DNA of 64,000 nucleotides, taken from positions 1 through 64,000 of the forward strand of contig NZ_JAKZLF010000017.1 of NCBI RefSeq assembly GCF_022808855.1, given 5' to 3'. This DNA is from Anaeromyxobacter soli. Lineage in GTDB: Bacteria; Myxococcota; Myxococcia; Myxococcales; Anaeromyxobacteraceae. A model generated the notes under the pieces. It was not told where the DNA came from and ran no database searches. It saw nothing but the letters and a program-made list of their open reading frames with translations. Every line of letters starts with the position of its first letter. Positions within the stretch are counted from its first letter, which is position 1. The position numbers were made by a program, and so were the translations under genes. Of this stretch, positions 1 to 64,000 are shown in pieces.

Positions 1-558
1 GCGCCGCCGCGCGGCGGCCCGCCGCTGCGCATGGTCGAGACGGAGGTCGGACACCCGGTGAGGCCGGCGCCGATCGTCTCGGTGCCCACTCCGGCGGGGG
101 CCCGCGGACGGCCGGGTGGGGCGATCCCGGCGTACCGGCCAGGCGTCGCGGCCGCGCCGGCGCCCACCCGGTCACAGGTCCCCGCGTCGCCTGGGCGGCC
201 GCCGCAGCGGTCCACCGAGGGTGCGCGCCCCGCGCCGGCGCCGTCGCGCGGCGGCACGAGCGGCGCGGGCCGGACTCCGGGCGCTGCACCTGCCCCGCAG
301 AGATCGTCCGGAGCGGCCGCGGCACCTGCCCCGGGCCCGGCCGCGCCCGCGCCGCAGCGGCCGTCGGGCGCGTCGGCGGCGCCTGCACCGGCTGCGCCCG
401 CGCCGCAGCGGCCGTCGGCGACGACCTCGGCGCCGGCGCCGCAGGCCGCTGCCCCGGCGCCCGCGCCCGCACCCGCCGCTCCGAGTCGCGGCGGCACCGA
501 CTCCACCTCCGGTGACACGGGCGCGCGCCCTGCGCCGGCCCCGGCGCCCGGGCGCTGA
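1..558 (+). CDS. Pro/Ala-rich protein, C-terminal part (partial)
   Basis: The reading frame is open from the left edge of the window to a TGA, so the true start is probably outside; the first internal ATG is at 31. The visible part is almost entirely low complexity, with recurring PAPQRPS-type units, runs of Ala-Pro and a few Arg and Ser residues. No domain, signal peptide or membrane segment is visible. Such tails are usually disordered linkers or periplasmic spacers of larger proteins. It could also be a spurious frame in GC-rich DNA, but the unit repetition argues for a real disordered tail. No function is assigned. Confidence 0.45.
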   Translation, partial: APPRGGPPLRMVETEVGHPVRPAPIVSVPTPAGARGRPGGAIPAYRPGVAAAPAPTRSQVPASPGRPPQRSTEGARPAPAPSRGGTSGAGRTPGAAPAPQRSSGAAAAPAPGPAAPAPQRPSGASAAPAPAAPAPQRPSATTSAPAPQAAAPAPAPAPAAPSRGGTDSTSGDTGARPAPAPAPGR

Positions 559-576
559 GCCGGGCGATCACTTCGA

Positions 577-1179
577 TCAGCGTCCCTCGCTCGAGCGTCC
601 GAGCGGGGCGCGCACGATGGCCTCGTAGCGCGGTCCCTTCGGCGACAGGTGCGACTCGAAGAGCACGAGCTCGCCGGCGCGCCACGCGACGCCGTCGCCC
701 TGCGCCGCCTCCGCGAGCGCCCCACCGAGCCCGGGCGCGCCGCGGACGTCGCGCGCCCGGCCGAGCGTCAGGTGCGGGGAGAACGGGCGCGCCTCCGGCG
801 CGAAGCCGAGCGGCGCGAGCCGTCGCCCGAGGTCCTGCACGAGCGCCCCCAGCGCGGCGACGTCGCCCTGGATGCCCGCCCACACGACCCGCGGCCGCCG
901 CGCGTTCGGGAAGCCGCCGGCGTTGTGCACCTCCAGCGCGAGCGGGTGCGACCCGGCGGCCGCCGCGCGCACGGCGTCCGCGACGGCCTCCACGCGCGGC
1001 TCCGGGACGGCGCCCAGGAACTGCAAGGTGAGGTGGACGTTCTCGGGGACGACCCAGCGGACGTCGTCGGCCGCGCGGCCCGCCGAGCGGCGCAGGTGCG
1101 CGGCCGTCGCGGCGATGCGGCGACGGACGAGATCCGTCGGCTCGAGCGCGACGAAGAGGCGGTGACTCTTGCCCTCCAC
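577..1179 (-). CDS. thpR: RNA 2',3'-cyclic phosphodiesterase (LigT/ThpR family)
   Basis: This 200-residue protein belongs to the 2H phosphoesterase superfamily. Both catalytic HxT/S-x motifs are visible: HLTL in the N-terminal half (near residue 50) and HLTLGRAR in the C-terminal half. The start MEGKSHRLFVAL leads directly into the first beta strand, which supports this start. Family members hydrolyse 2',3'-cyclic phosphate RNA ends to 2'-phosphates in the cytoplasm and can act as 2'-5' RNA ligases in vitro. It lies downstream of glmS on the same strand but is separated from it by a hairpin and a repeat, so co-transcription is uncertain. Confidence 0.88.
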   Translation of the reverse strand: MEGKSHRLFVALEPTDLVRRRIAATAAHLRRSAGRAADDVRWVVPENVHLTLQFLGAVPEPRVEAVADAVRAAAAGSHPLALEVHNAGGFPNARRPRVVWAGIQGDVAALGALVQDLGRRLAPLGFAPEARPFSPHLTLGRARDVRGAPGLGGALAEAAQGDGVAWRAGELVLFESHLSPKGPRYEAIVRAPLGRSSEGR

Positions 1180-1229
1180 GGGACGAGGTGTAGCGGACCG
1201 TGGGGCGGATGGCGAGAAGGGAGAGGGGT

Positions 1230-1275
1230 CGCGCTGCTACTCGACCGTCACGCTCTTGGCCAGGTTCCTCGGCTG
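1230..1275. repeat. Second copy of the glmS 3' end (46 bp, 1 mismatch)
   Basis: These 46 bases match 1354-1399, the last codons and stop of glmS, in the same orientation with one mismatch (1270 against 1394). The copy would encode the same terminal peptide NLAKSVTVE plus stop on the minus strand. The two copies are 124 bp apart, centre to centre, and flank a strong hairpin. Confidence 0.9.
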
Positions 1276-1284
1276 GGCATCGTG

Positions 1285-1309
1285 CCGGGGGAGCGAGACG
1301 CTCCCCCGG
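1285..1309 (-). terminator. Hairpin downstream of glmS
   Basis: An 11-bp perfect stem (ccgggggagcg / cgctcccccgg) closes a 3-nt aga loop. It lies about 50 nt past the glmS stop on the transcribed strand. No T-run follows, as is common in very GC-rich genomes. It sits between the two copies of the glmS tail repeat. Confidence 0.6.
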
Positions 1310-1360
1310 GCCCCCGGCGCGCTCTGGCGCGGCCTCTGCCGGCCGCGCCGCCGCGCGCTG

Positions 1361-3196
<1,836 letters not shown>

Positions 3197-3234
3197 GAGG
3201 GCCTGCCTTCTACCACGGGGAAGCGGTTCGCCCG

Positions 3235-4698
3235 CTAGCTCGCTCGTCCGCCGCGCGGGCCCTCGCCCGGAGCCGGCGGCGGCGCGGCCTCGGCCGCCCC
3301 TTTGTTCTGCTTCTCCGCCTGCCGCCTGGCCACCCACCCCTCCTTCGTCACTTGCTTGGCGCGCCCGAGCGCCAGTGCACCGGGAGGCACGCTGTCCGTG
3401 AGGGTGGAGCCCGCCGCGACGTACGCCCCGGCGCCGATCTCGATGGGCGCGACCAGGATCGAGTCCGAGCCGATGAAGGCCCCCTCGCCGATGACGGTGG
3501 GGTGCTTCTTCTCGCCGTCGTAGTTGCAGGTGATCGTGCCGGCGCCGACGTTCGCGCCCGCGCCCACCGTGGCGTCGCCGAGGTACGTGAGGTGGTTCGC
3601 CTTCGCCCCCTTGCCGAGGCGCGCCTTCTTCGTCTCGACGAAGTTCCCGACGTGCGCCTCCTCGCCGATCTCGCTGCCGGGGCGGAGCCGGGAGAACGGC
3701 CCCAGGATCGCGCGCGCGGCCACGGTGGACTCGTCGACGACCGTGTACGGCCTCACCGTGACGCCGTCGCCGAGGGTCGCGTCGGTGAGGATCGCGCCCG
3801 CGCCGAGCCGGCAGCCCGCGCCGACGCGGGTGCGCCCCTTCAGCCGGACGTTCGGCTCGATGACGGTGTCCGCGCCGATCTCGACGCCCTCGTCGCAGTC
3901 GAACCGCTCCGGATCCTCGATCGTCACGCCGCCGCGCATGAGCTCCGACGCCCGCCGGCGCAGGAGCACCCGCCCGGCCCGGGCGAGCTCCTCGCGGTCG
4001 TTCACGCCCGACGCCTCCTCGGGCGGGACCGGCACCGCGACCGCGCCGCCCGCGCGCGCCGCCATCGCGACGAGGTCGGTGAGGTAGAACTCGGCCTGGG
4101 CGTTGGCGCTGCCCACCTTCGAGAGCGCGTCCCACAGGAACGCCGCCTCGGCGCAGTAGAGCCCGGCGTTCACCTCGTCGATGGCGCGCTCGGCCTCGTT
4201 CGCGTCCTTCTCCTCGACCACGCGCGCCGGGTTGCCCGCGGGGTCGCGGACGATGCGCCCGTAGCCGTGCGGGTTCGCGAGCTTCATCGTCGCGAGCGCG
4301 AGGGTCGCGCCCGCCCGCGCGCCGACCACGTGCGCGAGCGTCTCCGCCGTGAGGAGGGGCGTGTCGCCGGAGAGGATCACGATCGGGCCGTCGTACGCGC
4401 CGAGCGCCTCGCGGGCGGCGAGGACGGCGTGCGCGGTGCCGAGCTGCTCGCGCTGCACGGCGAAGCGCAGCGGCGCGCCCGGGAGCGCGGCCGCGAGGGC
4501 CGCCTCGACCGCCTCCGCCTGGTGGCCCACCACCGCGACGACCGGGTTCGCCCCGAGCTCGAGCGCGCGCAGCAGCGGGAACCAGGCCAGCGGGCGGCCG
4601 CCGACCTCGTGGAGGACCTTCGCCTTCTGCGACTTCATCCGGGTGCCCTTGCCGGCGGCGAGCACGATCGCGGCGAGGGGGGTGGGAGAGCGGGTCAT
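3235..4698 (-). CDS. glmU: Bifunctional GlmU: GlcN-1-P acetyltransferase / GlcNAc-1-P uridylyltransferase
   Basis: GlmU catalyses the last two cytoplasmic steps to UDP-GlcNAc. The N-terminal nucleotidyltransferase domain carries LAAGKGTRMKS (about residues 14-24). The C-terminal left-handed beta-helix has many hexapeptide repeats and the acetyltransferase stretch HVGNFVETKKA with NYDGEKKH. At 487 residues it is about 30 longer than the usual size, because of an Ala/Pro/Gly-rich tail after RRQAEKQNKG that is probably disordered. It is the first gene of glmU-glmS and is divergent from the gamma-glutamyltransferase gene, 95 bp away. Confidence 0.97.
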   Translation of the reverse strand: MTRSPTPLAAIVLAAGKGTRMKSQKAKVLHEVGGRPLAWFPLLRALELGANPVVAVVGHQAEAVEAALAAALPGAPLRFAVQREQLGTAHAVLAAREALGAYDGPIVILSGDTPLLTAETLAHVVGARAGATLALATMKLANPHGYGRIVRDPAGNPARVVEEKDANEAERAIDEVNAGLYCAEAAFLWDALSKVGSANAQAEFYLTDLVAMAARAGGAVAVPVPPEEASGVNDREELARAGRVLLRRRASELMRGGVTIEDPERFDCDEGVEIGADTVIEPNVRLKGRTRVGAGCRLGAGAILTDATLGDGVTVRPYTVVDESTVAARAILGPFSRLRPGSEIGEEAHVGNFVETKKARLGKGAKANHLTYLGDATVGAGANVGAGTITCNYDGEKKHPTVIGEGAFIGSDSILVAPIEIGAGAYVAAGSTLTDSVPPGALALGRAKQVTKEGWVARRQAEKQNKGAAEAAPPPAPGEGPRGGRAS

Positions 4699-4793
4699 GT
4701 CGCGGCAGGCTAGGCTCGCCCCCGCGTGGTGATCAAGCCCGAGGAGCGGGGGCGGGGCCCGGAAAGGCTGCCGCGCGGTGGTACAGGTGGTGG

Positions 4794-6458
4794 ATGCCCG
4801 TCCTGCTCGCGATCGTCCTGTCCGCGACCGCCGTCTCCAGCCGGGGGGCGGTCGCGACCGCTCACCCGCTCGCGAGCGAGGTCGCCGCGGACGTCCTGCG
4901 CCGGGGCGGCAACGCCGCCGACGCGGCGGTCGCGGCCGCCCTCGCGCTCGCGGTGGTCGAGCCGCAGTCCTCTGGAATCGGCGGCGGCGGCTTCGCCCTC
5001 GTCTACGACGCGCGCGAGAAGAAGGTCCACGCCCTCGACTTCCGCGAGGTCGCGCCCGGCGCGGCGACCCCGGACCTGTTCGCGGCGCGGGGCGGCGCCC
5101 CGGCGACGCCGTCGCGCTCCCTCGACGGCGGCCTGGCGGTGGCGGTTCCGGGGGCCGTGAAGGGGTACGCGGAGCTCGCGCGCCGCTTCGGCACCCGATC
5201 CTTCGCGGCGCTCGCCGCGCCCGCGGCGCGCCTCGCCGAGCGCGGGTTCCCGGCCTCCCCCTCCTACTCCGACGCGGCGAGGGCCCGCCTCGCGTGCCTG
5301 GCCGCCCGGCCCGCGGCCGCGAGGGAGCTCCTCGTCGCCGGCGCGGACGGCCGGCCCGCGGCGCCCGCGCCCGGCGAGCGGATCGTGCGCCCCGACCTCG
5401 CCCGCACGCTGCGGCTCCTTGGCCGGGATCCCGCGGCCTTCTACCGCGGCCCGCTCGCGGAGCGCATCGCCCGGGCCGCGCGAGACGACGGCGGCGTGCT
5501 CGCCGCGAGCGACCTCGCGCGCTACCGCGTGCGCGACCGCGCGCCGGTCGAGGGGAGCTACCGCGGCTACCGGATCGTCTCCATGGGCCTGCCCTCCGCG
5601 GGAGGCGCGATCGTGATCGGGCTCTTGCAGGCGCTGGAGCGGGAGGCGCCGCGCGAGGGCGGGTACCGGCCCGTGCGCTTCCTGCACGCCATGGCGGAGG
5701 CGGAGAAGCGGCTCTTCGCGAGGCGCGCAGCGCTCGGCGACCCGGACTTCGTGCCCGGGGCGGCGGGGGTGGTCGAGGAGATGGTCTCGCCCGCGTACGC
5801 TGCCCGCCTCTCCGCGGAGCTCGGCGAGCGCGCGCGCCCCGTCGCCGCGGACACGCCGCCGCGCGACGAGGGGAAGCACACGACCCACCTCTCGGTGGTG
5901 GACGCGGAGGGGAACGCGGTCGCGATCACCACGACCGTGAACTACCTGTTCGGCGCGTGCGTGGTCGTCCCGGGGACGGGGATCCTGCTCAACGACGAGA
6001 TGGACGACTTCGACGCCGCCGCGGGCGCGCCGAACGCGTACGGGCTCGTCGGCACCGGCGCGAACGCGCCCGCGGCCGGGAAGACGCCGCTCTCGTCGAT
6101 GGCGCCGACGCTCGTCTTCGCGCCGGGCGGGGCGCTCTGGCTCGTCGTCGGCGCGCCGGGCGGCTCGACCATCCCGACCACCGTCGCGCAGGCGATCTCC
6201 CACCTCGTGGACGACGGTATGTCCCTGGAGCAGGCGCTCGCCGCTCCACGCCTGCACCATCAGTGGCAACCGGACGCCCTGCGCGTCGAGCCGAACGCGC
6301 TCGAGGCCGAGACCGCCCGCGCGCTCGCGGCACGGGGACACCGGCTCCAGGTGGCGGAACGGCCCTGGGGCAACGCCCAGGCGGTGCGGCGCCGGCCGGA
6401 CGGTCGCTGGGAAGCGGCGAGCGATCCCAGGTACGACGGAGCCCCGTCGGCGCCCTGA
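4794..6458 (+). CDS. ggt: Gamma-glutamyltransferase (secreted/periplasmic)
   Basis: This N-terminal nucleophile hydrolase cleaves gamma-glutamyl bonds in glutathione and related compounds. The 554-residue precursor begins with a short hydrophobic leader (MPVLLAIVLSAT) and the family block RRGGNAADAAVAAALAL. The autoprocessing and catalytic Thr is the first Thr of KHTTHLSVVD (about residue 363), so cleavage there would give the large and small subunits. GGSTIPTTVAQ and LNDEMDDF are further family signatures. The leader is short and a start slightly upstream cannot be excluded. It stands alone, divergent from glmU, and ends 59 nt before the chemosensory operon. Confidence 0.95.
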   Translation: MPVLLAIVLSATAVSSRGAVATAHPLASEVAADVLRRGGNAADAAVAAALALAVVEPQSSGIGGGGFALVYDAREKKVHALDFREVAPGAATPDLFAARGGAPATPSRSLDGGLAVAVPGAVKGYAELARRFGTRSFAALAAPAARLAERGFPASPSYSDAARARLACLAARPAAARELLVAGADGRPAAPAPGERIVRPDLARTLRLLGRDPAAFYRGPLAERIARAARDDGGVLAASDLARYRVRDRAPVEGSYRGYRIVSMGLPSAGGAIVIGLLQALEREAPREGGYRPVRFLHAMAEAEKRLFARRAALGDPDFVPGAAGVVEEMVSPAYAARLSAELGERARPVAADTPPRDEGKHTTHLSVVDAEGNAVAITTTVNYLFGACVVVPGTGILLNDEMDDFDAAAGAPNAYGLVGTGANAPAAGKTPLSSMAPTLVFAPGGALWLVVGAPGGSTIPTTVAQAISHLVDDGMSLEQALAAPRLHHQWQPDALRVEPNALEAETARALAARGHRLQVAERPWGNAQAVRRRPDGRWEAASDPRYDGAPSAP

Positions 6459-6517
6459 TCGCGTGCTGGCGCGGGTTCGACGGGCGGGCGGCCGTCCGCT
6501 ATCCTGCTTGTCGGATC

Positions 6518-7090
6518 GTGACCTCGAGACCTGCACCCACCGCCGCCGCGGGCGGCGTCCGTACGCCGCGCGCGGCGCTCGCCGCCGAGGTGCGCCGGCT
6601 CGAGGAGGCGCTCCGCGCCGCGCAGCGCGACCTCGTCGCCCACGGCGGCGACGCGCTCCCCGGGATGCACCTCCTCGTCGAGGCCGCCGGCCGGCGCGCG
6701 CTGCTCCCGGCCTCCCGCGTCTCGGAGGTGATCCGGCTCGTGGCCACCGCGCCGCTCGCCGGCGCCCCGCCGCACGTGCTCGGGACCTTCGTGTGCCGGG
6801 GCCAGCCGGTCGTCGCGGTGGATCTCTCCGCCTGGCTCGGCGCCGTTCGCGAGCCTCCCCTCGACGCCCAGATCGCGATCCTCCCCGGCTCGCCGACCCT
6901 CGGCGTCGTCGTCGACCGGGTGGACCGGCTCGTGGACGGCCCCCGGCTCTTCCACGGGGACGCGGCGTCCGGGACGCCCCCGGCCTGGCGCGGCACGCCG
7001 CTCGTCGCCGGGCTGTGCCTGCTCGACCGAGAGGTCGTGCCGCTCCTCGATCCCGCGCCCCTCGCCGAAGGCCTCCCGGAGCGGCCTTGA
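6518..7090 (+). CDS. CheW-like coupling protein (first of two)
   Basis: A 190-residue protein with a single CheW/SH3-like domain after an Ala/Arg-rich extension of about 45 residues. Pattern elements of the fold are MHLLVEAAGRRALLPASRVSEV and VVAVDLSAWLG, with GVVVDRVDRLV in the second subdomain. CheW proteins bridge chemoreceptors and CheA. The start is a GTG at 6518; no in-frame ATG gives a better fit. Its TGA overlaps the TTG start of cheR by four bases, so translation is probably coupled. In a Wsp-like comparison it would take the WspB position. Confidence 0.85.
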   Translation: MTSRPAPTAAAGGVRTPRAALAAEVRRLEEALRAAQRDLVAHGGDALPGMHLLVEAAGRRALLPASRVSEVIRLVATAPLAGAPPHVLGTFVCRGQPVVAVDLSAWLGAVREPPLDAQIAILPGSPTLGVVVDRVDRLVDGPRLFHGDAASGTPPAWRGTPLVAGLCLLDREVVPLLDPAPLAEGLPERP

Positions 7091-8511
7091 CCGCCGCCGG
7101 CGCGACCTTCGCCGCCGGCGTCGAGGACGTCGAGCGGGCGCTGCGCGACGCGTGCGGCATCACGCTCACCGAGGGGCTCCGCACCACGCTCGAGGAGGCG
7201 CTCCGCCGCGCCGCGCGGGCGGTGGAGCTCGAGCCCGAGGCGTTCCGGGCCCGGCTCCGGGCCCGCGATCCGCGCTGCCTGGGCGAGCTCGTCGAGGCGG
7301 CGGTGGTCGGGGAGACCTACTTCTTCCGCCACCCCGAGCAGCTCGACGCCGTGCGCGAGGTGGTGCTGGCGCGCGCGCAGCGCGAGCGCCCGCTGCGGAT
7401 CTGGTCGGCCGGGTGCGCCACCGGCGAGGAGCCGTACTCGCTCGCGATGCTGCTCCGCGACGCCGGCCGGGCGGCGTGCCGCGACCGGATCCTCGCGACC
7501 GACGTGTCCGCCCGCGCGCTCGCGGTGGCCGCCGAGGCGGTCTACGGGGCGTGGTCGCTGCGCCGGCTCGATCCGGGCGCGCGCGCTCGCCACCTCGAGG
7601 GCGAGGGGCCGCAGGTGCGCGTCCGCGCGGAGGTGCGCGCCGCGGTGGAGTTCCGTCGCCACAACCTCTACTCCGAGCCCGCCCCCGCCGGCCCGTTCGA
7701 CCTCGTCGTCTGCCGCAACGTCCTCATCTACTTCGACCCCGAGACCGCGCGCGCGATCACCGCGCGGCTCCTCGAGGCGGTCGCGCCGGGGGGGTTCCTC
7801 CTGCTCGGCCCGGTGGAGGTGCCCATCGCCGAGAAGCTCGCGGTGGAGCGGCTGGAGGTGGGCGGCACGGTGATCTTCCGCCGGCTCGCGCCGGGGGAGG
7901 TCCGGACCGAGCGAGCGGTGCCTGCGAAGGCGCGGAGCCGGGGGAGGAGCGCGAGCGCGGCTCCGGCGCCCACCCCCGCTCCGATCGCGACGCCCACCCC
8001 GGCCGCCGCGACGCTCACCCCGGCCCCGACTCCCGCCCCGGCCGCGGTCGTGACGCCCACCGCGCTGGACACGCCGGTTCCGAGCGAAGCCGCGATCCCC
8101 ATCCCCGGCTTCGAGCAGGCCCGCGCCGCCGCGCGCCGCGGCGACCTCGAGTTCGCGGAGCAGCTCGCCCGCGAGGTGGCCGAGCGGCACCTTTGCCCGG
8201 AGTCCTACCTGCTCCTCGCCATGGCCGCCGACGCGCGGGGCGATCTCGGCGGCGCCATCGACGCCCTCCGGCGCGCCCTCTACCTCGAGCCCGGCCTCGC
8301 GATGGCGCACGCGTCGCTCGTGCCGCTCTACGCGCGCGTCGGGCGGCACGACGAGGCGGCGCGCGCGCGGCGGAACGCGATCGAGGCCGTCGAGGGCCTG
8401 GACGACGGCGCGCCGCTCCGCGGCGTCGAGCCCATCACCGCCGGTGCGCTGCGCAGCGCGCTCGGCGAAGTTCGCCGGCCCCGCGCGGGCGCCGGAAGGA
8501 GCGAGCCATGA
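7087..8511 (+). CDS. cheR: CheR-type MCP methyltransferase with C-terminal TPR
   Basis: CheR methylates receptor glutamates with S-adenosylmethionine. The N-terminal all-alpha domain and the SAM-binding core are clear: WSAGCATGEEPYSLAMLL, ATDVSARAL and LVVCRNVLIYFD. After about residue 280 comes a Pro/Ala/Thr-rich linker, then a TPR-like region (about 345-450: ARRGDLEFAEQL, ALRRALYLEPGLAMAHASL). At 474 residues it is far longer than minimal CheR; the linker plus TPR layout is that of WspC/FrzF-like proteins. The start is a TTG overlapping the cheW stop (TTGA), chosen because it precedes the first helix and preserves coupling. Confidence 0.93.
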   Translation: MTAAGATFAAGVEDVERALRDACGITLTEGLRTTLEEALRRAARAVELEPEAFRARLRARDPRCLGELVEAAVVGETYFFRHPEQLDAVREVVLARAQRERPLRIWSAGCATGEEPYSLAMLLRDAGRAACRDRILATDVSARALAVAAEAVYGAWSLRRLDPGARARHLEGEGPQVRVRAEVRAAVEFRRHNLYSEPAPAGPFDLVVCRNVLIYFDPETARAITARLLEAVAPGGFLLLGPVEVPIAEKLAVERLEVGGTVIFRRLAPGEVRTERAVPAKARSRGRSASAAPAPTPAPIATPTPAAATLTPAPTPAPAAVVTPTALDTPVPSEAAIPIPGFEQARAAARRGDLEFAEQLAREVAERHLCPESYLLLAMAADARGDLGGAIDALRRALYLEPGLAMAHASLVPLYARVGRHDEAARARRNAIEAVEGLDDGAPLRGVEPITAGALRSALGEVRRPRAGAGRSEP

Positions 8512-8882
8512 AGGTGCTGCTCGTCGACGACACGCGGACGCTCCTGTCGCTCATCCAGGTCTACCTGATGGGCTGGCAGATCGAGTTCGTGGAGGCGAAG
8601 GACGGCACGGAGGGCCTCGCGCGGGCGCGCGAGCACAAGCCGGATCTCGTCATCTCGGACGTGCGGATGCCCGGGATGGACGGCTTCGAGCTGTGCGCCG
8701 CGATCCGCGCCGATCCGATCCTCCACAAGACGCCCATCGTCCTCCTCACCTCGCTCGCCGACGACGCGAGCCGCAAGAAGGGCAAGCTCGTCGGCGCGAC
8801 CGCGTTCCTGACGAAGCCCGTCTCGGTGGAGGAGCTCCGCAAGACCGTGGGCGGGATCCTCCAGCTCCCCGCGAGGAGGTAG
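8508..8882 (+). CDS. Single-domain response regulator (CheY-like)
   Basis: A 124-residue stand-alone receiver domain. The acidic pair is in LLVDDTRTLL, the phosphoacceptor Asp in LVISDVRMPGMDG, the Thr/Ser switch in IVLLTSLAD and the Lys in FLTKPVS. The ATG overlaps the cheR TGA (ATGA). With no output domain it must act by protein contact, as phosphate sink or as a CheY-type effector. It sits between cheR and the second cheW, a position with no counterpart in canonical Wsp operons. Confidence 0.93.
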   Translation: MKVLLVDDTRTLLSLIQVYLMGWQIEFVEAKDGTEGLARAREHKPDLVISDVRMPGMDGFELCAAIRADPILHKTPIVLLTSLADDASRKKGKLVGATAFLTKPVSVEELRKTVGGILQLPARR

Positions 8883-8885
8883 CGC

Positions 8886-9440
8886 GTGACGGCAACGGGA
8901 CAGGGGCGCGAGCTCAGGGCGGCTCCGGCCGAGCCGCCGGACGCGCTCGAGCCGGCGCCGTCGCCCGAGGCGCGCCGCCGGATCCTCGAGGAGCGGGCGC
9001 GGGAGATCGCCTTCGCGCGGGAGACCACCGCGGTGGCCACCTTGCCCGTGGTGGCGTTCAGCGTGGGCGGGGAGCGCTACGGGGTCGAGGTCGAGGACGT
9101 GTTCCAGATCCTCGACGCGCAGGTGCTCTCGCCGCTCCCCGCGGCGCCCCCCTGGCTCCTCGGCGCGGCGGTGGCGCGGGCGCGGGTGGTGCCGGTGCTC
9201 GACCTGCGGCAGCTCCTCGGCCTCGAGGGCGCGGGGCTGAACGACCTCGCGAAGATCCTGGTGGTCGAGCACGGCGACGAGGCGTTCGGCCTCGCCGCGG
9301 AGGCGGTCGAGGGCCAGGTGGAGCTCCCGCGCGATGGGCTCTCGAGCGCCGCGGAGGGCCCGTTCTCGTGGATCGCGCAGGACCGGCTCGCGGTGCTCGA
9401 CCTCGGCAAGCTCGGCGCCCCGGCGGCGCACGGCGGGTAG
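8886..9440 (+). CDS. CheW-like coupling protein (second)
   Basis: A 184-residue protein with a charged helical N-terminal part (about 1-50) and one CheW domain: VVAFSVGGERYGVEVEDV, PPWLLGAAVARARVVPVLDLRQLLG and FGLAAEAVEGQVEL. It links receptor and kinase. The GTG start follows the receiver stop by 3 nt. It precedes cheA by 3 nt, which fits the WspD position. Confidence 0.9.
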   Translation: MTATGQGRELRAAPAEPPDALEPAPSPEARRRILEERAREIAFARETTAVATLPVVAFSVGGERYGVEVEDVFQILDAQVLSPLPAAPPWLLGAAVARARVVPVLDLRQLLGLEGAGLNDLAKILVVEHGDEAFGLAAEAVEGQVELPRDGLSSAAEGPFSWIAQDRLAVLDLGKLGAPAAHGG

Positions 9441-9443
9441 CGC

Positions 9444-11960
9444 ATGGATCGCGAGCTCTTCCGCCAGATCTGGCCCGTCTTCTCCGCCGAGGCGCGCGAG
9501 CACCTCGAGGCCATCAGCACGGGGATCCTCACGCTCGAGCGCGACCCGCGCGCGCCCGAGGCGCTCGACGCCGTGCGCCGCATCGCGCACAGCCTCAAGG
9601 GCTCTTCGGGGAGCCTCGGCCTCGCCGACGTGGAGCGGCTCGCGCACGCGATCGAGGGATCGCTCGCGGGGTTCGACCCGGCCGCCGGGCTCTCCCGCGC
9701 CGCCGTGCAGGCGTCGCTCGAGGCGGTCGAGGCGATGGAGGACGCGATCGCGGCCGGCGACGAGGGCGGCGTCATCGCCGTCGCGGGGGTCGAGACGCTC
9801 CTCGCCGCCCTCCGCCCCGCGCTCGAGCGGGCCGAAGCGCCGGCCGGGGAAGACCCCGAGGACGGCACGCCGGGAGAGGACGGCCCCGAGGCGCCGGAGC
9901 CGCGCCTCGCGGAGGCTCCCGCGCCAGGCGACGCCCCCGCCGACATGGACGCCCTCGAGGAGGCGCTCGAGCAGCTCTGCGCGCCGCTCGATCCCGAGAC
10001 GCGCCGCGCGGTCGCCACCCGCGCCGCGCAGGCGGCGGTCCGGATGGGCGCGCTCGCCGCCCCCGGCGCGGCCGCGCTCGCGCGCCGCGCGGCGGATGGG
10101 TTCGCGGGGCTCGCCGACGGCGGGGTCGACGCGCCGCGCGCCACCGCGGCCCTGGCGGGCGACCTCATCGACCTGCGCGAGGCGCTCGCGCGCGCGCCCG
10201 CGATCGCCTCGGACGCGCCGTCGAGCGCCCCCGCGGCGGCCGCGCAGGCGCGGGGCGAGAAGTCGATCCGCGTGCTCGCCTCCACGCTCGCCTCCATCGG
10301 CCGCCAGGTCGAGCTCCTCTCGCTCGCCGAGGCCCGCCGCGCGCGCCGGGCGCGCGACGTGTTCGGCCACGCGGCGTCGGTGCGGGACGCGCTGCAGGCG
10401 CTCGACGAGGCGGGCCGGGCGCTGCGCGCCGCCGGGGTCGAGGCGGGGCGCGCCGAGCTCGAGCGGTCGTCCGCGCGGCTGCGCGAGATCGCGACCGACC
10501 TCACCCGCGTCGCGCGCGAGGCGTCGCGCGAGGCCGAGCAGCAGCGGCTCGCGGGCACCGTGCTCCGCGAGGACCTGCGCGCGCTCCGGATGGTGCCCGC
10601 CGCGCTCGTGCTCGAGCCGCTCCGCCGCGCCGTGCGCGACGTCGCCGGCCGGCTGGGCAAGGAGGTCGAGCTCACGATCGACGGCGGGGAGGCCCGCCTC
10701 GACCGCCAGATCGTGGACGCGCTCCGCGATCCGCTCCTGCACCTCGTGCGGAACGCGGTGGACCACGGCATCGAGGCGCCCGCGGCGCGGAGGGCCGCCG
10801 GGAAGTCGACCGCCGGCCGCATCGCCGCCCGCGTCGAGCCGCGCGGCTCGCGGGTCGCCATCATCGTCGAGGACGACGGGCCGGGCCTCGATCTCGCGGG
10901 GCTGCGCGCCGCCGCGGTGCGCAAGGGGGTCCTCCCCGCCGAGGAGGCGGATCGCCTCGGCGATCAGGAGGCGGCGCGCCTCGTGTTCCACCCCGGCCTC
11001 TCCACCGCGCGCGCCGTGACGGAGATCTCCGGGCGCGGGGTCGGGATGGACGTCGTCCTCGAGACGCTGGCGCGGCTCGGGGGCACGGTGGACGTCCGCT
11101 GGGAGGCGGGCCGCGGCACGCGCTTCGACCTCGAGGTGCCGCTCACGCTGTCCGCGTCCACCGCGCTCGTGTTCCGCGTCGGGCGCGACGTGATCGCGCT
11201 GCCCGCGGAGGCGATCGAGCACGTCGTGCTGGTCACCGCGGGCGATCTCGGCAGCGTCGCCGGGCGCACCACGGCGCAGGTCGCCGGCGAGCACGTGCCG
11301 TACGTACCGCTCGCGCGGCTCCTGCGCATGCCGGAGGGGGCGGCCACGCCGCCGCGCCAGCGGGTGGCGCTCGTGATCGCCCACGGCGGCGCGCGCGTCG
11401 CCGTCGGGGTGGACGAGCTCGTCGGCCAGCAGGAGCTCGTGATCTCCTCGCTCGGCGCGCGGGTCGCGGCGGTGCCGCACCTCGCCGGCGCGGCGGTGCT
11501 CGACGACGGGCGCGTGGCGGGGGTCCTCTCCGCGGCGGAGCTCGTGCGGCGGGGGCAGCCGGGCATGGGGGCGAGCCGCGCCGAGGGCGGGCGGCGCGTG
11601 ATCGTCGCGGACGACTCGCTCACCACCCGCTCCGCGATGAAGGCGCTCCTCGAGATGGCGGGCTACGCGGTGATCCCCGCCGCCGACGGGGAGGAGGCGT
11701 TCCAGCTCCTGCGCGAGTCGGGCGCGGACCTCGTCGTGTCCGACGTGCAGATGCCCCGGCTCGACGGCTTCGGCCTCACGCGCAAGGTGAAGACCGACCC
11801 GCGCCTGCGCCGCACGCCGGTCGTCCTCGTCACCTCCCTCGAGGCGGCCGAGGATCGCGCCGCCGGCCTCGCCGCCGGCGCCGACGGCTACCTCGTGAAG
11901 CGCGAGGTCGAGCGCGGCAAGCTCCTCGACCTCGTCCGCCAGCTCCTGCCCCGCGCATGA
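9444..11960 (+). CDS. cheA: Hybrid histidine kinase CheA with C-terminal receiver
   Basis: An 838-residue kinase. Domains in order: HPt (about 1-110) with the phosphorylated His in RRIAHSLKGSSGSLG (His49); an Ala-rich linker and second helical region; the dimerisation region; HATPase_c with HLVRNAVDHGIE, VEDDGPGLDLAGL and GRGVGMDVV; the CheW-like domain (about 560-690); and a receiver domain (about 715-835) with VIVADDSLTTR, LVVSDVQMPRLDG and a Lys in the C-terminal YLVKREV segment. A CheA fused to a receiver is typical of WspE and FrzE rather than flagellar CheA. Its TGA overlaps the cheB ATG. Confidence 0.96.
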   Translation: MDRELFRQIWPVFSAEAREHLEAISTGILTLERDPRAPEALDAVRRIAHSLKGSSGSLGLADVERLAHAIEGSLAGFDPAAGLSRAAVQASLEAVEAMEDAIAAGDEGGVIAVAGVETLLAALRPALERAEAPAGEDPEDGTPGEDGPEAPEPRLAEAPAPGDAPADMDALEEALEQLCAPLDPETRRAVATRAAQAAVRMGALAAPGAAALARRAADGFAGLADGGVDAPRATAALAGDLIDLREALARAPAIASDAPSSAPAAAAQARGEKSIRVLASTLASIGRQVELLSLAEARRARRARDVFGHAASVRDALQALDEAGRALRAAGVEAGRAELERSSARLREIATDLTRVAREASREAEQQRLAGTVLREDLRALRMVPAALVLEPLRRAVRDVAGRLGKEVELTIDGGEARLDRQIVDALRDPLLHLVRNAVDHGIEAPAARRAAGKSTAGRIAARVEPRGSRVAIIVEDDGPGLDLAGLRAAAVRKGVLPAEEADRLGDQEAARLVFHPGLSTARAVTEISGRGVGMDVVLETLARLGGTVDVRWEAGRGTRFDLEVPLTLSASTALVFRVGRDVIALPAEAIEHVVLVTAGDLGSVAGRTTAQVAGEHVPYVPLARLLRMPEGAATPPRQRVALVIAHGGARVAVGVDELVGQQELVISSLGARVAAVPHLAGAAVLDDGRVAGVLSAAELVRRGQPGMGASRAEGGRRVIVADDSLTTRSAMKALLEMAGYAVIPAADGEEAFQLLRESGADLVVSDVQMPRLDGFGLTRKVKTDPRLRRTPVVLVTSLEAAEDRAAGLAAGADGYLVKREVERGKLLDLVRQLLPRA

Positions 11961-13057
11961 TCCGCTGCCTGCTGGTGGACGACTCCCGCTCGTTCCGCGC
12001 CCTGCTGCGCGCGCTCCTCGATCGCGCCGGCATCGCGGTCGTCGGCGAGGCCGCCGACGGCGAGGCGGCGGTGGCCCAGGTGGCGGCGCTCCGCCCGGAC
12101 GTCGTGACCATGGACGTGCGGATGCCCGGCAAGGACGGGCTCGCGGCGATCGAGGAGATCATGCGGGTCGCGCCGACGCCGATCGTGGTGGTCTCGGCGG
12201 AGGCCGGGCCCGAGCGGCAGGAGCTCGCCTTCTGGGCGCTCGAGCTCGGCGCGGTGGAGGTGCTCGCGAAGCCGCGCGCCACGGACGCGGCGCGCTTCGC
12301 CCGCGAGGCGGACGCGATCCGCGACGCCGTCCGCGCGGTCGCGGGGCTGAAGCTCGTCACCCGCCACCGGCGGCTCCCGTTCCGCCCGGGGGGCGCGCCC
12401 GCGCAGGGGCCGGCCCCGCGGGCCGCGGCCGGCGCGTCGACCGCCGCCAGCGCGGCCGGAGGGGCCGGGGCGAGCGCGCCGCGGGCGCTCGGCATCGCCG
12501 CCTCGACCGGCGGGCCCGCCGCGATCGCCCGCATCCTGCGCGCGCTCCCCCGCGAGTTCCCGGCGCCCATCCTGGTGGTGCAGCACATCGCCCCCGGCTT
12601 CGAGGCCGGCCTCGTCCACTGGCTCGGGAGCGAGACGCGCCTCGCGGTGAAGCTCGCGGTGGACGGCGAGCTCTTGCGGCCGGGCACGGTCTACGTGGGC
12701 GCCGACGGGCGTCACCTCACCGCCCGCGCGGACCGCGTGCGGCTCGTGGACGCGCCGCCGGTGCGCGGCTTCCGCCCGTCCGGCACGACGCTGCTCGAGT
12801 CGCTCGCGCGCGAGTACGGGGGCGCCGCGGCGGGGCTCGTCCTGTCGGGGATGGGCGACGACGGCGCCGACGGCCTCAGGGCGGTGCGCGATCGCGGCGG
12901 CTGGACGGCGGCGCAGGGGCGCGCGTCGGCGGTGGTGTTCGGCATGCCCGGCGCCGCGATCGAGCGCGGCGCCGCCGCCCACACGATCGAGCTCGACGAC
13001 ATCGCCCCGGCGCTGCTCAGGCTCGCCCGCGCGCCTGCCGCTGCGCCCCGGGCGTGA
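11957..13057 (+). CDS. cheB: CheB protein-glutamate methylesterase / response regulator
   Basis: A 366-residue CheB. The N-terminal receiver has LLVDDSRSFR and VVTMDVRMPGKDG with the phosphoacceptor Asp. After an Ala/Pro-rich linker comes the methylesterase domain with the Ser-His-Asp triad visible in IAASTGGP, VVQHIAPGF and LSGMGDDGADG. It removes methyl groups added by CheR. The ATG overlaps cheA (ATGA). It closes the chemosensory operon, the WspF position; no diguanylate cyclase or receptor gene follows. Confidence 0.96.
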   Translation: MIRCLLVDDSRSFRALLRALLDRAGIAVVGEAADGEAAVAQVAALRPDVVTMDVRMPGKDGLAAIEEIMRVAPTPIVVVSAEAGPERQELAFWALELGAVEVLAKPRATDAARFAREADAIRDAVRAVAGLKLVTRHRRLPFRPGGAPAQGPAPRAAAGASTAASAAGGAGASAPRALGIAASTGGPAAIARILRALPREFPAPILVVQHIAPGFEAGLVHWLGSETRLAVKLAVDGELLRPGTVYVGADGRHLTARADRVRLVDAPPVRGFRPSGTTLLESLAREYGGAAAGLVLSGMGDDGADGLRAVRDRGGWTAAQGRASAVVFGMPGAAIERGAAAHTIELDDIAPALLRLARAPAAAPRA

Positions 13058-13923
13058 TGGCGGCGGGGCGCGGCCGCGCGGTGTACGTTCGCGAGGAGAT
13101 GTGGTTCGACCCGCTCCTGCACGCGCGCGCGCTCCGGGCGCGCGACCTCGACGACCTCGCCTTCTTCGGGGTGACGGGCGCCCTCGTCCCGTCCGACGAC
13201 GCCGTCGTGCCGGCCACCGCGGCCGCGATCCGCGCCGGCTGGGAGGCGACCGCCGCCGCCGCGCGCCGCCTGCGCCGCGCCGGCCTCGACGGGCACGCGG
13301 CGGTGGGGATCCACCCGCGGCGGATCCCGCTCCGCGGCCTCGAGGCGCTCCTCGCCGATCTGCCCGTCGCGCTCGACCGGCCCGAGGTGGCCGCGATCGG
13401 CGCCGTCGGGCTCGCCGAGGGAGGGGAGCTCGAGGAGCGCGTGCTCGTCCGGCAGCTCGAGCTCGCGCGCGAGCTCCGGCGCCCCGTGCTCGTGGCGACG
13501 CCGTCGCGGGCGACGGAGCGGATCACCCGGCGCGCGCTCGCGATCCTCCGCGAGGCGGAGCTCGACCCCGGGCGCGTGCTCGTGGCCGGCGCCGACGCGC
13601 GCACGGTGCGCGCGGTGCGCGCCTGCGGCTACCTCGCCGGCCTCTCGCTCTCCGCCGGGGACGGCGGCGGGCGCGGCTCGATCGCCGAGGCGGTGCGGCT
13701 CGTGCGGGCGCTCGGGCCGGAGGGGCTCGTGCTCGGCTCCGACGCCGGCGTCGCCGGGGCCGATCTGCTGGCGCTGCCGCGCGCCGCGGACCGGCTCGCG
13801 AAGGCGGGGCTCTCGGAGGCGGTGGTGCGACGGGTGTGCGGGGAGAACGCGCGCGCGTTCCTGGGGCTCGCGGGCGGCGCGCGGCGGCGGACGCCCGCGC
13901 GGCGCACGGGGCGGGGTCGCTAG
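13054..13923 (+). CDS. TatD/COG1099-like TIM-barrel protein with lost metal ligands
   Basis: A 289-residue protein with the layout of the TatD-like amidohydrolase fold: an N-terminal strand (MWFDPLLHARA), AAVGIHPRRIP, VAAIGAVGL, RRPVLVATPSRATER, RVLVAGADARTV and a C-terminal LVLGSDAG. In active relatives these places carry HxH, a Glu after IG, His before TP and His after the next strand. Here they read LLH, IGAVG, VATP and VAGAD, so most metal ligands are missing and only the final Asp remains. It may be a pseudoenzyme. GTG 13054, ATG 13057 and ATG 13099 are possible starts; the first two overlap or abut the cheB stop. Confidence 0.7.
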   Translation: MMAAGRGRAVYVREEMWFDPLLHARALRARDLDDLAFFGVTGALVPSDDAVVPATAAAIRAGWEATAAAARRLRRAGLDGHAAVGIHPRRIPLRGLEALLADLPVALDRPEVAAIGAVGLAEGGELEERVLVRQLELARELRRPVLVATPSRATERITRRALAILREAELDPGRVLVAGADARTVRAVRACGYLAGLSLSAGDGGGRGSIAEAVRLVRALGPEGLVLGSDAGVAGADLLALPRAADRLAKAGLSEAVVRRVCGENARAFLGLAGGARRRTPARRTGRGR

Positions 13924-13941
13924 GCGCGGAGCCCGGGAGCG

Positions 13942-14445
13942 CTAGGCGCGGCGGCGGGCGCGGCCGCGGCCGCGGCTTGCCGGCGTGGGCGCAGGGGCAG
14001 CGGCGGCGCCGGCGTCGCGGCGCCAGTGGCCGCTCCGGCCGCCCTTCTTCTCGACGAGCTCCAGCCCCTCGATGCGCATGCCCTTCTCGTACCGCTTCAG
14101 CATGTCGTAGATGGTGAGGCACGCGGCGGCGACGGCCGCGAGCGCCTCCATCTCGACCCCGGTGCGGTCCACCGTGCGCACGGTCGCCGAGACGGCGACG
14201 CCGCGCGGCCCCGGCTCCGCCTCGACGTCCACGGCGGAGAGGGCGATCGGGTGGCAGAGCGGCACGAGCTCCGGCGTCTTCTTCGCGGCCATGACGCCGG
14301 CGAGCCGCGCCGCGGCGAGCACGTCGCCCTTCTCGACGTCCCCGCGCTCGACGCGCGCGACCGTCTCGGCGGACATCGCCACGAACCCGCGCGCGACCGC
14401 GACGCGCTCCGTCTTCGGCTTCGCGCCGACGTCGATCATCTTCAT
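13942..14445 (-). CDS. moaC: Cyclic pyranopterin monophosphate synthase MoaC
   Basis: MoaC converts 3',8-cyclo-GTP to cyclic pyranopterin monophosphate in molybdenum cofactor synthesis. The family blocks LVPLCHPI, GVEMEALAAVAAACLTIYDM and the C-terminal Lys-rich EKKGG are present. Length is 167 residues including a short Pro/Ala/Arg-rich tail. The start MKMIDVGAKP is normal. It follows trxB on the same strand with only 4 nt between them, so they are likely co-transcribed, and it is convergent with the TatD-like gene. Confidence 0.95.
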   Translation of the reverse strand: MKMIDVGAKPKTERVAVARGFVAMSAETVARVERGDVEKGDVLAAARLAGVMAAKKTPELVPLCHPIALSAVDVEAEPGPRGVAVSATVRTVDRTGVEMEALAAVAAACLTIYDMLKRYEKGMRIEGLELVEKKGGRSGHWRRDAGAAAAPAPTPASRGRGRARRRA

Positions 14446-14449
14446 CGGT

Positions 14450-15394
14450 TCAGTCCCAGTTCTCCGTCGCGTGCTCGCCGAGGAACCGCTCCGCGTCGAT
14501 GGCGGCCATGCAGCCCGACCCCGCCGCGCTGATCGCCTGGCGGTAGCTCGGATCGGCGACGTCGCCGGCCGCGAACACGCCCTTCACGCTCGTCGCCGTC
14601 GAGGGGCTCTTCACCTCGAGGTAGCCGACGTCGTTCATGGCGAGCTGGCCGCGGAAGATCTGGGTGTTCGGCTCGTGCCCGATCCCCATGAAGACGCCCT
14701 TCAGCGGCAGCTCGCGCGTCGAGCCGTCCTTCGTGGAGCGCAGGCGGACGCCCGTGACCGCCTTGGCGTCGCCCAGGATCTCGTCGATGACGGTGTCGAG
14801 CACGAGCTCGATCTTCGGGTTCTTCAGCGCGCGGTCCTGCATGATCTTGGAGGCGCGCAGCTCGCCGCGGCGGTGGATCACGTGGACCTTCGTCGCGTAC
14901 TTCGTGAGGAAGATGGCCTCCTCCATGGCGGTGTCGCCGCCGCCGACGACCGCGACCTCCACGCCGCGGAAGAAGAAGCCGTCGCAGGTCGCGCACGCCG
15001 AGACGCCGCGGCCCTGGTACGCCTTCTCGGAGGGGATCTGCAGCCACTTCGCGGTCGCGCCGGTGGCGATCACCACCGCGTCCGCGGTGAAGAGCCGGTC
15101 GTCCTGCCAGAGCTGGAACGGGCGCCGCGAGAGGTCCACGCGCGTCACCTCGCCCATCTCGAAGCGCGTGCCGAAGCGCTCCGCCTGCTTCTTCAGGAGC
15201 TCCATGAGCTCGGGCCCGAGGATGCCCTCGGGGAACCCGGGGAAGTTCTCGACCTCGCTCGTGATGGTGAGCTGCCCGCCAGGCTGCATCCCCTCGAAGA
15301 GGAGCGGGTTCAGGTTGGCGCGCGCGGCGTAGAGGGCGGCCGTGTAGCCGGCCGGTCCGCTGCCGATGATGACGAGCCTCTCGTGCTGAGCCAT
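14450..15394 (-). CDS. trxB: Thioredoxin reductase (NADPH)
   Basis: A 314-residue low-molecular-weight flavoprotein that reduces thioredoxin. FAD binding is shown by IIGSGPAGYTAALYAARANL, the redox disulfide by ACATCDGFF (CATC) and NADPH binding by VVGGGDTAMEEA. FAAGDVAD near the C terminus is the second FAD motif. I chose the ATG at 15394 (MAQHERLV) because the GSGPAG strand begins about ten residues later and a gaggga Shine-Dalgarno precedes it; an upstream in-frame start at 15448 would add 18 unneeded residues. Confidence 0.95.
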   Translation of the reverse strand: MAQHERLVIIGSGPAGYTAALYAARANLNPLLFEGMQPGGQLTITSEVENFPGFPEGILGPELMELLKKQAERFGTRFEMGEVTRVDLSRRPFQLWQDDRLFTADAVVIATGATAKWLQIPSEKAYQGRGVSACATCDGFFFRGVEVAVVGGGDTAMEEAIFLTKYATKVHVIHRRGELRASKIMQDRALKNPKIELVLDTVIDEILGDAKAVTGVRLRSTKDGSTRELPLKGVFMGIGHEPNTQIFRGQLAMNDVGYLEVKSPSTATSVKGVFAAGDVADPSYRQAISAAGSGCMAAIDAERFLGEHATENWD

Positions 15395-15486
15395 GGGTTC
15401 CCTCGCTTGGGCGGACGGTTGTTTATCCCCTGAGAGCCCGGGTGTCATGGGGAAGGTTCTGTGCGCGGGGCGGCCCGCGCCACGCG

Positions 15487-16299
15487 TCAGGGCGCGGCCG
15501 AGCGCCGCGCCCAGAGGAAGACGCGCCGGTACGTGTAGAGGAAGGGCCGCGCGTCGCCGAGCGCCTCGAGGAGGCGCGCCCGGTAGCGCTCGAGGAAGCG
15601 CGCGTACGCCTCGGGTGGGAGGCGCCGCTCGTAGTCGGTGAGCAGCGTCCCGCGCACCCAGTCGACCACCGCGCCCGGCTCGGGCAGCGGGTGGCCGTAG
15701 ATCTCCACCCGCACGCGCCGGGCCTCGAGCCCGAGCCGCCAGAGGAGCTGCGCGTAGGCCTCGGGCGCGAGCACCGGGCTCTCGCGCACGAAACCGCCGA
15801 GCGACGCGGCGAGGTCCGGCTCGCGCGCGACCGCGCGGGCGATCGCGTGCGACGGGTGCTCCTCGTTCGCGGGGATCTGCAGCGCGAGCTGCCCGCCGGG
15901 CGCGAGCAGCGCCGCGAGCCGGGGGAGGAGCGCCTCGTGGTCCGGGGTCCAGTGGAGCGCCGCGTTCGAGAGGACGAGGTCGTACGGCCCGTCGTCCACC
16001 GCAGCGAGATCTCCCTGCCGGAAGGCGAGGCCGCCGCCCGCGTGCGTCGCCGCGCGGGCGAGCATCGCGGCGGACGCGTCCACGCCCACCGTCTCGCGCG
16101 CGCGGAGCCGCTCGTGCGCGAGGCGCGTGAGCTCGCCCGTGCCGCAGCCGAGATCGACCACGCGCATGGCGGGGCGCGGCTCGACGAGCGCGAGCAGATC
16201 GAGGAACGGCGCGCGCCGCTCGTCGGCGAAGCGCGCGTAGCGATCGGGGTCCCAGACGTCGCGCTCGGCGGCGGGCAAATGCGTTGACCTCCTCGGCAT
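15487..16299 (-). CDS. SAM-dependent methyltransferase, trans-aconitate 2-methyltransferase-like
   Basis: A 270-residue class I methyltransferase. Motif I is VVDLGCGTGELTRLA (about residue 47), followed by GVDASAAML and YDLVLSNAALHW. The sequence DRYARFADERRAPFLDLLAL before motif I and LQIPANEEHPSH after it are like Tam, which methylates trans-aconitate. Substrate is inferred only from this resemblance. The ATG at 16299 (MPRRSTHLP) is preferred; the longer frame to 16365 would overlap the divergent lipoprotein gene start at 16364. Confidence 0.8.
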   Translation of the reverse strand: MPRRSTHLPAAERDVWDPDRYARFADERRAPFLDLLALVEPRPAMRVVDLGCGTGELTRLAHERLRARETVGVDASAAMLARAATHAGGGLAFRQGDLAAVDDGPYDLVLSNAALHWTPDHEALLPRLAALLAPGGQLALQIPANEEHPSHAIARAVAREPDLAASLGGFVRESPVLAPEAYAQLLWRLGLEARRVRVEIYGHPLPEPGAVVDWVRGTLLTDYERRLPPEAYARFLERYRARLLEALGDARPFLYTYRRVFLWARRSAAP

Positions 16300-16363
16300 T
16301 TTGACCGAATCTCCCCGGTTCAAGAGTACCCCCGAAAGCCTATCTCCTCCGGAGCTCCGCCCC

Positions 16364-17431
16364 ATGAAGAGCCGTCACCTCGTCGTCGCCGCGCTCGCGC
16401 TCGCGCTCGCGGCGTGCCAGTCACCCCGCCCGGCGCAGCAGGCGTCGAACGGTCAGGCGCAGAAGCAGGACCCGAGCGCGCCCGTCGCCAAGATCGGCAG
16501 CCAGACGATCACCGCCGGCGAGCTCGACGAGCTCGTGAAGCGTGACCTCTCCCAGCTCGAGCAGCAGTACCAGGAGCAGAAGTACCAGCTCCGCCGCCAG
16601 GCGCTCGAGGCGATGATCCGCAAGCGCATCGTCGAGGAGAAGGCGAAGGCCCAGAACGTCACGCCGGAGGAGATGGTCCAGAAGGAGATCGGCGCGAAGG
16701 TGGCCGAGCCCTCCGACGAGGAGGCCCGCGCGCTGTACGACCGCGCCAAGGCCGGCGGCCAGCAGCTCCCGCCGTTCGACCAGGTGAAGCCGGAGATCGT
16801 GCGCTTCATCAAGAACCAGAAGGCGCAGGGGCTCCTCGCCGACTACTACGAGCAGCTCAAGAAGGACGCGAAGGTGGAGGTGCTCCTGCCGGCCTACGAG
16901 CCGCCGAAGGTCCAGGTGGCGGCGACCGGCCCGGCGAAGGGGCCGCAGGCGGCGCCGGTCACGATCGTGGAGTTCTCCGACTTCGAGTGCCCGTTCTGCG
17001 TGCGCGCCGAGGGCACCGTGAAGCAGGTGCTCGACGCCTACCCGGACAAGATCCGGCTCGTGTACCGCGACTTCCCGCTCCCGATGCACGCGCGCGCGCC
17101 CAAGGCGGCCGAGGCGGCCCACTGCGCCGAGGACCAGGGGAAGTACTGGGACATGCACGAGAAGCTGTTCGGCTCGGGCAACAAGATCGACGTCCCCGAT
17201 CTGAAGCGCTACGCGGGCGAGCTGAAGCTCGACCAGGCCAAGTTCGACAAGTGCCTCGACTCCGGCGAGAAGGCGAGCATCGTCGAGGGTCACAAGAAGG
17301 CGGGCGAGGAGGCGGGCGTCTCCGGCACGCCGGCGTTCTTCATCAACGGCCGCATGCTGAGCGGCGCCCAGCCGATGGACGCGTTCAAGAAGATCATCGA
17401 CGAGGAGCTGGCGAGCGCGGGCAAGAAGTAG
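16364..17431 (+). CDS. DsbA-like thiol-disulfide lipoprotein with SurA-N-like helical domain
   Basis: A 355-residue envelope protein. The N terminus is a lipobox signal peptide (ALALALAAC, Cys about residue 19). Residues about 40-190 are charged and helical, with VAKIGSQTITAGELDELV followed by LRRQALEAMIRKRIVEEKAK, resembling the chaperone part of SurA/PpiD proteins but without a parvulin domain. The C-terminal half is a DsbA-type thioredoxin fold with CPFC in FSDFECPFCVRAEG and cis-Pro in SGTPAFFING. It probably catalyses or isomerises disulfides of exported proteins. It stands alone between a divergent methyltransferase and ispG. Confidence 0.88.
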   Translation: MKSRHLVVAALALALAACQSPRPAQQASNGQAQKQDPSAPVAKIGSQTITAGELDELVKRDLSQLEQQYQEQKYQLRRQALEAMIRKRIVEEKAKAQNVTPEEMVQKEIGAKVAEPSDEEARALYDRAKAGGQQLPPFDQVKPEIVRFIKNQKAQGLLADYYEQLKKDAKVEVLLPAYEPPKVQVAATGPAKGPQAAPVTIVEFSDFECPFCVRAEGTVKQVLDAYPDKIRLVYRDFPLPMHARAPKAAEAAHCAEDQGKYWDMHEKLFGSGNKIDVPDLKRYAGELKLDQAKFDKCLDSGEKASIVEGHKKAGEEAGVSGTPAFFINGRMLSGAQPMDAFKKIIDEELASAGKK

Positions 17432-17535
17432 CCCCCCGTCGAGCCGACGGCTCGGTTTGCACCGCAGGCGGCCGTGCCCTAGATAGAGGGCCGGCCGCCT
17501 CGCCTTTTCGGGGCGGAGAGAGAGGACCTCCAGGC

Positions 17536-18645
17536 ATGGGCGGATACGGGCAGGGTGCGGCGGCGACGCTCGGCGAGCGGCGGAGGACGCGGGGCATCCG
17601 GGTGGGCAACGTGGCCATCGGCGGCGGCGCCCCCATCGCCGTCCAGTCGATGACGACCACCCAGACCGCCGACGCCGCGGCGACGCTCGCCCAGATCCGC
17701 GCGCTCGCCGAGGCGGGCGCGGACGTGGTCCGCCTCGCCGTGCCGGACAAGGACGCGGCGGGGTCGCTCGCCGCGATCGTGCGCGCCTCGCCGGTGCCGC
17801 TCGTCGCCGACATCCACTTCGACTACCGCCTCGCCCTCGCCGCGATCGAGGCGGGCATGCACGGCATCCGCCTCAACCCCGGCAACATCGGCGCGCGCGA
17901 GCGCGTGCGCGAGGTGGTGAAGGCTGCGCGCGAGCGGCTCGTGCCCATCCGCATCGGCGTGAACGCGGGCTCGCTCGAGAAGGACATCGTCGAGAAGCAC
18001 GGCTGGCCCACCGCGGAGGGCATGGTCGAGAGCGCCGAGCGGCACATCCGCTTCCTCGAGGACGAGGGCTACCGGGAGATCAAGGTCTCGCTGAAGGCGC
18101 ACGACGTCGCCATGACGGTGCAGGCGAACCGGCTCTTCTCGCAGCGCTTCGAGTACCCGCTCCACCTCGGCGTGACCGAGGCGGGGACGCTCCTCGCCGG
18201 CACGGTGAAGAGCGCCGCCGGGCTCGGCATCCTGCTCGGCGAGGGGATCGGCGACACCATCCGCGTCTCGCTCACCGCCGATCCGGTCGAGGAGGTGCGC
18301 GTCGCGCGCATGCTGCTCAAGTCGCTCGGCCTCAAGTTCGGCGGCGCGACGATGACCTCCTGCCCGACCTGCGGCCGCTGCTCGGTCGACATGATCCCCA
18401 TCGCCGAGCGCGTCGAGAAGCGGCTCGGCACCTTGAAGGGCGAGGTGGCGGTCGCGGTGATGGGCTGCGAGGTGAACGGGCCGGGCGAGGCGGCCGCCGC
18501 CGACGTCGGCGTCGCCTACGGCCACAACGGCGTCGGGCTCCTCTTCCGCGAGGGCAAGATCGTGAAGCGGATGAAGGCGGAGGAGCTGGAGGACGCGGTG
18601 GTCGCCGAGGCGATCGCGATCGCCTCGAGCCGGACTCAGGGCTGA
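17536..18645 (+). CDS. ispG: 4-hydroxy-3-methylbut-2-enyl diphosphate synthase (flavodoxin)
   Basis: IspG (GcpE) converts MEcPP to HMBPP in the MEP isoprenoid pathway using a [4Fe-4S] cluster. The TIM-barrel part shows [22 protein letters not shown] and IRLNPGNIG. The cluster ligands are in SCPTCGRC and [10 protein letters not shown]. Its 369 residues match the usual bacterial length. The ATG at 17536 follows a gacctcc-rich leader. A small GC hairpin (ggggc/gcccc) follows the stop. Confidence 0.97.
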
Positions 18646-18757
18646 CGGGGGCTGCGCCCCACGCCAAGCCGGCCGCGCGCGCCCCGTGATCATGCCGCCC
18701 GGTGATGGCCGCGAGGCGCTGCGAGGCCAGCGCCGAGCGGTGTATAACCCCCGGACC

Positions 18758-20485
18758 ATGCCCGTCGTCAGACTCAGCCAGGCGTTCGTCCCCACCCTGA
18801 AGGAAGCGCCCGCCGACGCCCAGGTGGCGAGCCACAAGCTCCTCGTCCGCGCCGGCTTCATCCGCCAGCTCGGGGCCGGCATCTACGACTACCTCCCGCT
18901 CGCGAAGCGCACGCTCACCAAGATCGAGGCCATCGTCCGCGAGGAGATGGACGCGATCGGCGGCCAGGAGTTCTTCCTGCCGGCGCTCCACCCCGCCGAG
19001 ATCTGGAAGGAGTCGGGCCGCTGGGAGGTCATGGGCGACAACATGTTCCGGCTCAAGGACCGGAAGGGCGGCGACTACTGCCTCGGCATGACGCACGAGG
19101 AGATCTTCACCGCCATCGCCCGCGACGAGCTGCGCTCGTACCGCCAGCTCCCGCAGGTCTGGTACCAGATCCAGACCAAGTTCCGTGACGAGCCGCGCCC
19201 GAAGTCCGGGCTGCTCCGCGTCCGCCAGTTCACCATGAAGGATGCCTACTCGTTCGACGTGGACCGCGCCGGGCTCGACAAGAGCTACGAGGACCAGCGG
19301 CGCGCGTACGAGCGGATCTTCACCCGCTGCGGCCTCGACTTCGTGGCGGTGCAGGCGCACTCCGGCGCGATGGGCGGCAGCGAGTCCTCCGAGTTCATGG
19401 TCCGCACCGAGGCCGGCGAGGACCTCGTCGCCGCCTGCCCCAAGTGCCGCTACGCGGCCAACACCGAGACCGCCACCTCGCGCCTCCCGGCCGAGCAGGA
19501 CGGCGCCGGGCTCCCGAAGCCGGAGAAGTTCGCGACGCCGGGCGTGGTGACGATCGAGTCGCTCGCGGCGCCGCCGTACGGCGTGGCGGCGACCCGCCAG
19601 CTCAAGACGCTCGTGTACGTCGGCGACGAGAAGCTCGTCGTGGCGGTGGTGCGCGGCGACCAGGAGCTCAACGAGGCGAAGCTCCAGACCGCCACCGGCG
19701 CGCAGGTGCTCCGCCCGGCGCACGCCGAGGAGATCCCGCCGCTCATGGGCGCCCGCGCCGGCTCGCTCGGCGCGGTCGGCTTCTCGAAGGTCCACGTGTT
19801 CGTGGATCCCTCGCTCGCCGACCGCAGGGACATGGTCACCGGCGCGAACGAGGACGGCTTCCACCTGCGCGGCGTGGACGTGCGCCGCGACGTGCTGACC
19901 GGCCCGCACGCGAAGCTCGCGGAGCTCCGCACGGTGCGCGCGGGCGAGGGCTGTCCCCGCTGCGACGGCACGCTCGACGTGTTCAAGGCGCTCGAGATCG
20001 GCCACATCTTCAAGCTCGGCACCAAGTACTCCGAGTCGATGAAGGCGACCGTGCTCGACGCGGACGGCAAGGCGGTGCCCATCGTGATGGGCAGCTACGG
20101 CATCGGCGTGGAGCGGATCATGGCCGCGGCGATCGAGCTGCACCACGACGAGAACGGCATCCGCTGGCCGCTCTCCATCGCGCCCTTCCAGGCGACGGTG
20201 CTCACCCTCGGGCCGGAGCCGGAGCTGAAGCAGGCCGCGGACGAGATCGTGAAGGCGCTCTCGGACGCGGGCCTCGAGGTGCTCCACGACGACCGCGAGG
20301 AGCGCGCCGGCGTGAAGTTCAAGGACGCCGACCTCGTCGGCATCCCGCTCCGGATCGCGGTGGGCAAGAAGGGCCTCGCCGAGGGCAAGGTCGAGTGGAA
20401 GCTCCGCGGCGACAAGGCCGTGGAGCTCGTGCCCGTGGGCGAGGTGGCGCGCCGCGCCGTGGAGCGCGTGCGGGCCGGGGGCTAG
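18758..20485 (+). CDS. proS: Prolyl-tRNA synthetase (bacterial type with editing insertion)
   Basis: A 575-residue class II aminoacyl-tRNA synthetase. Visible parts are [12 protein letters not shown]-type motif 1 ([18 protein letters not shown]), motif 2 with [15 protein letters not shown], the YbaK-like editing insertion (about 225-390) and motif 3 with [13 protein letters not shown], then the anticodon-binding domain. The length is that of the E. coli-type enzyme. The ATG at 18758 ([10 protein letters not shown]) is the conserved start; an earlier in-frame ATG at 18686 would add a non-conserved leader. A TATAAC-like box lies 14 nt before the ATG. Confidence 0.97.
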
Positions 20486-20492
20486 GCCGGTC

Positions 20493-21608
20493 ATGCGCGC
20501 GCGGCTCACGGTCGGGCGCGAAGGCGAGGTCCTCGTGCCTCCGCGCGAGGCGGAGGCGCTCGGGCTCGGCGGCGGCGGGGAGGTGGACCTCGTCTCCGCG
20601 CGCGGGGCGTTCGCGCTGCTCGTGCCGGCCCGCGCGGACGCGCCGCGCGCCTGGTTCGCGGGCTCGCTCGGCGCGCTCACCGTGCCCGAGGTGATCCAGT
20701 TCGTGTTCACCTCGCTCAAGACGGGCGTGCTCCTCCTCGCGTTCGGCGAGGACGCGTCGCGCGCCGCCCCCGACGCCCCCGACCGGCTGCGCCGCAAGAG
20801 CATCTACTTCCGCGACGGGCAGGTGGTGTTCGCGTCGTCGAGCGATCCCGCCGATCGCCTCGGCGCGGTGCTCAGGCGCGAAGGGCTCGTCCCGGACGAG
20901 GAGCTCGAGCGCTGCGCGCGGCTCGCGCGCGGCGGGCGCCCGCTCGGGCAGGTGCTCGTGGACGAGGGCGCGCTCGGCGCGGGGCAGCTCTACGAGGGCG
21001 TGACGCGCCAGGTCCGCGAGATCGTCCTCGGCGCGTTCGTGGAGACGACCGGCGAGTTCGCCTTCCTGGAGGGCCCGGTGGACGACGCCACCGCGGTGAA
21101 GCTCCCGGAGCGCACGCGCGAGCTCCTCCTCGCCGGCATGAAGCGGCTCGAGGAGGTCGAGGCGGCGCGCGCGGCCACGACGCCCGGGCCGGGCGAGCCG
21201 GAGGTCACGATCGAGATCGCGCCTCCCGAGCCCGCCGCGCCCGCGCGCGCGAGCGGTCCCTTCGAGACGTACCGGCGCATCTTCCTGCGCGTGCACGCCG
21301 CGCTCGTCGCGGCCACGCCCGACGCCACCGCCCGGCTCAACGGCTACCTCGAGCAGCTCCCCGAGAAGCGCCGCGCGCCGTTCGAGGGCGTGCGCGTCGC
21401 CGAGGACGGCGGCGTGGACGTCGGCCAGGTGCTCGGCAACGTGAGCGCCGCCGGCGCGTTCCGCGGCGCGGCGGCGCGGGCGCGCGCGCTCGAGGCGCTC
21501 GACGAGCTGCTCGCGTTCGCGCTGTTCGAGGCGAAGAGCCGGCTGCCGCGCGAGCGGGCCGAGGCGCTCTTGCGCGAGGTGGGGCGGATGCAGGTGGGGA
21601 AGGGGTAG
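20493..21608 (+). CDS. DUF4388 (PATAN-like) domain protein
   Basis: A 371-residue cytoplasmic protein. Residues about 53-130 match the DUF4388 pattern: [27 protein letters not shown], then [13 protein letters not shown] and [13 protein letters not shown]. The first 50 residues ([20 protein letters not shown]) look like an AbrB/SpoVT-type beta segment. The C-terminal third is helical. DUF4388/PATAN domains are associated with signalling proteins in deltaproteobacteria and cyanobacteria; the molecular role here is not known. It starts 7 nt after proS, so it may share that transcript. Confidence 0.75.
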
Positions 21609-21745
21609 CGCCGGTTCGGAGGGGTGGGCCCTCGCCGCTCGTCCCTCGGCGGGCGCTCGGCGAGCGGACTGCACGCCGCTCGAGCCACGAGTGGGCACGG
21701 CTCGAGGAGCCGTCGGGAACGTTCGCACAGGGAGGAGCCAACAGC

Positions 21746-22429
21746 ATGCAGCCGAAGGATCGCATCTGCGCCGCCGTCGACTTCCCGTCCTGGTCCGCCG
21801 CCGAGCCGTTCGCACGCGCGGTCGCGCCGGAGGTCGGCATGCTCAAGGTCGGCCTCGAGCTGTTCGTCGCCGAGGGCCCGCCGGTCGTGCGCGCCGCGGC
21901 GGCGCTCGGGAAGCCGGTGTTCCTCGACCTGAAGCTCCACGACATCCCGAACACCGTCGAGGGCGCCGCGCGCTCCGCGGCGGCGAGCGGCGCGTCGCTC
22001 CTCACCGTGCACGCCTCCGGCGGCGCCGAGATGGTCCGCGCCGCGGTGCGCGGCGCCGGCCCGGGCGTGCGCGTGCTCGCAGTGACCGTGCTCACGAGCC
22101 TCGACGCGGCGGCGCTCGCCGCCATCGGCCTCGCCGGCCCGCCCGAGGACGCGGTGGTGCGGCTCGCGAAGCTCGCGGTGGGCGCGGGCGCGGGCGGCCT
22201 CGTCTGCTCGCCGCACGAGGTGGCCGCGGTGCGCGCCGCCGTCGGGCCTGGCCCGCTCCTCGTCATCCCCGGCGTCCGTCCCGCGGGCGCGGCGAGGGGC
22301 GATCAGGCTCGCGTCGCGACGCCCGCGGAGGCCGTGCGCGCCGGCGCGGACGTGCTCGTCATCGGGCGCCCGCTGCGCGAGGGCGGCGATCCGGCCGCGG
22401 CGGCGCGGGCGATCGCGGGGACGCTCTAG
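21746..22429 (+). CDS. pyrF: Orotidine 5'-phosphate decarboxylase
   Basis: PyrF decarboxylates OMP to UMP, the last step of de novo UMP synthesis. The 227-residue TIM barrel shows [10 protein letters not shown], the catalytic block [22 protein letters not shown] and the phosphate-binding end VIPGVRP ... [10 protein letters not shown]. The length matches the bacterial short form. A clear gaggag Shine-Dalgarno (caggGAGGAGccaacagc) precedes the ATG. Confidence 0.95.
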
Positions 22430-22669
22430 CGCGGTTCGAGCCGTGGCCGACGGCGGACCGATCTCCCAGGTCAACGTTCCGACGCCGCGGCGTAACTCGG
22501 GGCGGAACCGAGCTCAGCGGACTAGGTTTGACGACGTGACTCGTGCGCGGCCATGCCCGCGAGGCAGGCAACGGCTCGGCGTCCCGGCGTACGGCGGCGC
22601 GCCCGCAACATCTGCGAACGCGTCCCCGCGCACGGGCGAGCGCACGAAGATGGGCAGAGGGAGGACGCC

Positions 22670-22945
22670 ATGAGGCAGAGGATCGTCTCGGTACCGGACA
22701 TGATCTTGATCGCTGGAACGCGCGTCGTGCTGGGCGCCGGGATCGGGCTTCTCCTGTCCAGGAGGCTCAGAGGAGGCGTGCGCGAGGGCGCGGGCTGGGC
22801 GCTCCTCGCGGTCGGAGCCCTGACGACCATCCCGCTGATGATGAAGCTCCGGACCGCGGCGCTCGATGGGGAGCGGGGCCGAACCGCCGGCGAGTGGGCG
22901 CCGGGCGAGACCTCCGCCGCGACCGCGGTGCACTCGCCGTCTTAG
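22670..22945 (+). CDS. Small membrane protein, unknown
   Basis: A 91-residue product preceded by a good Shine-Dalgarno (agaGGGAGGAcgcc). Two hydrophobic segments are visible, DMILIAGTRVVLGAGIGLLL (about 9-28) and WALLAVGALTTIPLMMKL (about 43-60), separated by a basic loop (SRRLRGGVRE). It is therefore likely a two-helix inner-membrane protein. I do not recognise the family. The C terminus is polar. Confidence 0.5.
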   Translation: MRQRIVSVPDMILIAGTRVVLGAGIGLLLSRRLRGGVREGAGWALLAVGALTTIPLMMKLRTAALDGERGRTAGEWAPGETSAATAVHSPS

Positions 22946-23085
22946 GGCTCCCTGACGCGCCGTTTCGGCTCGGGAAGCCGGCCCATTGCTCAGGTGAGTC
23001 GGAAGCCGTTGCTCGTGCGATGGCGGCGGAGGTCTCGACCCCCCGTCGGCATCGCCTGCGCCCGAGCCGCGTGTATGATTCGCGC

Positions 23086-23262
23086 ATGCCCACCGCGCCC
23101 GAGCTGCTCACCGCCTCCAAGATCGCCGTCCAGCTGAAGGTCTCCGACGCGAAGGTCAAGAACGCCATCGTGGCGCTGAAGCTGAAGCCGGCCGCGAAGA
23201 AGGGGCCGTGCAACTACTACGCGGCGTCCGACGTCGCGAAGATCAAGAAGGCGCTCGGGTAG
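23086..23262 (+). CDS. Small (58-residue) basic protein, possible DNA-binding
   Basis: The product is Lys-rich and helical: LLTASKIAVQLKVSDAKVKN followed by AIVALKLKPAAKKG and YYAASDVAKIKKAL. The pattern, helix-turn with 'SKIAxxLxVSDAKVKxxI' and a final YxxxDVxKIKxAL, resembles small MerR/excisionase-like winged-helix proteins that read sequence through one HTH. The ATG is the only sensible start. It is monocistronic as far as visible. Function is inferred from shape only. Confidence 0.6.
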   Translation: MPTAPELLTASKIAVQLKVSDAKVKNAIVALKLKPAAKKGPCNYYAASDVAKIKKALG

Positions 23263-23491
23263 ACGGCATCGCCCGTACACTCCGAGGGAGCCGCGTAATC
23301 CGGAGGGTGAGGCGGAAGCGTCGAAGCGCCTGTCCGTGAGGACGCGCGCGCACGTGCTCGACCTCGCGCGGCGAGCCGGCAACCCAGGAGATCAGCGCGC
23401 CGACGAGGTCGTCGGCGCCGGTTCCGTGTCCGCCGATCGGCGGAACCCCACCGTCGTTGCGCGCGTCCGGTCGCCCCGTAAGGAATGCGGC

Positions 23492-25261
23492 ATGCGCTTC
23501 GTTCGGGCCCGGCGCAGACTCCTCCTCCTCGCGCTCCTCGCGCTCGCCGCCTGTCGCTCGGCCCGGCCGTCGGCCGGGGCCGGCGCGAAGGCCACGGAGT
23601 CGGCCGCGCCGGGACGCGATCACGCGCTGGTCGTGCGCGGCCACGTCATCCTCCCCGACGGGACGGCGATCGACGACGGCGTCGTCGTGATCGAGGGGAA
23701 CCGGATCGTGCGCGTCGGTTCGGCATCGGACGTGGCGGCGCCCCCGCACGCCGAGGTGGTCGGCGGGCCTGATCGGTGGGTCATCCCTGGCCTCATCGAC
23801 GCGCACGTCCACTTCTTCCAGTCGGGCAGCATCTACACACGGCCCGACGGCGTCGACCTCACGGCCCGGATGCCGTACGCGCAGGAGCGGGCCGCGATCC
23901 GGGCGAAGATCGACGATGTGTTCCGCCGGTACCTGCGGAGCGGCGTGACGGCGGTCGTGGACATGGGGGGGCCGGAGTGGAACTTCGAGGTACGCGAGCG
24001 CGCCGCGAGGTCGCCGCTTGCCCCGCGCGTGGCGGTCGCCGGCCCGCTCCTGTCGAGCGTCGCACGCCCCCAGCTCGCGCTGGACGATCCGCCAATGGTC
24101 CAGGTGACGGATCCGGATGGCGCACGACGCGCGGTCCGGGCGCAGCTCCGACGTCAGCCGGACCTCGTGAAGCTGTGGTGGCTCGTGCCGAAGGGCGCCA
24201 CGCCCGAAACGTGGCGCGCCGTCGCGCAGGCGGCCATCGACGAGGCCCACGCGGCGGGTGCGCGCGTCGCGGTCCACGCGACCGAGCTGGAGACGGCGCG
24301 CCTGGCGCTCCTCGCCGGCGCCGACGTCCTCGTGCACGGCGTACGCGACGCGCCGCTCGACGACGCGATCCTGGCGCTCGCGCGCGACCGACGCGTGCCG
24401 TGGGTGACGACCGCCGTCGTCGGCGAGGGATACTACGAGTTCCTCACGCGCGCGCCTCGCCTCTCACGCGCCGAGGTGGAGATCGCCGATCCGTTCATCG
24501 TCGCGACACTCCTCGACCCCGTCGAGCTTCCCCCCGACCTCGTGGCGCGCGCCCGTGAGCGCGGGCCGTTCGGGCCGTACCAGCTCGAGAACATCCGGCG
24601 CGAGCGCGACGCCGGTGTCCTGGTCGTCGCGGGCAGCGACGCCGGGAACCCCGGGACGTTCCACGGTCCGGCGATCCACCGGGAGCTCGAGCTGCTCGTC
24701 CAGGCAGGGCTCACGCCGGCGGAGGCGCTCGCGGCCTGCACGGGGAGCGCCTCGCGCGTCGTGAGCCGGTTCGCGGACCTCGGCGCCATCGAGCCCGGCA
24801 AGCTCGCCGACCTCGTCGTGCTCGAGGCGAGCCCGCTCGCCGACATCCGCAACACGAGCCGCATCGCGCTGGTCGTGAAGGACGGGCGTGCCCTCCGCCC
24901 CGACGAGATCCTCCCGCGCACGGCCGTGGAGGTCGTGCAGATGCAGCTCGACGCGTACAACGCCCAGGACCTCGAGGCGTTCCTCGCGACCTATGCGGAC
25001 GACGCGGCCGTGGAGAGCGCCGCCGAAGGCAGGACGCTCTCGGCGGGCAAGGCGTCGCTGCGCGAGCGCTACCGCGACCTCTTCGCGAAGCACCCGCAGA
25101 ACAGGGCTCGCGTCGTGGAGCGGAAGACCGAGGCAGACCGGATCGTCCTCGACCACGAGATCATCACGGGTCGCGCCCCCGACAAGCCCGATCCGTGGGA
25201 CGTGGGGTGGGTGCGTTACGAGGTCGAGGGCGGGCTCATCCGCAAGGTCATGCTGCCCTGA
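23492..25261 (+). CDS. Amidohydrolase lipoprotein fused to an NTF2/SnoaL-like domain
   Basis: A 589-residue exported protein. A lipobox signal (LLLALLALAAC) anchors it to a membrane. Residues about 45-470 form an imidazolonepropionase-like amidohydrolase: LVVRGHVILPDGTAIDDG, the metal motif DAHVHFF, VAVHATELE, VLVHGVRD and VVAGSDAGNPGTFHGP. The last 120 residues (VVQMQLDAYNAQDLEAFLATYADDAAVESA onward) are a SnoaL/NTF2-like fold. The substrate is unknown. The ATG at 23492 gives the lipobox at the correct place; an upstream frame would not. Confidence 0.88.
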   Translation: MRFVRARRRLLLLALLALAACRSARPSAGAGAKATESAAPGRDHALVVRGHVILPDGTAIDDGVVVIEGNRIVRVGSASDVAAPPHAEVVGGPDRWVIPGLIDAHVHFFQSGSIYTRPDGVDLTARMPYAQERAAIRAKIDDVFRRYLRSGVTAVVDMGGPEWNFEVRERAARSPLAPRVAVAGPLLSSVARPQLALDDPPMVQVTDPDGARRAVRAQLRRQPDLVKLWWLVPKGATPETWRAVAQAAIDEAHAAGARVAVHATELETARLALLAGADVLVHGVRDAPLDDAILALARDRRVPWVTTAVVGEGYYEFLTRAPRLSRAEVEIADPFIVATLLDPVELPPDLVARARERGPFGPYQLENIRRERDAGVLVVAGSDAGNPGTFHGPAIHRELELLVQAGLTPAEALAACTGSASRVVSRFADLGAIEPGKLADLVVLEASPLADIRNTSRIALVVKDGRALRPDEILPRTAVEVVQMQLDAYNAQDLEAFLATYADDAAVESAAEGRTLSAGKASLRERYRDLFAKHPQNRARVVERKTEADRIVLDHEIITGRAPDKPDPWDVGWVRYEVEGGLIRKVMLP

Positions 25262-25416
25262 CCTCGCCCCGCAGGTGATCGCTGCGCCTCCGCCAGAGAG
25301 CGCCGCGCACCATTCGCCAGGAAGAACTCGAGATCGTCCCCGGAGCGAGCGACCCACAGGTCAGATGCGGGCGCGGAGCGGGACGACCCCGTCATCTCGC
25401 TGCCGGATGAGCCTTC

Positions 25417-25438
25417 GACAAGTGGAAAGTGGAAGGTC
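25417..25438. repeat. 22-bp direct repeat, copy 1
   Basis: Identical to 26045-26066, with similarity continuing into a shared gacccc after a 2-nt difference. It lies 26 bp before the DUF1697 start. Base composition is A/G-rich and unlike the surroundings. Similar short intergenic repeats are often spread by REP-like elements; no transposase is nearby. Confidence 0.85.
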
Positions 25439-25464
25439 CTGACCCCTCTCTTTATGACCTTTCG

Positions 25465-26004
25465 ATGGCGCTGGTCGTCTTCCTTCGAGGGGTCAATGTC
25501 GGCGGCTACAGGACGTTCCGCCCGAGCCTCCTCGCGAGAGCGCTGAGCAAGTACGACGTCGTGAACGTGGGCGCGGCGGGCACGTTCGTCGTTCGCAAGC
25601 CCGGATCCCGCGCCAGGTTCCGCGCCGACCTGCTCCGGAAGCTGCCCTTCGAGGCGGAGGTCGTCCTCTGCGACGGGCGCGAGCTCATCCGCTTCGAGAC
25701 GGAGAATCCGTTCGAAGCCGAGCCGGCACGCGCCGACGTCGTACGATTCGTGAGCATCCTCTCGAAACCTCGCCGCGTCCGGGCCTCGATTCCGTTCGTT
25801 CTTCCGGCGGACGGCGAGTGGTCGTTGCGCGTGATCGCGTCGAGGAAACGCTTCGTCTTCGGGCTCTACCGCCGTCACATGAAGACGATCGGCTATCTCG
25901 GCCAGCTCGACAGGCTGCTCGGGGCGACGGTGACGACGCGGAACTGGAACACCATCACGGCCGTGGTGGGGATCCTGAAGGGCCCGGCGAGGAACTTCCG
26001 CTGA
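25465..26004 (+). CDS. DUF1697 family protein
   Basis: A 179-residue protein starting MALVVFLRGVNVGG, the hallmark N terminus of DUF1697. NVGAAGTFVV, VLCDGRELI and the C-terminal RNWNTITAVVGI are further family marks. The biochemical role of the family is not established. The ATG at 25465 is chosen over the longer frame from 25429 since the family starts there. It is flanked by a pair of direct repeats and has a slightly less GC-rich sequence than its neighbours, which hints at mobility. Confidence 0.88.
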   Translation: MALVVFLRGVNVGGYRTFRPSLLARALSKYDVVNVGAAGTFVVRKPGSRARFRADLLRKLPFEAEVVLCDGRELIRFETENPFEAEPARADVVRFVSILSKPRRVRASIPFVLPADGEWSLRVIASRKRFVFGLYRRHMKTIGYLGQLDRLLGATVTTRNWNTITAVVGILKGPARNFR

Positions 26005-26044
26005 CGAGCGGGCCCGTCCTTCGTCCTGCGCCGAACGAGCGTCG

Positions 26045-26066
26045 GACAAGTGGAAAGTGGAAGGTC
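26045..26066. repeat. 22-bp direct repeat, copy 2
   Basis: Second copy of the repeat at 25417-25438, 628 bp downstream and 40 bp after the DUF1697 stop, in the same orientation. Confidence 0.85.
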
Positions 26067-26189
26067 TCGACCCCCCCGCCGACAGGAGGGCGGCGGCGTG
26101 CGAAGCGGCCGACATGATGACAAGCCGCGAGCGGTCTGCGATGAATTTGAGAGCGGGGAGCAGCGGCCGCCCGCCGGCGAGGTGCAAGC

Positions 26190-26702
26190 ATGGACATTCC
26201 GACGCTCACGACGGAGCGCCTCATCCTGCGGCCGTTTCGCGAAGGCGACCTCGACGCGCACGCCGCGATGAACGCGGACGCCACGGTCATGCGGTACATC
26301 GGCGAGGTCCAGGATCGCGCCGCGGCGTTCCGCACCCTGTGCGCCTTCATGGGCCACTGGTATCTCCGCGGCTACGGTCCGTGGGCCGTGGAGGAGCGCG
26401 CCACGGGCGCGTTCGTCGGTCGCGCCGGCCTCACGCGGTTCGAGCCCTGGACGGACGTCGAGGTGGGGTACGCGCTCGTCCCCTCCGCGTGGGGGAAGGG
26501 CTACGCCAGCGAAGTGGCCGCGCGGTCGCTGCGCTACGCGCACGAGGTCGTCGGCGCTCGAGGCGTCACGAGCCATATCCTCGCCGGGAACGCGGCCGCG
26601 GTGCGCGTGGCCGAGCGGCTCGGGGCGAAGTACGCGTACGACGCCGACCAGCGGGTGAAGGACACGCTCGTACGGGTGTACGTCTATCCAGACGCGCGGT
26701 GA
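26190..26702 (+). CDS. GNAT acetyltransferase (RimJ/RimL type)
   Basis: A 170-residue N-acetyltransferase. LTTERLILRPFREGDLDAH is the typical RimJ/RimL-like N terminus. The acetyl-CoA site is seen as YALVPSAWGKGYASEVA, followed by SHILAGNAAAVRVAERLG, the usual GNAT motif B. The substrate, a protein N terminus or a small molecule such as an antibiotic, cannot be told from sequence. Confidence 0.9.
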   Translation: MDIPTLTTERLILRPFREGDLDAHAAMNADATVMRYIGEVQDRAAAFRTLCAFMGHWYLRGYGPWAVEERATGAFVGRAGLTRFEPWTDVEVGYALVPSAWGKGYASEVAARSLRYAHEVVGARGVTSHILAGNAAAVRVAERLGAKYAYDADQRVKDTLVRVYVYPDAR

Positions 26703-26783
26703 TGCATCCCACCCCTTTCGCGCGCGCCCAGCCGGCCAGCGAATTCTCGCGCATGTCCTCCCGCCGCGCGGCGGTTATGGGTA

Positions 26784-26801
26784 CCTCCTCTGCGGAGGAG
26801 G
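26784..26801 (+). promoter_or_regulatory. Hairpin sequestering the ferritin Shine-Dalgarno
   Basis: A 7-bp perfect stem (cctcctc / gaggagg) with a tgcg loop ends 3 nt before the GTG start at 26805. The right arm is the ribosome binding site itself, so the RNA can hide its own Shine-Dalgarno. Confidence 0.5.
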
Positions 26802-26804
26802 CTC

Positions 26805-27305
26805 GTGATGATCGGCCCGAAGATGCAGGAAGCTTTGAACCGGCACGTCCACGCGGAAATGTACTCGGCGTACCTCTACCTCGCGATGTCCGCCTGGTGC
26901 GAAGCGAACACGTGGAAGGGGTTCGCGAGATGGCTCCGCGTCCAGCACGACGAGGAGCTGTCGCACGCGCGCAGGAGCCTCGACTTCCTCCTGCTGCGCG
27001 GGGGCGAGGCACGGCTGGCCGCCCTCGACGCCCCCCCTCCTGCGTGGACGACCGTGAACGACGTGTTCGAGAAGGTCCTCGAGCACGAGCGGAAGATCTC
27101 GGCGTTGGTGCACGAGCTCCACGCCACCGCGAGCCAGGAGCGGGACACCGCCGCGCAGGTCTTCCTGCAGTGGTTCGTCTCGGAGCAGGTCGAGGAGGAG
27201 GCGCGAGCCGAGGAGATCGTCGAGAAGCTCCGCATGGTCGGCGACCGGCCCGGCGCTGCGCTCTATCTGGACAAGGAGTACGGCAAGCGCGGCAGGACCC
27301 CATGA
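26805..27305 (+). CDS. ftnA: Ferritin (non-haem)
   Basis: A 166-residue iron-storage protein of the FtnA type. The four-helix bundle with diiron residues is visible in NRHVHAEMYSAYLYLAMSAWCE, ARWLRVQHDEELSHARR (E..H pair) and FLQWFVSEQVEEEARAEEIVEKL. It would oxidise Fe(II) and store iron in the cytoplasm. The start is GTG 26805 or ATG 26808, both directly after a strong gaggagg. That ribosome site is inside a hairpin, a possible translational control. Confidence 0.95.
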   Translation: MMIGPKMQEALNRHVHAEMYSAYLYLAMSAWCEANTWKGFARWLRVQHDEELSHARRSLDFLLLRGGEARLAALDAPPPAWTTVNDVFEKVLEHERKISALVHELHATASQERDTAAQVFLQWFVSEQVEEEARAEEIVEKLRMVGDRPGAALYLDKEYGKRGRTP

Positions 27306-27469
27306 ACGGCCGCGGGACATGAGGGCGCACTGAAGGTGAGCCCGCCTCCGTCGCAGTCGACGCGCCCGGCGGCGTTCGCGAACCAGGTCGTGGGCCTCCG
27401 CCGTCGAGGTGCTCACGCCTGCCCGCCGCGGCAGCGGGCGCCCGATCGCTTCCCTCGCGCAGCGGGGCT

Positions 27470-27496
27470 GTAACCAGAGCGAGCCCGGTCCGTAAC
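27470..27496 (+). promoter_or_regulatory. Putative ECF promoter gtaacc-N15-cgtaac
   Basis: GTAACC (27470-27475) and CGTAAC (27491-27496) are 15 nt apart, ending 18 nt before the ATG of the sigma-54 activator. The same layout occurs upstream of the ECF gene at 28777-28803. The pattern resembles the GTAACC-type promoter reported for SigF/NrsF systems (from memory). Confidence 0.5.
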
Positions 27497-27514
27497 GCGC
27501 TCAGCGAGGACCGA

Positions 27515-28558
<1,044 letters not shown>

Positions 28559-28776
28559 CGGGAAGGCAACACGGCGACGAGGTACACGCCGGGCCATAGT
28601 CGAGCGCCCGGCGCTACGGGCGGGACCTGCTGATTTCAGCCGGTCGGCCGCCGGCTCGATTCCGCTGATGGCGTCCGTTCGCACGGCGGGGTCGCTCGCG
28701 TCCCCGACCGTGCCGTCTACTGCTGCTACCGCAGCCCGAACGGATGGCGGGTCCCGGGCCGCCTCGCGTCGCGCCT

Positions 28777-28803
28777 GTAACCGGGGGAGCCCGTGTGCGT
28801 ATT
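28777..28803 (+). promoter_or_regulatory. Putative autoregulatory ECF promoter gtaacc-N15-cgtatt
   Basis: GTAACC (28777-28782) and CGTATT (28798-28803) separated by 15 nt, 18 nt before the chosen ECF start at 28822. It matches the element at 27470-27496 in both boxes and spacing. Confidence 0.5.
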
Positions 28804-28821
28804 GCGTGCGACGAGGCGTCC

Positions 28822-29499
28822 ATGCAGGCAGTGATGGGACAGGTCGCGCTCATGATGGACGGTAGAAGCGACGTCGGCGCCGCGGGCGCGTCGCGCGCCG
28901 ACCGCGCCATGGAGCGGTATGCCTGTGGTGAGGACGCGGCGTTCGGCGACGTCTACGACGAGCTGGCGCCACGCCTTCACCGCTTCGCCCTGCGATGGAC
29001 CCGCAGCCGCAGCGCGGCGGAGGACGCGGTGCAGCAGACGCTCCTCCAGATCCACGCTGCCCGCCATCGCTTCGCTCGCGGCGCCGCGGTCGTTCCCTGG
29101 GCCTACGCCATCGCGCGCCGCCTGCTCATCGACCTCGGCCGCCGCGGGGTGCGTGAGGTGCTGCGGGCTGACGACGTCCGCGATCCCGAGGAGCCGTCGG
29201 CGGCCCCGTCACCGGAGGAGGCTCTCCACCACAGGCGCGTCGCGGCCGAGGCGCGGCGCAACCTCGCCTCCCTGCCGTCAGGCTGGCGCGAGGCCTTCGA
29301 GCTCGTGAAGTTCGAGGGGCTCTCGGTGGCAGAGACGGCCGAGGTGCTCGGGATCACCCGCGGAATGGTGAAGATCCGCGCGCACCGCGCCACCGCGGCG
29401 CTCCGCGAGGAGGCCCGGCGGCTCCATGGCTCCTCGGAGTCGACGACTCGCCCGGCTCTCCGGTCGCCGCGCGACATCGAGGGAGGAACGCCGACATGA
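28822..29499 (+). CDS. ECF RNA polymerase sigma factor (SigF-like, with NrsF)
   Basis: A 225-residue ECF sigma factor. Region 2 is FGDVYDELAPRLHRFALRWTRSRSAAEDAVQQTLLQIHAAR, with PWAYAIARRLLIDLGRR, and region 4 is LPSGWREAFELVKFEGLSVAETAEVLGITRGMVKIRAHRAT. The start MQAVMGQ at 28822 sits just after a candidate promoter and has gagg 6 nt upstream; other in-frame starts from 28744 to 28855 are possible. Its stop overlaps the next gene's ATG (ATGA). The neighbour looks like the NrsF-type membrane anti-sigma, so the pair is likely a signal-responsive switch. Confidence 0.9.
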   Translation: MQAVMGQVALMMDGRSDVGAAGASRADRAMERYACGEDAAFGDVYDELAPRLHRFALRWTRSRSAAEDAVQQTLLQIHAARHRFARGAAVVPWAYAIARRLLIDLGRRGVREVLRADDVRDPEEPSAAPSPEEALHHRRVAAEARRNLASLPSGWREAFELVKFEGLSVAETAEVLGITRGMVKIRAHRATAALREEARRLHGSSESTTRPALRSPRDIEGGTPT

Positions 29500-30161
29500 T
29501 GCCCCCCGAGTCCCTGAAGATGCGCGTCCTGGAGGCGGTCCGGCAGCACCCCGTGCCGCGCCGGACGGATCCGCTCCCGTTCACCATCGGGCTCGCCGCC
29601 TTCGCCGCCGTGGCCATGTCCGGCGTGTTGCTGTGGGTCCCGCCCCTCTTCGGCGAGGTCGCGGGGCTGGCGCACGCCGCTGGACGGCCGGCTTCGAGCG
29701 GAGCCTGGATCCTGGCCGGCACCGTCGCCCTGGCCCTCGCCTCCACGTGGCTCGTCCTCCCTTCGCGGCGCTCGATGCTCTCGCCGCCGCGCGGACTGCT
29801 GCTGGCCGTCGGAATCGGCGTGCCGCTGCTGGTTGGGGCGTGGCTGGTGCTCTGGCACGGCACCTATGCCGATCCGTTCACCCGCGTCGGTTGGCGCTGC
29901 TTCGCGCTCACCGCCCTGACCGCTCCCTGGCCCTTCGCGACCCTGGCCTACGCCAGCCGGCGCGTGGAGCCGCGGCACCCCGGGACGGCCGGCGCCGCCC
30001 TCGGGTCCGTGGCCGGCGCCTGGGCGGCGGTGATGGTCGAGCTCTGGTGCCCGCTGGCGACGGGGTCGCACGTCCTCCTGGGACACGTCCTGCCCCTCCT
30101 GGTTCTCGCGCTGGCGGGCTCGGCCTTCGGAGTCCGGCTGTTCCGCCTGCCCAGGGTGTAG
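29496..30161 (+). CDS. NrsF/DUF1109-like membrane anti-sigma factor
   Basis: A 221-residue polytopic protein with about six hydrophobic segments. The short cytoplasmic N terminus (SLKMRVLEAVRQHPVPRR) is like that of NrsF proteins. Two Cys residues occur at membrane edges, in GWRCFALTALTAPWPF and VELWCPLATG; paired Cys at these places are known to matter in NrsF of Caulobacter for sensing metal or oxidative stress. It overlaps the ECF gene by 4 bp, as expected for a cognate anti-sigma. The identification rests on context, topology and these Cys. Confidence 0.8.
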   Translation: MMPPESLKMRVLEAVRQHPVPRRTDPLPFTIGLAAFAAVAMSGVLLWVPPLFGEVAGLAHAAGRPASSGAWILAGTVALALASTWLVLPSRRSMLSPPRGLLLAVGIGVPLLVGAWLVLWHGTYADPFTRVGWRCFALTALTAPWPFATLAYASRRVEPRHPGTAGAALGSVAGAWAAVMVELWCPLATGSHVLLGHVLPLLVLALAGSAFGVRLFRLPRV

Positions 30162-30219
30162 GCGACGAGACCGACGGGCGCGCCGAGCAGGATCCCCGCG
30201 GGGACGTGGCGAGCTCCTG

Positions 30220-30624
30220 CTAGGCGCCCAGCGCCGACCCGAGGCGCTCGAGGACCGCGGGCCAGCCGCCCTTCATTCCTTCCCACGCTGCGCGGCCCAT
30301 GGGCGAGTCGAGATCGAACCCCTCGTGCGTGAGGGAGAGGCGCGTGCCCCCCGCCTCGGCGGAGAGCCGCCACGTGATGGTCGTGTCGAGTGAGCCCGTC
30401 GCGAACCGGTAGCTGAAGAGCCGCTCGGGCTCGACCGCGATCACCTCGCACGGCTGCTTCCCGAACTGCCCCATGTCGAGCGTGAAGCGGTGTCCGACCA
30501 CCGGGCGGACGTCGCCGGCGGCCCACCACCGCGCGTGGAGCTCGGGGTCGGTGAGCGCGCGCCAGACCGCAGACGGCGGATGCGGGTAGAGCTGCTCGAG
30601 GTGGATGATTCCAGGGGTGCTCAT
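30220..30624 (-). CDS. SRPBCC (AHSA1-like) domain protein
   Basis: A 134-residue START-like fold. IIHLEQLYPHPPSAVWRALTDPELHARWWAAGD is the typical AHSA1 N terminus, and WRLSAEAGGTRLSLTHEGF plus GWPAVLERL form the C-terminal half. The ligand is unknown. It overlaps the ArsR gene by 4 bp (ATGA) and is thus its operon partner. ArsR-SRPBCC pairs are common, with no fixed function. Confidence 0.9.
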   Translation of the reverse strand: MSTPGIIHLEQLYPHPPSAVWRALTDPELHARWWAAGDVRPVVGHRFTLDMGQFGKQPCEVIAVEPERLFSYRFATGSLDTTITWRLSAEAGGTRLSLTHEGFDLDSPMGRAAWEGMKGGWPAVLERLGSALGA

Positions 30625-30938
30625 CTCGTCTTCTCTTTGTCGAGGACTTCGCCGAGGGCCGCCAGCCGCCGATCCCAGTAGCGCGTGAACGCCTCGAGCC
30701 AGGCGTCGACCTCGGAGAGGGGACGCGGATCGAGGTGGTAGTACCGCTCGCGGCCGCGCGGCTCCTCGCGGACGAGCCGGGCCTTGCGGAGCACCTGGAG
30801 GTGCTCCGAGATGGCCGGCCGGCCCACGTCGAAGCCGCGCGCGAGCTCCTTCACGGCGCGGGGGCCCTTCCGGAGCTGCATCAGGATGTTCCGGCGGACG
30901 GGGTTCGCGAGCGCCGAGAAGACGTCGGTCTGCGGCAT
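30621..30938 (-). CDS. ArsR-family transcriptional repressor
   Basis: A 105-residue winged-helix regulator: DVFSALANPVRRNILMQLRKGPRAVKEL, then the recognition helix VGRPAISEHLQVLRKARLV and wing REEPRGRERYYHLD. It lacks an obvious CxC metal site, so it is more like the non-metal ArsR group paired with SRPBCC. The start is the ATG at 30938 (MPQTDVFSAL). A palindrome just upstream is a plausible self-operator. Confidence 0.92.
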   Translation of the reverse strand: MPQTDVFSALANPVRRNILMQLRKGPRAVKELARGFDVGRPAISEHLQVLRKARLVREEPRGRERYYHLDPRPLSEVDAWLEAFTRYWDRRLAALGEVLDKEKTR

Positions 30939-30951
30939 GGACGCAACATAG

Positions 30952-30967
30952 GTCGGAATATCCCGAC
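30952..30967. promoter_or_regulatory. Palindrome upstream of ArsR gene (putative operator)
   Basis: The 16 bases gtcggaatatcccgac form an inverted repeat of gtcgg/ccgac around an AT-rich centre, 14 nt before the ArsR start. The AT-rich centre is unusual here, and it may also contain promoter bases. Autoregulation is inferred. Confidence 0.4.
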
Positions 30968-31020
30968 GCGTCAACGACTCCCGACGCATCACGTCGCGGC
31001 GGCCGGAAGCGTCTCCCCGC

Positions 31021-31470
31021 TCACGCGTGCGCCTGCACGGGGTGACCCACGGCGTGGGTCTCCCGCGCCGTGCCGTAGACGCCGCCGAGGACCGCGCCGT
31101 AGACGAGGTGGCCCATGAGGCTGCCGAATCCGGCACCGAACGAGCCGCCGAACAGCCCCGCGCCCATCATCGGCATCACCACGAGCTGTGCCACGATCCA
31201 GGGGACGAGCCCGAACACCGCGCCGCGGATCCACGCGGGGCCCGGCAGGCGGTGCACGAAGCCGGCGGCGTAGATCACTGCGAGCACCGTCCCGATCACG
31301 AAATGCGCGAGCCAGCCCAGGACGAGGCTCCCGCCCAGGAACGATCCGAGCATCGCGCCGATGTTCATCGGCGGCAGCCCCATGGCCGGGGCCATCAGCA
31401 TGAGGGCGGTCATCGCGGCGGTGGCGCCGAGGCCGCCGACGATGGCGCGCGTCCAGTTCAGTCGAGTCAT
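31021..31470 (-). CDS. Polytopic membrane protein (DUF6789-like)
   Basis: A 149-residue protein with about four hydrophobic helices rich in Gly and Met: IVGGLGATAAMTALMLMAPAMG, MLGSFLGGSLVLGWLAHFVIG, FGLVPWIVAQLVVMPMM and GSLMGHLVYGAVLGGVYG. Glycine-zipper-like helices and the WLAHFVIGT and HLVYG patterns resemble the DUF6789 family. No function is known. It is divergent from the second ECF gene, 252 bp away. Confidence 0.7.
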   Translation of the reverse strand: MTRLNWTRAIVGGLGATAAMTALMLMAPAMGLPPMNIGAMLGSFLGGSLVLGWLAHFVIGTVLAVIYAAGFVHRLPGPAWIRGAVFGLVPWIVAQLVVMPMMGAGLFGGSFGAGFGSLMGHLVYGAVLGGVYGTARETHAVGHPVQAHA

Positions 31471-31549
31471 GGAAACCTCCCCGAGGCGACCGTGCGGGAG
31501 AATCCCGCGATCGGCGTCCCTGACGATCCGTCCTCGAGCGAGGCTCGAG

Positions 31550-31604
31550 ATTACGGCGCTGCTCGCCGACCGGGGCCCGCCAGGTCCCGCGGTGGCGCCG
31601 TAAT
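31550..31604. promoter_or_regulatory. 10-bp inverted repeat in the divergent intergenic region
   Basis: attacggcgc (31550-31559) is mirrored by gcgccgtaat (31595-31604), 35 nt apart. A second small palindrome, ctcgag-N5-ctcgag, lies just before it at about 31532-31548. These may be sites for one regulator of both divergent transcripts. Confidence 0.3.
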
Positions 31605-31722
31605 GTTCGAGCGTCTCGCGGGACCATCCTGCATGAGCGGCGCGGAGCGGGGGGCTCACGAAGGTCCGGGGTCGTTTCCCGTGGCGGTCCCTCGCGAAAG
31701 CCGACAACATCGAGCGCCTCCG

Positions 31723-32391
31723 ATGCGGAGCGCGACCACCACGGGCGATGATGCTGCCGAAGGGCGTGCAGCGGAGCTCGACGATTCCGAGCTGGTACGG
31801 CGCATCCGAGCCGGAGACCGGGGCGCGTTCGCCGCGCTCGTGCGGCGGCACGGTGGAGGGCTGCTCCGCCTCGCCCGCCTCTTCACCCGCGAGAGCTCGA
31901 TGGCGGAGGAGGTCGTCCAGGAGACCTGGATGGCCGTCCTCGAGGGCCTCGACGGGTTCGAGGAGCGCGCGTCGTTCAAGACCTGGCTCTACCGGATCCT
32001 CGCGAACCGCGCCCGGAGCCGGGCGGTCCGGGAAGGCCGGAGCGTCCCGTTCTCGGCGCTCGCCGACGCGGGTCCCGAGGAGCGCGTGGACCCCGAGCGC
32101 TTCGACGCCGCCGGGCGCTGGCGCGACCCCCCGGTCGGCTGGACCGACCAGACCCCGGAGCGGCTGGCGCTCGAGGCCGAGACCCGCCGCGTGATGGAGG
32201 TCGCAGTGGCGGCGCTGCCGGCCACGCAGCGCGCCGTGCTCGTCCTCCGCGACGAGGAGGGTCTCGAGACGGATGAGATCTGTAATCTCCTCGGGCTCAC
32301 CGTGACGAACCAGCGAGTGCTCCTCCACCGCGCGCGGACGCGCGTGAGGCAAGCGCTCGAGGCGTACATGCGAGGCGGACGCCCATGCTGA
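31723..32391 (+). CDS. ECF RNA polymerase sigma factor (second)
   Basis: A 222-residue ECF sigma with region 2 (ELVRRIRAGDRGAFAALVRRHGGGLLRLARLFTRESSMAEEVVQETWMAVLEGLDGF, KTWLYRILANRARSRA) and region 4 (ALPATQRAVLVLRDEEGLETDEICNLLGLTVTNQRVLLHRARTRV). A longer frame reaches to an ATG at 31603, but the ATG at 31723 is closer to the domain. Its stop overlaps the anti-sigma start by 7 nt. The gene pair is a classical ECF/zinc-finger anti-sigma unit. Confidence 0.9.
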   Translation: MRSATTTGDDAAEGRAAELDDSELVRRIRAGDRGAFAALVRRHGGGLLRLARLFTRESSMAEEVVQETWMAVLEGLDGFEERASFKTWLYRILANRARSRAVREGRSVPFSALADAGPEERVDPERFDAAGRWRDPPVGWTDQTPERLALEAETRRVMEVAVAALPATQRAVLVLRDEEGLETDEICNLLGLTVTNQRVLLHRARTRVRQALEAYMRGGRPC

Positions 32392-32627
32392 CCTGCAAGG
32401 AGCTCACGGAGCTCGTCACCGACTACGCGGAGGGGAACCTCTCGTTCGTGGATCGCCTCCGGTTCCGCGTGCACATCGGCATGTGCCGCGACTGCCGCCG
32501 GTACGTCCGGCAGGTGAAGGCGACCGCGGCCGCGCTCGGCGCGCTGCCCGTGCCCGAGCTGTCGCCCGACCTGGAGCAGGAGCTGCTCCGGCGCTTCGAC
32601 GACTGGAAGCAGACGAGGAGGTCGTGA
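32385..32627 (+). CDS. Zinc-finger anti-sigma factor (short, soluble)
   Basis: An 80-residue protein with the zf-HC2 arrangement: an N-terminal CKELTELVTDYAEGNLS helix followed by HIGMCRDC (HxxxCxxC). No transmembrane segment follows, so unlike many relatives it is soluble, which suits a direct redox or zinc sensor. The start overlaps the ECF gene. It precedes a thioredoxin-like gene, an arrangement consistent with redox control. Confidence 0.88.
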   Translation: MLTCKELTELVTDYAEGNLSFVDRLRFRVHIGMCRDCRRYVRQVKATAAALGALPVPELSPDLEQELLRRFDDWKQTRRS

Positions 32628-32857
32628 TGGCAATGACCATCCAGGTCCAGATGAGCCCCGGCTGCGGTCACGGCGAGCAGACGGTCGCGCTGCTGCAGGA
32701 CGTGGTCGCCGCCCTCGCGCTGGAGGCGTCGATCGAGATCGTCCACGTGCGGACCCTCGAGGACGCGGAGCGCCTCGGGTTCCGCGGCTCACCCACGGTG
32801 CTCGTGGACGGCGTGGACGTCGATCCGCACGCACCCCCGGGCGTCGGCGTCGGTTGA
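32627..32857 (+). CDS. Thioredoxin-like small protein
   Basis: A 76-residue protein with a beta-alpha-beta pattern: IQVQMSPGCGHGEQTVALLQDVVA and, near the end, LGFRGSPTVLVDGVDVDP, where the cis-Pro segment GSPTVLVDG is that of thioredoxin-fold proteins. There is only one Cys in the usual active-site region (CGHG), so it is not a classical dithiol enzyme. The ATG overlaps the anti-sigma stop by 1 nt (TGATG). Function unknown; perhaps a thiol or metal carrier linked to the sigma pair. Confidence 0.7.
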   Translation: MAMTIQVQMSPGCGHGEQTVALLQDVVAALALEASIEIVHVRTLEDAERLGFRGSPTVLVDGVDVDPHAPPGVGVG

Positions 32858-32940
32858 CGCCTCTACGGCCTCGCGGGCGTGCCCCCGCGATCTCTCCTCG
32901 AGGTTGCCCTGCGGTCCGCGGCGTCGCGCGACCGTGCGGG

Positions 32941-33327
32941 CTAGCTTCCAACCTTCTTCCGCATGTGATCGATCACGTGCGTGTGCTCGCGCTGCGGGCT
33001 GAACATGATGAGCTCGGCGTCGACCGTGACCTTCACGTTGTGTCCGGCGGGCCAGTAGAACAGGTCGTTCTCGCGCACCGTCTCCTGCTTTCCAGCCGCG
33101 TCGGTGGTGGTCAGCTCGCCGCGCAGCACGTAGCCCCAGTGCGGGCACTGGCAGAGGTTGCCCTCGAGCCCCTGGAAGAGGGCCGTCGTGTCCACCCCGG
33201 CCGCGAGCGAGAAGTACTCCCCGCTGATCCTGCCCAGCCCCGTCGCGTCGCCCATGTCCGTCCTCTGGCGGAGAACGGCACCGGGGACCTGCAGCTTCAC
33301 CTCCACGTCATCCTTGGCCACGCGCAT
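32941..33327 (-). CDS. Cupin-like protein
   Basis: A 128-residue beta-rich protein. CPHWGYVLRGELT resembles the first cupin motif, followed by ENDLFYWPAGHNVKVTVDAELIMFSPQREHTH as the second. His and Glu ligands are present in part. An in-frame ATG at 33429 exists, but MRVAKDDVEVKLQ at 33327 begins at the first strand. The substrate is not known. Confidence 0.75.
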   Translation of the reverse strand: MRVAKDDVEVKLQVPGAVLRQRTDMGDATGLGRISGEYFSLAAGVDTTALFQGLEGNLCQCPHWGYVLRGELTTTDAAGKQETVRENDLFYWPAGHNVKVTVDAELIMFSPQREHTHVIDHMRKKVGS

Positions 33328-33513
33328 GGTTTCGAGACCTCCGAGAAAGAAGTGCGGCTCGGCAGGTAGGGAACGTGCGCGCGAGGAGTCCACGCGGCCA
33401 TTCAATCGCGTCGGAAAGCGTTGGCTCACCGGCTGCCGCGCACCGGCATGACTCTGGACTGGCCCTGACCGGGGTCGCCCTCACGGACGGGCTCCCCCGC
33501 GAGCCGAGCGCCT

Positions 33514-35814
33514 TCAGTGCGGCGGCGCTGCCGCGCGATCGTTCTGGGGGCCGCGCGACCTGCCATAGACGAGGCGGTACGCCCCGTAGCTCCCGAGGAC
33601 ACGCTTCACGTAGTCGCGCGTCTCCGAGATGGGAATCCGCTCGACCCACGCGTCGAGCTCCTCGTCGGGGCTCGCCCGCACCCACCGCCACACCGCGACC
33701 GGGCCGGCGTTGTACGCCGCCACCGCCCGCGCGGTCGAGCCCTCGAACTCCGCGAGCAGCTCCGCGAGGTACGCGGCCCCGAGCCGGATGTTGAGTCCAG
33801 GACGGTGGAGCATGCGCGGGTTCACGCGGCCGAGCTTCAGCCCCCGCGCGACGTCCCGGGCGGTTCGCGGCATGAGCTGCGTGAGGCCGAGCGCCCCCGT
33901 CGTCGAGCGAGCCGAGGGATTGAAGCGGCTCTCCTCGCGCATCAAGGCCTGCAGCAGGTCCGGATCGAGGCTCGAGGCCTTCGCCCACTGCTCGACCATT
34001 TCCCGGAACGGCAGCGGATACGTCGCGCGCCAGACGTCCGCGGTGCGGTCGTCCACCCCGCCTTTCAGCGCGGGCCCGAGCGTGGTGCGAGCGACGAGGG
34101 CCGCGGCGTTCGCGCTCCCGCTTCGCTGCAAGGCCTCCACGAGGAGGCGCGCCGCGTCCTCGGGCAGGTTGCGTCGATCGAGGGCGAGCAGCTCGGCCGT
34201 GGCCTCCGGCAGCTGCATCCGCAGGAGCTCGACGCCGGCGAGGAACCTCGGGTCGTCGCCGAGAGGACCGGCCTCCAGCGGCCAGACGGGAGCCGCCCCG
34301 CCGGACGAGGCGGCGGAGAAGGAGGCCGTCTGCACCACGTCCTGGGGGAGTCGCCCGCGGGCGAGCAGCCCGTACCACTCCGTCGGATGATCCGAGGCGA
34401 GCGCGGCGAAGGCTCGCGCGGCCGAGGCGTCGCCCTTCTCCGCGAGCGTCCGGGCCCGCCAGTAGCGAGAGCGGAGCCGCTGGTCGCGTCCGAGGCCGGG
34501 CAGGCGATCCAGCCGGTCGAGCGCGGCCAGCGCCTCGGCGTGGGCGCCGGCGGTGCGGTGTTGCCACGCGAGCTGGAAGAGCGCCTCGGCGGCGAAGTTG
34601 CCGGTGGGGTACCGAACGGCGACCTGCTCGAGCCGCGCCAGGGCGGCAGCGCGCCTCCCGCCGCGCAGCTCGAGCTCGGCGGCGAAGAACAGCGCGTCGT
34701 CGGCGAACGGGTGATCGGGGTACTCGCGCGCCAGCGCCTCGTAGGTGCGCACCGCGTCCTGCCCGCACACCGACTGCGAGTAGCCCAGCACGTACATCGC
34801 CTGGGGGCGGAGCTCGGAGCCCTTGCACGCCTCGACCATCGGTGCGAGCGCGGCGGCGGCCTTGCGGTGCTGCCGCTCCTTCCGGAGCGCGTTGCCGATC
34901 ACGAACGACGCGCTGCAGGCGTCCTCGTCCGGCAGCGGGGCCTTCACCTGCCGCGCCAGCCGCAGGGCCTCGACGTTGTCGTGGAACGCGAGGAACGACT
35001 CGGCGCGCCGCAGCCGCCACCGGTTCGGGACGGGGAGCTCCTTCAGGCGCTCCCAGACGACCTTCGCCTCGGGCGAGAGGGGGCTCGTCGCCCAGAGCTC
35101 GAGCATGGCGCGGTGCTCGCAGCGGTAGTCGCCCTTCTTCTGGCACAACCGCGCCGAGGCGAGCAGCGCCTTCCGCCGGACGCCGTCGTGGCGAGGGATG
35201 GCCGGCAGCTCGCGCAGCGGGAGCAGCGCCTCGAGCGCTCCGTCGAGCTCCAGCCCACGCTCGAGCACGCGCGACCGGCCCAGCCGCGCCTCGGCGAAGA
35301 GCGTCGAGCCGGGGCTCACCTGCGCGTAGACGTCGGCCGCGGCGCGGCGCTTCCGCAGCCGCTCCAGGGCGCGCGCCGCGTGGAAGAGGCAGTGGTCCCG
35401 CATCCGCGGGTAGTCGTCGGCGAGCGCGCGAAGCTCCGCCGCCGCCGCGGCGGGATCGTCGGCCAGCGCGGCCAGCGCGCGCAGGTAGCGCACCGGCGGC
35501 TGCTCTCCGCGCAGCATCGCCCGCGCTCGCGCGTGGCGGCCCCGGTCGAAGAGCGCCTTGGCCTCGGCGAGCTCGCCTGAGCCGAAGTAGGGCGCCAGAT
35601 CCGCGTCCGTGTAACGGTGCGTCGGCGACGGCTGCGACCGCGAGGTGCTCTCCAGCAAATCCTCGAGCTGGCTCTCCGCGACGGGAGCATCCCCTTCGGC
35701 CTCCTGCGCGGACGCCGCCGCCGCCCACATCGCGGCGCCGAGCAAGGCCAGCCAGCGACGCCCGGATCGCAGGGTGAGCCGATGCGAGCCGGTATGCCTC
35801 GTCACTCCTTGCAC
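33514..35814 (-). CDS. Soluble lytic murein transglycosylase (Slt70-like)
   Basis: A 766-residue periplasmic enzyme that cleaves peptidoglycan to 1,6-anhydro-muropeptides. A signal peptide (WLALLGAAMWAAAASAQ) is followed by an alpha-superhelical region of about 500 residues with TPR-like pairs, and a C-terminal SLT domain: the catalytic Glu in MREESRFNPSARSTTGALGLTQLMP, NIRLGAAYLAELL and AVAAYNAGPVAVWRW. The start is a GTG at 35814 or the in-frame GTG at 35805. It has no obvious operon partner. Confidence 0.93.
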   Translation of the reverse strand: MQGVTRHTGSHRLTLRSGRRWLALLGAAMWAAAASAQEAEGDAPVAESQLEDLLESTSRSQPSPTHRYTDADLAPYFGSGELAEAKALFDRGRHARARAMLRGEQPPVRYLRALAALADDPAAAAAELRALADDYPRMRDHCLFHAARALERLRKRRAAADVYAQVSPGSTLFAEARLGRSRVLERGLELDGALEALLPLRELPAIPRHDGVRRKALLASARLCQKKGDYRCEHRAMLELWATSPLSPEAKVVWERLKELPVPNRWRLRRAESFLAFHDNVEALRLARQVKAPLPDEDACSASFVIGNALRKERQHRKAAAALAPMVEACKGSELRPQAMYVLGYSQSVCGQDAVRTYEALAREYPDHPFADDALFFAAELELRGGRRAAALARLEQVAVRYPTGNFAAEALFQLAWQHRTAGAHAEALAALDRLDRLPGLGRDQRLRSRYWRARTLAEKGDASAARAFAALASDHPTEWYGLLARGRLPQDVVQTASFSAASSGGAAPVWPLEAGPLGDDPRFLAGVELLRMQLPEATAELLALDRRNLPEDAARLLVEALQRSGSANAAALVARTTLGPALKGGVDDRTADVWRATYPLPFREMVEQWAKASSLDPDLLQALMREESRFNPSARSTTGALGLTQLMPRTARDVARGLKLGRVNPRMLHRPGLNIRLGAAYLAELLAEFEGSTARAVAAYNAGPVAVWRWVRASPDEELDAWVERIPISETRDYVKRVLGSYGAYRLVYGRSRGPQNDRAAAPPH

Positions 35815-35953
35815 GGATGAGGATCAGTGTACCGATCGATCCGCGCGCGTCACTCCCACAGCCCGCGCGCAGGGCCGCGAGGTGCTTACATCGGCGACCG
35901 TTCGGCGCGGGCGGTGCGGCGTCGAGCCGCCACCGCCCGCGAGTCACGAACGG

Positions 35954-36211
35954 TCACGGAGATGGATACGCGGCGCCGAGCGTCCGGGCCGCCGGGGTCG
36001 CTCCGTCCGCCGCGCGCTCGCGCCCGCCCTGGGCGCGAAGCGCGGCCGCGGCATCGACGACCGTGCGGCCGATGGCGCCGAGCAGCACGCCTGGAATCAT
36101 CAGGATGCCCGCGATGGGCACGATGATCGCGAGGGCGACGAGGATGCCGATCGTCGCGAAGACCTGACCCGAAGAGTACGACCCCTGCCCGACCGTGTTC
36201 GGCTGATGCAC
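35954..36211 (-). CDS. Small single-helix membrane protein
   Basis: An 85-residue product from a GTG at 36211 with an agggagga ribosome site 4 nt upstream. It has a polar start (HQPNTVGQGSYSSG) and one long hydrophobic stretch (FATIGILVALAIIVPIAGILMIPGVLLGAIG), then a charged tail. No family recognised. Confidence 0.55.
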   Translation of the reverse strand: MHQPNTVGQGSYSSGQVFATIGILVALAIIVPIAGILMIPGVLLGAIGRTVVDAAAALRAQGGRERAADGATPAARTLGAAYPSP

Positions 36212-36401
36212 CGTGTCCTCCCTGCGTTGGGGAGGAATCGTGCGCCCGAACGGCCGGCGAGCGGGACACGCAAGAACGGATGCTTCATCAGCGGAGGTTA
36301 TGACTCGGGACCACGGAAGCAACCGAACGTGATCACCTCCGGGGGGACCGCGTCGCAGCAGTTCACCCGGAGCGAGGCTCTCCTGGCCCGGCCGCCGAGC
36401 G

Positions 36402-38696
36402 CTACGGAGGCGTCGGCAGCGTCTGGAAGCGCACCTCGCCCGGCGTGAAGTAGCCTCCGAGGCCGACGAGCGTCACGAGCCGTGTCCCGTCGGCGGAGGC
36501 CGCGAGCCCCCGGCCGAGCAGTGCGCGATAGCTCGTCTTCGACGACGAGCTCCGCCTCGCCAGCTCCCTGCCGGTCGGCCCGTCGTAGATCCAGACGTCC
36601 GTCGCGTCGTAGTAGGAGTCCGTGCCTCCGATGACCATGCCGTTCCAGAGGCAGATGACCGAGTTCGGGTAGGCAGTGCCCGGGAGCACCTGGGTCTGCG
36701 TGTGCGTCACCACGCTCACGCCGGGGAACTGGTAGATGCCGCCGCTCGCGAAGTAGGCCATCTGGCCGTCTCCGCTGATGCAGGCCTGGCCGTCGGCGCC
36801 GGAGACCGGGCCGTTGAACGCGTCGCTCACGACGAGGCCGCCCCCGGCGAGCGCGGTGCGCTTCACCTTGTCGACGCTCCCGAAGTCGGCCGCGACGTAG
36901 GCGCTGTCGGGGGAGGTCGCGAGGCTCTGGGCCCAGATCGCCGCGCTGAACCGGGCCGTGTGCTCGACGCCCGTCGCGAGGTCGTACATGCGGGAGGACG
37001 GCGTGACGAGCGTGGGCGAGCCGCCCGGCTGGAACCACGCAACTCCACCGCCGTACGGCGTGGTCCCGGACAGGGGCGTGGACACGTACTGCTTCAGGAT
37101 GGAGCCGGTGACGGAGTCCACCGCGGTGACCCTGAAGTTCGTCTTGTCGTACACGAAGAGCGTCTTGCCGTCACCGCTCACCGTCATCGCGCCGGCCGCT
37201 GCGACGACGCCGGTGAACGTCCGCACCGCCGTCGCAGCGTAGACGTCATAGCCCGTGACATCCGCGCCGCCGTTGTTGAGGAACACGATCGGCTCGACGG
37301 GGCTCGCCGCGGCGTGAACCGCCGCGATGGAGAGGCTCGTGTCCACCGGTGACGCGCTCAGGACGGTCAGGCCGACCCGGATCGTCTGCGTGTTCTCGAC
37401 GGACGGATCCGACGAGACGACCGTGACCGTGGCGAAGTGCGTCCCGGCGGCGAGGCCCGTCGGATCGGCCGAGAGCGTGACGGCCTGCCCCGTGACGCCC
37501 GACGAGGTCACGGTGAGCCACGCCTGGTCGGAGGTCGCGTCCCACGGGACGTCGGTACGGCCGGTCGGGCTCACCACCGGGACGGCGCGCGAGAGCACCG
37601 AGCGCGAGGGCGAGGAGGACAGCCCCACGCCGGCCGCGCCGACGACGAGGAGGTTCGCCTCCCGGTTGAACGTGACCGGCAGCGTCTTCGTGAGCACGAG
37701 CTCGCCCACGGTGACGGTGACCTTGACCTGGCCGGTGTAGGTCCCGCCGATCATCCCCGCGTCGTTCGCGGTGAGCTGGAGCGTGACCCCGGCCGCGTCG
37801 ACCGTGCCGCTCGTGGAGCTCGACACGAGCCAGGACCCGCCGGAGGCCGTCGTCGGCTCCACCGTGAACGGGTGGCCGGCCGAGCCGGCGCCGAGCGTGA
37901 ACGTGAGGGGCTGCGGCGCGCTCGACAGGCCATCGGCGCCGCCGAGGACGATCGCGGTCTGCGTGACGGAGAGGACGGGAGCGGTCACCTCGACCGAGAA
38001 CGCGAGGCTCGCCGTGTCCTGGGCGTTCGCCGTGCTCGTGACGGAGACGCGGCCCTGGTACTTGCCCGGCGCGAGGCCGGACACGTCCACGCTCACGGCG
38101 AGCGTCGCGTCCGCGCTCTGCACGCCGGTCGGCACGCGGAGCCAGCTCGCGTCGGTGGACACCGTCCAGTCGCGCCCGGGAGCGCGCACGGCGAGCGAGA
38201 CGGAGTCCTGCGTCCGGGTCCCGCCGTAGGTGAACGTGGACGCGTAGGCGGTCCCGGTGATGGCGATCCGGGGCGCCACCGTCAAGGTGACGGTCACGTC
38301 CTGCGACGCGAGCACGTTTCCGTTCGCGTCGGCGGTGCCGACCGCGAACGTGCTCGAGTACTGCCCGGGCGCGATGGACGTGGTCAGGATCGAGACGACG
38401 ACGCTGCACGACCGGCCCTGGCACGGGATGGTGATGCCGAGCCAGCTCGGCTGGGTCTGGCCGTTGCGGTAGCCAGCGCCGACGTAGGTCACCCCGTCAC
38501 CGGTGACCTGCAGGCTCAAGCTGACGCTCGAGGGCGGGGTCGTTCCCTGGAGCACGGAGAAGGACGCCGAGTTCGCGCTCAGCGTGAAGGCGCCCGGCGC
38601 TCCGGGACGCGGACCCGAGCCGGACGACGAGCCGCTGCTGCATCCCGCCGCCACGACCGCCAGCACGACGCACGACCACTTTGCCGCAATGCGCAT
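36402..38696 (-). CDS. BACON-like repeat lipoprotein with beta-propeller-like C-terminal half
   Basis: A 764-residue lipoprotein; the lipobox is VAAGCSSGSSSGSG. Residues about 35-470 hold four or so Ig-like modules of BACON type, each with a W-L-x-V strand (PSWLGITIP, DASWLRVPTG, SGGSWLVSSS, DQAWLTVTSS) and a TGLAAGTHFATVTV-type strand. The remainder carries propeller-like strands (GGVAWFQPGG, AADFGSVDKVKRT, YFASGGIYQF) resembling a surface beta-propeller. It is probably outer surface-exposed and may bind carbohydrate or mucin; no catalytic motif is seen. Confidence 0.75.
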   Translation of the reverse strand: MRIAAKWSCVVLAVVAAGCSSGSSSGSGPRPGAPGAFTLSANSASFSVLQGTTPPSSVSLSLQVTGDGVTYVGAGYRNGQTQPSWLGITIPCQGRSCSVVVSILTTSIAPGQYSSTFAVGTADANGNVLASQDVTVTLTVAPRIAITGTAYASTFTYGGTRTQDSVSLAVRAPGRDWTVSTDASWLRVPTGVQSADATLAVSVDVSGLAPGKYQGRVSVTSTANAQDTASLAFSVEVTAPVLSVTQTAIVLGGADGLSSAPQPLTFTLGAGSAGHPFTVEPTTASGGSWLVSSSTSGTVDAAGVTLQLTANDAGMIGGTYTGQVKVTVTVGELVLTKTLPVTFNREANLLVVGAAGVGLSSSPSRSVLSRAVPVVSPTGRTDVPWDATSDQAWLTVTSSGVTGQAVTLSADPTGLAAGTHFATVTVVSSDPSVENTQTIRVGLTVLSASPVDTSLSIAAVHAAASPVEPIVFLNNGGADVTGYDVYAATAVRTFTGVVAAAGAMTVSGDGKTLFVYDKTNFRVTAVDSVTGSILKQYVSTPLSGTTPYGGGVAWFQPGGSPTLVTPSSRMYDLATGVEHTARFSAAIWAQSLATSPDSAYVAADFGSVDKVKRTALAGGGLVVSDAFNGPVSGADGQACISGDGQMAYFASGGIYQFPGVSVVTHTQTQVLPGTAYPNSVICLWNGMVIGGTDSYYDATDVWIYDGPTGRELARRSSSSKTSYRALLGRGLAASADGTRLVTLVGLGGYFTPGEVRFQTLPTPP

Positions 38697-38762
38697 GGAT
38701 CCCCCTCGACGATGGGGTACGCCGCGGAGGCGCGACCCGCAGGGTCGGAGGACTGGTAGCAG

Positions 38763-38948
38763 ATGGCGCGCTGCTTCGCCAACACCGTGCGTGCAGCGAC
38801 CGGGGGTGAAGCGGAGCCATCGTGTCCGCGCGTGCGATGCGCTGCGGAGATGTGGGAGATCCGGCGAAGACGCCGGCCGCCCCCCTGCCCGCAATTGAAG
38901 GCCTGCGCCCAAGGGCAGACGTGCCAGGACGGCGCCTGCAGGACCTGA
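38763..38948 (+). CDS. Small Cys-rich ORF, doubtful
   Basis: A 61-residue frame in the gap between the BACON lipoprotein and the next gene. Its end reads CAQGQTCQDGACRT, a C-x5-C-x4-C pattern common at the end of Cys-rich repeats of secreted myxobacterial proteins. The N-terminal part looks random. It may be the remnant 3' end of a lost gene. No start signal is convincing. Confidence 0.2.
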   Translation: MARCFANTVRAATGGEAEPSCPRVRCAAEMWEIRRRRRPPPCPQLKACAQGQTCQDGACRT

Positions 38949-38984
38949 TCGCGGCGCACCGCCCGAAGCGGCGAAGGCGAGCTA

Positions 38985-39419
38985 CTACGTGGGCGCCCCC
39001 GCCCTCCGCACGATCGGCGGCTTCGCCTTCACGACGCGCTCCGCCTTCGCCGGCTCGGCGGTCGCCTGCGCGAGCTTCACGTGGGGGAGCGGCTTGCCCT
39101 TCGCGAAGGCGGCGTTCTCGCCGTAGCGCGCGACGATCTTCTTCTTCGTGTCGAGCCCGGTCGCCTCGATGACGAAGGTCGGGACGCGCCGGGCGCGGTG
39201 ATCCGCGACCCAGCGCGTGATCGCGCCGGCTCGCGGGACCGCGACCGCGACGTTCCGGCGAGCGGCGCGCCTCGGGGCGGCGGGAGCCTGGGTGTGCGCG
39301 CGCGCCGCCACGGCGGCGTCGATGGCCCGCCGGAGGGATGGGAGCGCGCGGGTGATCGCTGCCTCCACCGCCGCCTCGATCGCCTCGTCGATGGTCCGCC
39401 TCGTCGTTCTCGCCGCCAT
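38985..39419 (-). CDS. Hypothetical Arg/Ala-rich protein
   Basis: A 144-residue basic protein. The N-terminal part is helical and acidic-basic (TIDEAIEAAVEAAITRALPSLRRAIDAAV), a central segment has VAVPRAGAITRWVADHRARRVPTFVIEATGLDTKKKIVARYG, and a basic tail ends in KPPIVRRAG. The middle reads as a small folded unit, possibly nucleic-acid-binding. I do not recognise a family. Confidence 0.5.
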   Translation of the reverse strand: MAARTTRRTIDEAIEAAVEAAITRALPSLRRAIDAAVAARAHTQAPAAPRRAARRNVAVAVPRAGAITRWVADHRARRVPTFVIEATGLDTKKKIVARYGENAAFAKGKPLPHVKLAQATAEPAKAERVVKAKPPIVRRAGAPT

Positions 39420-39518
39420 GTCGCTCCTTCGCGCAGCCGAAGAGGCGTGCGGTCATCGAGCAATATGCCGATCGATGCGGGATGACAACGGACTTGCGGC
39501 GAAGGCGGCGCAGCGCGG

Positions 39519-40178
39519 TCAGCGCCCGGCGCGGCGGAGGAGCACGTAGATGGCCCCCGCCCCGCCGTCCACGGGGCGGGCGCTCGCGAACGCGAGCACG
39601 TGGCGCGCGAAGCGGCCGGTGGCGAGCCAGGTCTTGAGCGCGTCCTTGAGGACGGGGAGCTGGTCCTTCGAGTGGAGGCCGCGGCCGTGCACGATGAGCA
39701 CGCAGCGCTTCCCCGCCTGGCGCGAGCGGCGGAGGAAGTCCTCGACCGTGCCCTTCGCCTCGTCCCGCGTCATGCCGTGGAGGTCGACGTGCCCCTGGAC
39801 GGCGAACTCGCCGCGGCGGAGCTTGCGCGCGAGGTTCGCGTCCAGGCCGGACATCCGGCCCTCGATGAACTCGTCGGTGTCGGCGAGATCGAACGGCGCG
39901 TCGCCCGAGACGAGCGCGCGCAGCTCGTCGATGGCCTCGAGGTCGGGGTGCCAGAACGTGCCGGCCGCGGGCGGCGGGGGCGGGGGGGCCGCGACGCCGT
40001 GCCCGGGGTCGAGCGGGCGCACGCCCGAGAGCGCGACCTCCCACAGCTCCTCCTCGGTCGGCTCGGGCGCGAGGCGCGGCGGCGGAGGTGGGGGCGGCGG
40101 CGCACGCGGCGCGGGGGGCGCCGCCTTCGCGAGGTCCTTCAGCTTGCCGAAAGGATTGTTGAACGGCTTCTTCCCCAC
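39519..40178 (-). CDS. Smr/MutS2-C-terminal domain protein
   Basis: A 219-residue protein. The N-terminal half is Pro/Ala-rich and likely disordered; the C-terminal half is an Smr domain with QGHVDLHGMTRDEAKGTVEDFL, CVLIVHGRGLHSKD and GGAGAIYVLLRRAGR. Smr domains have nuclease or nicking activity on nucleic acid. The GTG at 40178 is preferred, giving VGKKPFNNPFGKLKDL; it is divergent from the CPXCG gene whose start is 25 nt away. Confidence 0.88.
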   Translation of the reverse strand: MGKKPFNNPFGKLKDLAKAAPPAPRAPPPPPPPPRLAPEPTEEELWEVALSGVRPLDPGHGVAAPPPPPPAAGTFWHPDLEAIDELRALVSGDAPFDLADTDEFIEGRMSGLDANLARKLRRGEFAVQGHVDLHGMTRDEAKGTVEDFLRRSRQAGKRCVLIVHGRGLHSKDQLPVLKDALKTWLATGRFARHVLAFASARPVDGGAGAIYVLLRRAGR

Positions 40179-40202
40179 CGTCCGACTATAACTGCGCGTA
40201 GC

Positions 40203-40385
40203 GTGGACATCGAGGTTCAGTGCCCCTATTGCGGCGAGTGGGTCGTCGTGTTCGTCGATCCCGGCGGCGGCGAGGAGCAGACGTACGTGGAGGATTGCCC
40301 GGTCTGCTGCCGGCCGTGGACCGTGCACGCGCGCGAGGAGGAGCCCGGCGGGTTCGCGGTCGGCCTCGCGCGGGTGGACGACTGA
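40203..40385 (+). CDS. CPXCG-motif small zinc-ribbon-like protein
   Basis: A 60-residue protein with CPYC near the N terminus and CPVCCRPW further on, i.e. two Cys pairs that can bind Zn. The pattern QCPYCGEWVVVFVD...YVEDCPVCCRPW is the CPXCG family. The start is a GTG at 40203. Role unknown. It is divergent from the Smr gene and upstream of the export cassette by 106 nt. Confidence 0.85.
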   Translation: MDIEVQCPYCGEWVVVFVDPGGGEEQTYVEDCPVCCRPWTVHAREEEPGGFAVGLARVDD

Positions 40386-40491
40386 CCCCCGACGTGGCAT
40401 GGAAGCGCGGGAAGTTCACACTCGCGCAACACGCACCTGCCACAATGGCGGGCCGCGCGGCTCCCGCCCCGCCGAATCGGAAGGCGCCATC

Positions 40492-41205
40492 ATGTCCATC
40501 GTCTCCGTCGAGCACGTCTCCAAGGACTACATGCTGGGGAAGACCGTCGTGCCGGCGCTGCGCGACGTGTCGCTCGCGGTCGGCAAGGGCGAGTTCCTCT
40601 CCATCGCCGGCCCGTCCGGCAGCGGCAAGACGACGCTCCTCAACCTCGTCGGCTGCGTGGACACGCCGAGCGCGGGGCGCGTCATCGTCGCCGGGCAGGA
40701 CACGGCCCGGCTCTCCGAGCGCGCCCTCACCGAGCTCCGGCTCCGCACCATCGGCTTCATCTTCCAGAGCTTCAACCTCGTCTCGGTCCTCTCGGTCTTC
40801 CAGAACGTCGAGTTCCCGCTGCTCCTGCAGGGCGGCCAGACGCGCAAGGAGCGGGCGGAGCGGGTGCTGGCCCTGCTCGACGCGGTCGGGATCGCGGAGC
40901 ACGCGCGCCACCGCCCGAGCGAGCTCTCCGGCGGCCAGCGGCAGCGCGTCGCCATCGCGCGCGCGCTCGTGACGCGCCCCGCGCTCGTGCTCGCCGACGA
41001 GCCGACCGCGAACCTCGACTCCGAGACCGGCGGCAACATCATCGACCTCATGAAGGAGATGAACCGCCGCGACGGCACCACGTTCATCTTCTCGACGCAC
41101 GATCCCAAGGTGATGGCGCACGCGAGCGCGCTCGTCAGGATCGAGGACGGGCGCATCTCGAGCCGCGAGGACCTCGACGCCGCCCGGCGCGCGGGAGGGC
41201 GCTGA
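40492..41205 (+). CDS. ABC transporter ATP-binding protein (LolD/MacB type)
   Basis: A 237-residue ATPase. Walker A is AGPSGSGKTTLLNLVG, the Q-loop IGFIFQSFNLV, the signature ELSGGQRQRVAIARAL, Walker B LVLADEPTANLD, and the H-switch FSTHDPKVM. The family partners FtsX-type permeases that drive lipoprotein or lipid release from the inner membrane. The ATG at 40492 overlaps no upstream gene. Its stop overlaps the next ATG by 1 nt. Confidence 0.96.
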   Translation: MSIVSVEHVSKDYMLGKTVVPALRDVSLAVGKGEFLSIAGPSGSGKTTLLNLVGCVDTPSAGRVIVAGQDTARLSERALTELRLRTIGFIFQSFNLVSVLSVFQNVEFPLLLQGGQTRKERAERVLALLDAVGIAEHARHRPSELSGGQRQRVAIARALVTRPALVLADEPTANLDSETGGNIIDLMKEMNRRDGTTFIFSTHDPKVMAHASALVRIEDGRISSREDLDAARRAGGR

Positions 41206-43346
41206 TGGCCCCCCGGCGCGACGCGGCGCGGGTGCTCCTGCGCATCGCCTTCCGGAACCTCCTCGCGAGCCCGGTGCGCACCGGGATCCTGGGCGCGATC
41301 GTGCTCGTCGGCGCGCTCATCGTGGTGGTGGGCTCGTCGGTGCTCGACTCGATCGACCGCGGGATGCGCACCTCCATCCAGGGGAGCCTGGGCGGCCACC
41401 TGCAGGTGTACGACGCGCGCTCGGAGGGCGCGCTCGAGCTGTACGGCGGGCTGCGCGGCGAGTCGCTGCTCGAGCCCATCGAGGACTTCTCGCGGGTGAA
41501 GGCGGTGCTCGGCCAGGTGCCGAACGTGAAGCAGGTCGTGCCCATGGGCATCGACCAGGCGTTGGTCGCGACCGGCAACGCGTTCGACCTCGCCCTCGAG
41601 CGGCTGCGGGGCGACGTGCGGCGGCTGGAGGGGGGCGAGGACGGGCCGGAGCTCCGTCGCGACTACGCCGCCCACGCGGCGCACGTGCGCCGCATGGTCC
41701 AGCTCCTGCGCGACGAGATCGCGCAGGCGCGCGAGATCTCGGATCCGGAGGGGCGCGAGGCGGCCGAGCGGAAGAGCGAGTGGGAGGCGCTGCAGCGCGC
41801 CGCCACCGACGCGTTCTGGCGCGACCTCGACCGCGATCGCTACGGCAGCCTGGAGTTCCTCGAGAACCGCGTGGCGCCGCTCGCGATGGACACCGCGTTC
41901 ACGTTCCTGCGCTACGTGGGGACCGACGTGGACGCGTTCTTCCGCGCCTTCCCGCTCGCGGAGGTGGTGAAGGGGGAGCGGATCCCCACCGGCCAGCGCG
42001 GCGTGCTCGTCGGCAAGCAGTACGCCGAGGAGTGGCTGAAGCTCAAGAACGCGCGGCGGCTCGACCAGATCAAGGACGCGCGCGACCTGCGCGGGCGGCG
42101 GATCGCCGGCGACGAGGAGCTGCAGCGCTGGGTGCGCGAGAACCGGAGCGGCATCCGGGAGATCCTGCTGCAGCTCGATCCCCTCCGCGCGGACGCGCTC
42201 GCGCAGGAGCTCCGCCCGGCGCTCGGCGCGCCCGCGGCCGAGCCGCTCGACGCGCTCCTCGGGCGGCTGTTCGCGGCCACCGACGAGAGCTTCGACCGGC
42301 AGTACCGGATCTTCTACGACGTCGTGGCGCCGAAGCTGCGCCTCTACCAGATCGACGTCGGCGACACGATCACCATCAAGGCGCCCTCGAAGAGCGGCTA
42401 CTTCAGCTCGGTGAACGTGAAGGTCTACGGGTTCCTGCAGTTCAAGGGGATCGAGCGCTCGGGCATCGCCGGCATGATGAGCGTCCTCGACCTCATGAGC
42501 TTCCGCGACCTGTACGGCTACCTCACCGCCGAGAAGGCGGCGGAGATCCGGGCGCTGCAGAAGTCGATGGGGACGCGCGAGATCGACCGCGAGCGGGCGG
42601 AGGCGGAGCTGTTCGGCGCCGCCGACGGCGGGCTCGTCGGCGAGGCGCACGTCGCCGAGATCGACGAGGGCGCGCTCGTGAAGCGGCGCGAGGAGGAGCG
42701 GGCGAGCGCGGCGAACCTCGCGGCGCACGTGTACTCGCAGGAGGAGCTCGAGCACGGGGTGGCGCTCAACGCGGCGCTGATCCTCGACGACCCGCGCCTG
42801 CTCCGCCGCACCGAGAAGGACGTGCGCAAGGCGATCGCGGACGCCGGGCTGGGGCTCAAGGTCGTGGACTGGCAGGAGGCGGCCGGCCTCGTGGGGCAGT
42901 TCGTGACGCTCCTGCGGGTCGTGCTCTTCACCGCGGTCGTCATCTTCTTCGCCATCGCGCTCGTCATCATCAACAACGCGATGGTCATGGCGACGCTGCA
43001 GCGGGTGAAGGAGATCGGGACGATGCGGGCGATCGGGACGCAGCGCCGCTTCGTCGTGACGATGCTCCTCGTGGAGATCGCGACGGTCGGGCTCGTCTTC
43101 GGGCTCGCCGGCGCGGCGCTGGGCGGCGCGGTGGTGTGGGGCATCCGCGCGGCGGGCGGGATCCCCGCGGTGACCGACCTCCTCTACTTCGTCTTCTCGG
43201 GGCCCGCGCTGTTCCCGCGCCTCGGGGCGCTCGCGGTCGGGGGCTCGCTCGCGGTGGTGCTCCTCGTGGCGATCCTCTCCGCGCTCTACCCGGCGCTCAT
43301 CGCGATGCGCGTCACGCCCGTCGAGGCGATGGCCACGGAGGACTAG
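41205..43346 (+). CDS. ABC permease, FtsX/LolE type, with large periplasmic domain
   Basis: A 713-residue permease. One N-terminal membrane helix (TGILGAIVLVGALIVVVGSSVLDSI) is followed by about 530 periplasmic residues, then three C-terminal helices (VVLFTAVVIFFAIALVIINNAMVMA, IATVGLVFGLAGAALGG, ALAVGGSLAVVLLVAILSAL) and a final VEAMATED. The periplasmic part is much larger than in standard LolC/E and contains helical stretches. The start overlaps the ATPase gene by 1 nt. Confidence 0.93.
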   Translation: MAPRRDAARVLLRIAFRNLLASPVRTGILGAIVLVGALIVVVGSSVLDSIDRGMRTSIQGSLGGHLQVYDARSEGALELYGGLRGESLLEPIEDFSRVKAVLGQVPNVKQVVPMGIDQALVATGNAFDLALERLRGDVRRLEGGEDGPELRRDYAAHAAHVRRMVQLLRDEIAQAREISDPEGREAAERKSEWEALQRAATDAFWRDLDRDRYGSLEFLENRVAPLAMDTAFTFLRYVGTDVDAFFRAFPLAEVVKGERIPTGQRGVLVGKQYAEEWLKLKNARRLDQIKDARDLRGRRIAGDEELQRWVRENRSGIREILLQLDPLRADALAQELRPALGAPAAEPLDALLGRLFAATDESFDRQYRIFYDVVAPKLRLYQIDVGDTITIKAPSKSGYFSSVNVKVYGFLQFKGIERSGIAGMMSVLDLMSFRDLYGYLTAEKAAEIRALQKSMGTREIDRERAEAELFGAADGGLVGEAHVAEIDEGALVKRREEERASAANLAAHVYSQEELEHGVALNAALILDDPRLLRRTEKDVRKAIADAGLGLKVVDWQEAAGLVGQFVTLLRVVLFTAVVIFFAIALVIINNAMVMATLQRVKEIGTMRAIGTQRRFVVTMLLVEIATVGLVFGLAGAALGGAVVWGIRAAGGIPAVTDLLYFVFSGPALFPRLGALAVGGSLAVVLLVAILSALYPALIAMRVTPVEAMATED

Positions 43347-43347
43347 C

Positions 43348-44655
43348 GTGCTCGGCGTCGACCTCATGATCGCGGGCCGGAACCTCGCCCGCCACACCCG
43401 GCGGAACCTGTTCCTCGGCGGCGCGCTCGCGGCCGTCACGGCGCTGCTCGTCCTCCTCGGCGCGCTCACCGCCGGCATGGAGTCGGCGATGATGCAGTCC
43501 GCCACGACCCTCATGACCGGCCACGTGAACGTGGGCGGGTTCTTCAAGATCACGAGCGGCAGCGCGGCGCCGCTCGTGTCGCAGTACCCGCGCGTCCTCG
43601 AGGCGGTGCGCGCGAAGGTGCCGGAGCTGGACTACGCCACCGTGCGCGGCCGCGGCTGGGCGAAGGCGGTCTCGGAGCACGTCTCCATGGACCTCGTGCT
43701 CGCCGGCGTGGACGTCGCGCACGAGCCGACGTTCCGCAAGGTGCTGCACGTCGTGGACGGGGACCTCGAGGCGCTCGCGCAGCCGGGGACGGTGCTCCTC
43801 TTCGAGGGCCAGGCCGAGCGGCTCAAGTTGAAGGTGAACGACGTCCTGACGCTCTCGGCGCCCACGGCGCGCGGGGTGAACAACACCGCCGACGTGCGCG
43901 TCGCCGCGATCGCGCGGAACGTGGGGCTCCTCTCCGCGTTCTCGGCGTTCATCCAGGCCGACACCCTCCGCGAGCTGTACGGGCTCTCGCCCGCGACGAC
44001 CGGCGCGATCCACCTGTACCTGCGCGATCCCAGGGACGCGGCGCGCGTCGCCGCGCGGCTCAGGACGGCGCTCGCCGAGGCGGGCTACCGCGTGATGGAG
44101 CCGGAGGCGCAGCCCTACTGGATGAAGCTCATGCAGACGGTGCCGAGCGAGGACTGGACCGGCCAGAAGCTCGACGTCACCACCGCGGACGACGAGATGG
44201 GCCAGTTCAAGCAGTTCATCCTGGCGCTGCGCGTCGTCACCGGGCTCCTCGTCGTGATCCTCATGGTGGTGGTCGTGATCGGCATCCTCAACACGCTCGC
44301 CATCGCCATCCGCGAGCGGACCCGCGAGATCGGGGCGCTCCGCGCCATCGGCATGCAGCGGCGGAAGGTGCTCTGGCTCTTCGTCCTCGAGACCGCGCTC
44401 CTCGGCCTGCTCGGCACGGCCGCCGGCGTCGCGGTCGCCCTCGCCGTCGCGGGCGCCGTGAACGCCGCCGGCATCGCGCTCCCCGAGGCGGTGCAGGTGT
44501 TCCTCGCGCAGGAGCGGCTCCGCTTCCTGCTCGATCCGGGCGCCATCGCGGCGGACGCCCTCGTCCTCGCCGCGATCGCCGTCGCCGCCTCCGTGTTCCC
44601 TGCGCGCCGCGCCGCGCGCCTGAAGCCCGTCACCGCCATGCACCACGTCGGGTGA
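43348..44655 (+). CDS. ABC permease, FtsX/LolC type
   Basis: A 435-residue permease with the usual four-helix FtsX layout: helix 1 FLGGALAAVTALLVLLGALTAG, a periplasmic domain of about 230 residues, then the C-terminal helices (VVTGLLVVILMVVVVIGILNTLAIAI, VLETALLGLLGTAAGVAVAL, ALVLAAIAVAASVFPARRAARL). RTREIGALRAIGMQRRKV is the conserved cytoplasmic loop. The GTG start is 1 nt after the first permease stop. The two unequal permeases suggest a heterodimer. Confidence 0.93.
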   Translation: MLGVDLMIAGRNLARHTRRNLFLGGALAAVTALLVLLGALTAGMESAMMQSATTLMTGHVNVGGFFKITSGSAAPLVSQYPRVLEAVRAKVPELDYATVRGRGWAKAVSEHVSMDLVLAGVDVAHEPTFRKVLHVVDGDLEALAQPGTVLLFEGQAERLKLKVNDVLTLSAPTARGVNNTADVRVAAIARNVGLLSAFSAFIQADTLRELYGLSPATTGAIHLYLRDPRDAARVAARLRTALAEAGYRVMEPEAQPYWMKLMQTVPSEDWTGQKLDVTTADDEMGQFKQFILALRVVTGLLVVILMVVVVIGILNTLAIAIRERTREIGALRAIGMQRRKVLWLFVLETALLGLLGTAAGVAVALAVAGAVNAAGIALPEAVQVFLAQERLRFLLDPGAIAADALVLAAIAVAASVFPARRAARLKPVTAMHHVG

Positions 44656-45437
44656 GCCCTCCCATGCACCGTGCCCTCGCGTTCCTGGCGCTCGCCGCCG
44701 CCCTCGCCGCCGGCCCCGCCGCGGCGCTCACCCCGCAGGAGCTCGCCAAGGTCGTCGCGACCATCGACGAGCGGCAGCGCAACTCCGGCGACTGGAAGGC
44801 CCTCTGCTACATGGAGGCCAAGGAGAAGGGGAAGACCGACGTCGTCTACGAGCTCGTCGTCTACCGGCGCGACGAGGACGACAAGCAGATGTTCCTCTTC
44901 ACGAAGCCGCGGGCGGAGGCGGGGAAGGGCTACCTCCGCATCGACAAGAACCTCTGGCTCTACGACCCCGCGGTGGGGCGCTGGGAGCGGCGCACCGAGC
45001 GCGAGCGGATCGGCGGCACCGACACGCGCCGCGGCGACCTCGACGAGTCGCGGCTCGTCGAGGAGTACGACGCGAAGTTCGAGGCGGACGAGAAGCTCGG
45101 CGTGTACGGCGTCCACCGGATCCTGCTCGTCGCGAAGCCCGGGGTGGACGTGGCCTTCCCCCAGGTGCGGCTGTGGGTGGACCAGGCGACCCTCAACGTG
45201 CTGAAACGCCAGGAGCTCGCGCTCTCCGGCCGGCTGATGCGCACGGCCTACTACCCGCGCTGGAAGAAGGTGTTCTCGCCGTCGAAGGGCGCGGACGTCT
45301 GGTACCCCGAGGAGATGCGGCTCTTCGACGAGATCGAGAAGGGCAACTCGACGCTCATCCTCATCAAGGAGATCGACCTCCGCCCGCTCGCCGCGAACCT
45401 GTTCACGAAGGCGTGGCTGGAGTCGAAGAGCCGGTGA
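44652..45437 (+). CDS. LolA-like outer-membrane lipoprotein-sorting protein
   Basis: A 261-residue periplasmic protein with a signal peptide (FLALAAALAAGPAAAL). The fold resembles the LolA/DUF1329-type half-barrel: LCYMEAKEKGKTDVVYELVVYRR, GKGYLRIDKNLWLYDP and WVDQATLNVLKRQEL. It probably carries a lipid or lipoprotein from the permease across the periplasm. It overlaps the permease by 4 nt (GTGA) from GTG 44652; ATG 44664 is an alternative start. Confidence 0.88.
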   Translation: MSPPMHRALAFLALAAALAAGPAAALTPQELAKVVATIDERQRNSGDWKALCYMEAKEKGKTDVVYELVVYRRDEDDKQMFLFTKPRAEAGKGYLRIDKNLWLYDPAVGRWERRTERERIGGTDTRRGDLDESRLVEEYDAKFEADEKLGVYGVHRILLVAKPGVDVAFPQVRLWVDQATLNVLKRQELALSGRLMRTAYYPRWKKVFSPSKGADVWYPEEMRLFDEIEKGNSTLILIKEIDLRPLAANLFTKAWLESKSR

Positions 45438-45534
45438 GGGCCGCCACCCGACCGCCGGCCGCCGGCGGCGGGGGCGGGGGCGGGGGCGGGCTGGCGCGGT
45501 CGAGACGAACCCGCGTCGCCGGCGTCGCGATGGA

Positions 45535-47133
45535 ATGGAGAGGCCGATGAGGATCGCAGCTGCGCTCGTCGCGCTCGCCGCCGCCACCGCGGCGCTCGGG
45601 CAGGATCGACCCACGGAGGACGAGCTCTTCGGGAAGCCGCCCGCGGAGTCGCCGCCGGCGGCCGCGCAGCAGGAGCCGAAGGAGCCCGCGCCGCGCCCCG
45701 GGGAGCCCGCCGCGCCCGCGCGGCCCGAGGAGGCCGAGCTGTTCGGCGGGACCGGCTCCCCGAACGCGGCGCCGCCGCCGGCGGGCCGGCTCGTGGACCG
45801 CGCCGAGGCGGAGACGCTGCGCATCGGCGGCCAGCTCTACCTGCGCGCGCAGGCGCTCTGGCAGGAGGACGTTCCGCCCGCGGACTGGGCGCTCTCCTCG
45901 CCGAACCTGCTCGACCTGTGGCTCGACGCGCGGCCGAACGACCGGGTCCGGGCGTTCGTGCTCGGGCGCATGCGCTACGATCCGACGGCGCCCGTGACCT
46001 CCGGGGCGCCCTCCCTCTCCGCGGCGGAGCAGGGGATCCTCGGCTACGGCACCTCCACGGGCGGGATCGCCGCGGGCGTGCGCGGCCCGCGCGCGGTCCT
46101 CGATCAGCTGTGGGTGAACTTCGACGTCGCCCGGCGCGTCTTCGTGACGGCCGGCCGGCAGCACGTGAAGTGGGGCGTCGGGAAGTTCTGGAACCCGACC
46201 GACTACCTCCACCCGGTCCGCCGCGATCCCCTCGCCGTGTTCGACGAGCGGACCGGCACGACGATGGTGAAGGTCCACGTCCCCTGGGAGCGGCGCGGCT
46301 GGAACGCCTACGGCGTGGCGCTGCTCGACGACGCCGCGGGGGTGGACACGCCCACGAACAGGCTCGGCCGGGTGGGGGTGGGCGGCCGCACGGAGGTGGT
46401 GCTCGGCACCGTCGAGCTCGGCGCGGACGCGCTCACGCAGGACGGGCACCGGCCGCGCTTCGGGATCGACGCCTCCGCCGGCGTGTGGGACCTCGACGTC
46501 TACGCCGAGGCGGCGCTCCGCACGAGCCGCGACGCGCCCCGCTGGCGCGAGGTGAGCCCCGGCGCGCCGCTCGTCACCCGCTTCGGGCGCGTCGATCCGC
46601 AGGGCTTCACGCCCGCCGCGGTCGTCGGCGGGAGCTGGTCCGCGAAGTACAGCGACGAGGACACGGTCACGCTCGGCGCGGAGTACTCCTTCGACGACGC
46701 CGGCTACGACTCGAAGGACGTCTACCCGTTCCTGCTCGCCGGGGCGCCCGAGCTCACCGGCGATCCCTCCGCCCCGCTCCGCCAGCGCGACCCCACCGCG
46801 TTCCGCCCCTTCTACCTGGGCCGCCACTACGCGGGCGCGTTCGTGCTGCTGCCCTCGCCCGGCACCTGGAACGACACGACCTTCACGGTCTCCGTCCTGG
46901 GGAACCTGTCCGACCGGAGCTTCGTCGCCCGGCTCGACCACGCGCTGCTCGCGCTCACCTACCTGCGCGTCGAGTCCTTCGTCGCCGCGTCCTTCGGGGC
47001 GCGCGGGGGTGAGTTCCGGCTCGGCGTGGACGTGCCGCTCTCCGACGTGGCGCCGGGCCTTCCGCCGGACGTCACCATCTCGGTCCCGCCGCCCGTCGTC
47101 CAGCTCGGCGTCGCGCTGCGCGTGAGCCTCTGA
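45535..47133 (+). CDS. Outer-membrane beta-barrel protein of the export cassette
   Basis: A 532-residue protein. Signal peptide MRIAAALVALAAATAALGQ (from ATG 45547; ATG 45535 is an alternative), then a Pro/Glu-rich linker and a long run of amphipathic strands with aromatic ends (HVKWGVGKFWNPTDYL, WSAKYSDEDTVTLGAEYSFDDAGYD, FVAASFGARGGEFRLGVDVPL), closing with a beta-signal-like VQLGVALRVSL. It would be a barrel at the end of the export route. It is not a TolC homologue. Context, operon position and strand pattern support this. Confidence 0.75.
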   Translation: MERPMRIAAALVALAAATAALGQDRPTEDELFGKPPAESPPAAAQQEPKEPAPRPGEPAAPARPEEAELFGGTGSPNAAPPPAGRLVDRAEAETLRIGGQLYLRAQALWQEDVPPADWALSSPNLLDLWLDARPNDRVRAFVLGRMRYDPTAPVTSGAPSLSAAEQGILGYGTSTGGIAAGVRGPRAVLDQLWVNFDVARRVFVTAGRQHVKWGVGKFWNPTDYLHPVRRDPLAVFDERTGTTMVKVHVPWERRGWNAYGVALLDDAAGVDTPTNRLGRVGVGGRTEVVLGTVELGADALTQDGHRPRFGIDASAGVWDLDVYAEAALRTSRDAPRWREVSPGAPLVTRFGRVDPQGFTPAAVVGGSWSAKYSDEDTVTLGAEYSFDDAGYDSKDVYPFLLAGAPELTGDPSAPLRQRDPTAFRPFYLGRHYAGAFVLLPSPGTWNDTTFTVSVLGNLSDRSFVARLDHALLALTYLRVESFVAASFGARGGEFRLGVDVPLSDVAPGLPPDVTISVPPPVVQLGVALRVSL

Positions 47134-47141
47134 CGCCGTGA

Positions 47142-47157
47142 CGGGGCCGCAGCCCCG
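47142..47157. terminator. Bidirectional hairpin between convergent genes
   Basis: Stem cggggc/gccccg with a cgca loop, between the barrel gene and the convergent flavoprotein gene. No T-run is seen. Confidence 0.4.
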
Positions 47158-47172
47158 CGCGGCGCGCCGGGC

Positions 47173-48333
47173 TCACACGAGGCGCGGCACGCGCCCGCGC
47201 TTCTGCGCCTTGAAGTACGCGGCCCAGCGCTTCTTCGCCCAGTGGCCCACGACCGGCAGCGGCACGAGCCGCTCCTTCGCGTCGTCGCGGTAGACGAACG
47301 CGCCGCCGTCGCCCGTGTCCATGAGGCACACGATCGCCATGTGCGCGAGGTACGAGGCGCGCGCCGGCCGTCCGCCGTCCACCGCCGCAGCGTTCGCGGC
47401 GGCGGTGCGCGCCATGACCTCGGCGAGGTGGCCCTGCTTGGCCCGCCACGCGGGCCCTTCGAGCGCCGCGACGTCTCCCACGGCCCAGACGCCGGGCAGC
47501 CCGGGCACGGCGCAGCCCGCGTCGACGGTGACGAAGCCCGCCTCGTTGCGCGGCAGGGCGGAGGCCTTCGCGACGGGGTGCCCGTCTCCGGCGGGGATGA
47601 AGGCGACGAGGTCGGCGTCGATGCGCGCCCCGTCCTCGAGCGACACGCCCTCGGCCGTGAACGCCGCGATCTTCTTCCCGTAGCGGCTCTCGATGCCGCG
47701 CCTCGCGAACATGCGCGCCACGGCCTCGACCGCCCGCGCGCCCATCCGCTCCCCGGGCCGCGGCATCGGCGCGAAGAACGTGAGCGCGAAGCGGTCGCGG
47801 AGGCCGCGCCGGCGGAGCAGCGTGTCCACGTTGAAGATCATCTCGAAGGCCGGGCCGCCGCGGACCGCCGAGCCGTCCTTGGGGTTCCCGCCGAAGCCGA
47901 TGGCGATGCGGCCGGCGCCGCGCGCGACGAGCGCCTGCAGCGCGTCCTTGAACCGGCGCGTGCCCTCCGGATCCCCGCCGAGCGTCTGCGTGTGCTCGAT
48001 GCCGGGAGGACGCAGCCGGGAGGCCCCGAGCGCGAGCACGAGGTGGTCGGCGGTGTACGTCTGCGTCCCGACCGTCGCGCGCTTCGCCGCGCCGTCGACG
48101 GCGTCCACGCGTCCGACGACGAGCCGGAACCCGCGCTCGCGGGCGACGGTCTCGAGGTCGAGACACGCGTCCTCGAACCGTGATTCGCCGGTGGGGATCC
48201 AGATCGACGTGGGGTAGATGAAGAGGTACGGACGCTCCGTCACGAGCGTGACGTCGTAGCCGCGGCGCCGGAACTGGATGGCGCTCTCCAGGCCGGCGAA
48301 GCCGCCGCCCAGCACGAGGACGCTCCTGGACAT
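47173..48333 (-). CDS. NAD(P)/FAD-dependent oxidoreductase, sulfide:quinone reductase-like
   Basis: A 386-residue flavoprotein. The FAD Rossmann motif is VLGGGFAGLESAIQF and the second FAD motif is GVWAVGDVAALEGP. DHLVLALGAS and a C-terminal VVGHWAKKRWAAYFK are as in SQR and type II NADH dehydrogenase-like proteins. Catalytic Cys residues of true SQR are not clear, so the substrate is uncertain. It is divergent from the DUF302 gene, a family often found with sulfur metabolism genes. Confidence 0.85.
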   Translation of the reverse strand: MSRSVLVLGGGFAGLESAIQFRRRGYDVTLVTERPYLFIYPTSIWIPTGESRFEDACLDLETVARERGFRLVVGRVDAVDGAAKRATVGTQTYTADHLVLALGASRLRPPGIEHTQTLGGDPEGTRRFKDALQALVARGAGRIAIGFGGNPKDGSAVRGGPAFEMIFNVDTLLRRRGLRDRFALTFFAPMPRPGERMGARAVEAVARMFARRGIESRYGKKIAAFTAEGVSLEDGARIDADLVAFIPAGDGHPVAKASALPRNEAGFVTVDAGCAVPGLPGVWAVGDVAALEGPAWRAKQGHLAEVMARTAAANAAAVDGGRPARASYLAHMAIVCLMDTGDGGAFVYRDDAKERLVPLPVVGHWAKKRWAAYFKAQKRGRVPRLV

Positions 48334-48459
48334 CGCGAGGACTCCTTCCGGGGGCGGCGACGCGCCGCTGACGCGTGGGAGCCACGGGGCGCAAGTTCGT
48401 TTCGGCGAGGAACCGTTCCGAGCGCGGGTGGCTCGGACCACGCCTGAACGGGAGGGGCC

Positions 48460-48849
48460 ATGGCGAGCATCGGAATGGAGAAGGTGAGCAGCTGGGGGTT
48501 CGATCAGGCGCTCGAGCGCGTCCCCGAGCTGCTGAAGGGCGAGGGATTCGGGGTGCTGACGCAGATCGACGTCCAGGCGACGCTGAAGGAGAAGCTGGGC
48601 GTCGACTGGCGCAGGTACCGCATCCTGGGCGCCTGCAACCCGTCGCTGGCGCACCGGGCGCTCTCGGCGGTCCCCGAGGTCGGGGTCCTGCTGCCGTGCA
48701 ACGTGGCGGTCTACGAGCGCGACGACGGCAAGGTCGTGGTGCGCGCGGTCGATCCCATGCAGACCATCGCCGCGGCGGAGCCCGCGCTGGGCGAGATCGC
48801 GGGCGAGGTCCGGGCGCGTCTCGAGCGGGTGCTCGAGAAGATCGGATAG
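48460..48849 (+). CDS. DUF302 family protein
   Basis: A 129-residue protein: FDQALERVPELLKGEGFGVLTQIDVQATLKEKLG, RYRILGACNPSLAHRAL, VGVLLPCNVAVYE and VRAVDPMQTI are all family blocks. The LPCNV Cys and the ACNP Cys are conserved. The function is unknown, but the gene often lies with sulfur or haem enzymes; here it is divergent from an SQR-like flavoprotein. Confidence 0.93.
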   Translation: MASIGMEKVSSWGFDQALERVPELLKGEGFGVLTQIDVQATLKEKLGVDWRRYRILGACNPSLAHRALSAVPEVGVLLPCNVAVYERDDGKVVVRAVDPMQTIAAAEPALGEIAGEVRARLERVLEKIG

Positions 48850-48856
48850 GCGTGAA

Positions 48857-48946
48857 GTGAACGATCTCCTGCTGTTCGTCCTGTTCTTCGCCGGCTGGAT
48901 CCTCCTGCAGCGGGTGCTGTTCCCGCGGCTCGGCGTACCCACTTGA
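48857..48946 (+). CDS. Possible 29-residue membrane microprotein
   Basis: Starting from a GTG 7 nt after the DUF302 stop, this frame encodes VNDLLLFVLFFAGWILLQRV followed by LFPRLGVPT and stop: one strongly hydrophobic helix with a basic C-terminal side. It is of the type of small membrane subunits often missed. The ribosome site is weak (ggataggcgtgaa). Confidence 0.35.
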   Translation: MNDLLLFVLFFAGWILLQRVLFPRLGVPT

Positions 48947-49244
48947 GGAATGCCCCCTCGCCCCCGTGACGGGGCGAACGAGAACGGCAACGACGCCGAC
49001 GGCTGCTAGAAGCCTGCGGCTTCACCGTGGGTGAGCGAGAGCGGTTCGTTCGGCCCCAAGGGCCCATCCGCCGCGGGAGGGCCCCGCGCGAAGCGCGGGA
49101 GGGGCGAAGCCCCTCCGGCGGGGAACCTGCGCGCACCCGCGAACGCGGGCGCGCAGGTTCACGGGCCCCGCCGAGCGGGGGTGGGGCCCCGCCGACGGCG
49201 GTCAGCCGTCGGCGGGGCGGGGACGCAGTCCCCGTTAGATCAGC
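48947..49244. other. Hairpin-rich spacer between DUF302 and maeB
   Basis: About 300 bases without a gene. At least five strong stems occur in a row: 49083-49099 (cccgcgc/gcgcggg), 49098-49116 (ggaggggc gaa gcccctcc), 49124-49159 (aacctgcgcgc/gcgcgcaggtt with an inner stem), 49187-49217 (13-bp perfect stem, see separate entry) and 49217-49233. Several have gcgaagc or gcgaac loops. Acting jointly they would end transcription from both sides. Confidence 0.6.
49187..49217. terminator. 13-bp perfect hairpin downstream of maeB
   Basis: ccccgccgacggc pairs with gccgtcggcgggg around a 5-nt ggtca loop, 28 nt past the maeB stop. No T-tract. It is the strongest of the hairpin group. Confidence 0.5.
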
Positions 49245-51560
49245 TCAAAACAGGAACTTCTCGCCCTGCGCCCGGAGCGCCGTGATCGCCGCGAGGTTCA
49301 CGATCGACTGCACCGAGCAGCCCATCTGCAGCACGTTCACCGGCTTCTGCATGCCGATGAGCACCGGGCCGATCACCTCGGCGCCCGCGACGTTCGCGAG
49401 CATCTGGTAGCAGATGTTCGCGGCGTCGAGGTTCGGGAACACGAACACGTTCGCGTTGTCCTTGAGCGTCGAGAAGGGGAACTCCGGGACGCGGACCTCG
49501 GTGTTCGTCGCGATGTCGACCTGGATCTCGCCGTCGACCTCGAGGTCGGGGCTGTGCTGCCGCACGAGGTCCGTGGCGATCGCCATCTTGCGCGGGCTGT
49601 CGCCCGCGGCGGAGCCGAAGCTCGAGTACGAGAGCATCGCCACGCGCGGCACGACGTCGAAGTAGCGGGCGAGGTCGCTCGTGGTGAGCGCGATCTCCGC
49701 GAGCTCGGCGGCGGACGGGTCCACGTTCACGGTGCAGTCGGCGAAGAACTTGAAGTCGTTCTTCGTGACCACGATGTAGACGCCGGCGGCGCGCTGCCCC
49801 GGCCGCGTGCGGACCACCTCGAGCGCCGGCCGCACCGCGGCCGCGTAGCCGGAGGTGAGGCCGGTGACGAGCCCGTCCGCCGCGCCCTGCTCGACCATCA
49901 CGGCCGCGTAGTAATTCCGCATGCGGACCCGCCGCTGCGCCTCCTCGAAGGTCACGCCCCGGCGGCGGCGGATCTCCCAGTAGCGGGCGACGTAGCGGCT
50001 GAACTGGTCGCTCGTCATCGGGTCGATGACGGTGACGCCGTCGAGGTCGTCGAGCCGCTGGTCGGCGATGGAGCGCTGGATGGCGTCCACCGGGCCGAGG
50101 AGCACGGGCTCGCAGATCGCCTCCTCGCGCAGGATCTCCGCCGCCTGCTGGATCTTCGGGTGGTGGCCCTCCGGGAAGACGATGCGCGTGAGCTTCTTCT
50201 TCGCCTTGGAGGTGATGGAGCCCATCACCTGGTTCGCGCGGCTCTGCATCTTGCGCAGGCGGTCGCGGTACTCGCCGAGGTCGATCTTCTGCCTGGCGAC
50301 GCCGGTGTCCATCGCGGCCTTCGCCACCGCCGGGGCGACCCAGAGCAGCACGCGCGGGTCGAGCGGCTTCGGGATGATGTAGTCGCGGCCGAAGCGGAAC
50401 TTCTCACCGCCGTAGGCGCGCGAGACGGAGTCGGGCACGTCCTCCTTGGCGAGGGCGGCGAGCGCGCGGGCCGCCGCCATCTTCATGTCCTCCGTGATCC
50501 CCTTCGCGCGGACGTCGAGCGCGCCGCGGAAGATGTAGGGGAAGCCGAGGACGTTGTTCACCTGGTTCGGGTAGTCGGAGCGCCCGGTGGCCATGATGAC
50601 GTCGAGGCGCGCCTCCTTCGCCTCGGGGTAGCTGATCTCCGGGTCGGGGTTCGCGAGGGCGAACACGATGGCGTCCTTCGCCATCGAGCGGACCATGTCC
50701 TGGTCCACCATGCCCTTGGCGGAGCAGCCGAGCAGGACGTCCGCGCCCTTCATCGCGTCGGCGAGGGTGCGCGCCTTGGTCTCGGCGGCGAACTCCGCCT
50801 TCCACTCGTTCATCCCCTCGGTGCGGCCGCGGTAGATGACGCCCTTCGTGTCCACCATCACCACGTTCTCGCGGCGCACGCCCAGCGAGAGATAGAACTT
50901 GGTGCAGGCGATGGCGGACGCGCCGGCGCCGGACACGACCACCTTCACCTTGGCGATGTCCTTGCCGGCGAGCTCGAGCGCGTTGAGGAGCGCGGCGCCC
51001 GAGATGATGGCGGTCCCGTGCTGGTCGTCGTGGAAGACCGGGATCTGCATCTCCCGCTTGAGCCGCTCCTCGATGATGAAGCACTCCGGCGCCTTGATGT
51101 CCTCGAGGTTCACGCCGCCGAAGGTGGGCTCGAGCGCCTTCACCACCTTGCAGAAGGCGTCGACGTCCTTCTGGTCGACCTCGATGTCGAAGACGTCGAT
51201 GTCGGCGAAGCGCTTGAAGAGGACGCCCTTGCCCTCCATGACGGGCTTGCCCGCCGCGGCGCCGATGTCGCCGAGGCCGAGGACGGCGGTGCCGTTGGAG
51301 ATGACGCCGACGAGGTTGCCGCGCGCCGTGTACAGGTAGGAGAGATCCTGGTCCTTCTCGATCTCGAGGCACGGCTCGGCGACGCCGGGGCTGTAGGCGA
51401 GCGCGAGATCGCGCGCGGTCGCCATGGGCTTCGTGGCGACGACCTCGATCTTCCCCTTGCGGCCGGACGAGTGGTACGCGAGCGCGTCCTCCCGCCGGAT
51501 CTTCTTCTTCGGGATGGGTGCGGACGGCGGGTTTTTCGGCGGGGTGAAGTCCGTGGCCAT
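49245..51560 (-). CDS. maeB: NADP-dependent malic enzyme, MaeB type with phosphotransacetylase domain
   Basis: MaeB oxidatively decarboxylates malate to pyruvate. The 771-residue protein has the malic enzyme part (about 1-430): [40 protein letters not shown] and ALANPDPEI. The rest is a phosphate-acetyltransferase-like domain ([19 protein letters not shown] ... [18 protein letters not shown]) that in MaeB regulates the enzyme in response to acetyl-CoA. The ATG at 51560 (MATDFTPPK) follows a ccaaggaa-like leader. It ends at a strong hairpin. Confidence 0.96.
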
Positions 51561-51798
51561 GGTCCTTCCTTCGCGCTTTGCGTAAGGGTGGTGCGCGAAC
51601 ACAACGCACATGGCCCGGTAGTGTCAAGGCGACGACCCCGGCACCGGACCGCAACCGCACCTGAGCGCTCCACATTTGACGCGACGTGGCGCAGCGACGC
51701 GCTGCGGCTTTCGGGGGGCACGAGAGGACGAGCGGGCGTGCCGGAGACGCCCGGCACGCCCGCGTTCACTCACCGTGAGTGTGCCTCCTCGCGCGCGC

Positions 51799-53628
51799 TC
51801 AGCGCGCCCGCCGGCGGCGGAAGCGCAGCGTGCCGACCAGCCCGACGAGGGCGAGGAGCCCGGAGCTGCCGCCGGCGGCGCAGCCGCCGCGGACGAGGGT
51901 GCCCGCGGCACCGGCCTGGAGCGGCGGCGAGGAGGGCGGCGAGGGGGGCAGCGGCGCCGGATCGCCCGGCGGCGTGGGGGCCGTCGCGCCGAGCGAGATG
52001 ATCCGCCTGGCGAGCTGCTCGCGCGCGGTCATGAGCGCCGCGGGCGAGACCTCCGTGGAGTACGCGTTCGGGAAGAGCGAGTCTGCGATCTGCCGCGCGA
52101 ACGCGTCGTCGCCGGCGTCGGAGAGGAGCTTCAGGTACTCGTAGTCCTCCATCCCCTCGCGGATCATCTTGAGCCGGATCGAGGCGATCGGGATGTGCGT
52201 CGCGCCGCCGATCTTCGCCGGCGTGCCCGGGTAGAAGAGCGTCCCGTCGCCGTTCCCGTTGAAGTCCCACTGGTTCGTCCAGGCGTCGTGGGTGAACGCG
52301 TACGCCGTCTCCCAGTAGAGCTCGCCGGAGAGCCGGTAGCGGAACGAGAGCCACTCCATCGCCCGGTTCCGGACCGCGGAGGCGTCGATCATGTAGCTCG
52401 GCCAGCCAGTGAAGTAGCGGTCGGACGAGGACGGCGAGCCGAAGTTCACCGTGCCGCCGCAGCCGTGGCTCATGCAGCTCTGGTAGCCCCAGATCTCGCG
52501 CCGCGGCGAGGCGGCGAGGAAGGCGTCGTACTTCGAGCGCTGGTTGCCCGCGAACGTCCCCTCCCGATCGTCGAGGTAGTTGATCACCGGCACGATCACG
52601 TCGATGGCGCTCGTGACGCCGTTCGCGTCGGCCTCCTGGATCGACGTCGTCACGAGCGTGCGGACGTTCGCCGCGTGCGCGGCGGCGGCGCGTCGGGGGA
52701 TGTCCGACCAGGCGCAGGTGAGGGGCGGCTCGTCACAGGTGTACTGGAAGAGCCGGTCGAGCCAGCCCTTCCCGTCGAAGAAGGAGGACCAGCTCTTCGG
52801 GTCGTAGAGGAGCTCGTAGGCGGTCATGCGCGCGCCGCGCAGCGACGTCGGCGCCGTCCCGTCGAGCGTGGGGCCGTAGAGCGCGTCGGCGTGGTCGAGG
52901 GCGGAGCTGCCGTCGTCGACGTGGGACAGGGTGATGCGGTGATCGAGCGCGAGCTGCCCGTAGCGCGCTCGGATCGCCGCGAACGCGTCGGCGGCGGAGA
53001 CGCCGTGGCCGCTCGGGATGGCGCCGTAGGTGAAGCCGAAGGCGGTCTTGAGCGACGCGGTGGAGGGCAGGGTGAACGGCCAGACCGTGAGCGTCACCGG
53101 CACCGTCGCGGAGCCGCCGTCCCAGGACACGGTCACGCTGCCGGTGTAGTCGCCGGCGGGCGCCTCGGGCGGGACGAAGACCTCCACCCAGATCGCCCGG
53201 CTCTCGCTCGCCGGCACGCTGAACGGGAAGGCGTTCCGCCGCTCGTTGGCGACCTCGTCGACGTCGGGCACGAGCGCGTCCGGCCAGGGTCCGGTCGCGC
53301 CGTCGAGCGCCGAGGCGGTCTGCACCTGGATGATCGCCTCCCGGTACAGACGGACGCCGCCGATCGTGCCGGGGCCCGTCAGCTCGCTCGCCGTGGCGCG
53401 CACGTTCGTGGCCGCGCCGGTGACGACCACCTGGAAGGCCTCGAACTCGTTCCGCGCGGCGGAGATCCGCGCGCTCGAGTCGGACCTCGCGGTCGAGCCG
53501 GGGCGGATCTTCTCCGCGGCGAGCGCGGTCCAGACCTGCGCGGCGGCTGCAGGGAGCGGTGCGGCGACGGCTGCGGCGAGGAGGAGAAGGGCGGTTCGGC
53601 GGATGGGGCGCTGCGTCGGCTCGGGCAC
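51799..53628 (-). CDS. Secreted DUF4091 protein with MYXO-CTERM-like tail
   Basis: About 609 residues from a GTG at 53628 with gaggcgag upstream; a longer frame from an ATG at 53694 is possible. A signal peptide (ALLLLAAAVAAPLPAAAA) leads a beta-sandwich segment (AARNEFEAFQVVV ... PAGDYTGSVTVSWDGG) and then a glycosidase-like region (FTLPSTASLKTAFGFTYG ... IREGMEDYEYLKLL, a hallmark of DUF4091). The C terminus RGGCAAGGSSGLLALVGLVGTLRFRRRRAR is Cys-Gly, hydrophobic helix and Arg cluster, a MYXO-CTERM-like sorting signal. It is probably anchored at the cell surface. Confidence 0.85.
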   Translation of the reverse strand: MPEPTQRPIRRTALLLLAAAVAAPLPAAAAQVWTALAAEKIRPGSTARSDSSARISAARNEFEAFQVVVTGAATNVRATASELTGPGTIGGVRLYREAIIQVQTASALDGATGPWPDALVPDVDEVANERRNAFPFSVPASESRAIWVEVFVPPEAPAGDYTGSVTVSWDGGSATVPVTLTVWPFTLPSTASLKTAFGFTYGAIPSGHGVSAADAFAAIRARYGQLALDHRITLSHVDDGSSALDHADALYGPTLDGTAPTSLRGARMTAYELLYDPKSWSSFFDGKGWLDRLFQYTCDEPPLTCAWSDIPRRAAAAHAANVRTLVTTSIQEADANGVTSAIDVIVPVINYLDDREGTFAGNQRSKYDAFLAASPRREIWGYQSCMSHGCGGTVNFGSPSSSDRYFTGWPSYMIDASAVRNRAMEWLSFRYRLSGELYWETAYAFTHDAWTNQWDFNGNGDGTLFYPGTPAKIGGATHIPIASIRLKMIREGMEDYEYLKLLSDAGDDAFARQIADSLFPNAYSTEVSPAALMTAREQLARRIISLGATAPTPPGDPAPLPPSPPSSPPLQAGAAGTLVRGGCAAGGSSGLLALVGLVGTLRFRRRRAR

Positions 53629-54126
53629 GTGCTCGCCTCGTCGTTGCGGCAGGCCCTTGGGGGCACCCGCCTCGGTGTGCGTGCCTGGAGGCACCTTGGA
53701 GCCGCTTGCACACCAGGCGAGGCAGCGAGCGGCCCAACGCGAACCGAACGTGAGGGGGGCCGATCGTTATTCCCAGGAGGGGGCACGATCGACGAGGCGG
53801 GCGAAAAAGAGGCTGCAGAGGAGCCGTGAGCGCGCCGTCCAGCACGCAGATCCTACCAGCGAGCTAGCACTCCGGAGGCAGCAGGACGGGCGGGCGCTCG
53901 GTAGAACGTTGGAGCACCGATGAGTCGGGGACTGTTGCGCGGTAGGGGGGCCCGTCGTGGCCGGGCGGCCCGACAGATCGAGATCGCGGTGATGGCCGCC
54001 CGAGTCGGCGAGTGCTGTGGAGCGGCGCGCTGCGGGCGGGGGCCGCGGCCGGGCGGTCAGGTCGGGGTCGGGGTCGCGGTCGAGTTCAGACGCGCTCTCG
54101 CCGCCGCACTCCGCCCCTCCCTCTCC
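53629..54126. other. About 500-bp gene-free stretch
   Basis: No convincing gene is seen on either strand. The left part may belong to the DUF4091 upstream region. Around 54057-54083 are near-tandem ggtcgg hexamers. The end approaches the stop of the glycosylase gene at 54127. No tRNA-like fold was recognised. Confidence 0.45.
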
Positions 54127-55074
54127 TCAGCGCTTCTTCCCTCTCCGCGCCGCCACGGGCGGCGGGCGCGTGGCGCCGAGCGCGGGGTTCCGCTCGAGCT
54201 CCTCGATCGTGCGAGGCCAGTCCTCCTTGAGGAGCCGCGCGAGCGATCGGTCCGACAGGATCTGCCCGCCGGTCTGGCACCGCGGACAGTAGTTCACCTC
54301 GTTCTCCGCCCGCACGATGCGCTGCACCGCGGTCCCGCACACCGGGCACGGCTGGCGGTGCCGGCCGTGGACGGCCATCTCCGGACGGAACGCGGTCACG
54401 CCCTCCGGGAAGCCGCCGGCCGCCTCGCGGCGCAGGCGCTCGGTCCACTCGGAGAGCACCGCCTGCGTCGCCGCGTGCAGCCGCGCGATCTCCTCGTCGC
54501 CGAGCCGAGAGGTGAGGGTCACCGGCGAGAGCCGGGCGCGGTGCAGGATCTCGTCCGAGTAGGCGTTGCCGATCCCCGAGAAGAGCCGGGGGTCGGTGAG
54601 GGCGCGCTTCAGGGTGTGGTTCTCGCGCGTGAGCGCCGCGCGGAACGCGCCGGGATCCACGCCCAGGGGCTCGAGGCCCCCGCGGTCGAGCGCCGCGAGC
54701 GCCTCCGCCCCGCGCACGAGGTGGATCGAGGCGCGGCGCTTCGTGCCCGCCTCGGTGAGCACGAGCGAGCCGCCGGGGAAGTCGAGCGCCGCGAGCCCCA
54801 CGCGGCCGGGGAGCTTCGCCCCCTCGTCGCGCCAGTGGAGCCGGCCCGCGATCATGAGGTGGATCGCGAGGAACAGCTCGCCCTCGAGCGCGAGCACGAC
54901 GCGCTTGCCCACGCGCCGCACCGCCTCGACGCGCTTGCCGCGGGCCTCCTCCAGCGGCGGGTCCACGGAGCGCAGCACGAACGGGCTCCCGAGCCGGACG
55001 CCGAGGAGCGGCTTCCCCTGCACGCGCGCAGCGACGGCCTCGACGTACACCTCGATGTCCGGCAGCTCGGGCAC
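54127..55074 (-). CDS. mutM: Formamidopyrimidine/endonuclease VIII-family DNA glycosylase
   Basis: A 315-residue Fpg/Nei family base-excision glycosylase-AP lyase. It begins MPELPDIEVYVEAV, so Pro1 (after Met removal) is the catalytic Schiff-base residue and Glu2 follows. The DNA-binding H2TH region is FSGIGNAYSDEILHRARLSP, and the zinc finger is CPVC ... CPRC (CPVCGTAVQRIV, NEVNYCPRCQTGG). It removes oxidised bases such as 8-oxoguanine; a Nei-type specificity is possible. A basic tail of about 30 residues follows the finger. It lies 31 nt after the activator gene. Confidence 0.88.
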   Translation of the reverse strand: MPELPDIEVYVEAVAARVQGKPLLGVRLGSPFVLRSVDPPLEEARGKRVEAVRRVGKRVVLALEGELFLAIHLMIAGRLHWRDEGAKLPGRVGLAALDFPGGSLVLTEAGTKRRASIHLVRGAEALAALDRGGLEPLGVDPGAFRAALTRENHTLKRALTDPRLFSGIGNAYSDEILHRARLSPVTLTSRLGDEEIARLHAATQAVLSEWTERLRREAAGGFPEGVTAFRPEMAVHGRHRQPCPVCGTAVQRIVRAENEVNYCPRCQTGGQILSDRSLARLLKEDWPRTIEELERNPALGATRPPPVAARRGKKR

Positions 55075-55105
55075 GGGGGAATCCTGCCCGAGCGGCGCGC
55101 CGCCG

Positions 55106-56491
55106 TCAGCGCTCGCCCGGGTCGGCGATGCCGAGCCGGCGCATCCGCTTCCAGAGCGTGACCCGCGAGACGCCGAGCAGCTCCGCCGCCTGCGTGCGGT
55201 TCCAGCCCGTCCGCTCGAGCGCCTCGACGAGCGCGCGCCGCGCCTCGGCCTCCGGGTCGGGCGCGGCGCCCGGCGCGGACCGGCGCTCCGCGCGGAACCC
55301 CAGCACGTCCCGCGGGAGGTGCTCCGGCCGGAGCTCGCCCGGCCCGGCGCGCAGCGCGGCGTACTCGAGCGCGTTCCGGAGCTCGCGGACGTTGCCGGGC
55401 CAGGGGTACGCGCGCAGGAGGCGCAGCGCGTCCTTCGACAGGCCGCGCCCCGAGCCGAGCTCCGAGAGGAAGCGCTCCGCGAGCAGCGGCACGTCCTCGG
55501 CGTGCTCCCGCAAGGGCGGGACGCGGAGCGGGAACGCGGCCAGCCGGAAGTAGAGGTCTGCGCGGAGGCGCCCGTCCTTCACGAAGGGGCGCAGGTCCCG
55601 GTGCGTCGTGCAGAGGAGGCGCACGTCCACCGCGAGGGGGCGCTCCTCGCCAGCACGGCCGGACGCGCGCTCCTCGACGACGCGCAGGAGCTTCGCCTGC
55701 ACCGCGGGGGGCGCGTCGCCGACCTCGTCGAGGACGAGCGTTCCGCCGTCCGCCTCCGCGATCTTGCCGCGGCGCCGGCCGTCGGCGTCGCCGAACAGCT
55801 CGACGTCGAGCGCGGCCGGGCCGAGCGCAGCGCACGACACGCGCACGAGCGGCCGCTGGGCGCGATCTCCCAGGCGGTGGATCGCCTCGGCGACGCGATC
55901 CTTTCCGGTGCCGCTCTCGCCCGTGATCATCACGGTCGTGCGGGTGCGGGCGACGAGCGCGATCATCCGGAAGAGCTCGCGCATCACCTCGTGACCACCG
56001 ACGAGGCCGCACAGCTCCCCGGCGGGTGCTCCGTCGTCCCGGAGCGCCGCGGGCTCGGCGGGTCCGGCGGGCGGCGCGGTGGCGATCGGTGCGCTCGCCA
56101 CGTCCGTGAACGTCTCGAGCGTCCCCGCCGGCAGGCCGTCCGCCGCGAAGAGCGGGACCGCGTTCTTCACGATGAGCTGCGGTGCTCCGTCTCGCTTGCG
56201 GATCGTGCAGCAGAGCGAGGAGCGGGATCGCTCGGCGACCCCGCACTTCAGGAGCCCGGCGCCGCAGGGGCAGCCGTTCACCGAGTCTCCGGCCAGGATC
56301 GAGCAGCGCTGGCCGATCGCCTCGCTCCGGGGCCAGCCGGTGATCCGCTCCGCGGCGCGGTTCCAGAACGTGACCGTCCCCTCGCGATCCGTGAGGAACA
56401 GCCCGTCCGGGAGCGCGTCCGCCATCCGGCGGAGGGTCTCCACCGAGTCGAGGCCGAGGAAGGGCAGGGGGATCGGCGCGAGCTCGGGCAC
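55106..56491 (-). CDS. Sigma-54-type AAA+ activator with Cys-rich PAS, lacking GAFTGA
   Basis: A 461-residue regulator. A PAS domain (about 18-130) carries six Cys: 63, 74, 76, 83, 94 and 95. The AAA+ domain has Walker A GESGTGKD (191-198) and Walker B LVLDEVGD (252-259). Where GAFTGA belongs, it reads ELFGDADGRRRGKIAEADGG, seven residues shorter than the local relative at 27515-28558. A Fis-type HTH ends the protein (RTQAAELLGVSRVTLWKRM). Without GAFTGA it probably cannot remodel sigma-54 and may regulate another RNA polymerase form. It is divergent from the Tat lipoprotein-amidase operon. Confidence 0.92.
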   Translation of the reverse strand: MPELAPIPLPFLGLDSVETLRRMADALPDGLFLTDREGTVTFWNRAAERITGWPRSEAIGQRCSILAGDSVNGCPCGAGLLKCGVAERSRSSLCCTIRKRDGAPQLIVKNAVPLFAADGLPAGTLETFTDVASAPIATAPPAGPAEPAALRDDGAPAGELCGLVGGHEVMRELFRMIALVARTRTTVMITGESGTGKDRVAEAIHRLGDRAQRPLVRVSCAALGPAALDVELFGDADGRRRGKIAEADGGTLVLDEVGDAPPAVQAKLLRVVEERASGRAGEERPLAVDVRLLCTTHRDLRPFVKDGRLRADLYFRLAAFPLRVPPLREHAEDVPLLAERFLSELGSGRGLSKDALRLLRAYPWPGNVRELRNALEYAALRAGPGELRPEHLPRDVLGFRAERRSAPGAAPDPEAEARRALVEALERTGWNRTQAAELLGVSRVTLWKRMRRLGIADPGER

Positions 56492-56563
56492 GCAGGCGAG
56501 ATGTTAGCACCTGTCCCGGCGGAGGCGGCGGCGGGCGGCGCCCCGCTGTGCTAGGAACGCGGC

Positions 56564-56845
56564 ATGGACGACAGCCAACCGGCCGTGACCGCGACACCTC
56601 GCCGCGACTTCCTGCGGATCATGGCGCTCGCCCCCGCGCTCGCCGCGGGCTGCGCGGGCGTGCACGCCGCCGCGCCCGGCGCCCCGAGCCAGGGAGCGGA
56701 CCCCTCCGGCGCGCCGCCCGCCCCGGCGCCCGCCCGCGCCGCGCCCGGCCCGGACGTGATCGCGCCGCTGCGCGCGTTCCCGCTCGCCCTCGACGCCGAG
56801 CCCGCCTTCGTCTTCCGCGCCGCCCCGGCGCGCCCGGGAGCCTAG
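56564..56845 (+). CDS. Small Tat lipoprotein
   Basis: A 93-residue protein with a twin-arginine signal (RRDFLRIMALAPALAAGC) ending in a lipobox-type Cys. The mature part is Pro/Ala-rich with a short end ALRAFPLALDAEPAFVFRAA. It may carry a cofactor-bound or folded partner, or act as a spacer. Its stop is 1 nt before the amidase GTG, which implies operon linkage. No family recognised. Confidence 0.7.
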   Translation: MDDSQPAVTATPRRDFLRIMALAPALAAGCAGVHAAAPGAPSQGADPSGAPPAPAPARAAPGPDVIAPLRAFPLALDAEPAFVFRAAPARPGA

Positions 56846-56846
56846 C

Positions 56847-58292
56847 GTGGCCGTCTCCGACGACGTCCTGTTCTCCGGAGTCCAGGCGCTCTCCCAGAAG
56901 CTCCGCGCCCGCGAGCTCTCGCCGGTCGAGCTCGCCGAGGCGTACCTCGCGCGCATCGACGCGCACGCGGCGCGGCTCGGCTGCTTCGTCACCGTGACGC
57001 CGGAGCGCGCGCTGGCCGAGGCGCGCGCGGCGGAGGCGGAGCTCGCCGCCGGCCGCTGGCGCGGGCCGCTGCACGGCGTGCCGTACGGCCTCAAGGACCT
57101 CGTCGACACGAAGGGGATCCGCACCACCTTCGGCGCGGCGCCCTACGCGGGCCGCGTGCCCGACCGCGACGCGGCGATCGTCACGCGGCTCTCGCAGGCG
57201 GGAGCGGTGCTGCTCGGCAAGCTCTCCATGGTCGAGCTCGCGGGCGGGCTCGGCTATCACACCGGCGAGGCGGCCCTGAACGGCCCGTGCCGCACGCCTT
57301 GGGATCTCGCTCGATGGGCAGGCGGGTCGTCCTCGGGCGCCGGCTCGGCGGTGGCGGCGGGGCTCGTCGCGTTCGCCATCGGCTCGGAGACCTGGGGCTC
57401 CATCACCTGGCCGTCGGCGTTCTGCGGCGTGACGGGGCTCCGCCCGACTTACGGGGTCGTCCCGCGCCACGGCGCGATGGCGCTCTCGTACACGATGGAC
57501 AAGCTCGGGCCGATGGCGCGCAGCGCGCGGGATTGCGCGCTGGTGCTCGACGTCATCGCGGGGCCTGACGCGCGCGACCCGAGCGCCATCTCGTCGCCCC
57601 CGGTGAAGCGAATCCGTCCCGAGGTGGCGCGGGGGCTCCGCGTCGCGGTGCTCGGCTTCCCCGACAAGCCGCCCGAGCCCGCGGCCGGCGCGCGCGAGGC
57701 GTTCGCCGCGGCGGAGGGAGTGCTGCGCGAGGCGGGCGCGCTCCTCGAGCCCGCGGCGCTCCCGGACCTCCCGTACGAGGCGCTCGCCGGGTTCCTCATC
57801 GAGGCGGAGGCGGCGACCGCCTTCGAGGAGCTCATCCGCTCCGGCCGCACGCGCGAGCTCGCCGACGCCTCGCACCGCACGAAGAGCCCCGAGGACTACC
57901 TGCCGAAGGCGAACGCCTCGGATTACGTGCGCGCGATGCGCGTCCGCGGCGAGATCCAGCGCGCGCTGGCCGGCTTCTTCTCGCGCTTCGACCTCGTCCT
58001 CGCGCCCAACGTCCCCTTCGTGCCGCCGCGCGTCGAGGAGAACTTCGACGCCATCTCGGAGAGCCCCGACCCCCTCGGCGCGGCCGGCAACGTGGCCGGG
58101 CTCCCGGCGGTGGCGCTCCCGATGGGCTTCTCCGGCAAGCTGCCCCTCTCGCTGCAGCTCGTCGGGCCTCCGCTCGAGGAGGGGCGCCTCCTCTCGGTGG
58201 CGGCCCTCTTCCAGGCGAAGACGCAGCACCATCTCGCCCGCCCCGAGCTCTCACCCCCCGCCGTGCCCGTCGCCGCCGTGACCGGACGGTGA
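56847..58292 (+). CDS. Amidase signature (AS) family hydrolase
   Basis: A 481-residue Ser-cisSer-Lys amidase. Lys83 is in YGLKDLVDT, cis-Ser162 in WAGGSSSGAGSAVAAG and the nucleophile Ser186 in GSETWGSITWPSAFCG; the 24-residue Ser-Ser spacing is canonical, although the usual GSDTGGSI reads GSETWGSI. The substrate cannot be told. It is not the GatA of a GatCAB operon since gatB and gatC are absent. It begins with a GTG and its stop overlaps the next GTG (GTGA). Confidence 0.9.
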   Translation: MAVSDDVLFSGVQALSQKLRARELSPVELAEAYLARIDAHAARLGCFVTVTPERALAEARAAEAELAAGRWRGPLHGVPYGLKDLVDTKGIRTTFGAAPYAGRVPDRDAAIVTRLSQAGAVLLGKLSMVELAGGLGYHTGEAALNGPCRTPWDLARWAGGSSSGAGSAVAAGLVAFAIGSETWGSITWPSAFCGVTGLRPTYGVVPRHGAMALSYTMDKLGPMARSARDCALVLDVIAGPDARDPSAISSPPVKRIRPEVARGLRVAVLGFPDKPPEPAAGAREAFAAAEGVLREAGALLEPAALPDLPYEALAGFLIEAEAATAFEELIRSGRTRELADASHRTKSPEDYLPKANASDYVRAMRVRGEIQRALAGFFSRFDLVLAPNVPFVPPRVEENFDAISESPDPLGAAGNVAGLPAVALPMGFSGKLPLSLQLVGPPLEEGRLLSVAALFQAKTQHHLARPELSPPAVPVAAVTGR

Positions 58293-59092
58293 CGTCCGCT
58301 CAGGACCATTCGCCCGTGCCCGTCATCGCCGCGATCGGCTACTTCTTCACCGGCCTCGTCATCCTGCTCGCGCTGCCGCTGCAGGTGCTGCTCTTCGCCG
58401 TCACGTTCCCGTTCGACCGGAACCGCGCGGTCGCGGGCCGCTTCTCGCGGCTCGTCGCCGTGGCCGTCACGCGGACGTTCCCGCCCTGGCGGCTGCGCAT
58501 CGAGGGGCGCTGGCCGCGCGGGCGGCAGGCGTACGTGGTCGTCGCGAACCACCAGTCGATGCTGGACATCCTCATGCTCTCGAAGCTCCCTCGCGAGATG
58601 AAGTGGATCGCGAAGGAGTCGCTCTTCAAGGTGCCCTGGGTCGGCTGGATGTTCCGCCTCTCGGGCGACATCCCGGTCCGGCGCGGCGACTCGGAGAGCG
58701 GCGGCGAGGCGCTCGCGAAGGCGCGCCGCTACCTCGAGCGCGGCATGAACGTGATGATCTTCCCGGAGGGGACGCGGAGCACGAGCGCGAAGCTCCTGCC
58801 CTTCAAGTCGGGCGCGTTCCGGCTCGCGATCGAGGCGGGGGTGCCGATCCTGCCGGTCGCGGTGCACGGTGCGGCGCAGGGCATGCCGAAGGGGAGCCCG
58901 TGGGTCCGGCCGTGCCGCGCCTATGCGCGCATCCTCGAGCCGGTCCCCACCGCCGGCCTGAGGCCCGAGGACGCGGGCCGGCTCAAGGACGAGGTGCGCC
59001 GCCGCATCGCCGCGGCGCTCCCTGCCGCGGACGTGGCGAACGGCGACGCGCCGGCGCGGTCCGTCGAGCCCGGAGCGCCGGCTCGGACGTGA
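58289..59092 (+). CDS. plsC: 1-acyl-sn-glycerol-3-phosphate acyltransferase (PlsC family)
   Basis: A 267-residue membrane acyltransferase of phospholipid synthesis. An N-terminal hydrophobic helix (FFTGLVILLALPLQVLLFAV) precedes the motifs NHQSMLDILML (HX4D), GDIPVRRGDSESG, IFPEGTRSTSAKL and PILPVAVHGAA. The start GTG overlaps the amidase stop. Basic residues around 40-60 fit the inner face of the membrane. The operon link to the amidase may be functional, as in lipid or acyl amide metabolism, or only co-expression. Confidence 0.9.
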   Translation: MTSAQDHSPVPVIAAIGYFFTGLVILLALPLQVLLFAVTFPFDRNRAVAGRFSRLVAVAVTRTFPPWRLRIEGRWPRGRQAYVVVANHQSMLDILMLSKLPREMKWIAKESLFKVPWVGWMFRLSGDIPVRRGDSESGGEALAKARRYLERGMNVMIFPEGTRSTSAKLLPFKSGAFRLAIEAGVPILPVAVHGAAQGMPKGSPWVRPCRAYARILEPVPTAGLRPEDAGRLKDEVRRRIAAALPAADVANGDAPARSVEPGAPART

Positions 59093-59127
59093 CGGGCAGC
59101 TCGAGGGCGGTCGTGGCGCGCTCGCCC

Positions 59128-59173
59128 TTCGACAGGCTCGACTGCACGCACCGCTCGTGGTGAGCCTGTCGAA
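59128..59173. repeat. Inverted repeat ttcgacaggctc ... gagcctgtcgaa (REP-like)
   Basis: A 12-bp stem (59128-59139 and 59162-59173) with a 22-nt loop, in the gap between plsC and the LarA-family gene. Such TTCGACAGGCTC palindromes occur in intergenic regions of many high-GC bacteria; it may also serve as a terminator. Confidence 0.65.
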
Positions 59174-59230
59174 CCACGGGCGGTCGGTCGCCATTGCGCC
59201 CGCTCGCGCCCGCGGACGTACAATGCCCCC

Positions 59231-60403
59231 GTGACCGTCCTCCTCGGCTACGGCACCCGCACCCTCGCGCTCCCGGACCTCCCCGGCGCGCGCGTGCTCC
59301 TCCCGCCCACTCCGCCCCCCGTGCCGGATCTCGAGGCGGCGATCGACGCAGCGCTCGCCCATCCCGTCGGCGCGCGTCCGCTCGCGACGGTCGCGACGGC
59401 GCGCACGCGCGTGGTGGTGATCGTGAGCGACGCCTCGCGCGACGAGCCGCGCGCGGAGCTCTTCGCGGCGGTTCGGCGCGCGCTCGGCGCGGTACCGGAC
59501 GACCACCTCACGATCGCGGTGGCGAACGGGACGCACGGCCCCAAGCCGCTCGAGCGGCTCGGCCTGCCCGCCGCCGTCCTCGGCCGGCACCGGGTGGTGA
59601 ACCACGACGCCCGCGACGACGCGTCGATGGTGGAGATGGGCCGGACGAGCCGCGGGACGCGCATCCGGGTGAACCGCTGCGTCGCCGAGGCGGACCTCAT
59701 CGTCTCGACGGGCCGCGTGAAGCCGCACTACTTCGCGGGCTGGGGCGGCGGCGCGAAGGGGATCTTCCCCGGGCTCGGCCACGACGTGGACATCCGCCAG
59801 AACCACCGGCTCAAGGCGGAGGAGACCTCGGCGCTCGGCCGCGCCGACGGGAACCCGTGCCGCGAGGATCTCGAGGAGGCGGTGCGGCGGATCGGTCGCG
59901 ACACCTACCTCGTGAACGTCGTCGAGGCGGGCGGCACGATCGTGGGCGCGGTCGCGGGCGACGTCGTCTACGCCCACCGCGAGGGCGTCCGCCTCGCCCG
60001 GCCCTGGTGCGAGGTCGAGGCGCCGAAGGCGGACGTGGTGATCGTCTCCGCGCCGCTGCCGGTGTCGGGCTCGCTCTACCAGGCCTCGAAGCTCATCCCG
60101 CCCGCGGGGCTGCTGCTCCGCGAGGGCGGCGTGGTGATCGTGGCGGCGGAGTGCCCGGAGGGCACCGGTCCGCTGCAGGTCGTGAACGAGGGGATCTTCG
60201 AGCTCGGCGTGCGGCGCTACCTGCCCGCCGGCGCGACGGTGCTGCTCGTCTCCGGGATGGACGAGGCGACGGTGCGCGAGACGTACGCGACCTTCGCGCC
60301 CGACCTCGCGGCCGCGATCGCGAGCGCCCGCGAGCGCGTCGGACGCGAGGCGACCGTCCTCGTGCTGCCGGACGCGGGCGACCTCGTGCCGCGGGCGGTG
60401 TGA
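59231..60403 (+). CDS. LarA-family nickel-pincer racemase/epimerase-like protein
   Basis: A 390-residue protein with all core features of the LarA (DUF2088) family: SDASRDEP near residue 66, NGTHG (His102), and KPHYFAGWGGGAKGIFPGL with His166 and Lys176, then His192 in RQNH. The spacings 166-176-192 equal the His174-Lys184-His200 of lactate racemase that hold the nickel pincer cofactor. Substrate may be lactate or another 2-hydroxy acid. No larB, larC or larE is nearby. Start is a GTG at 59231. Confidence 0.9.
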   Translation: MTVLLGYGTRTLALPDLPGARVLLPPTPPPVPDLEAAIDAALAHPVGARPLATVATARTRVVVIVSDASRDEPRAELFAAVRRALGAVPDDHLTIAVANGTHGPKPLERLGLPAAVLGRHRVVNHDARDDASMVEMGRTSRGTRIRVNRCVAEADLIVSTGRVKPHYFAGWGGGAKGIFPGLGHDVDIRQNHRLKAEETSALGRADGNPCREDLEEAVRRIGRDTYLVNVVEAGGTIVGAVAGDVVYAHREGVRLARPWCEVEAPKADVVIVSAPLPVSGSLYQASKLIPPAGLLLREGGVVIVAAECPEGTGPLQVVNEGIFELGVRRYLPAGATVLLVSGMDEATVRETYATFAPDLAAAIASARERVGREATVLVLPDAGDLVPRAV

Positions 60404-60648
60404 GCGGCGCGCGCGTCGCCCGGTGAAGCCGAGCGTCGCCCCGGCGGCGCACCGCGGGCCTTCGTGCCACGCGCTTCATCGCCCCGCCATCGTGCGCACC
60501 GGACCACCGCACCGCATCGCGCCGGCGCGCTCCGAGCGCTCCCCAGGACGCGCGCCCCGCGGCGGGAGCCTGGACCCCTGGATGGGCTGATGACAGATCG
60601 CGGGCAGCCGCTGGACGTGCGCACGCGGCGACGTTATCGGCACCCGGG

Positions 60649-61569
60649 ATGAGCTCGCTGCGCTACCCCATCCGCGCGGTGTCGAGGCTGACCGGGATCT
60701 CGGTCGACACGCTGCGTGCGTGGGAGCGGCGCTACCGGGTGGTCGAGCCGCAGCGCGACGAGCGCGGGAGGCTCTACTCCGAGGAGGACGTGGAGCGGCT
60801 CCGGCTCCTCGCGCAGGCGGTCGGGCGCGGGCACGCGATCGGGCGCATCGCGGCGCTGCCTCTGGACGAGCTCCGCGCGCTGGTCGCCTCGGGAGGAGGC
60901 GAGCCGGAGCTCCTGCGCCCCGGAGCGCCGGTCGATCTCGCGAGCTTGCGGGCGGCGATCGAGCGCTTCGAGCCCGCCGCGTTCCGCCGCGAGCTCTCCC
61001 ACCTCGCCGCGGTCCTCCCCGCTCACGCGCTCGCGCGCGACGTGGCCCTCCCGCTCCTGCGCGCCGTCGGCGAGGGGTGGCACGAGGGGCGGCTCTCCGT
61101 CACGCAGGAGCACCTCGTCTCCTCGGAGCTGCGGAGCCTGCTCGGCGCGCTCGTGCGGCTGCAGCCCATCCACGAGAACGCGCCCCGCCTCGTGCTCGCG
61201 ACGCCCGAGGGCGAGCTGCACGAGCTCGGGACGCTCGCCGCCGCGCTCGTGGCCGCGATCGCGGGCCTCGGCGCGATCTACCTCGGACCGAGCCTCCCCG
61301 CCGCGGAGGTCGTCGCCGCGGCGCAGTACGCCGCCGCGCGCGTGGTCGTGCTCGGCCTCACCGGGGGTGCCTCGCCGCAGGCCCTCGAGGCCGTCGCCGC
61401 GGTCGCGCGCGAGCTGCCAGCGAGCGTGGAGGTGTGGGTCGGCGGGGCCGGGGCGGACGCCGCAGCGCAGGCCGGAGCGCCGCGCGTGCAGGCCATCGCG
61501 GACCTCGACGCCTTCGAGCGGGCGCTCGGGAGGGTGAGGGTGGGCGGGTCGCGCGGAGCGACTGACTGA
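60649..61569 (+). CDS. CarH-like MerR regulator with cobalamin-binding domain
   Basis: A 306-residue light- or B12-sensing regulator. The MerR-type HTH is at residues 6-60 (YPIRAVSRLTGISVDTLRAWERRY). A helical bundle follows with W144-x9-E154-H155, and the B12 domain has E189-L-H191-x2-G194, the canonical ExHxxG motif whose His is the lower axial cobalamin ligand. These are the CarH/CarA signatures used for adenosylcobalamin photosensing and carotenoid gene control in myxobacteria. No carotenoid genes lie in the window. The end is convergent with hypB. Confidence 0.92.
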   Translation: MSSLRYPIRAVSRLTGISVDTLRAWERRYRVVEPQRDERGRLYSEEDVERLRLLAQAVGRGHAIGRIAALPLDELRALVASGGGEPELLRPGAPVDLASLRAAIERFEPAAFRRELSHLAAVLPAHALARDVALPLLRAVGEGWHEGRLSVTQEHLVSSELRSLLGALVRLQPIHENAPRLVLATPEGELHELGTLAAALVAAIAGLGAIYLGPSLPAAEVVAAAQYAAARVVVLGLTGGASPQALEAVAAVARELPASVEVWVGGAGADAAAQAGAPRVQAIADLDAFERALGRVRVGGSRGATD

Positions 61570-61584
61570 GCGCGGCGCTCAGTC
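61564..61584. terminator. Palindrome overlapping two stop codons
   Basis: gactgagcgc / gcgctcagtc around a single g, a 10-bp perfect palindrome. It contains the TGA of the CarH-like gene (61567-61569) and the TCA complement of the hypB stop (61579-61581), so it may act in both directions. Confidence 0.6.
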
Positions 61585-62445
61585 GTGGTCGTGCTTCCCG
61601 CCGCGGGCGTGCCCGTGGTGATCCGCGCTGCCGTGCTCGTGCTCGTGCCCGTCGTGGGAGTGGGCATGCGAGTGGCGCTCGTCACCGTGGGCGTGCTCGT
61701 GCGAATGCGCGTGCGAGTGCTCGTGGCCGTGGGCATGCGCGTCCGCGCCGCCGAGGCCGATCCCGTCGCGCAGCTCCTCGAGCCACGCCACCCACGCGTC
61801 CATCCCCTGGCCGGTGCGGGCGGAGACCTCGATCATCCGCGGCCGCGGCATCACGCGCGCGAGCGCGTCGTGGATCTTGGCGAGCTCGACGTCGAGGTGC
61901 GGGACGAGATCGCACTTCGTGAGCAGCACGAGGTCGGCGGCGTTGAACATCACCGGGTACTTGAGCGGCTTGTCCTCGCCCTCGGTGACGGAGAGCACCA
62001 CCACGTTGGCCGCCTGGCCCAGGTCGTAGATGGCCGGGCAGACGAGGTTGCCGACGTTCTCGATGAAGAACATGTCGGTGTCGCGCCAGGGGAAGTCGTG
62101 GAGCGAGCGGTGCACGAGCTCGGCGTCCAGGTGGCAGGCCTGGCCGGTGGTGATGGCCTTCGAGGGGATGCCCGCCTTCTGGAGCCGGCGCGCGTCGTTG
62201 TCGGTCGCGAGATCGGCGGAGACGGCGCCGAGCCTCCAGCCCTTCGCGGCCGCGGCCTTCGCGGTCGCCTCGAGCACGGCGGTCTTGCCCGCGCCGGGCG
62301 AGCCCATGAGGTTCAGGGCGAGGACGCGCGCCTCGAGGAAGTGCTCGCGGTTGTGGCGCGCGGCGCGGTCGTTCCCGGCCAGGATCTTCTCGTGGAGCTC
62401 CACCGGGACGAGCTCGGTGTCGCCGCAGCCGCAGGTCGTGCACAT
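61579..62445 (-). CDS. hypB: Hydrogenase/urease nickel incorporation GTPase HypB
   Basis: HypB delivers nickel to [NiFe] hydrogenase with HypA. The 288-residue protein begins MCTTCGCGD (the CxxCGC-type high-affinity Ni site) and has a G domain: P-loop GSPGAGKT, FIENVGNLVCPA, LLTKCDL. The last ~54 residues form a His-rich nickel store with about 21 His (DAHAHGHEHSHAHSH...). In better-studied HypB the His-rich part is N-terminal, so its place here is unusual. The ATG overlaps the hypA stop by 1 nt. Confidence 0.96.
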   Translation of the reverse strand: MCTTCGCGDTELVPVELHEKILAGNDRAARHNREHFLEARVLALNLMGSPGAGKTAVLEATAKAAAAKGWRLGAVSADLATDNDARRLQKAGIPSKAITTGQACHLDAELVHRSLHDFPWRDTDMFFIENVGNLVCPAIYDLGQAANVVVLSVTEGEDKPLKYPVMFNAADLVLLTKCDLVPHLDVELAKIHDALARVMPRPRMIEVSARTGQGMDAWVAWLEELRDGIGLGGADAHAHGHEHSHAHSHEHAHGDERHSHAHSHDGHEHEHGSADHHGHARGGKHDHD

Positions 62446-62789
62446 CAGGGGACCTCCATCTCGATGCCGTCGAGGGTCAGCGCGTCGGAGCCGTCGTCGA
62501 GCTTGCCGGGCGTGTCGCAGGCCGGGCAGCGCAGGATGGCGCCGCGCGCGATGGGCGTCCTGCAGCGCGGGCAGGACCAGCTCGCCGCGACGCGGGTGAG
62601 GGTGAGCGGGACGCCCGCGCAGATCGTGCCCGCGCGGAACGTCTCGTAGGCGGTCTGGAAGAGCTCGGGATCGACGCCCGAGAGCTCGCCCACGCGGACG
62701 GAGAGCTTGTGCACCGCGATCGCGTCGCGCTTCTTCGCCTCCGCCTCCACGCGGGTGACGAGCGCCTCGACGAGGGAGTACTCGTGCAT
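62445..62789 (-). CDS. hypA: Hydrogenase nickel insertion protein HypA
   Basis: A 114-residue nickel chaperone. The N-terminal MHEYS supplies the His2 ligand, and the zinc-binding loop is seen as WSCPRCRTPI ... ILRCPACDTPGK (two CPxC pairs). It functions with HypB in nickel transfer to hydrogenase. It overlaps hypB by 1 nt and follows hypE by 7 nt. Confidence 0.96.
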   Translation of the reverse strand: MHEYSLVEALVTRVEAEAKKRDAIAVHKLSVRVGELSGVDPELFQTAYETFRAGTICAGVPLTLTRVAASWSCPRCRTPIARGAILRCPACDTPGKLDDGSDALTLDGIEMEVP

Positions 62790-62796
62790 TCCGCGC

Positions 62797-63819
62797 CTAG
62801 CAGATCCGCGGGAGGAGCTCGCCCTCGGGCTCCGCGAGCATGCGCTTGCCGAACCCGGTGTCGAGGATGACCGCGCCGGGCCGCTCGCCGATGGCGGTGG
62901 CGATGACGATCGCCGAGGCGCCCAGCGGATGGGCCCGCAGCGCGGCGAGGACCTTGTCCGCCGAGCGCGCCCGCACGCCGATGACCGCCTTGCCCTCGTT
63001 CGCGACGAGGAGCGGGTCGATGCCGATCATCTCGCCCGCGGCGCGCACCTCGTCGCGCACCGGCAGCGCGGTCTCGTCGATGACGATGCCGACCTTGCCC
63101 TTCGCGGCCATCTCGTGGAGCACGCCCGCGACGCCGCCGCGGGTCGGGTCCTTCATCGCCACCACGTCCTCGCCGCCGGCGCGGAGCGCCTCGCGGACGA
63201 GCCCGTTGAGCGGCGCCACGTCGGAGCGGAGGTCGCCCTCGAGCCGCAGGTCGTGGCGGCGCGACATGATGGCCATGCCGTGGTCGCCGATGGTGCCGGT
63301 GACGATGACGAGGTCTCCGGCGCGCAGGCCCGCGTCGCTGACGACGCGATCGGCGAGCGCGACGCCGGTCGTGTTGAGGACGATCCCGTCCACCTCGCCC
63401 TTGCCCATCACCTTGGTGTCGCCGGTGACGATGGGCGCGTTCGCCTCGCGCGCCGTCTCGCGCATCGAGGCCACGACGCGCTCCAGGTCGGCGCGCGGGA
63501 AGCCCTCCTCGAGCACCACCGCGCAGGTGAGGCCGAGCGGCTCGGTCGCGCCCATCATGGCGAGGTCGTTCACGGTGCCGGAGACGCTGAGCCGACCGAT
63601 GTCGCCGCCCGGGAAGAAGATGGGGTGCACGACGTGGGAGTCGGTGGTGACGACGAGCCAGCGATCGCCGACGCGGATGGCCGCGCCGTCGTCGAGCGCC
63701 GAGAGGCCGATGCCGTCCACCGGGGAGGCGAGGGTGAGGAACACGTCCTCGATGAGCTGGCGCATCGCGCGCCCGCCCGAGCCGTGCTTGAGCCCGATCT
63801 TCGCCTGGGGCTTCTCCAT
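62797..63819 (-). CDS. hypE: Hydrogenase carbamoyl dehydratase HypE
   Basis: A 340-residue protein that converts carbamoyl transferred by HypF to the thiocyanate-like cyanide donor for the Fe(CN)2CO centre. The N-terminal KIGLKHGSGGRAM is typical, with VVTTDSHVVHPIFFPGGDIG and MKDPTRGGVAGVLHEM. The C-terminal Cys that carries the carbamoyl or cyanide group is present at the end (LLPRIC). It overlaps no gene and lies directly after hypD. Confidence 0.97.
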   Translation of the reverse strand: MEKPQAKIGLKHGSGGRAMRQLIEDVFLTLASPVDGIGLSALDDGAAIRVGDRWLVVTTDSHVVHPIFFPGGDIGRLSVSGTVNDLAMMGATEPLGLTCAVVLEEGFPRADLERVVASMRETAREANAPIVTGDTKVMGKGEVDGIVLNTTGVALADRVVSDAGLRAGDLVIVTGTIGDHGMAIMSRRHDLRLEGDLRSDVAPLNGLVREALRAGGEDVVAMKDPTRGGVAGVLHEMAAKGKVGIVIDETALPVRDEVRAAGEMIGIDPLLVANEGKAVIGVRARSADKVLAALRAHPLGASAIVIATAIGERPGAVILDTGFGKRMLAEPEGELLPRIC

Positions 63820-64000
63820 CTAGGTCCCCACCTTCCTGAGATCCGGGACGCCGCCGTAGGTGTGCCAGATGCGGCACTGCCCCTCCGACGACACCATGCA
63901 GGCGCCCACCGGCGACTCGGGGACGCAGGCCCTGCCGAACAGCGCGCAGTCGCCCGGGTTCGCGAGGCCGAGCATGATCGAGCCGCAGATGCAGCCCTTC
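63820..64000 (-). CDS. hypD: HypD, C-terminal part (partial at window edge)
   Basis: The reading frame enters from the right edge and ends at 63820 (TAG). The visible 59 residues have the Cys-rich C-terminal part of HypD: GCICGSIML, GDCALFGRAC, VGACMVSSEGQCRIW and the end HTYGGVPDLRKVGT. HypD is the scaffold for Fe(CN)2CO assembly with a [4Fe-4S] cluster. Its stop directly abuts the hypE ATG, so hypD-hypE-hypA-hypB is one operon. Confidence 0.92.
   Translation of the reverse strand, partial: KGCICGSIMLGLANPGDCALFGRACVPESPVGACMVSSEGQCRIWHTYGGVPDLRKVGT

Follow-up and report, generated by a model that had tools for sequence, protein, structure and literature searches.

Homologues of sigma-54 enhancer-binding proteins (EBPs) that lack the GAFTGA motif and act at sigma-70 promoters form an established class. 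The NtrC proteins of Caulobacter (with an 8-residue deletion in L1) and of Rhodobacter capsulatus have no GAFTGA and are reported to activate or repress at sigma-70 promoters (PMC10274813, PMC12421884). TyrR, DhaR, HupR, VpsR, and YplP are proteins of the PF00158 type with a defective GAFTGA, and TyrR, DhaR, and HupR have been shown to be sigma-70 dependent (PMC3162934). Among EBPs that keep the motif, Desulfovibrio DVU3142 is a one-component regulator encoded divergently from an octahaem cytochrome (ohc) operon, for which sigma-54 promoter drive is predicted (PMC4641369).

The known losses of GAFTGA lie in scattered, older lineages whose ancestral state is distant. Here, we describe a regulator (REG) from Anaeromyxobacter soli whose sister copy in the same genome still bears GAFTGA and is accompanied by its likely operator and target. 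What is new in REG is its Cys-rich PAS sensor, a recent duplication that can be traced, and a parallel loss in a relative. Coordinates without a locus name refer to the window, the 64,000-nucleotide stretch of DNA that was analyzed.

Domain structure and loss of the L1 loop

REG is a PAS/sigma-54-type AAA+/Fis-HTH regulator of 461 amino acids with a GTG start (55106..56491, minus strand), and an earlier sequence-only reading had its open reading frame, coordinates, and strand right. The protein scores above cut-off with all four relevant Pfam models (PAS, Sigma54_activat, AAA lid, and HTH_8), and alignment shows that its N-terminus, LPFLGL, is common to the paralogues. On the minus strand we find a PAS domain (residues 20-132; 56096..56434; PF00989), an AAA+ ATPase with its lid (residues 161-401; 55289..56011; PF00158 and PF25601), and a Fis-type HTH (residues 412-455; 55127..55258; PF02954). 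The recognition helix of the HTH, SRVTLWKRM, is identical in the alignment to that of a paralogue in the same genome. Walker A (GESGTGK; 55901..55921, minus strand), the Walker B Asp-Glu pair (D255 and E256; 55724..55729, minus strand), both arginine-finger Arg residues, and sensor-II GNVREL are all intact, so that the PF00158-type core has the nucleotide-site equipment of a sigma-54 EBP. In an AlphaFold model the AAA+ fold is kept (pLDDT mostly >90) and lies within ~1.6-2.4 Å of FleQ, ZraR, and PspF across ~240 residues. The PAS core is modeled confidently except for the Cys loop at residues 70-88, where pLDDT is <50.

The GAFTGA motif of a functional sigma-54 EBP is absent from L1 of REG. 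This region reads ELFGDADG-------RRRGKIAEADGG and is seven residues shorter than both the closest paralogue and the local relative at 27.5 kb; the scar left by the in-frame deletion is DADGRRRG (55766..55789, minus strand), and the stretch from ELFG to the Walker B strand is DADGRRRGKIAEADGG. The L2 loop is altered as well, with GRAG in place of ERVG in the alignment (55649..55660, minus strand). No GAFTGA was found at L1 in any of the three frames of the minus strand, and two syntenic orthologues from other genomes of the genus carry in-frame L1 scars of seven and eight residues. This in-frame scar, shared with the orthologues, rules out a sequencing or frame error as the cause of the missing motif. 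The deletion, its length relative to the 27.5 kb protein, and the intact Walker motifs and HTH had all been called from the letters, and alignment and Pfam bear them out; the accompanying view that this cannot be an ordinary sigma-54 activator is supported.

Among the 44 full EBP-type ATPase domains that we inspected in the host genome (G000), only REG is without the L1 loop, the loop length being intact in the 43 others. Three of these have a changed motif in a loop of normal length: L201 (G000:C2:74907-75407) with GAFGDA, and L018 (G000:C17:12288-12788) and L199 (G000:C1:74423-74926), both with GAFTDA. The local relative at 27515-28558 (plus strand) carries GAFTGA, yet its N-terminal sensor domain is all but missing, which gives it a PspF-like layout.

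With an EBP architecture and a GAFTGA deletion that is kept in its orthologues, REG would join the GAFTGA-less, sigma-70-acting functional class on architectural grounds. By sequence, it fits none of the known GAFTGA-less families. Like the NtrC proteins of Caulobacter and R. capsulatus, it combines an in-frame L1 deletion with preserved Walker motifs; those proteins, however, belong to two-component systems and have a receiver domain, whereas REG has none and instead carries a Cys-rich PAS, and its loss was independent and followed a recent duplication. Membership in NtrC was rejected on this domain difference and on the NtrC model score (222 bits versus a cut-off of 559). The comparison with TyrR that had been proposed from the sequence, made here by model score, shows that REG is not a TyrR (171 bits versus a cut-off of 576), and its sensor domain differs from those of TyrR, DhaR, HupR, VpsR, and YplP.

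A Cys-rich PAS inherited from a GAFTGA-bearing family

The six Cys residues of the PAS domain are at positions 63, 74, 76, 83, 94, and 95 (56207..56305, minus strand), exactly where the sequence-only reading had placed them. Five of the six are invariant in the orthologues and also in the GAFTGA-bearing paralogues, the exception being C94. Since these paralogues have the same Cys, the Cys-rich PAS characterizes the parent family and is not a special partner of GAFTGA loss: the two features do occur together as had been noticed, but the sensor was inherited and the loop was lost later. The earlier suggestion of an Fe-S, metal, or thiol sensor holds in outline, in that the conserved cluster appears suited to sensing of the redox, metal, or Fe-S kind, with its chemistry putative. 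REG shows the pattern of a subfamily of one-component EBPs with a five-Cys PAS, AAA+, and Fis HTH, relatives of which in Desulfobacterota have the five Cys with the middle pair shifted. XibR, an iron-binding regulator of the NtrC family, was set aside as an analogue, as it keeps GAFTGA.

The paralogue in the host genome (G000:C42; L141:6295-7746) is 57% identical to REG and shares its domains, five Cys, and recognition helix, but retains GAFTGA. Next to it is a gene for an octahaem (eight-CxxCH) cytochrome, which has a promoter resembling those of sigma-54 and is accompanied by a GTTCAC/GTGAAC palindrome. Among the genomes searched, REG itself is represented by three proteins, that of the host and orthologues with 83% (G003) and 67% (G007) identity. 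In a family tree computed without the L1 columns, the three group together (100/100) as sister to the GAFTGA-bearing paralogues of G000 and G007 (100/99). The tree needs two losses of GAFTGA, one in REG and one in a protein of genome G011 (L148). This second GAFTGA-less PAS-Cys member (G011:C5, 6711-8138), in which L1 is replaced by ANLRASASTGGDDR, resembles REG in having lost the loop; it differs in the independence of the loss, in a more degraded L1, and in a neighborhood that is not shared. It adjoins a multihaem cytochrome gene.

Most genes of the GAFTGA-bearing family are oriented divergently from a gene for a multihaem cytochrome. The neighbors in G002 and G012 are octahaem cytochromes of the tetrathionate reductase family (TIGR04315, below cut-off, E ~1e-92), those in G001 and G005 are proteins similar to them, and that in the host is another eight-CxxCH cytochrome; a different gene is the neighbor in G007 and G006. 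GTTCAC/GTGAAC palindromes occur in the upstream regions (three within ~170 bp in G002, versus 14 in that entire genome), and a sigma-54-like site precedes the cytochrome. The parent of REG can be likened to DVU3142 by the published operon setting of the latter, which, unlike REG, keeps GAFTGA. A search of the whole host genome returned seven such palindromes, one of them at the paralogue, and the few of the others that were inspected gave no clear REG target. In genome G003, where the contig is contiguous, REG is encoded but neither the paralogue nor its cytochrome is present.

Genomic context and the divergent operon

Gene order around REG is the same in the host, G003, and G007: malic enzyme, a DUF4091-like protein, fpg, REG, lipoprotein, amidase, plsC, and LarA. 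The gene for an Fpg/MutM-type DNA glycosylase (54127..55074, minus strand; PF01149/PF06831) lies 32 bp 3' of REG, and coordinate arithmetic gives a spacing of ~32-37 bp in all three genomes; the two genes are probably co-transcribed. On the other side, a gap of 72 bp (56492..56563) separates REG from a divergent operon on the plus strand that encodes a small Tat-type lipoprotein (56564..56845), an AtzE/GatA-like amidase (56847..58292), and a PlsC-type acyltransferase (58289..59092; TIGR00530 above cut-off). Further along, at 59231-63819, a homologue of the LarA-type nickel-pincer racemase is encoded, with a MerR/CarH-like regulator and nickel maturation genes resembling hypB-hypA-hypE close by, a possible nickel link.

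No sigma-54 -24/-12 site was found in the gap, and matches across the window are below chance level. Neither the gap nor any other part of the window contains the parental regulator's GTTCAC/GTGAAC palindrome, and a sigma-70 consensus scan of the 72 bp returned no match. By eye only, -10-like hexamers can be recognized on the REG side (TAACAT) and on the lipoprotein side (TAGGAA). The gap also contains a weak inverted repeat, TAGCAC/GTGCTA, which may represent two face-to-face -10 elements. A search for an operator motif shared by the REG loci found none.

At the same site in G002, G005, and G006 (the last with a small extra insert) there is no REG, and fpg stands back to back with the lipoprotein-amidase operon. 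REG was thus either inserted here or lost from the others, and insertion would be the simpler reading given the tree. As the divergent operon occurs without REG in relatives, REG could at most modulate it. The sequence-only reading had cast REG as a possible regulator of this operon; a required role is unsupported, because Fpg, the lipoprotein, the amidase, and PlsC are found in relatives that have no REG and the parental palindrome is missing from gap and window. Control of the operon by REG is possible but unproven.

Rates of evolution and possible functions

In REG the AAA+ domain is the one that changes more quickly, and the sensor and HTH are under constraint; the paralogue in the same two genomes shows the reverse. 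Between G000 and G007, dN of the AAA+ domain is 0.217 for REG versus 0.101 for the paralogue, whereas dN of PAS plus HTH is 0.126 versus 0.194. This reversal was recovered in 999 of 1000 codon bootstraps (P ~0.001) and is also seen in residue changes (Fisher P 0.003, same genome pair). Omega of the HTH is low across the REG pairs (0.04-0.17), and therefore DNA binding has been kept; that of the AAA+ domain is ~0.4, well below 1.

The explanation that we favor, and consider probable though by no means certain, is that REG arose when a one-component sigma-54 activator was duplicated and the copy was neofunctionalised, and that it is now a signal-gated DNA-binding regulator of sigma-70-type promoters with a motor that does not remodel sigma-54. 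An activator with a five-Cys PAS and GAFTGA would have been duplicated. REG, the copy, lies between fpg and the operon that starts with the lipoprotein gene, and the sequences show that its L1 loop was lost in frame before the three species diverged. Through Cys 63, 74, 76, 83, and 95, the PAS domain may bind a metal or an Fe-S cluster or serve as a thiol switch; the signal would alter the oligomer state or the DNA affinity of REG, which, at its own sites, would then block or assist RNA polymerase carrying a sigma-70-type factor. The oligomer may still depend on ATP binding for its cohesion, with sigma-54 remodelling gone. The nearest candidate targets would be the promoter of REG itself (with downstream fpg) and the facing operon.

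We read REG as independent of sigma-54 because the loop is absent in all three orthologues, the ERVG of L2 is lost, and the divergent gap has no sigma-54 site, and because the published GAFTGA-less NtrC, TyrR, DhaR, and HupR act on sigma-70 promoters. Its persistence in G003 without paralogue and cytochrome also speaks for the favored explanation. The idea of a redox-sensing AAA+ regulator that acts with sigma-70 or as a repressor, already put forward from the sequence, thus fares well in its sigma-54-independent part, which fits both the GAFTGA-less relatives and the evolutionary rates, and in outline only for redox sensing. Against our reading, the intact Walker motifs, arginine fingers, and sensor II and the AAA+ omega of ~0.4 leave room for a role of ATP binding or hydrolysis, as in the NtrC of Caulobacter. 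The fuller scenario, in which a Cys-sensing activator was duplicated, lost its grip on sigma-54, and became a redox- or metal-gated DNA-binding switch at sigma-70 promoters within one genus, and in which a sister genus underwent its own parallel loss, is put forward tentatively.

The identical recognition helix raises the alternative that REG antagonizes its paralogue, by occupying the GTTCAC/GTGAAC sites before the cytochrome gene or by forming mixed hexamers that poison sigma-54 activation. Such palindromes do occur in the stretch that separates the paralogue from the cytochrome gene, and the intact fold and nucleotide site would permit mixed rings; however, G003 keeps REG in the absence of both paralogue and cytochrome, which rules out antagonism as the only role to have been conserved, and we think the alternative rather unlikely. 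A true ATP-driven regulator of sigma-70 promoters that switches the divergent operon and the REG-fpg transcript, as has been argued for Caulobacter NtrC, would account for the integrity of every nucleotide-site residue, the shared 72-bp promoter gap, and the tight REG-fpg spacing in three genomes. It is improbable in view of the ATPase being the faster-evolving domain, the presence of the operon without REG in several relatives, and the failure of the motif search. That REG contacts sigma-54 through another surface could draw on Caulobacter NtrC alleles without GAFTGA that raised sigma-54-dependent flagellar transcripts, and on the single rpoN of the host genome, but the Caulobacter effect came with DNA-binding mutants, L1 and L2 of REG are both degraded, and no -24/-12 site lies near it, which makes such contact very unlikely. 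The relaxed AAA+ domain, relative to the paralogue, might suggest a decaying pseudogene, which is hardly credible for an open frame with an in-frame deletion, conserved synteny, and PAS and HTH domains under strong purifying selection in three species.

If the favored reading of REG as a sigma-54-independent regulator is true, the locus offers a traceable conversion from a sigma-54 activator. As the sister copy with GAFTGA resides in the same genome, the steps of this conversion can be tested by domain swaps between the two proteins (57% identity). REG also warns against labelling every PF00158 protein a sigma-54 activator.

In a further observation, three genomes (L141:7940-10240, plus strand; L148:3635-6637, plus strand; L229, nt ~1474, plus strand) encode an eight-CxxCH cytochrome whose reading frame contains a conserved TGA (GMYGK[WT]*PPS.D.SQLARK). 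No NCBIfam model scored over its cut-off, and the model for ExtKL (NF040886), a known selenoprotein cytochrome, gave no match. A hairpin, GAGCCAGTTGGC, lies 3' of the TGA, with a folding energy that is not unusual. All three genomes carry a full-length SelB, and the protein is a probable selenoprotein cytochrome as judged from its gene.
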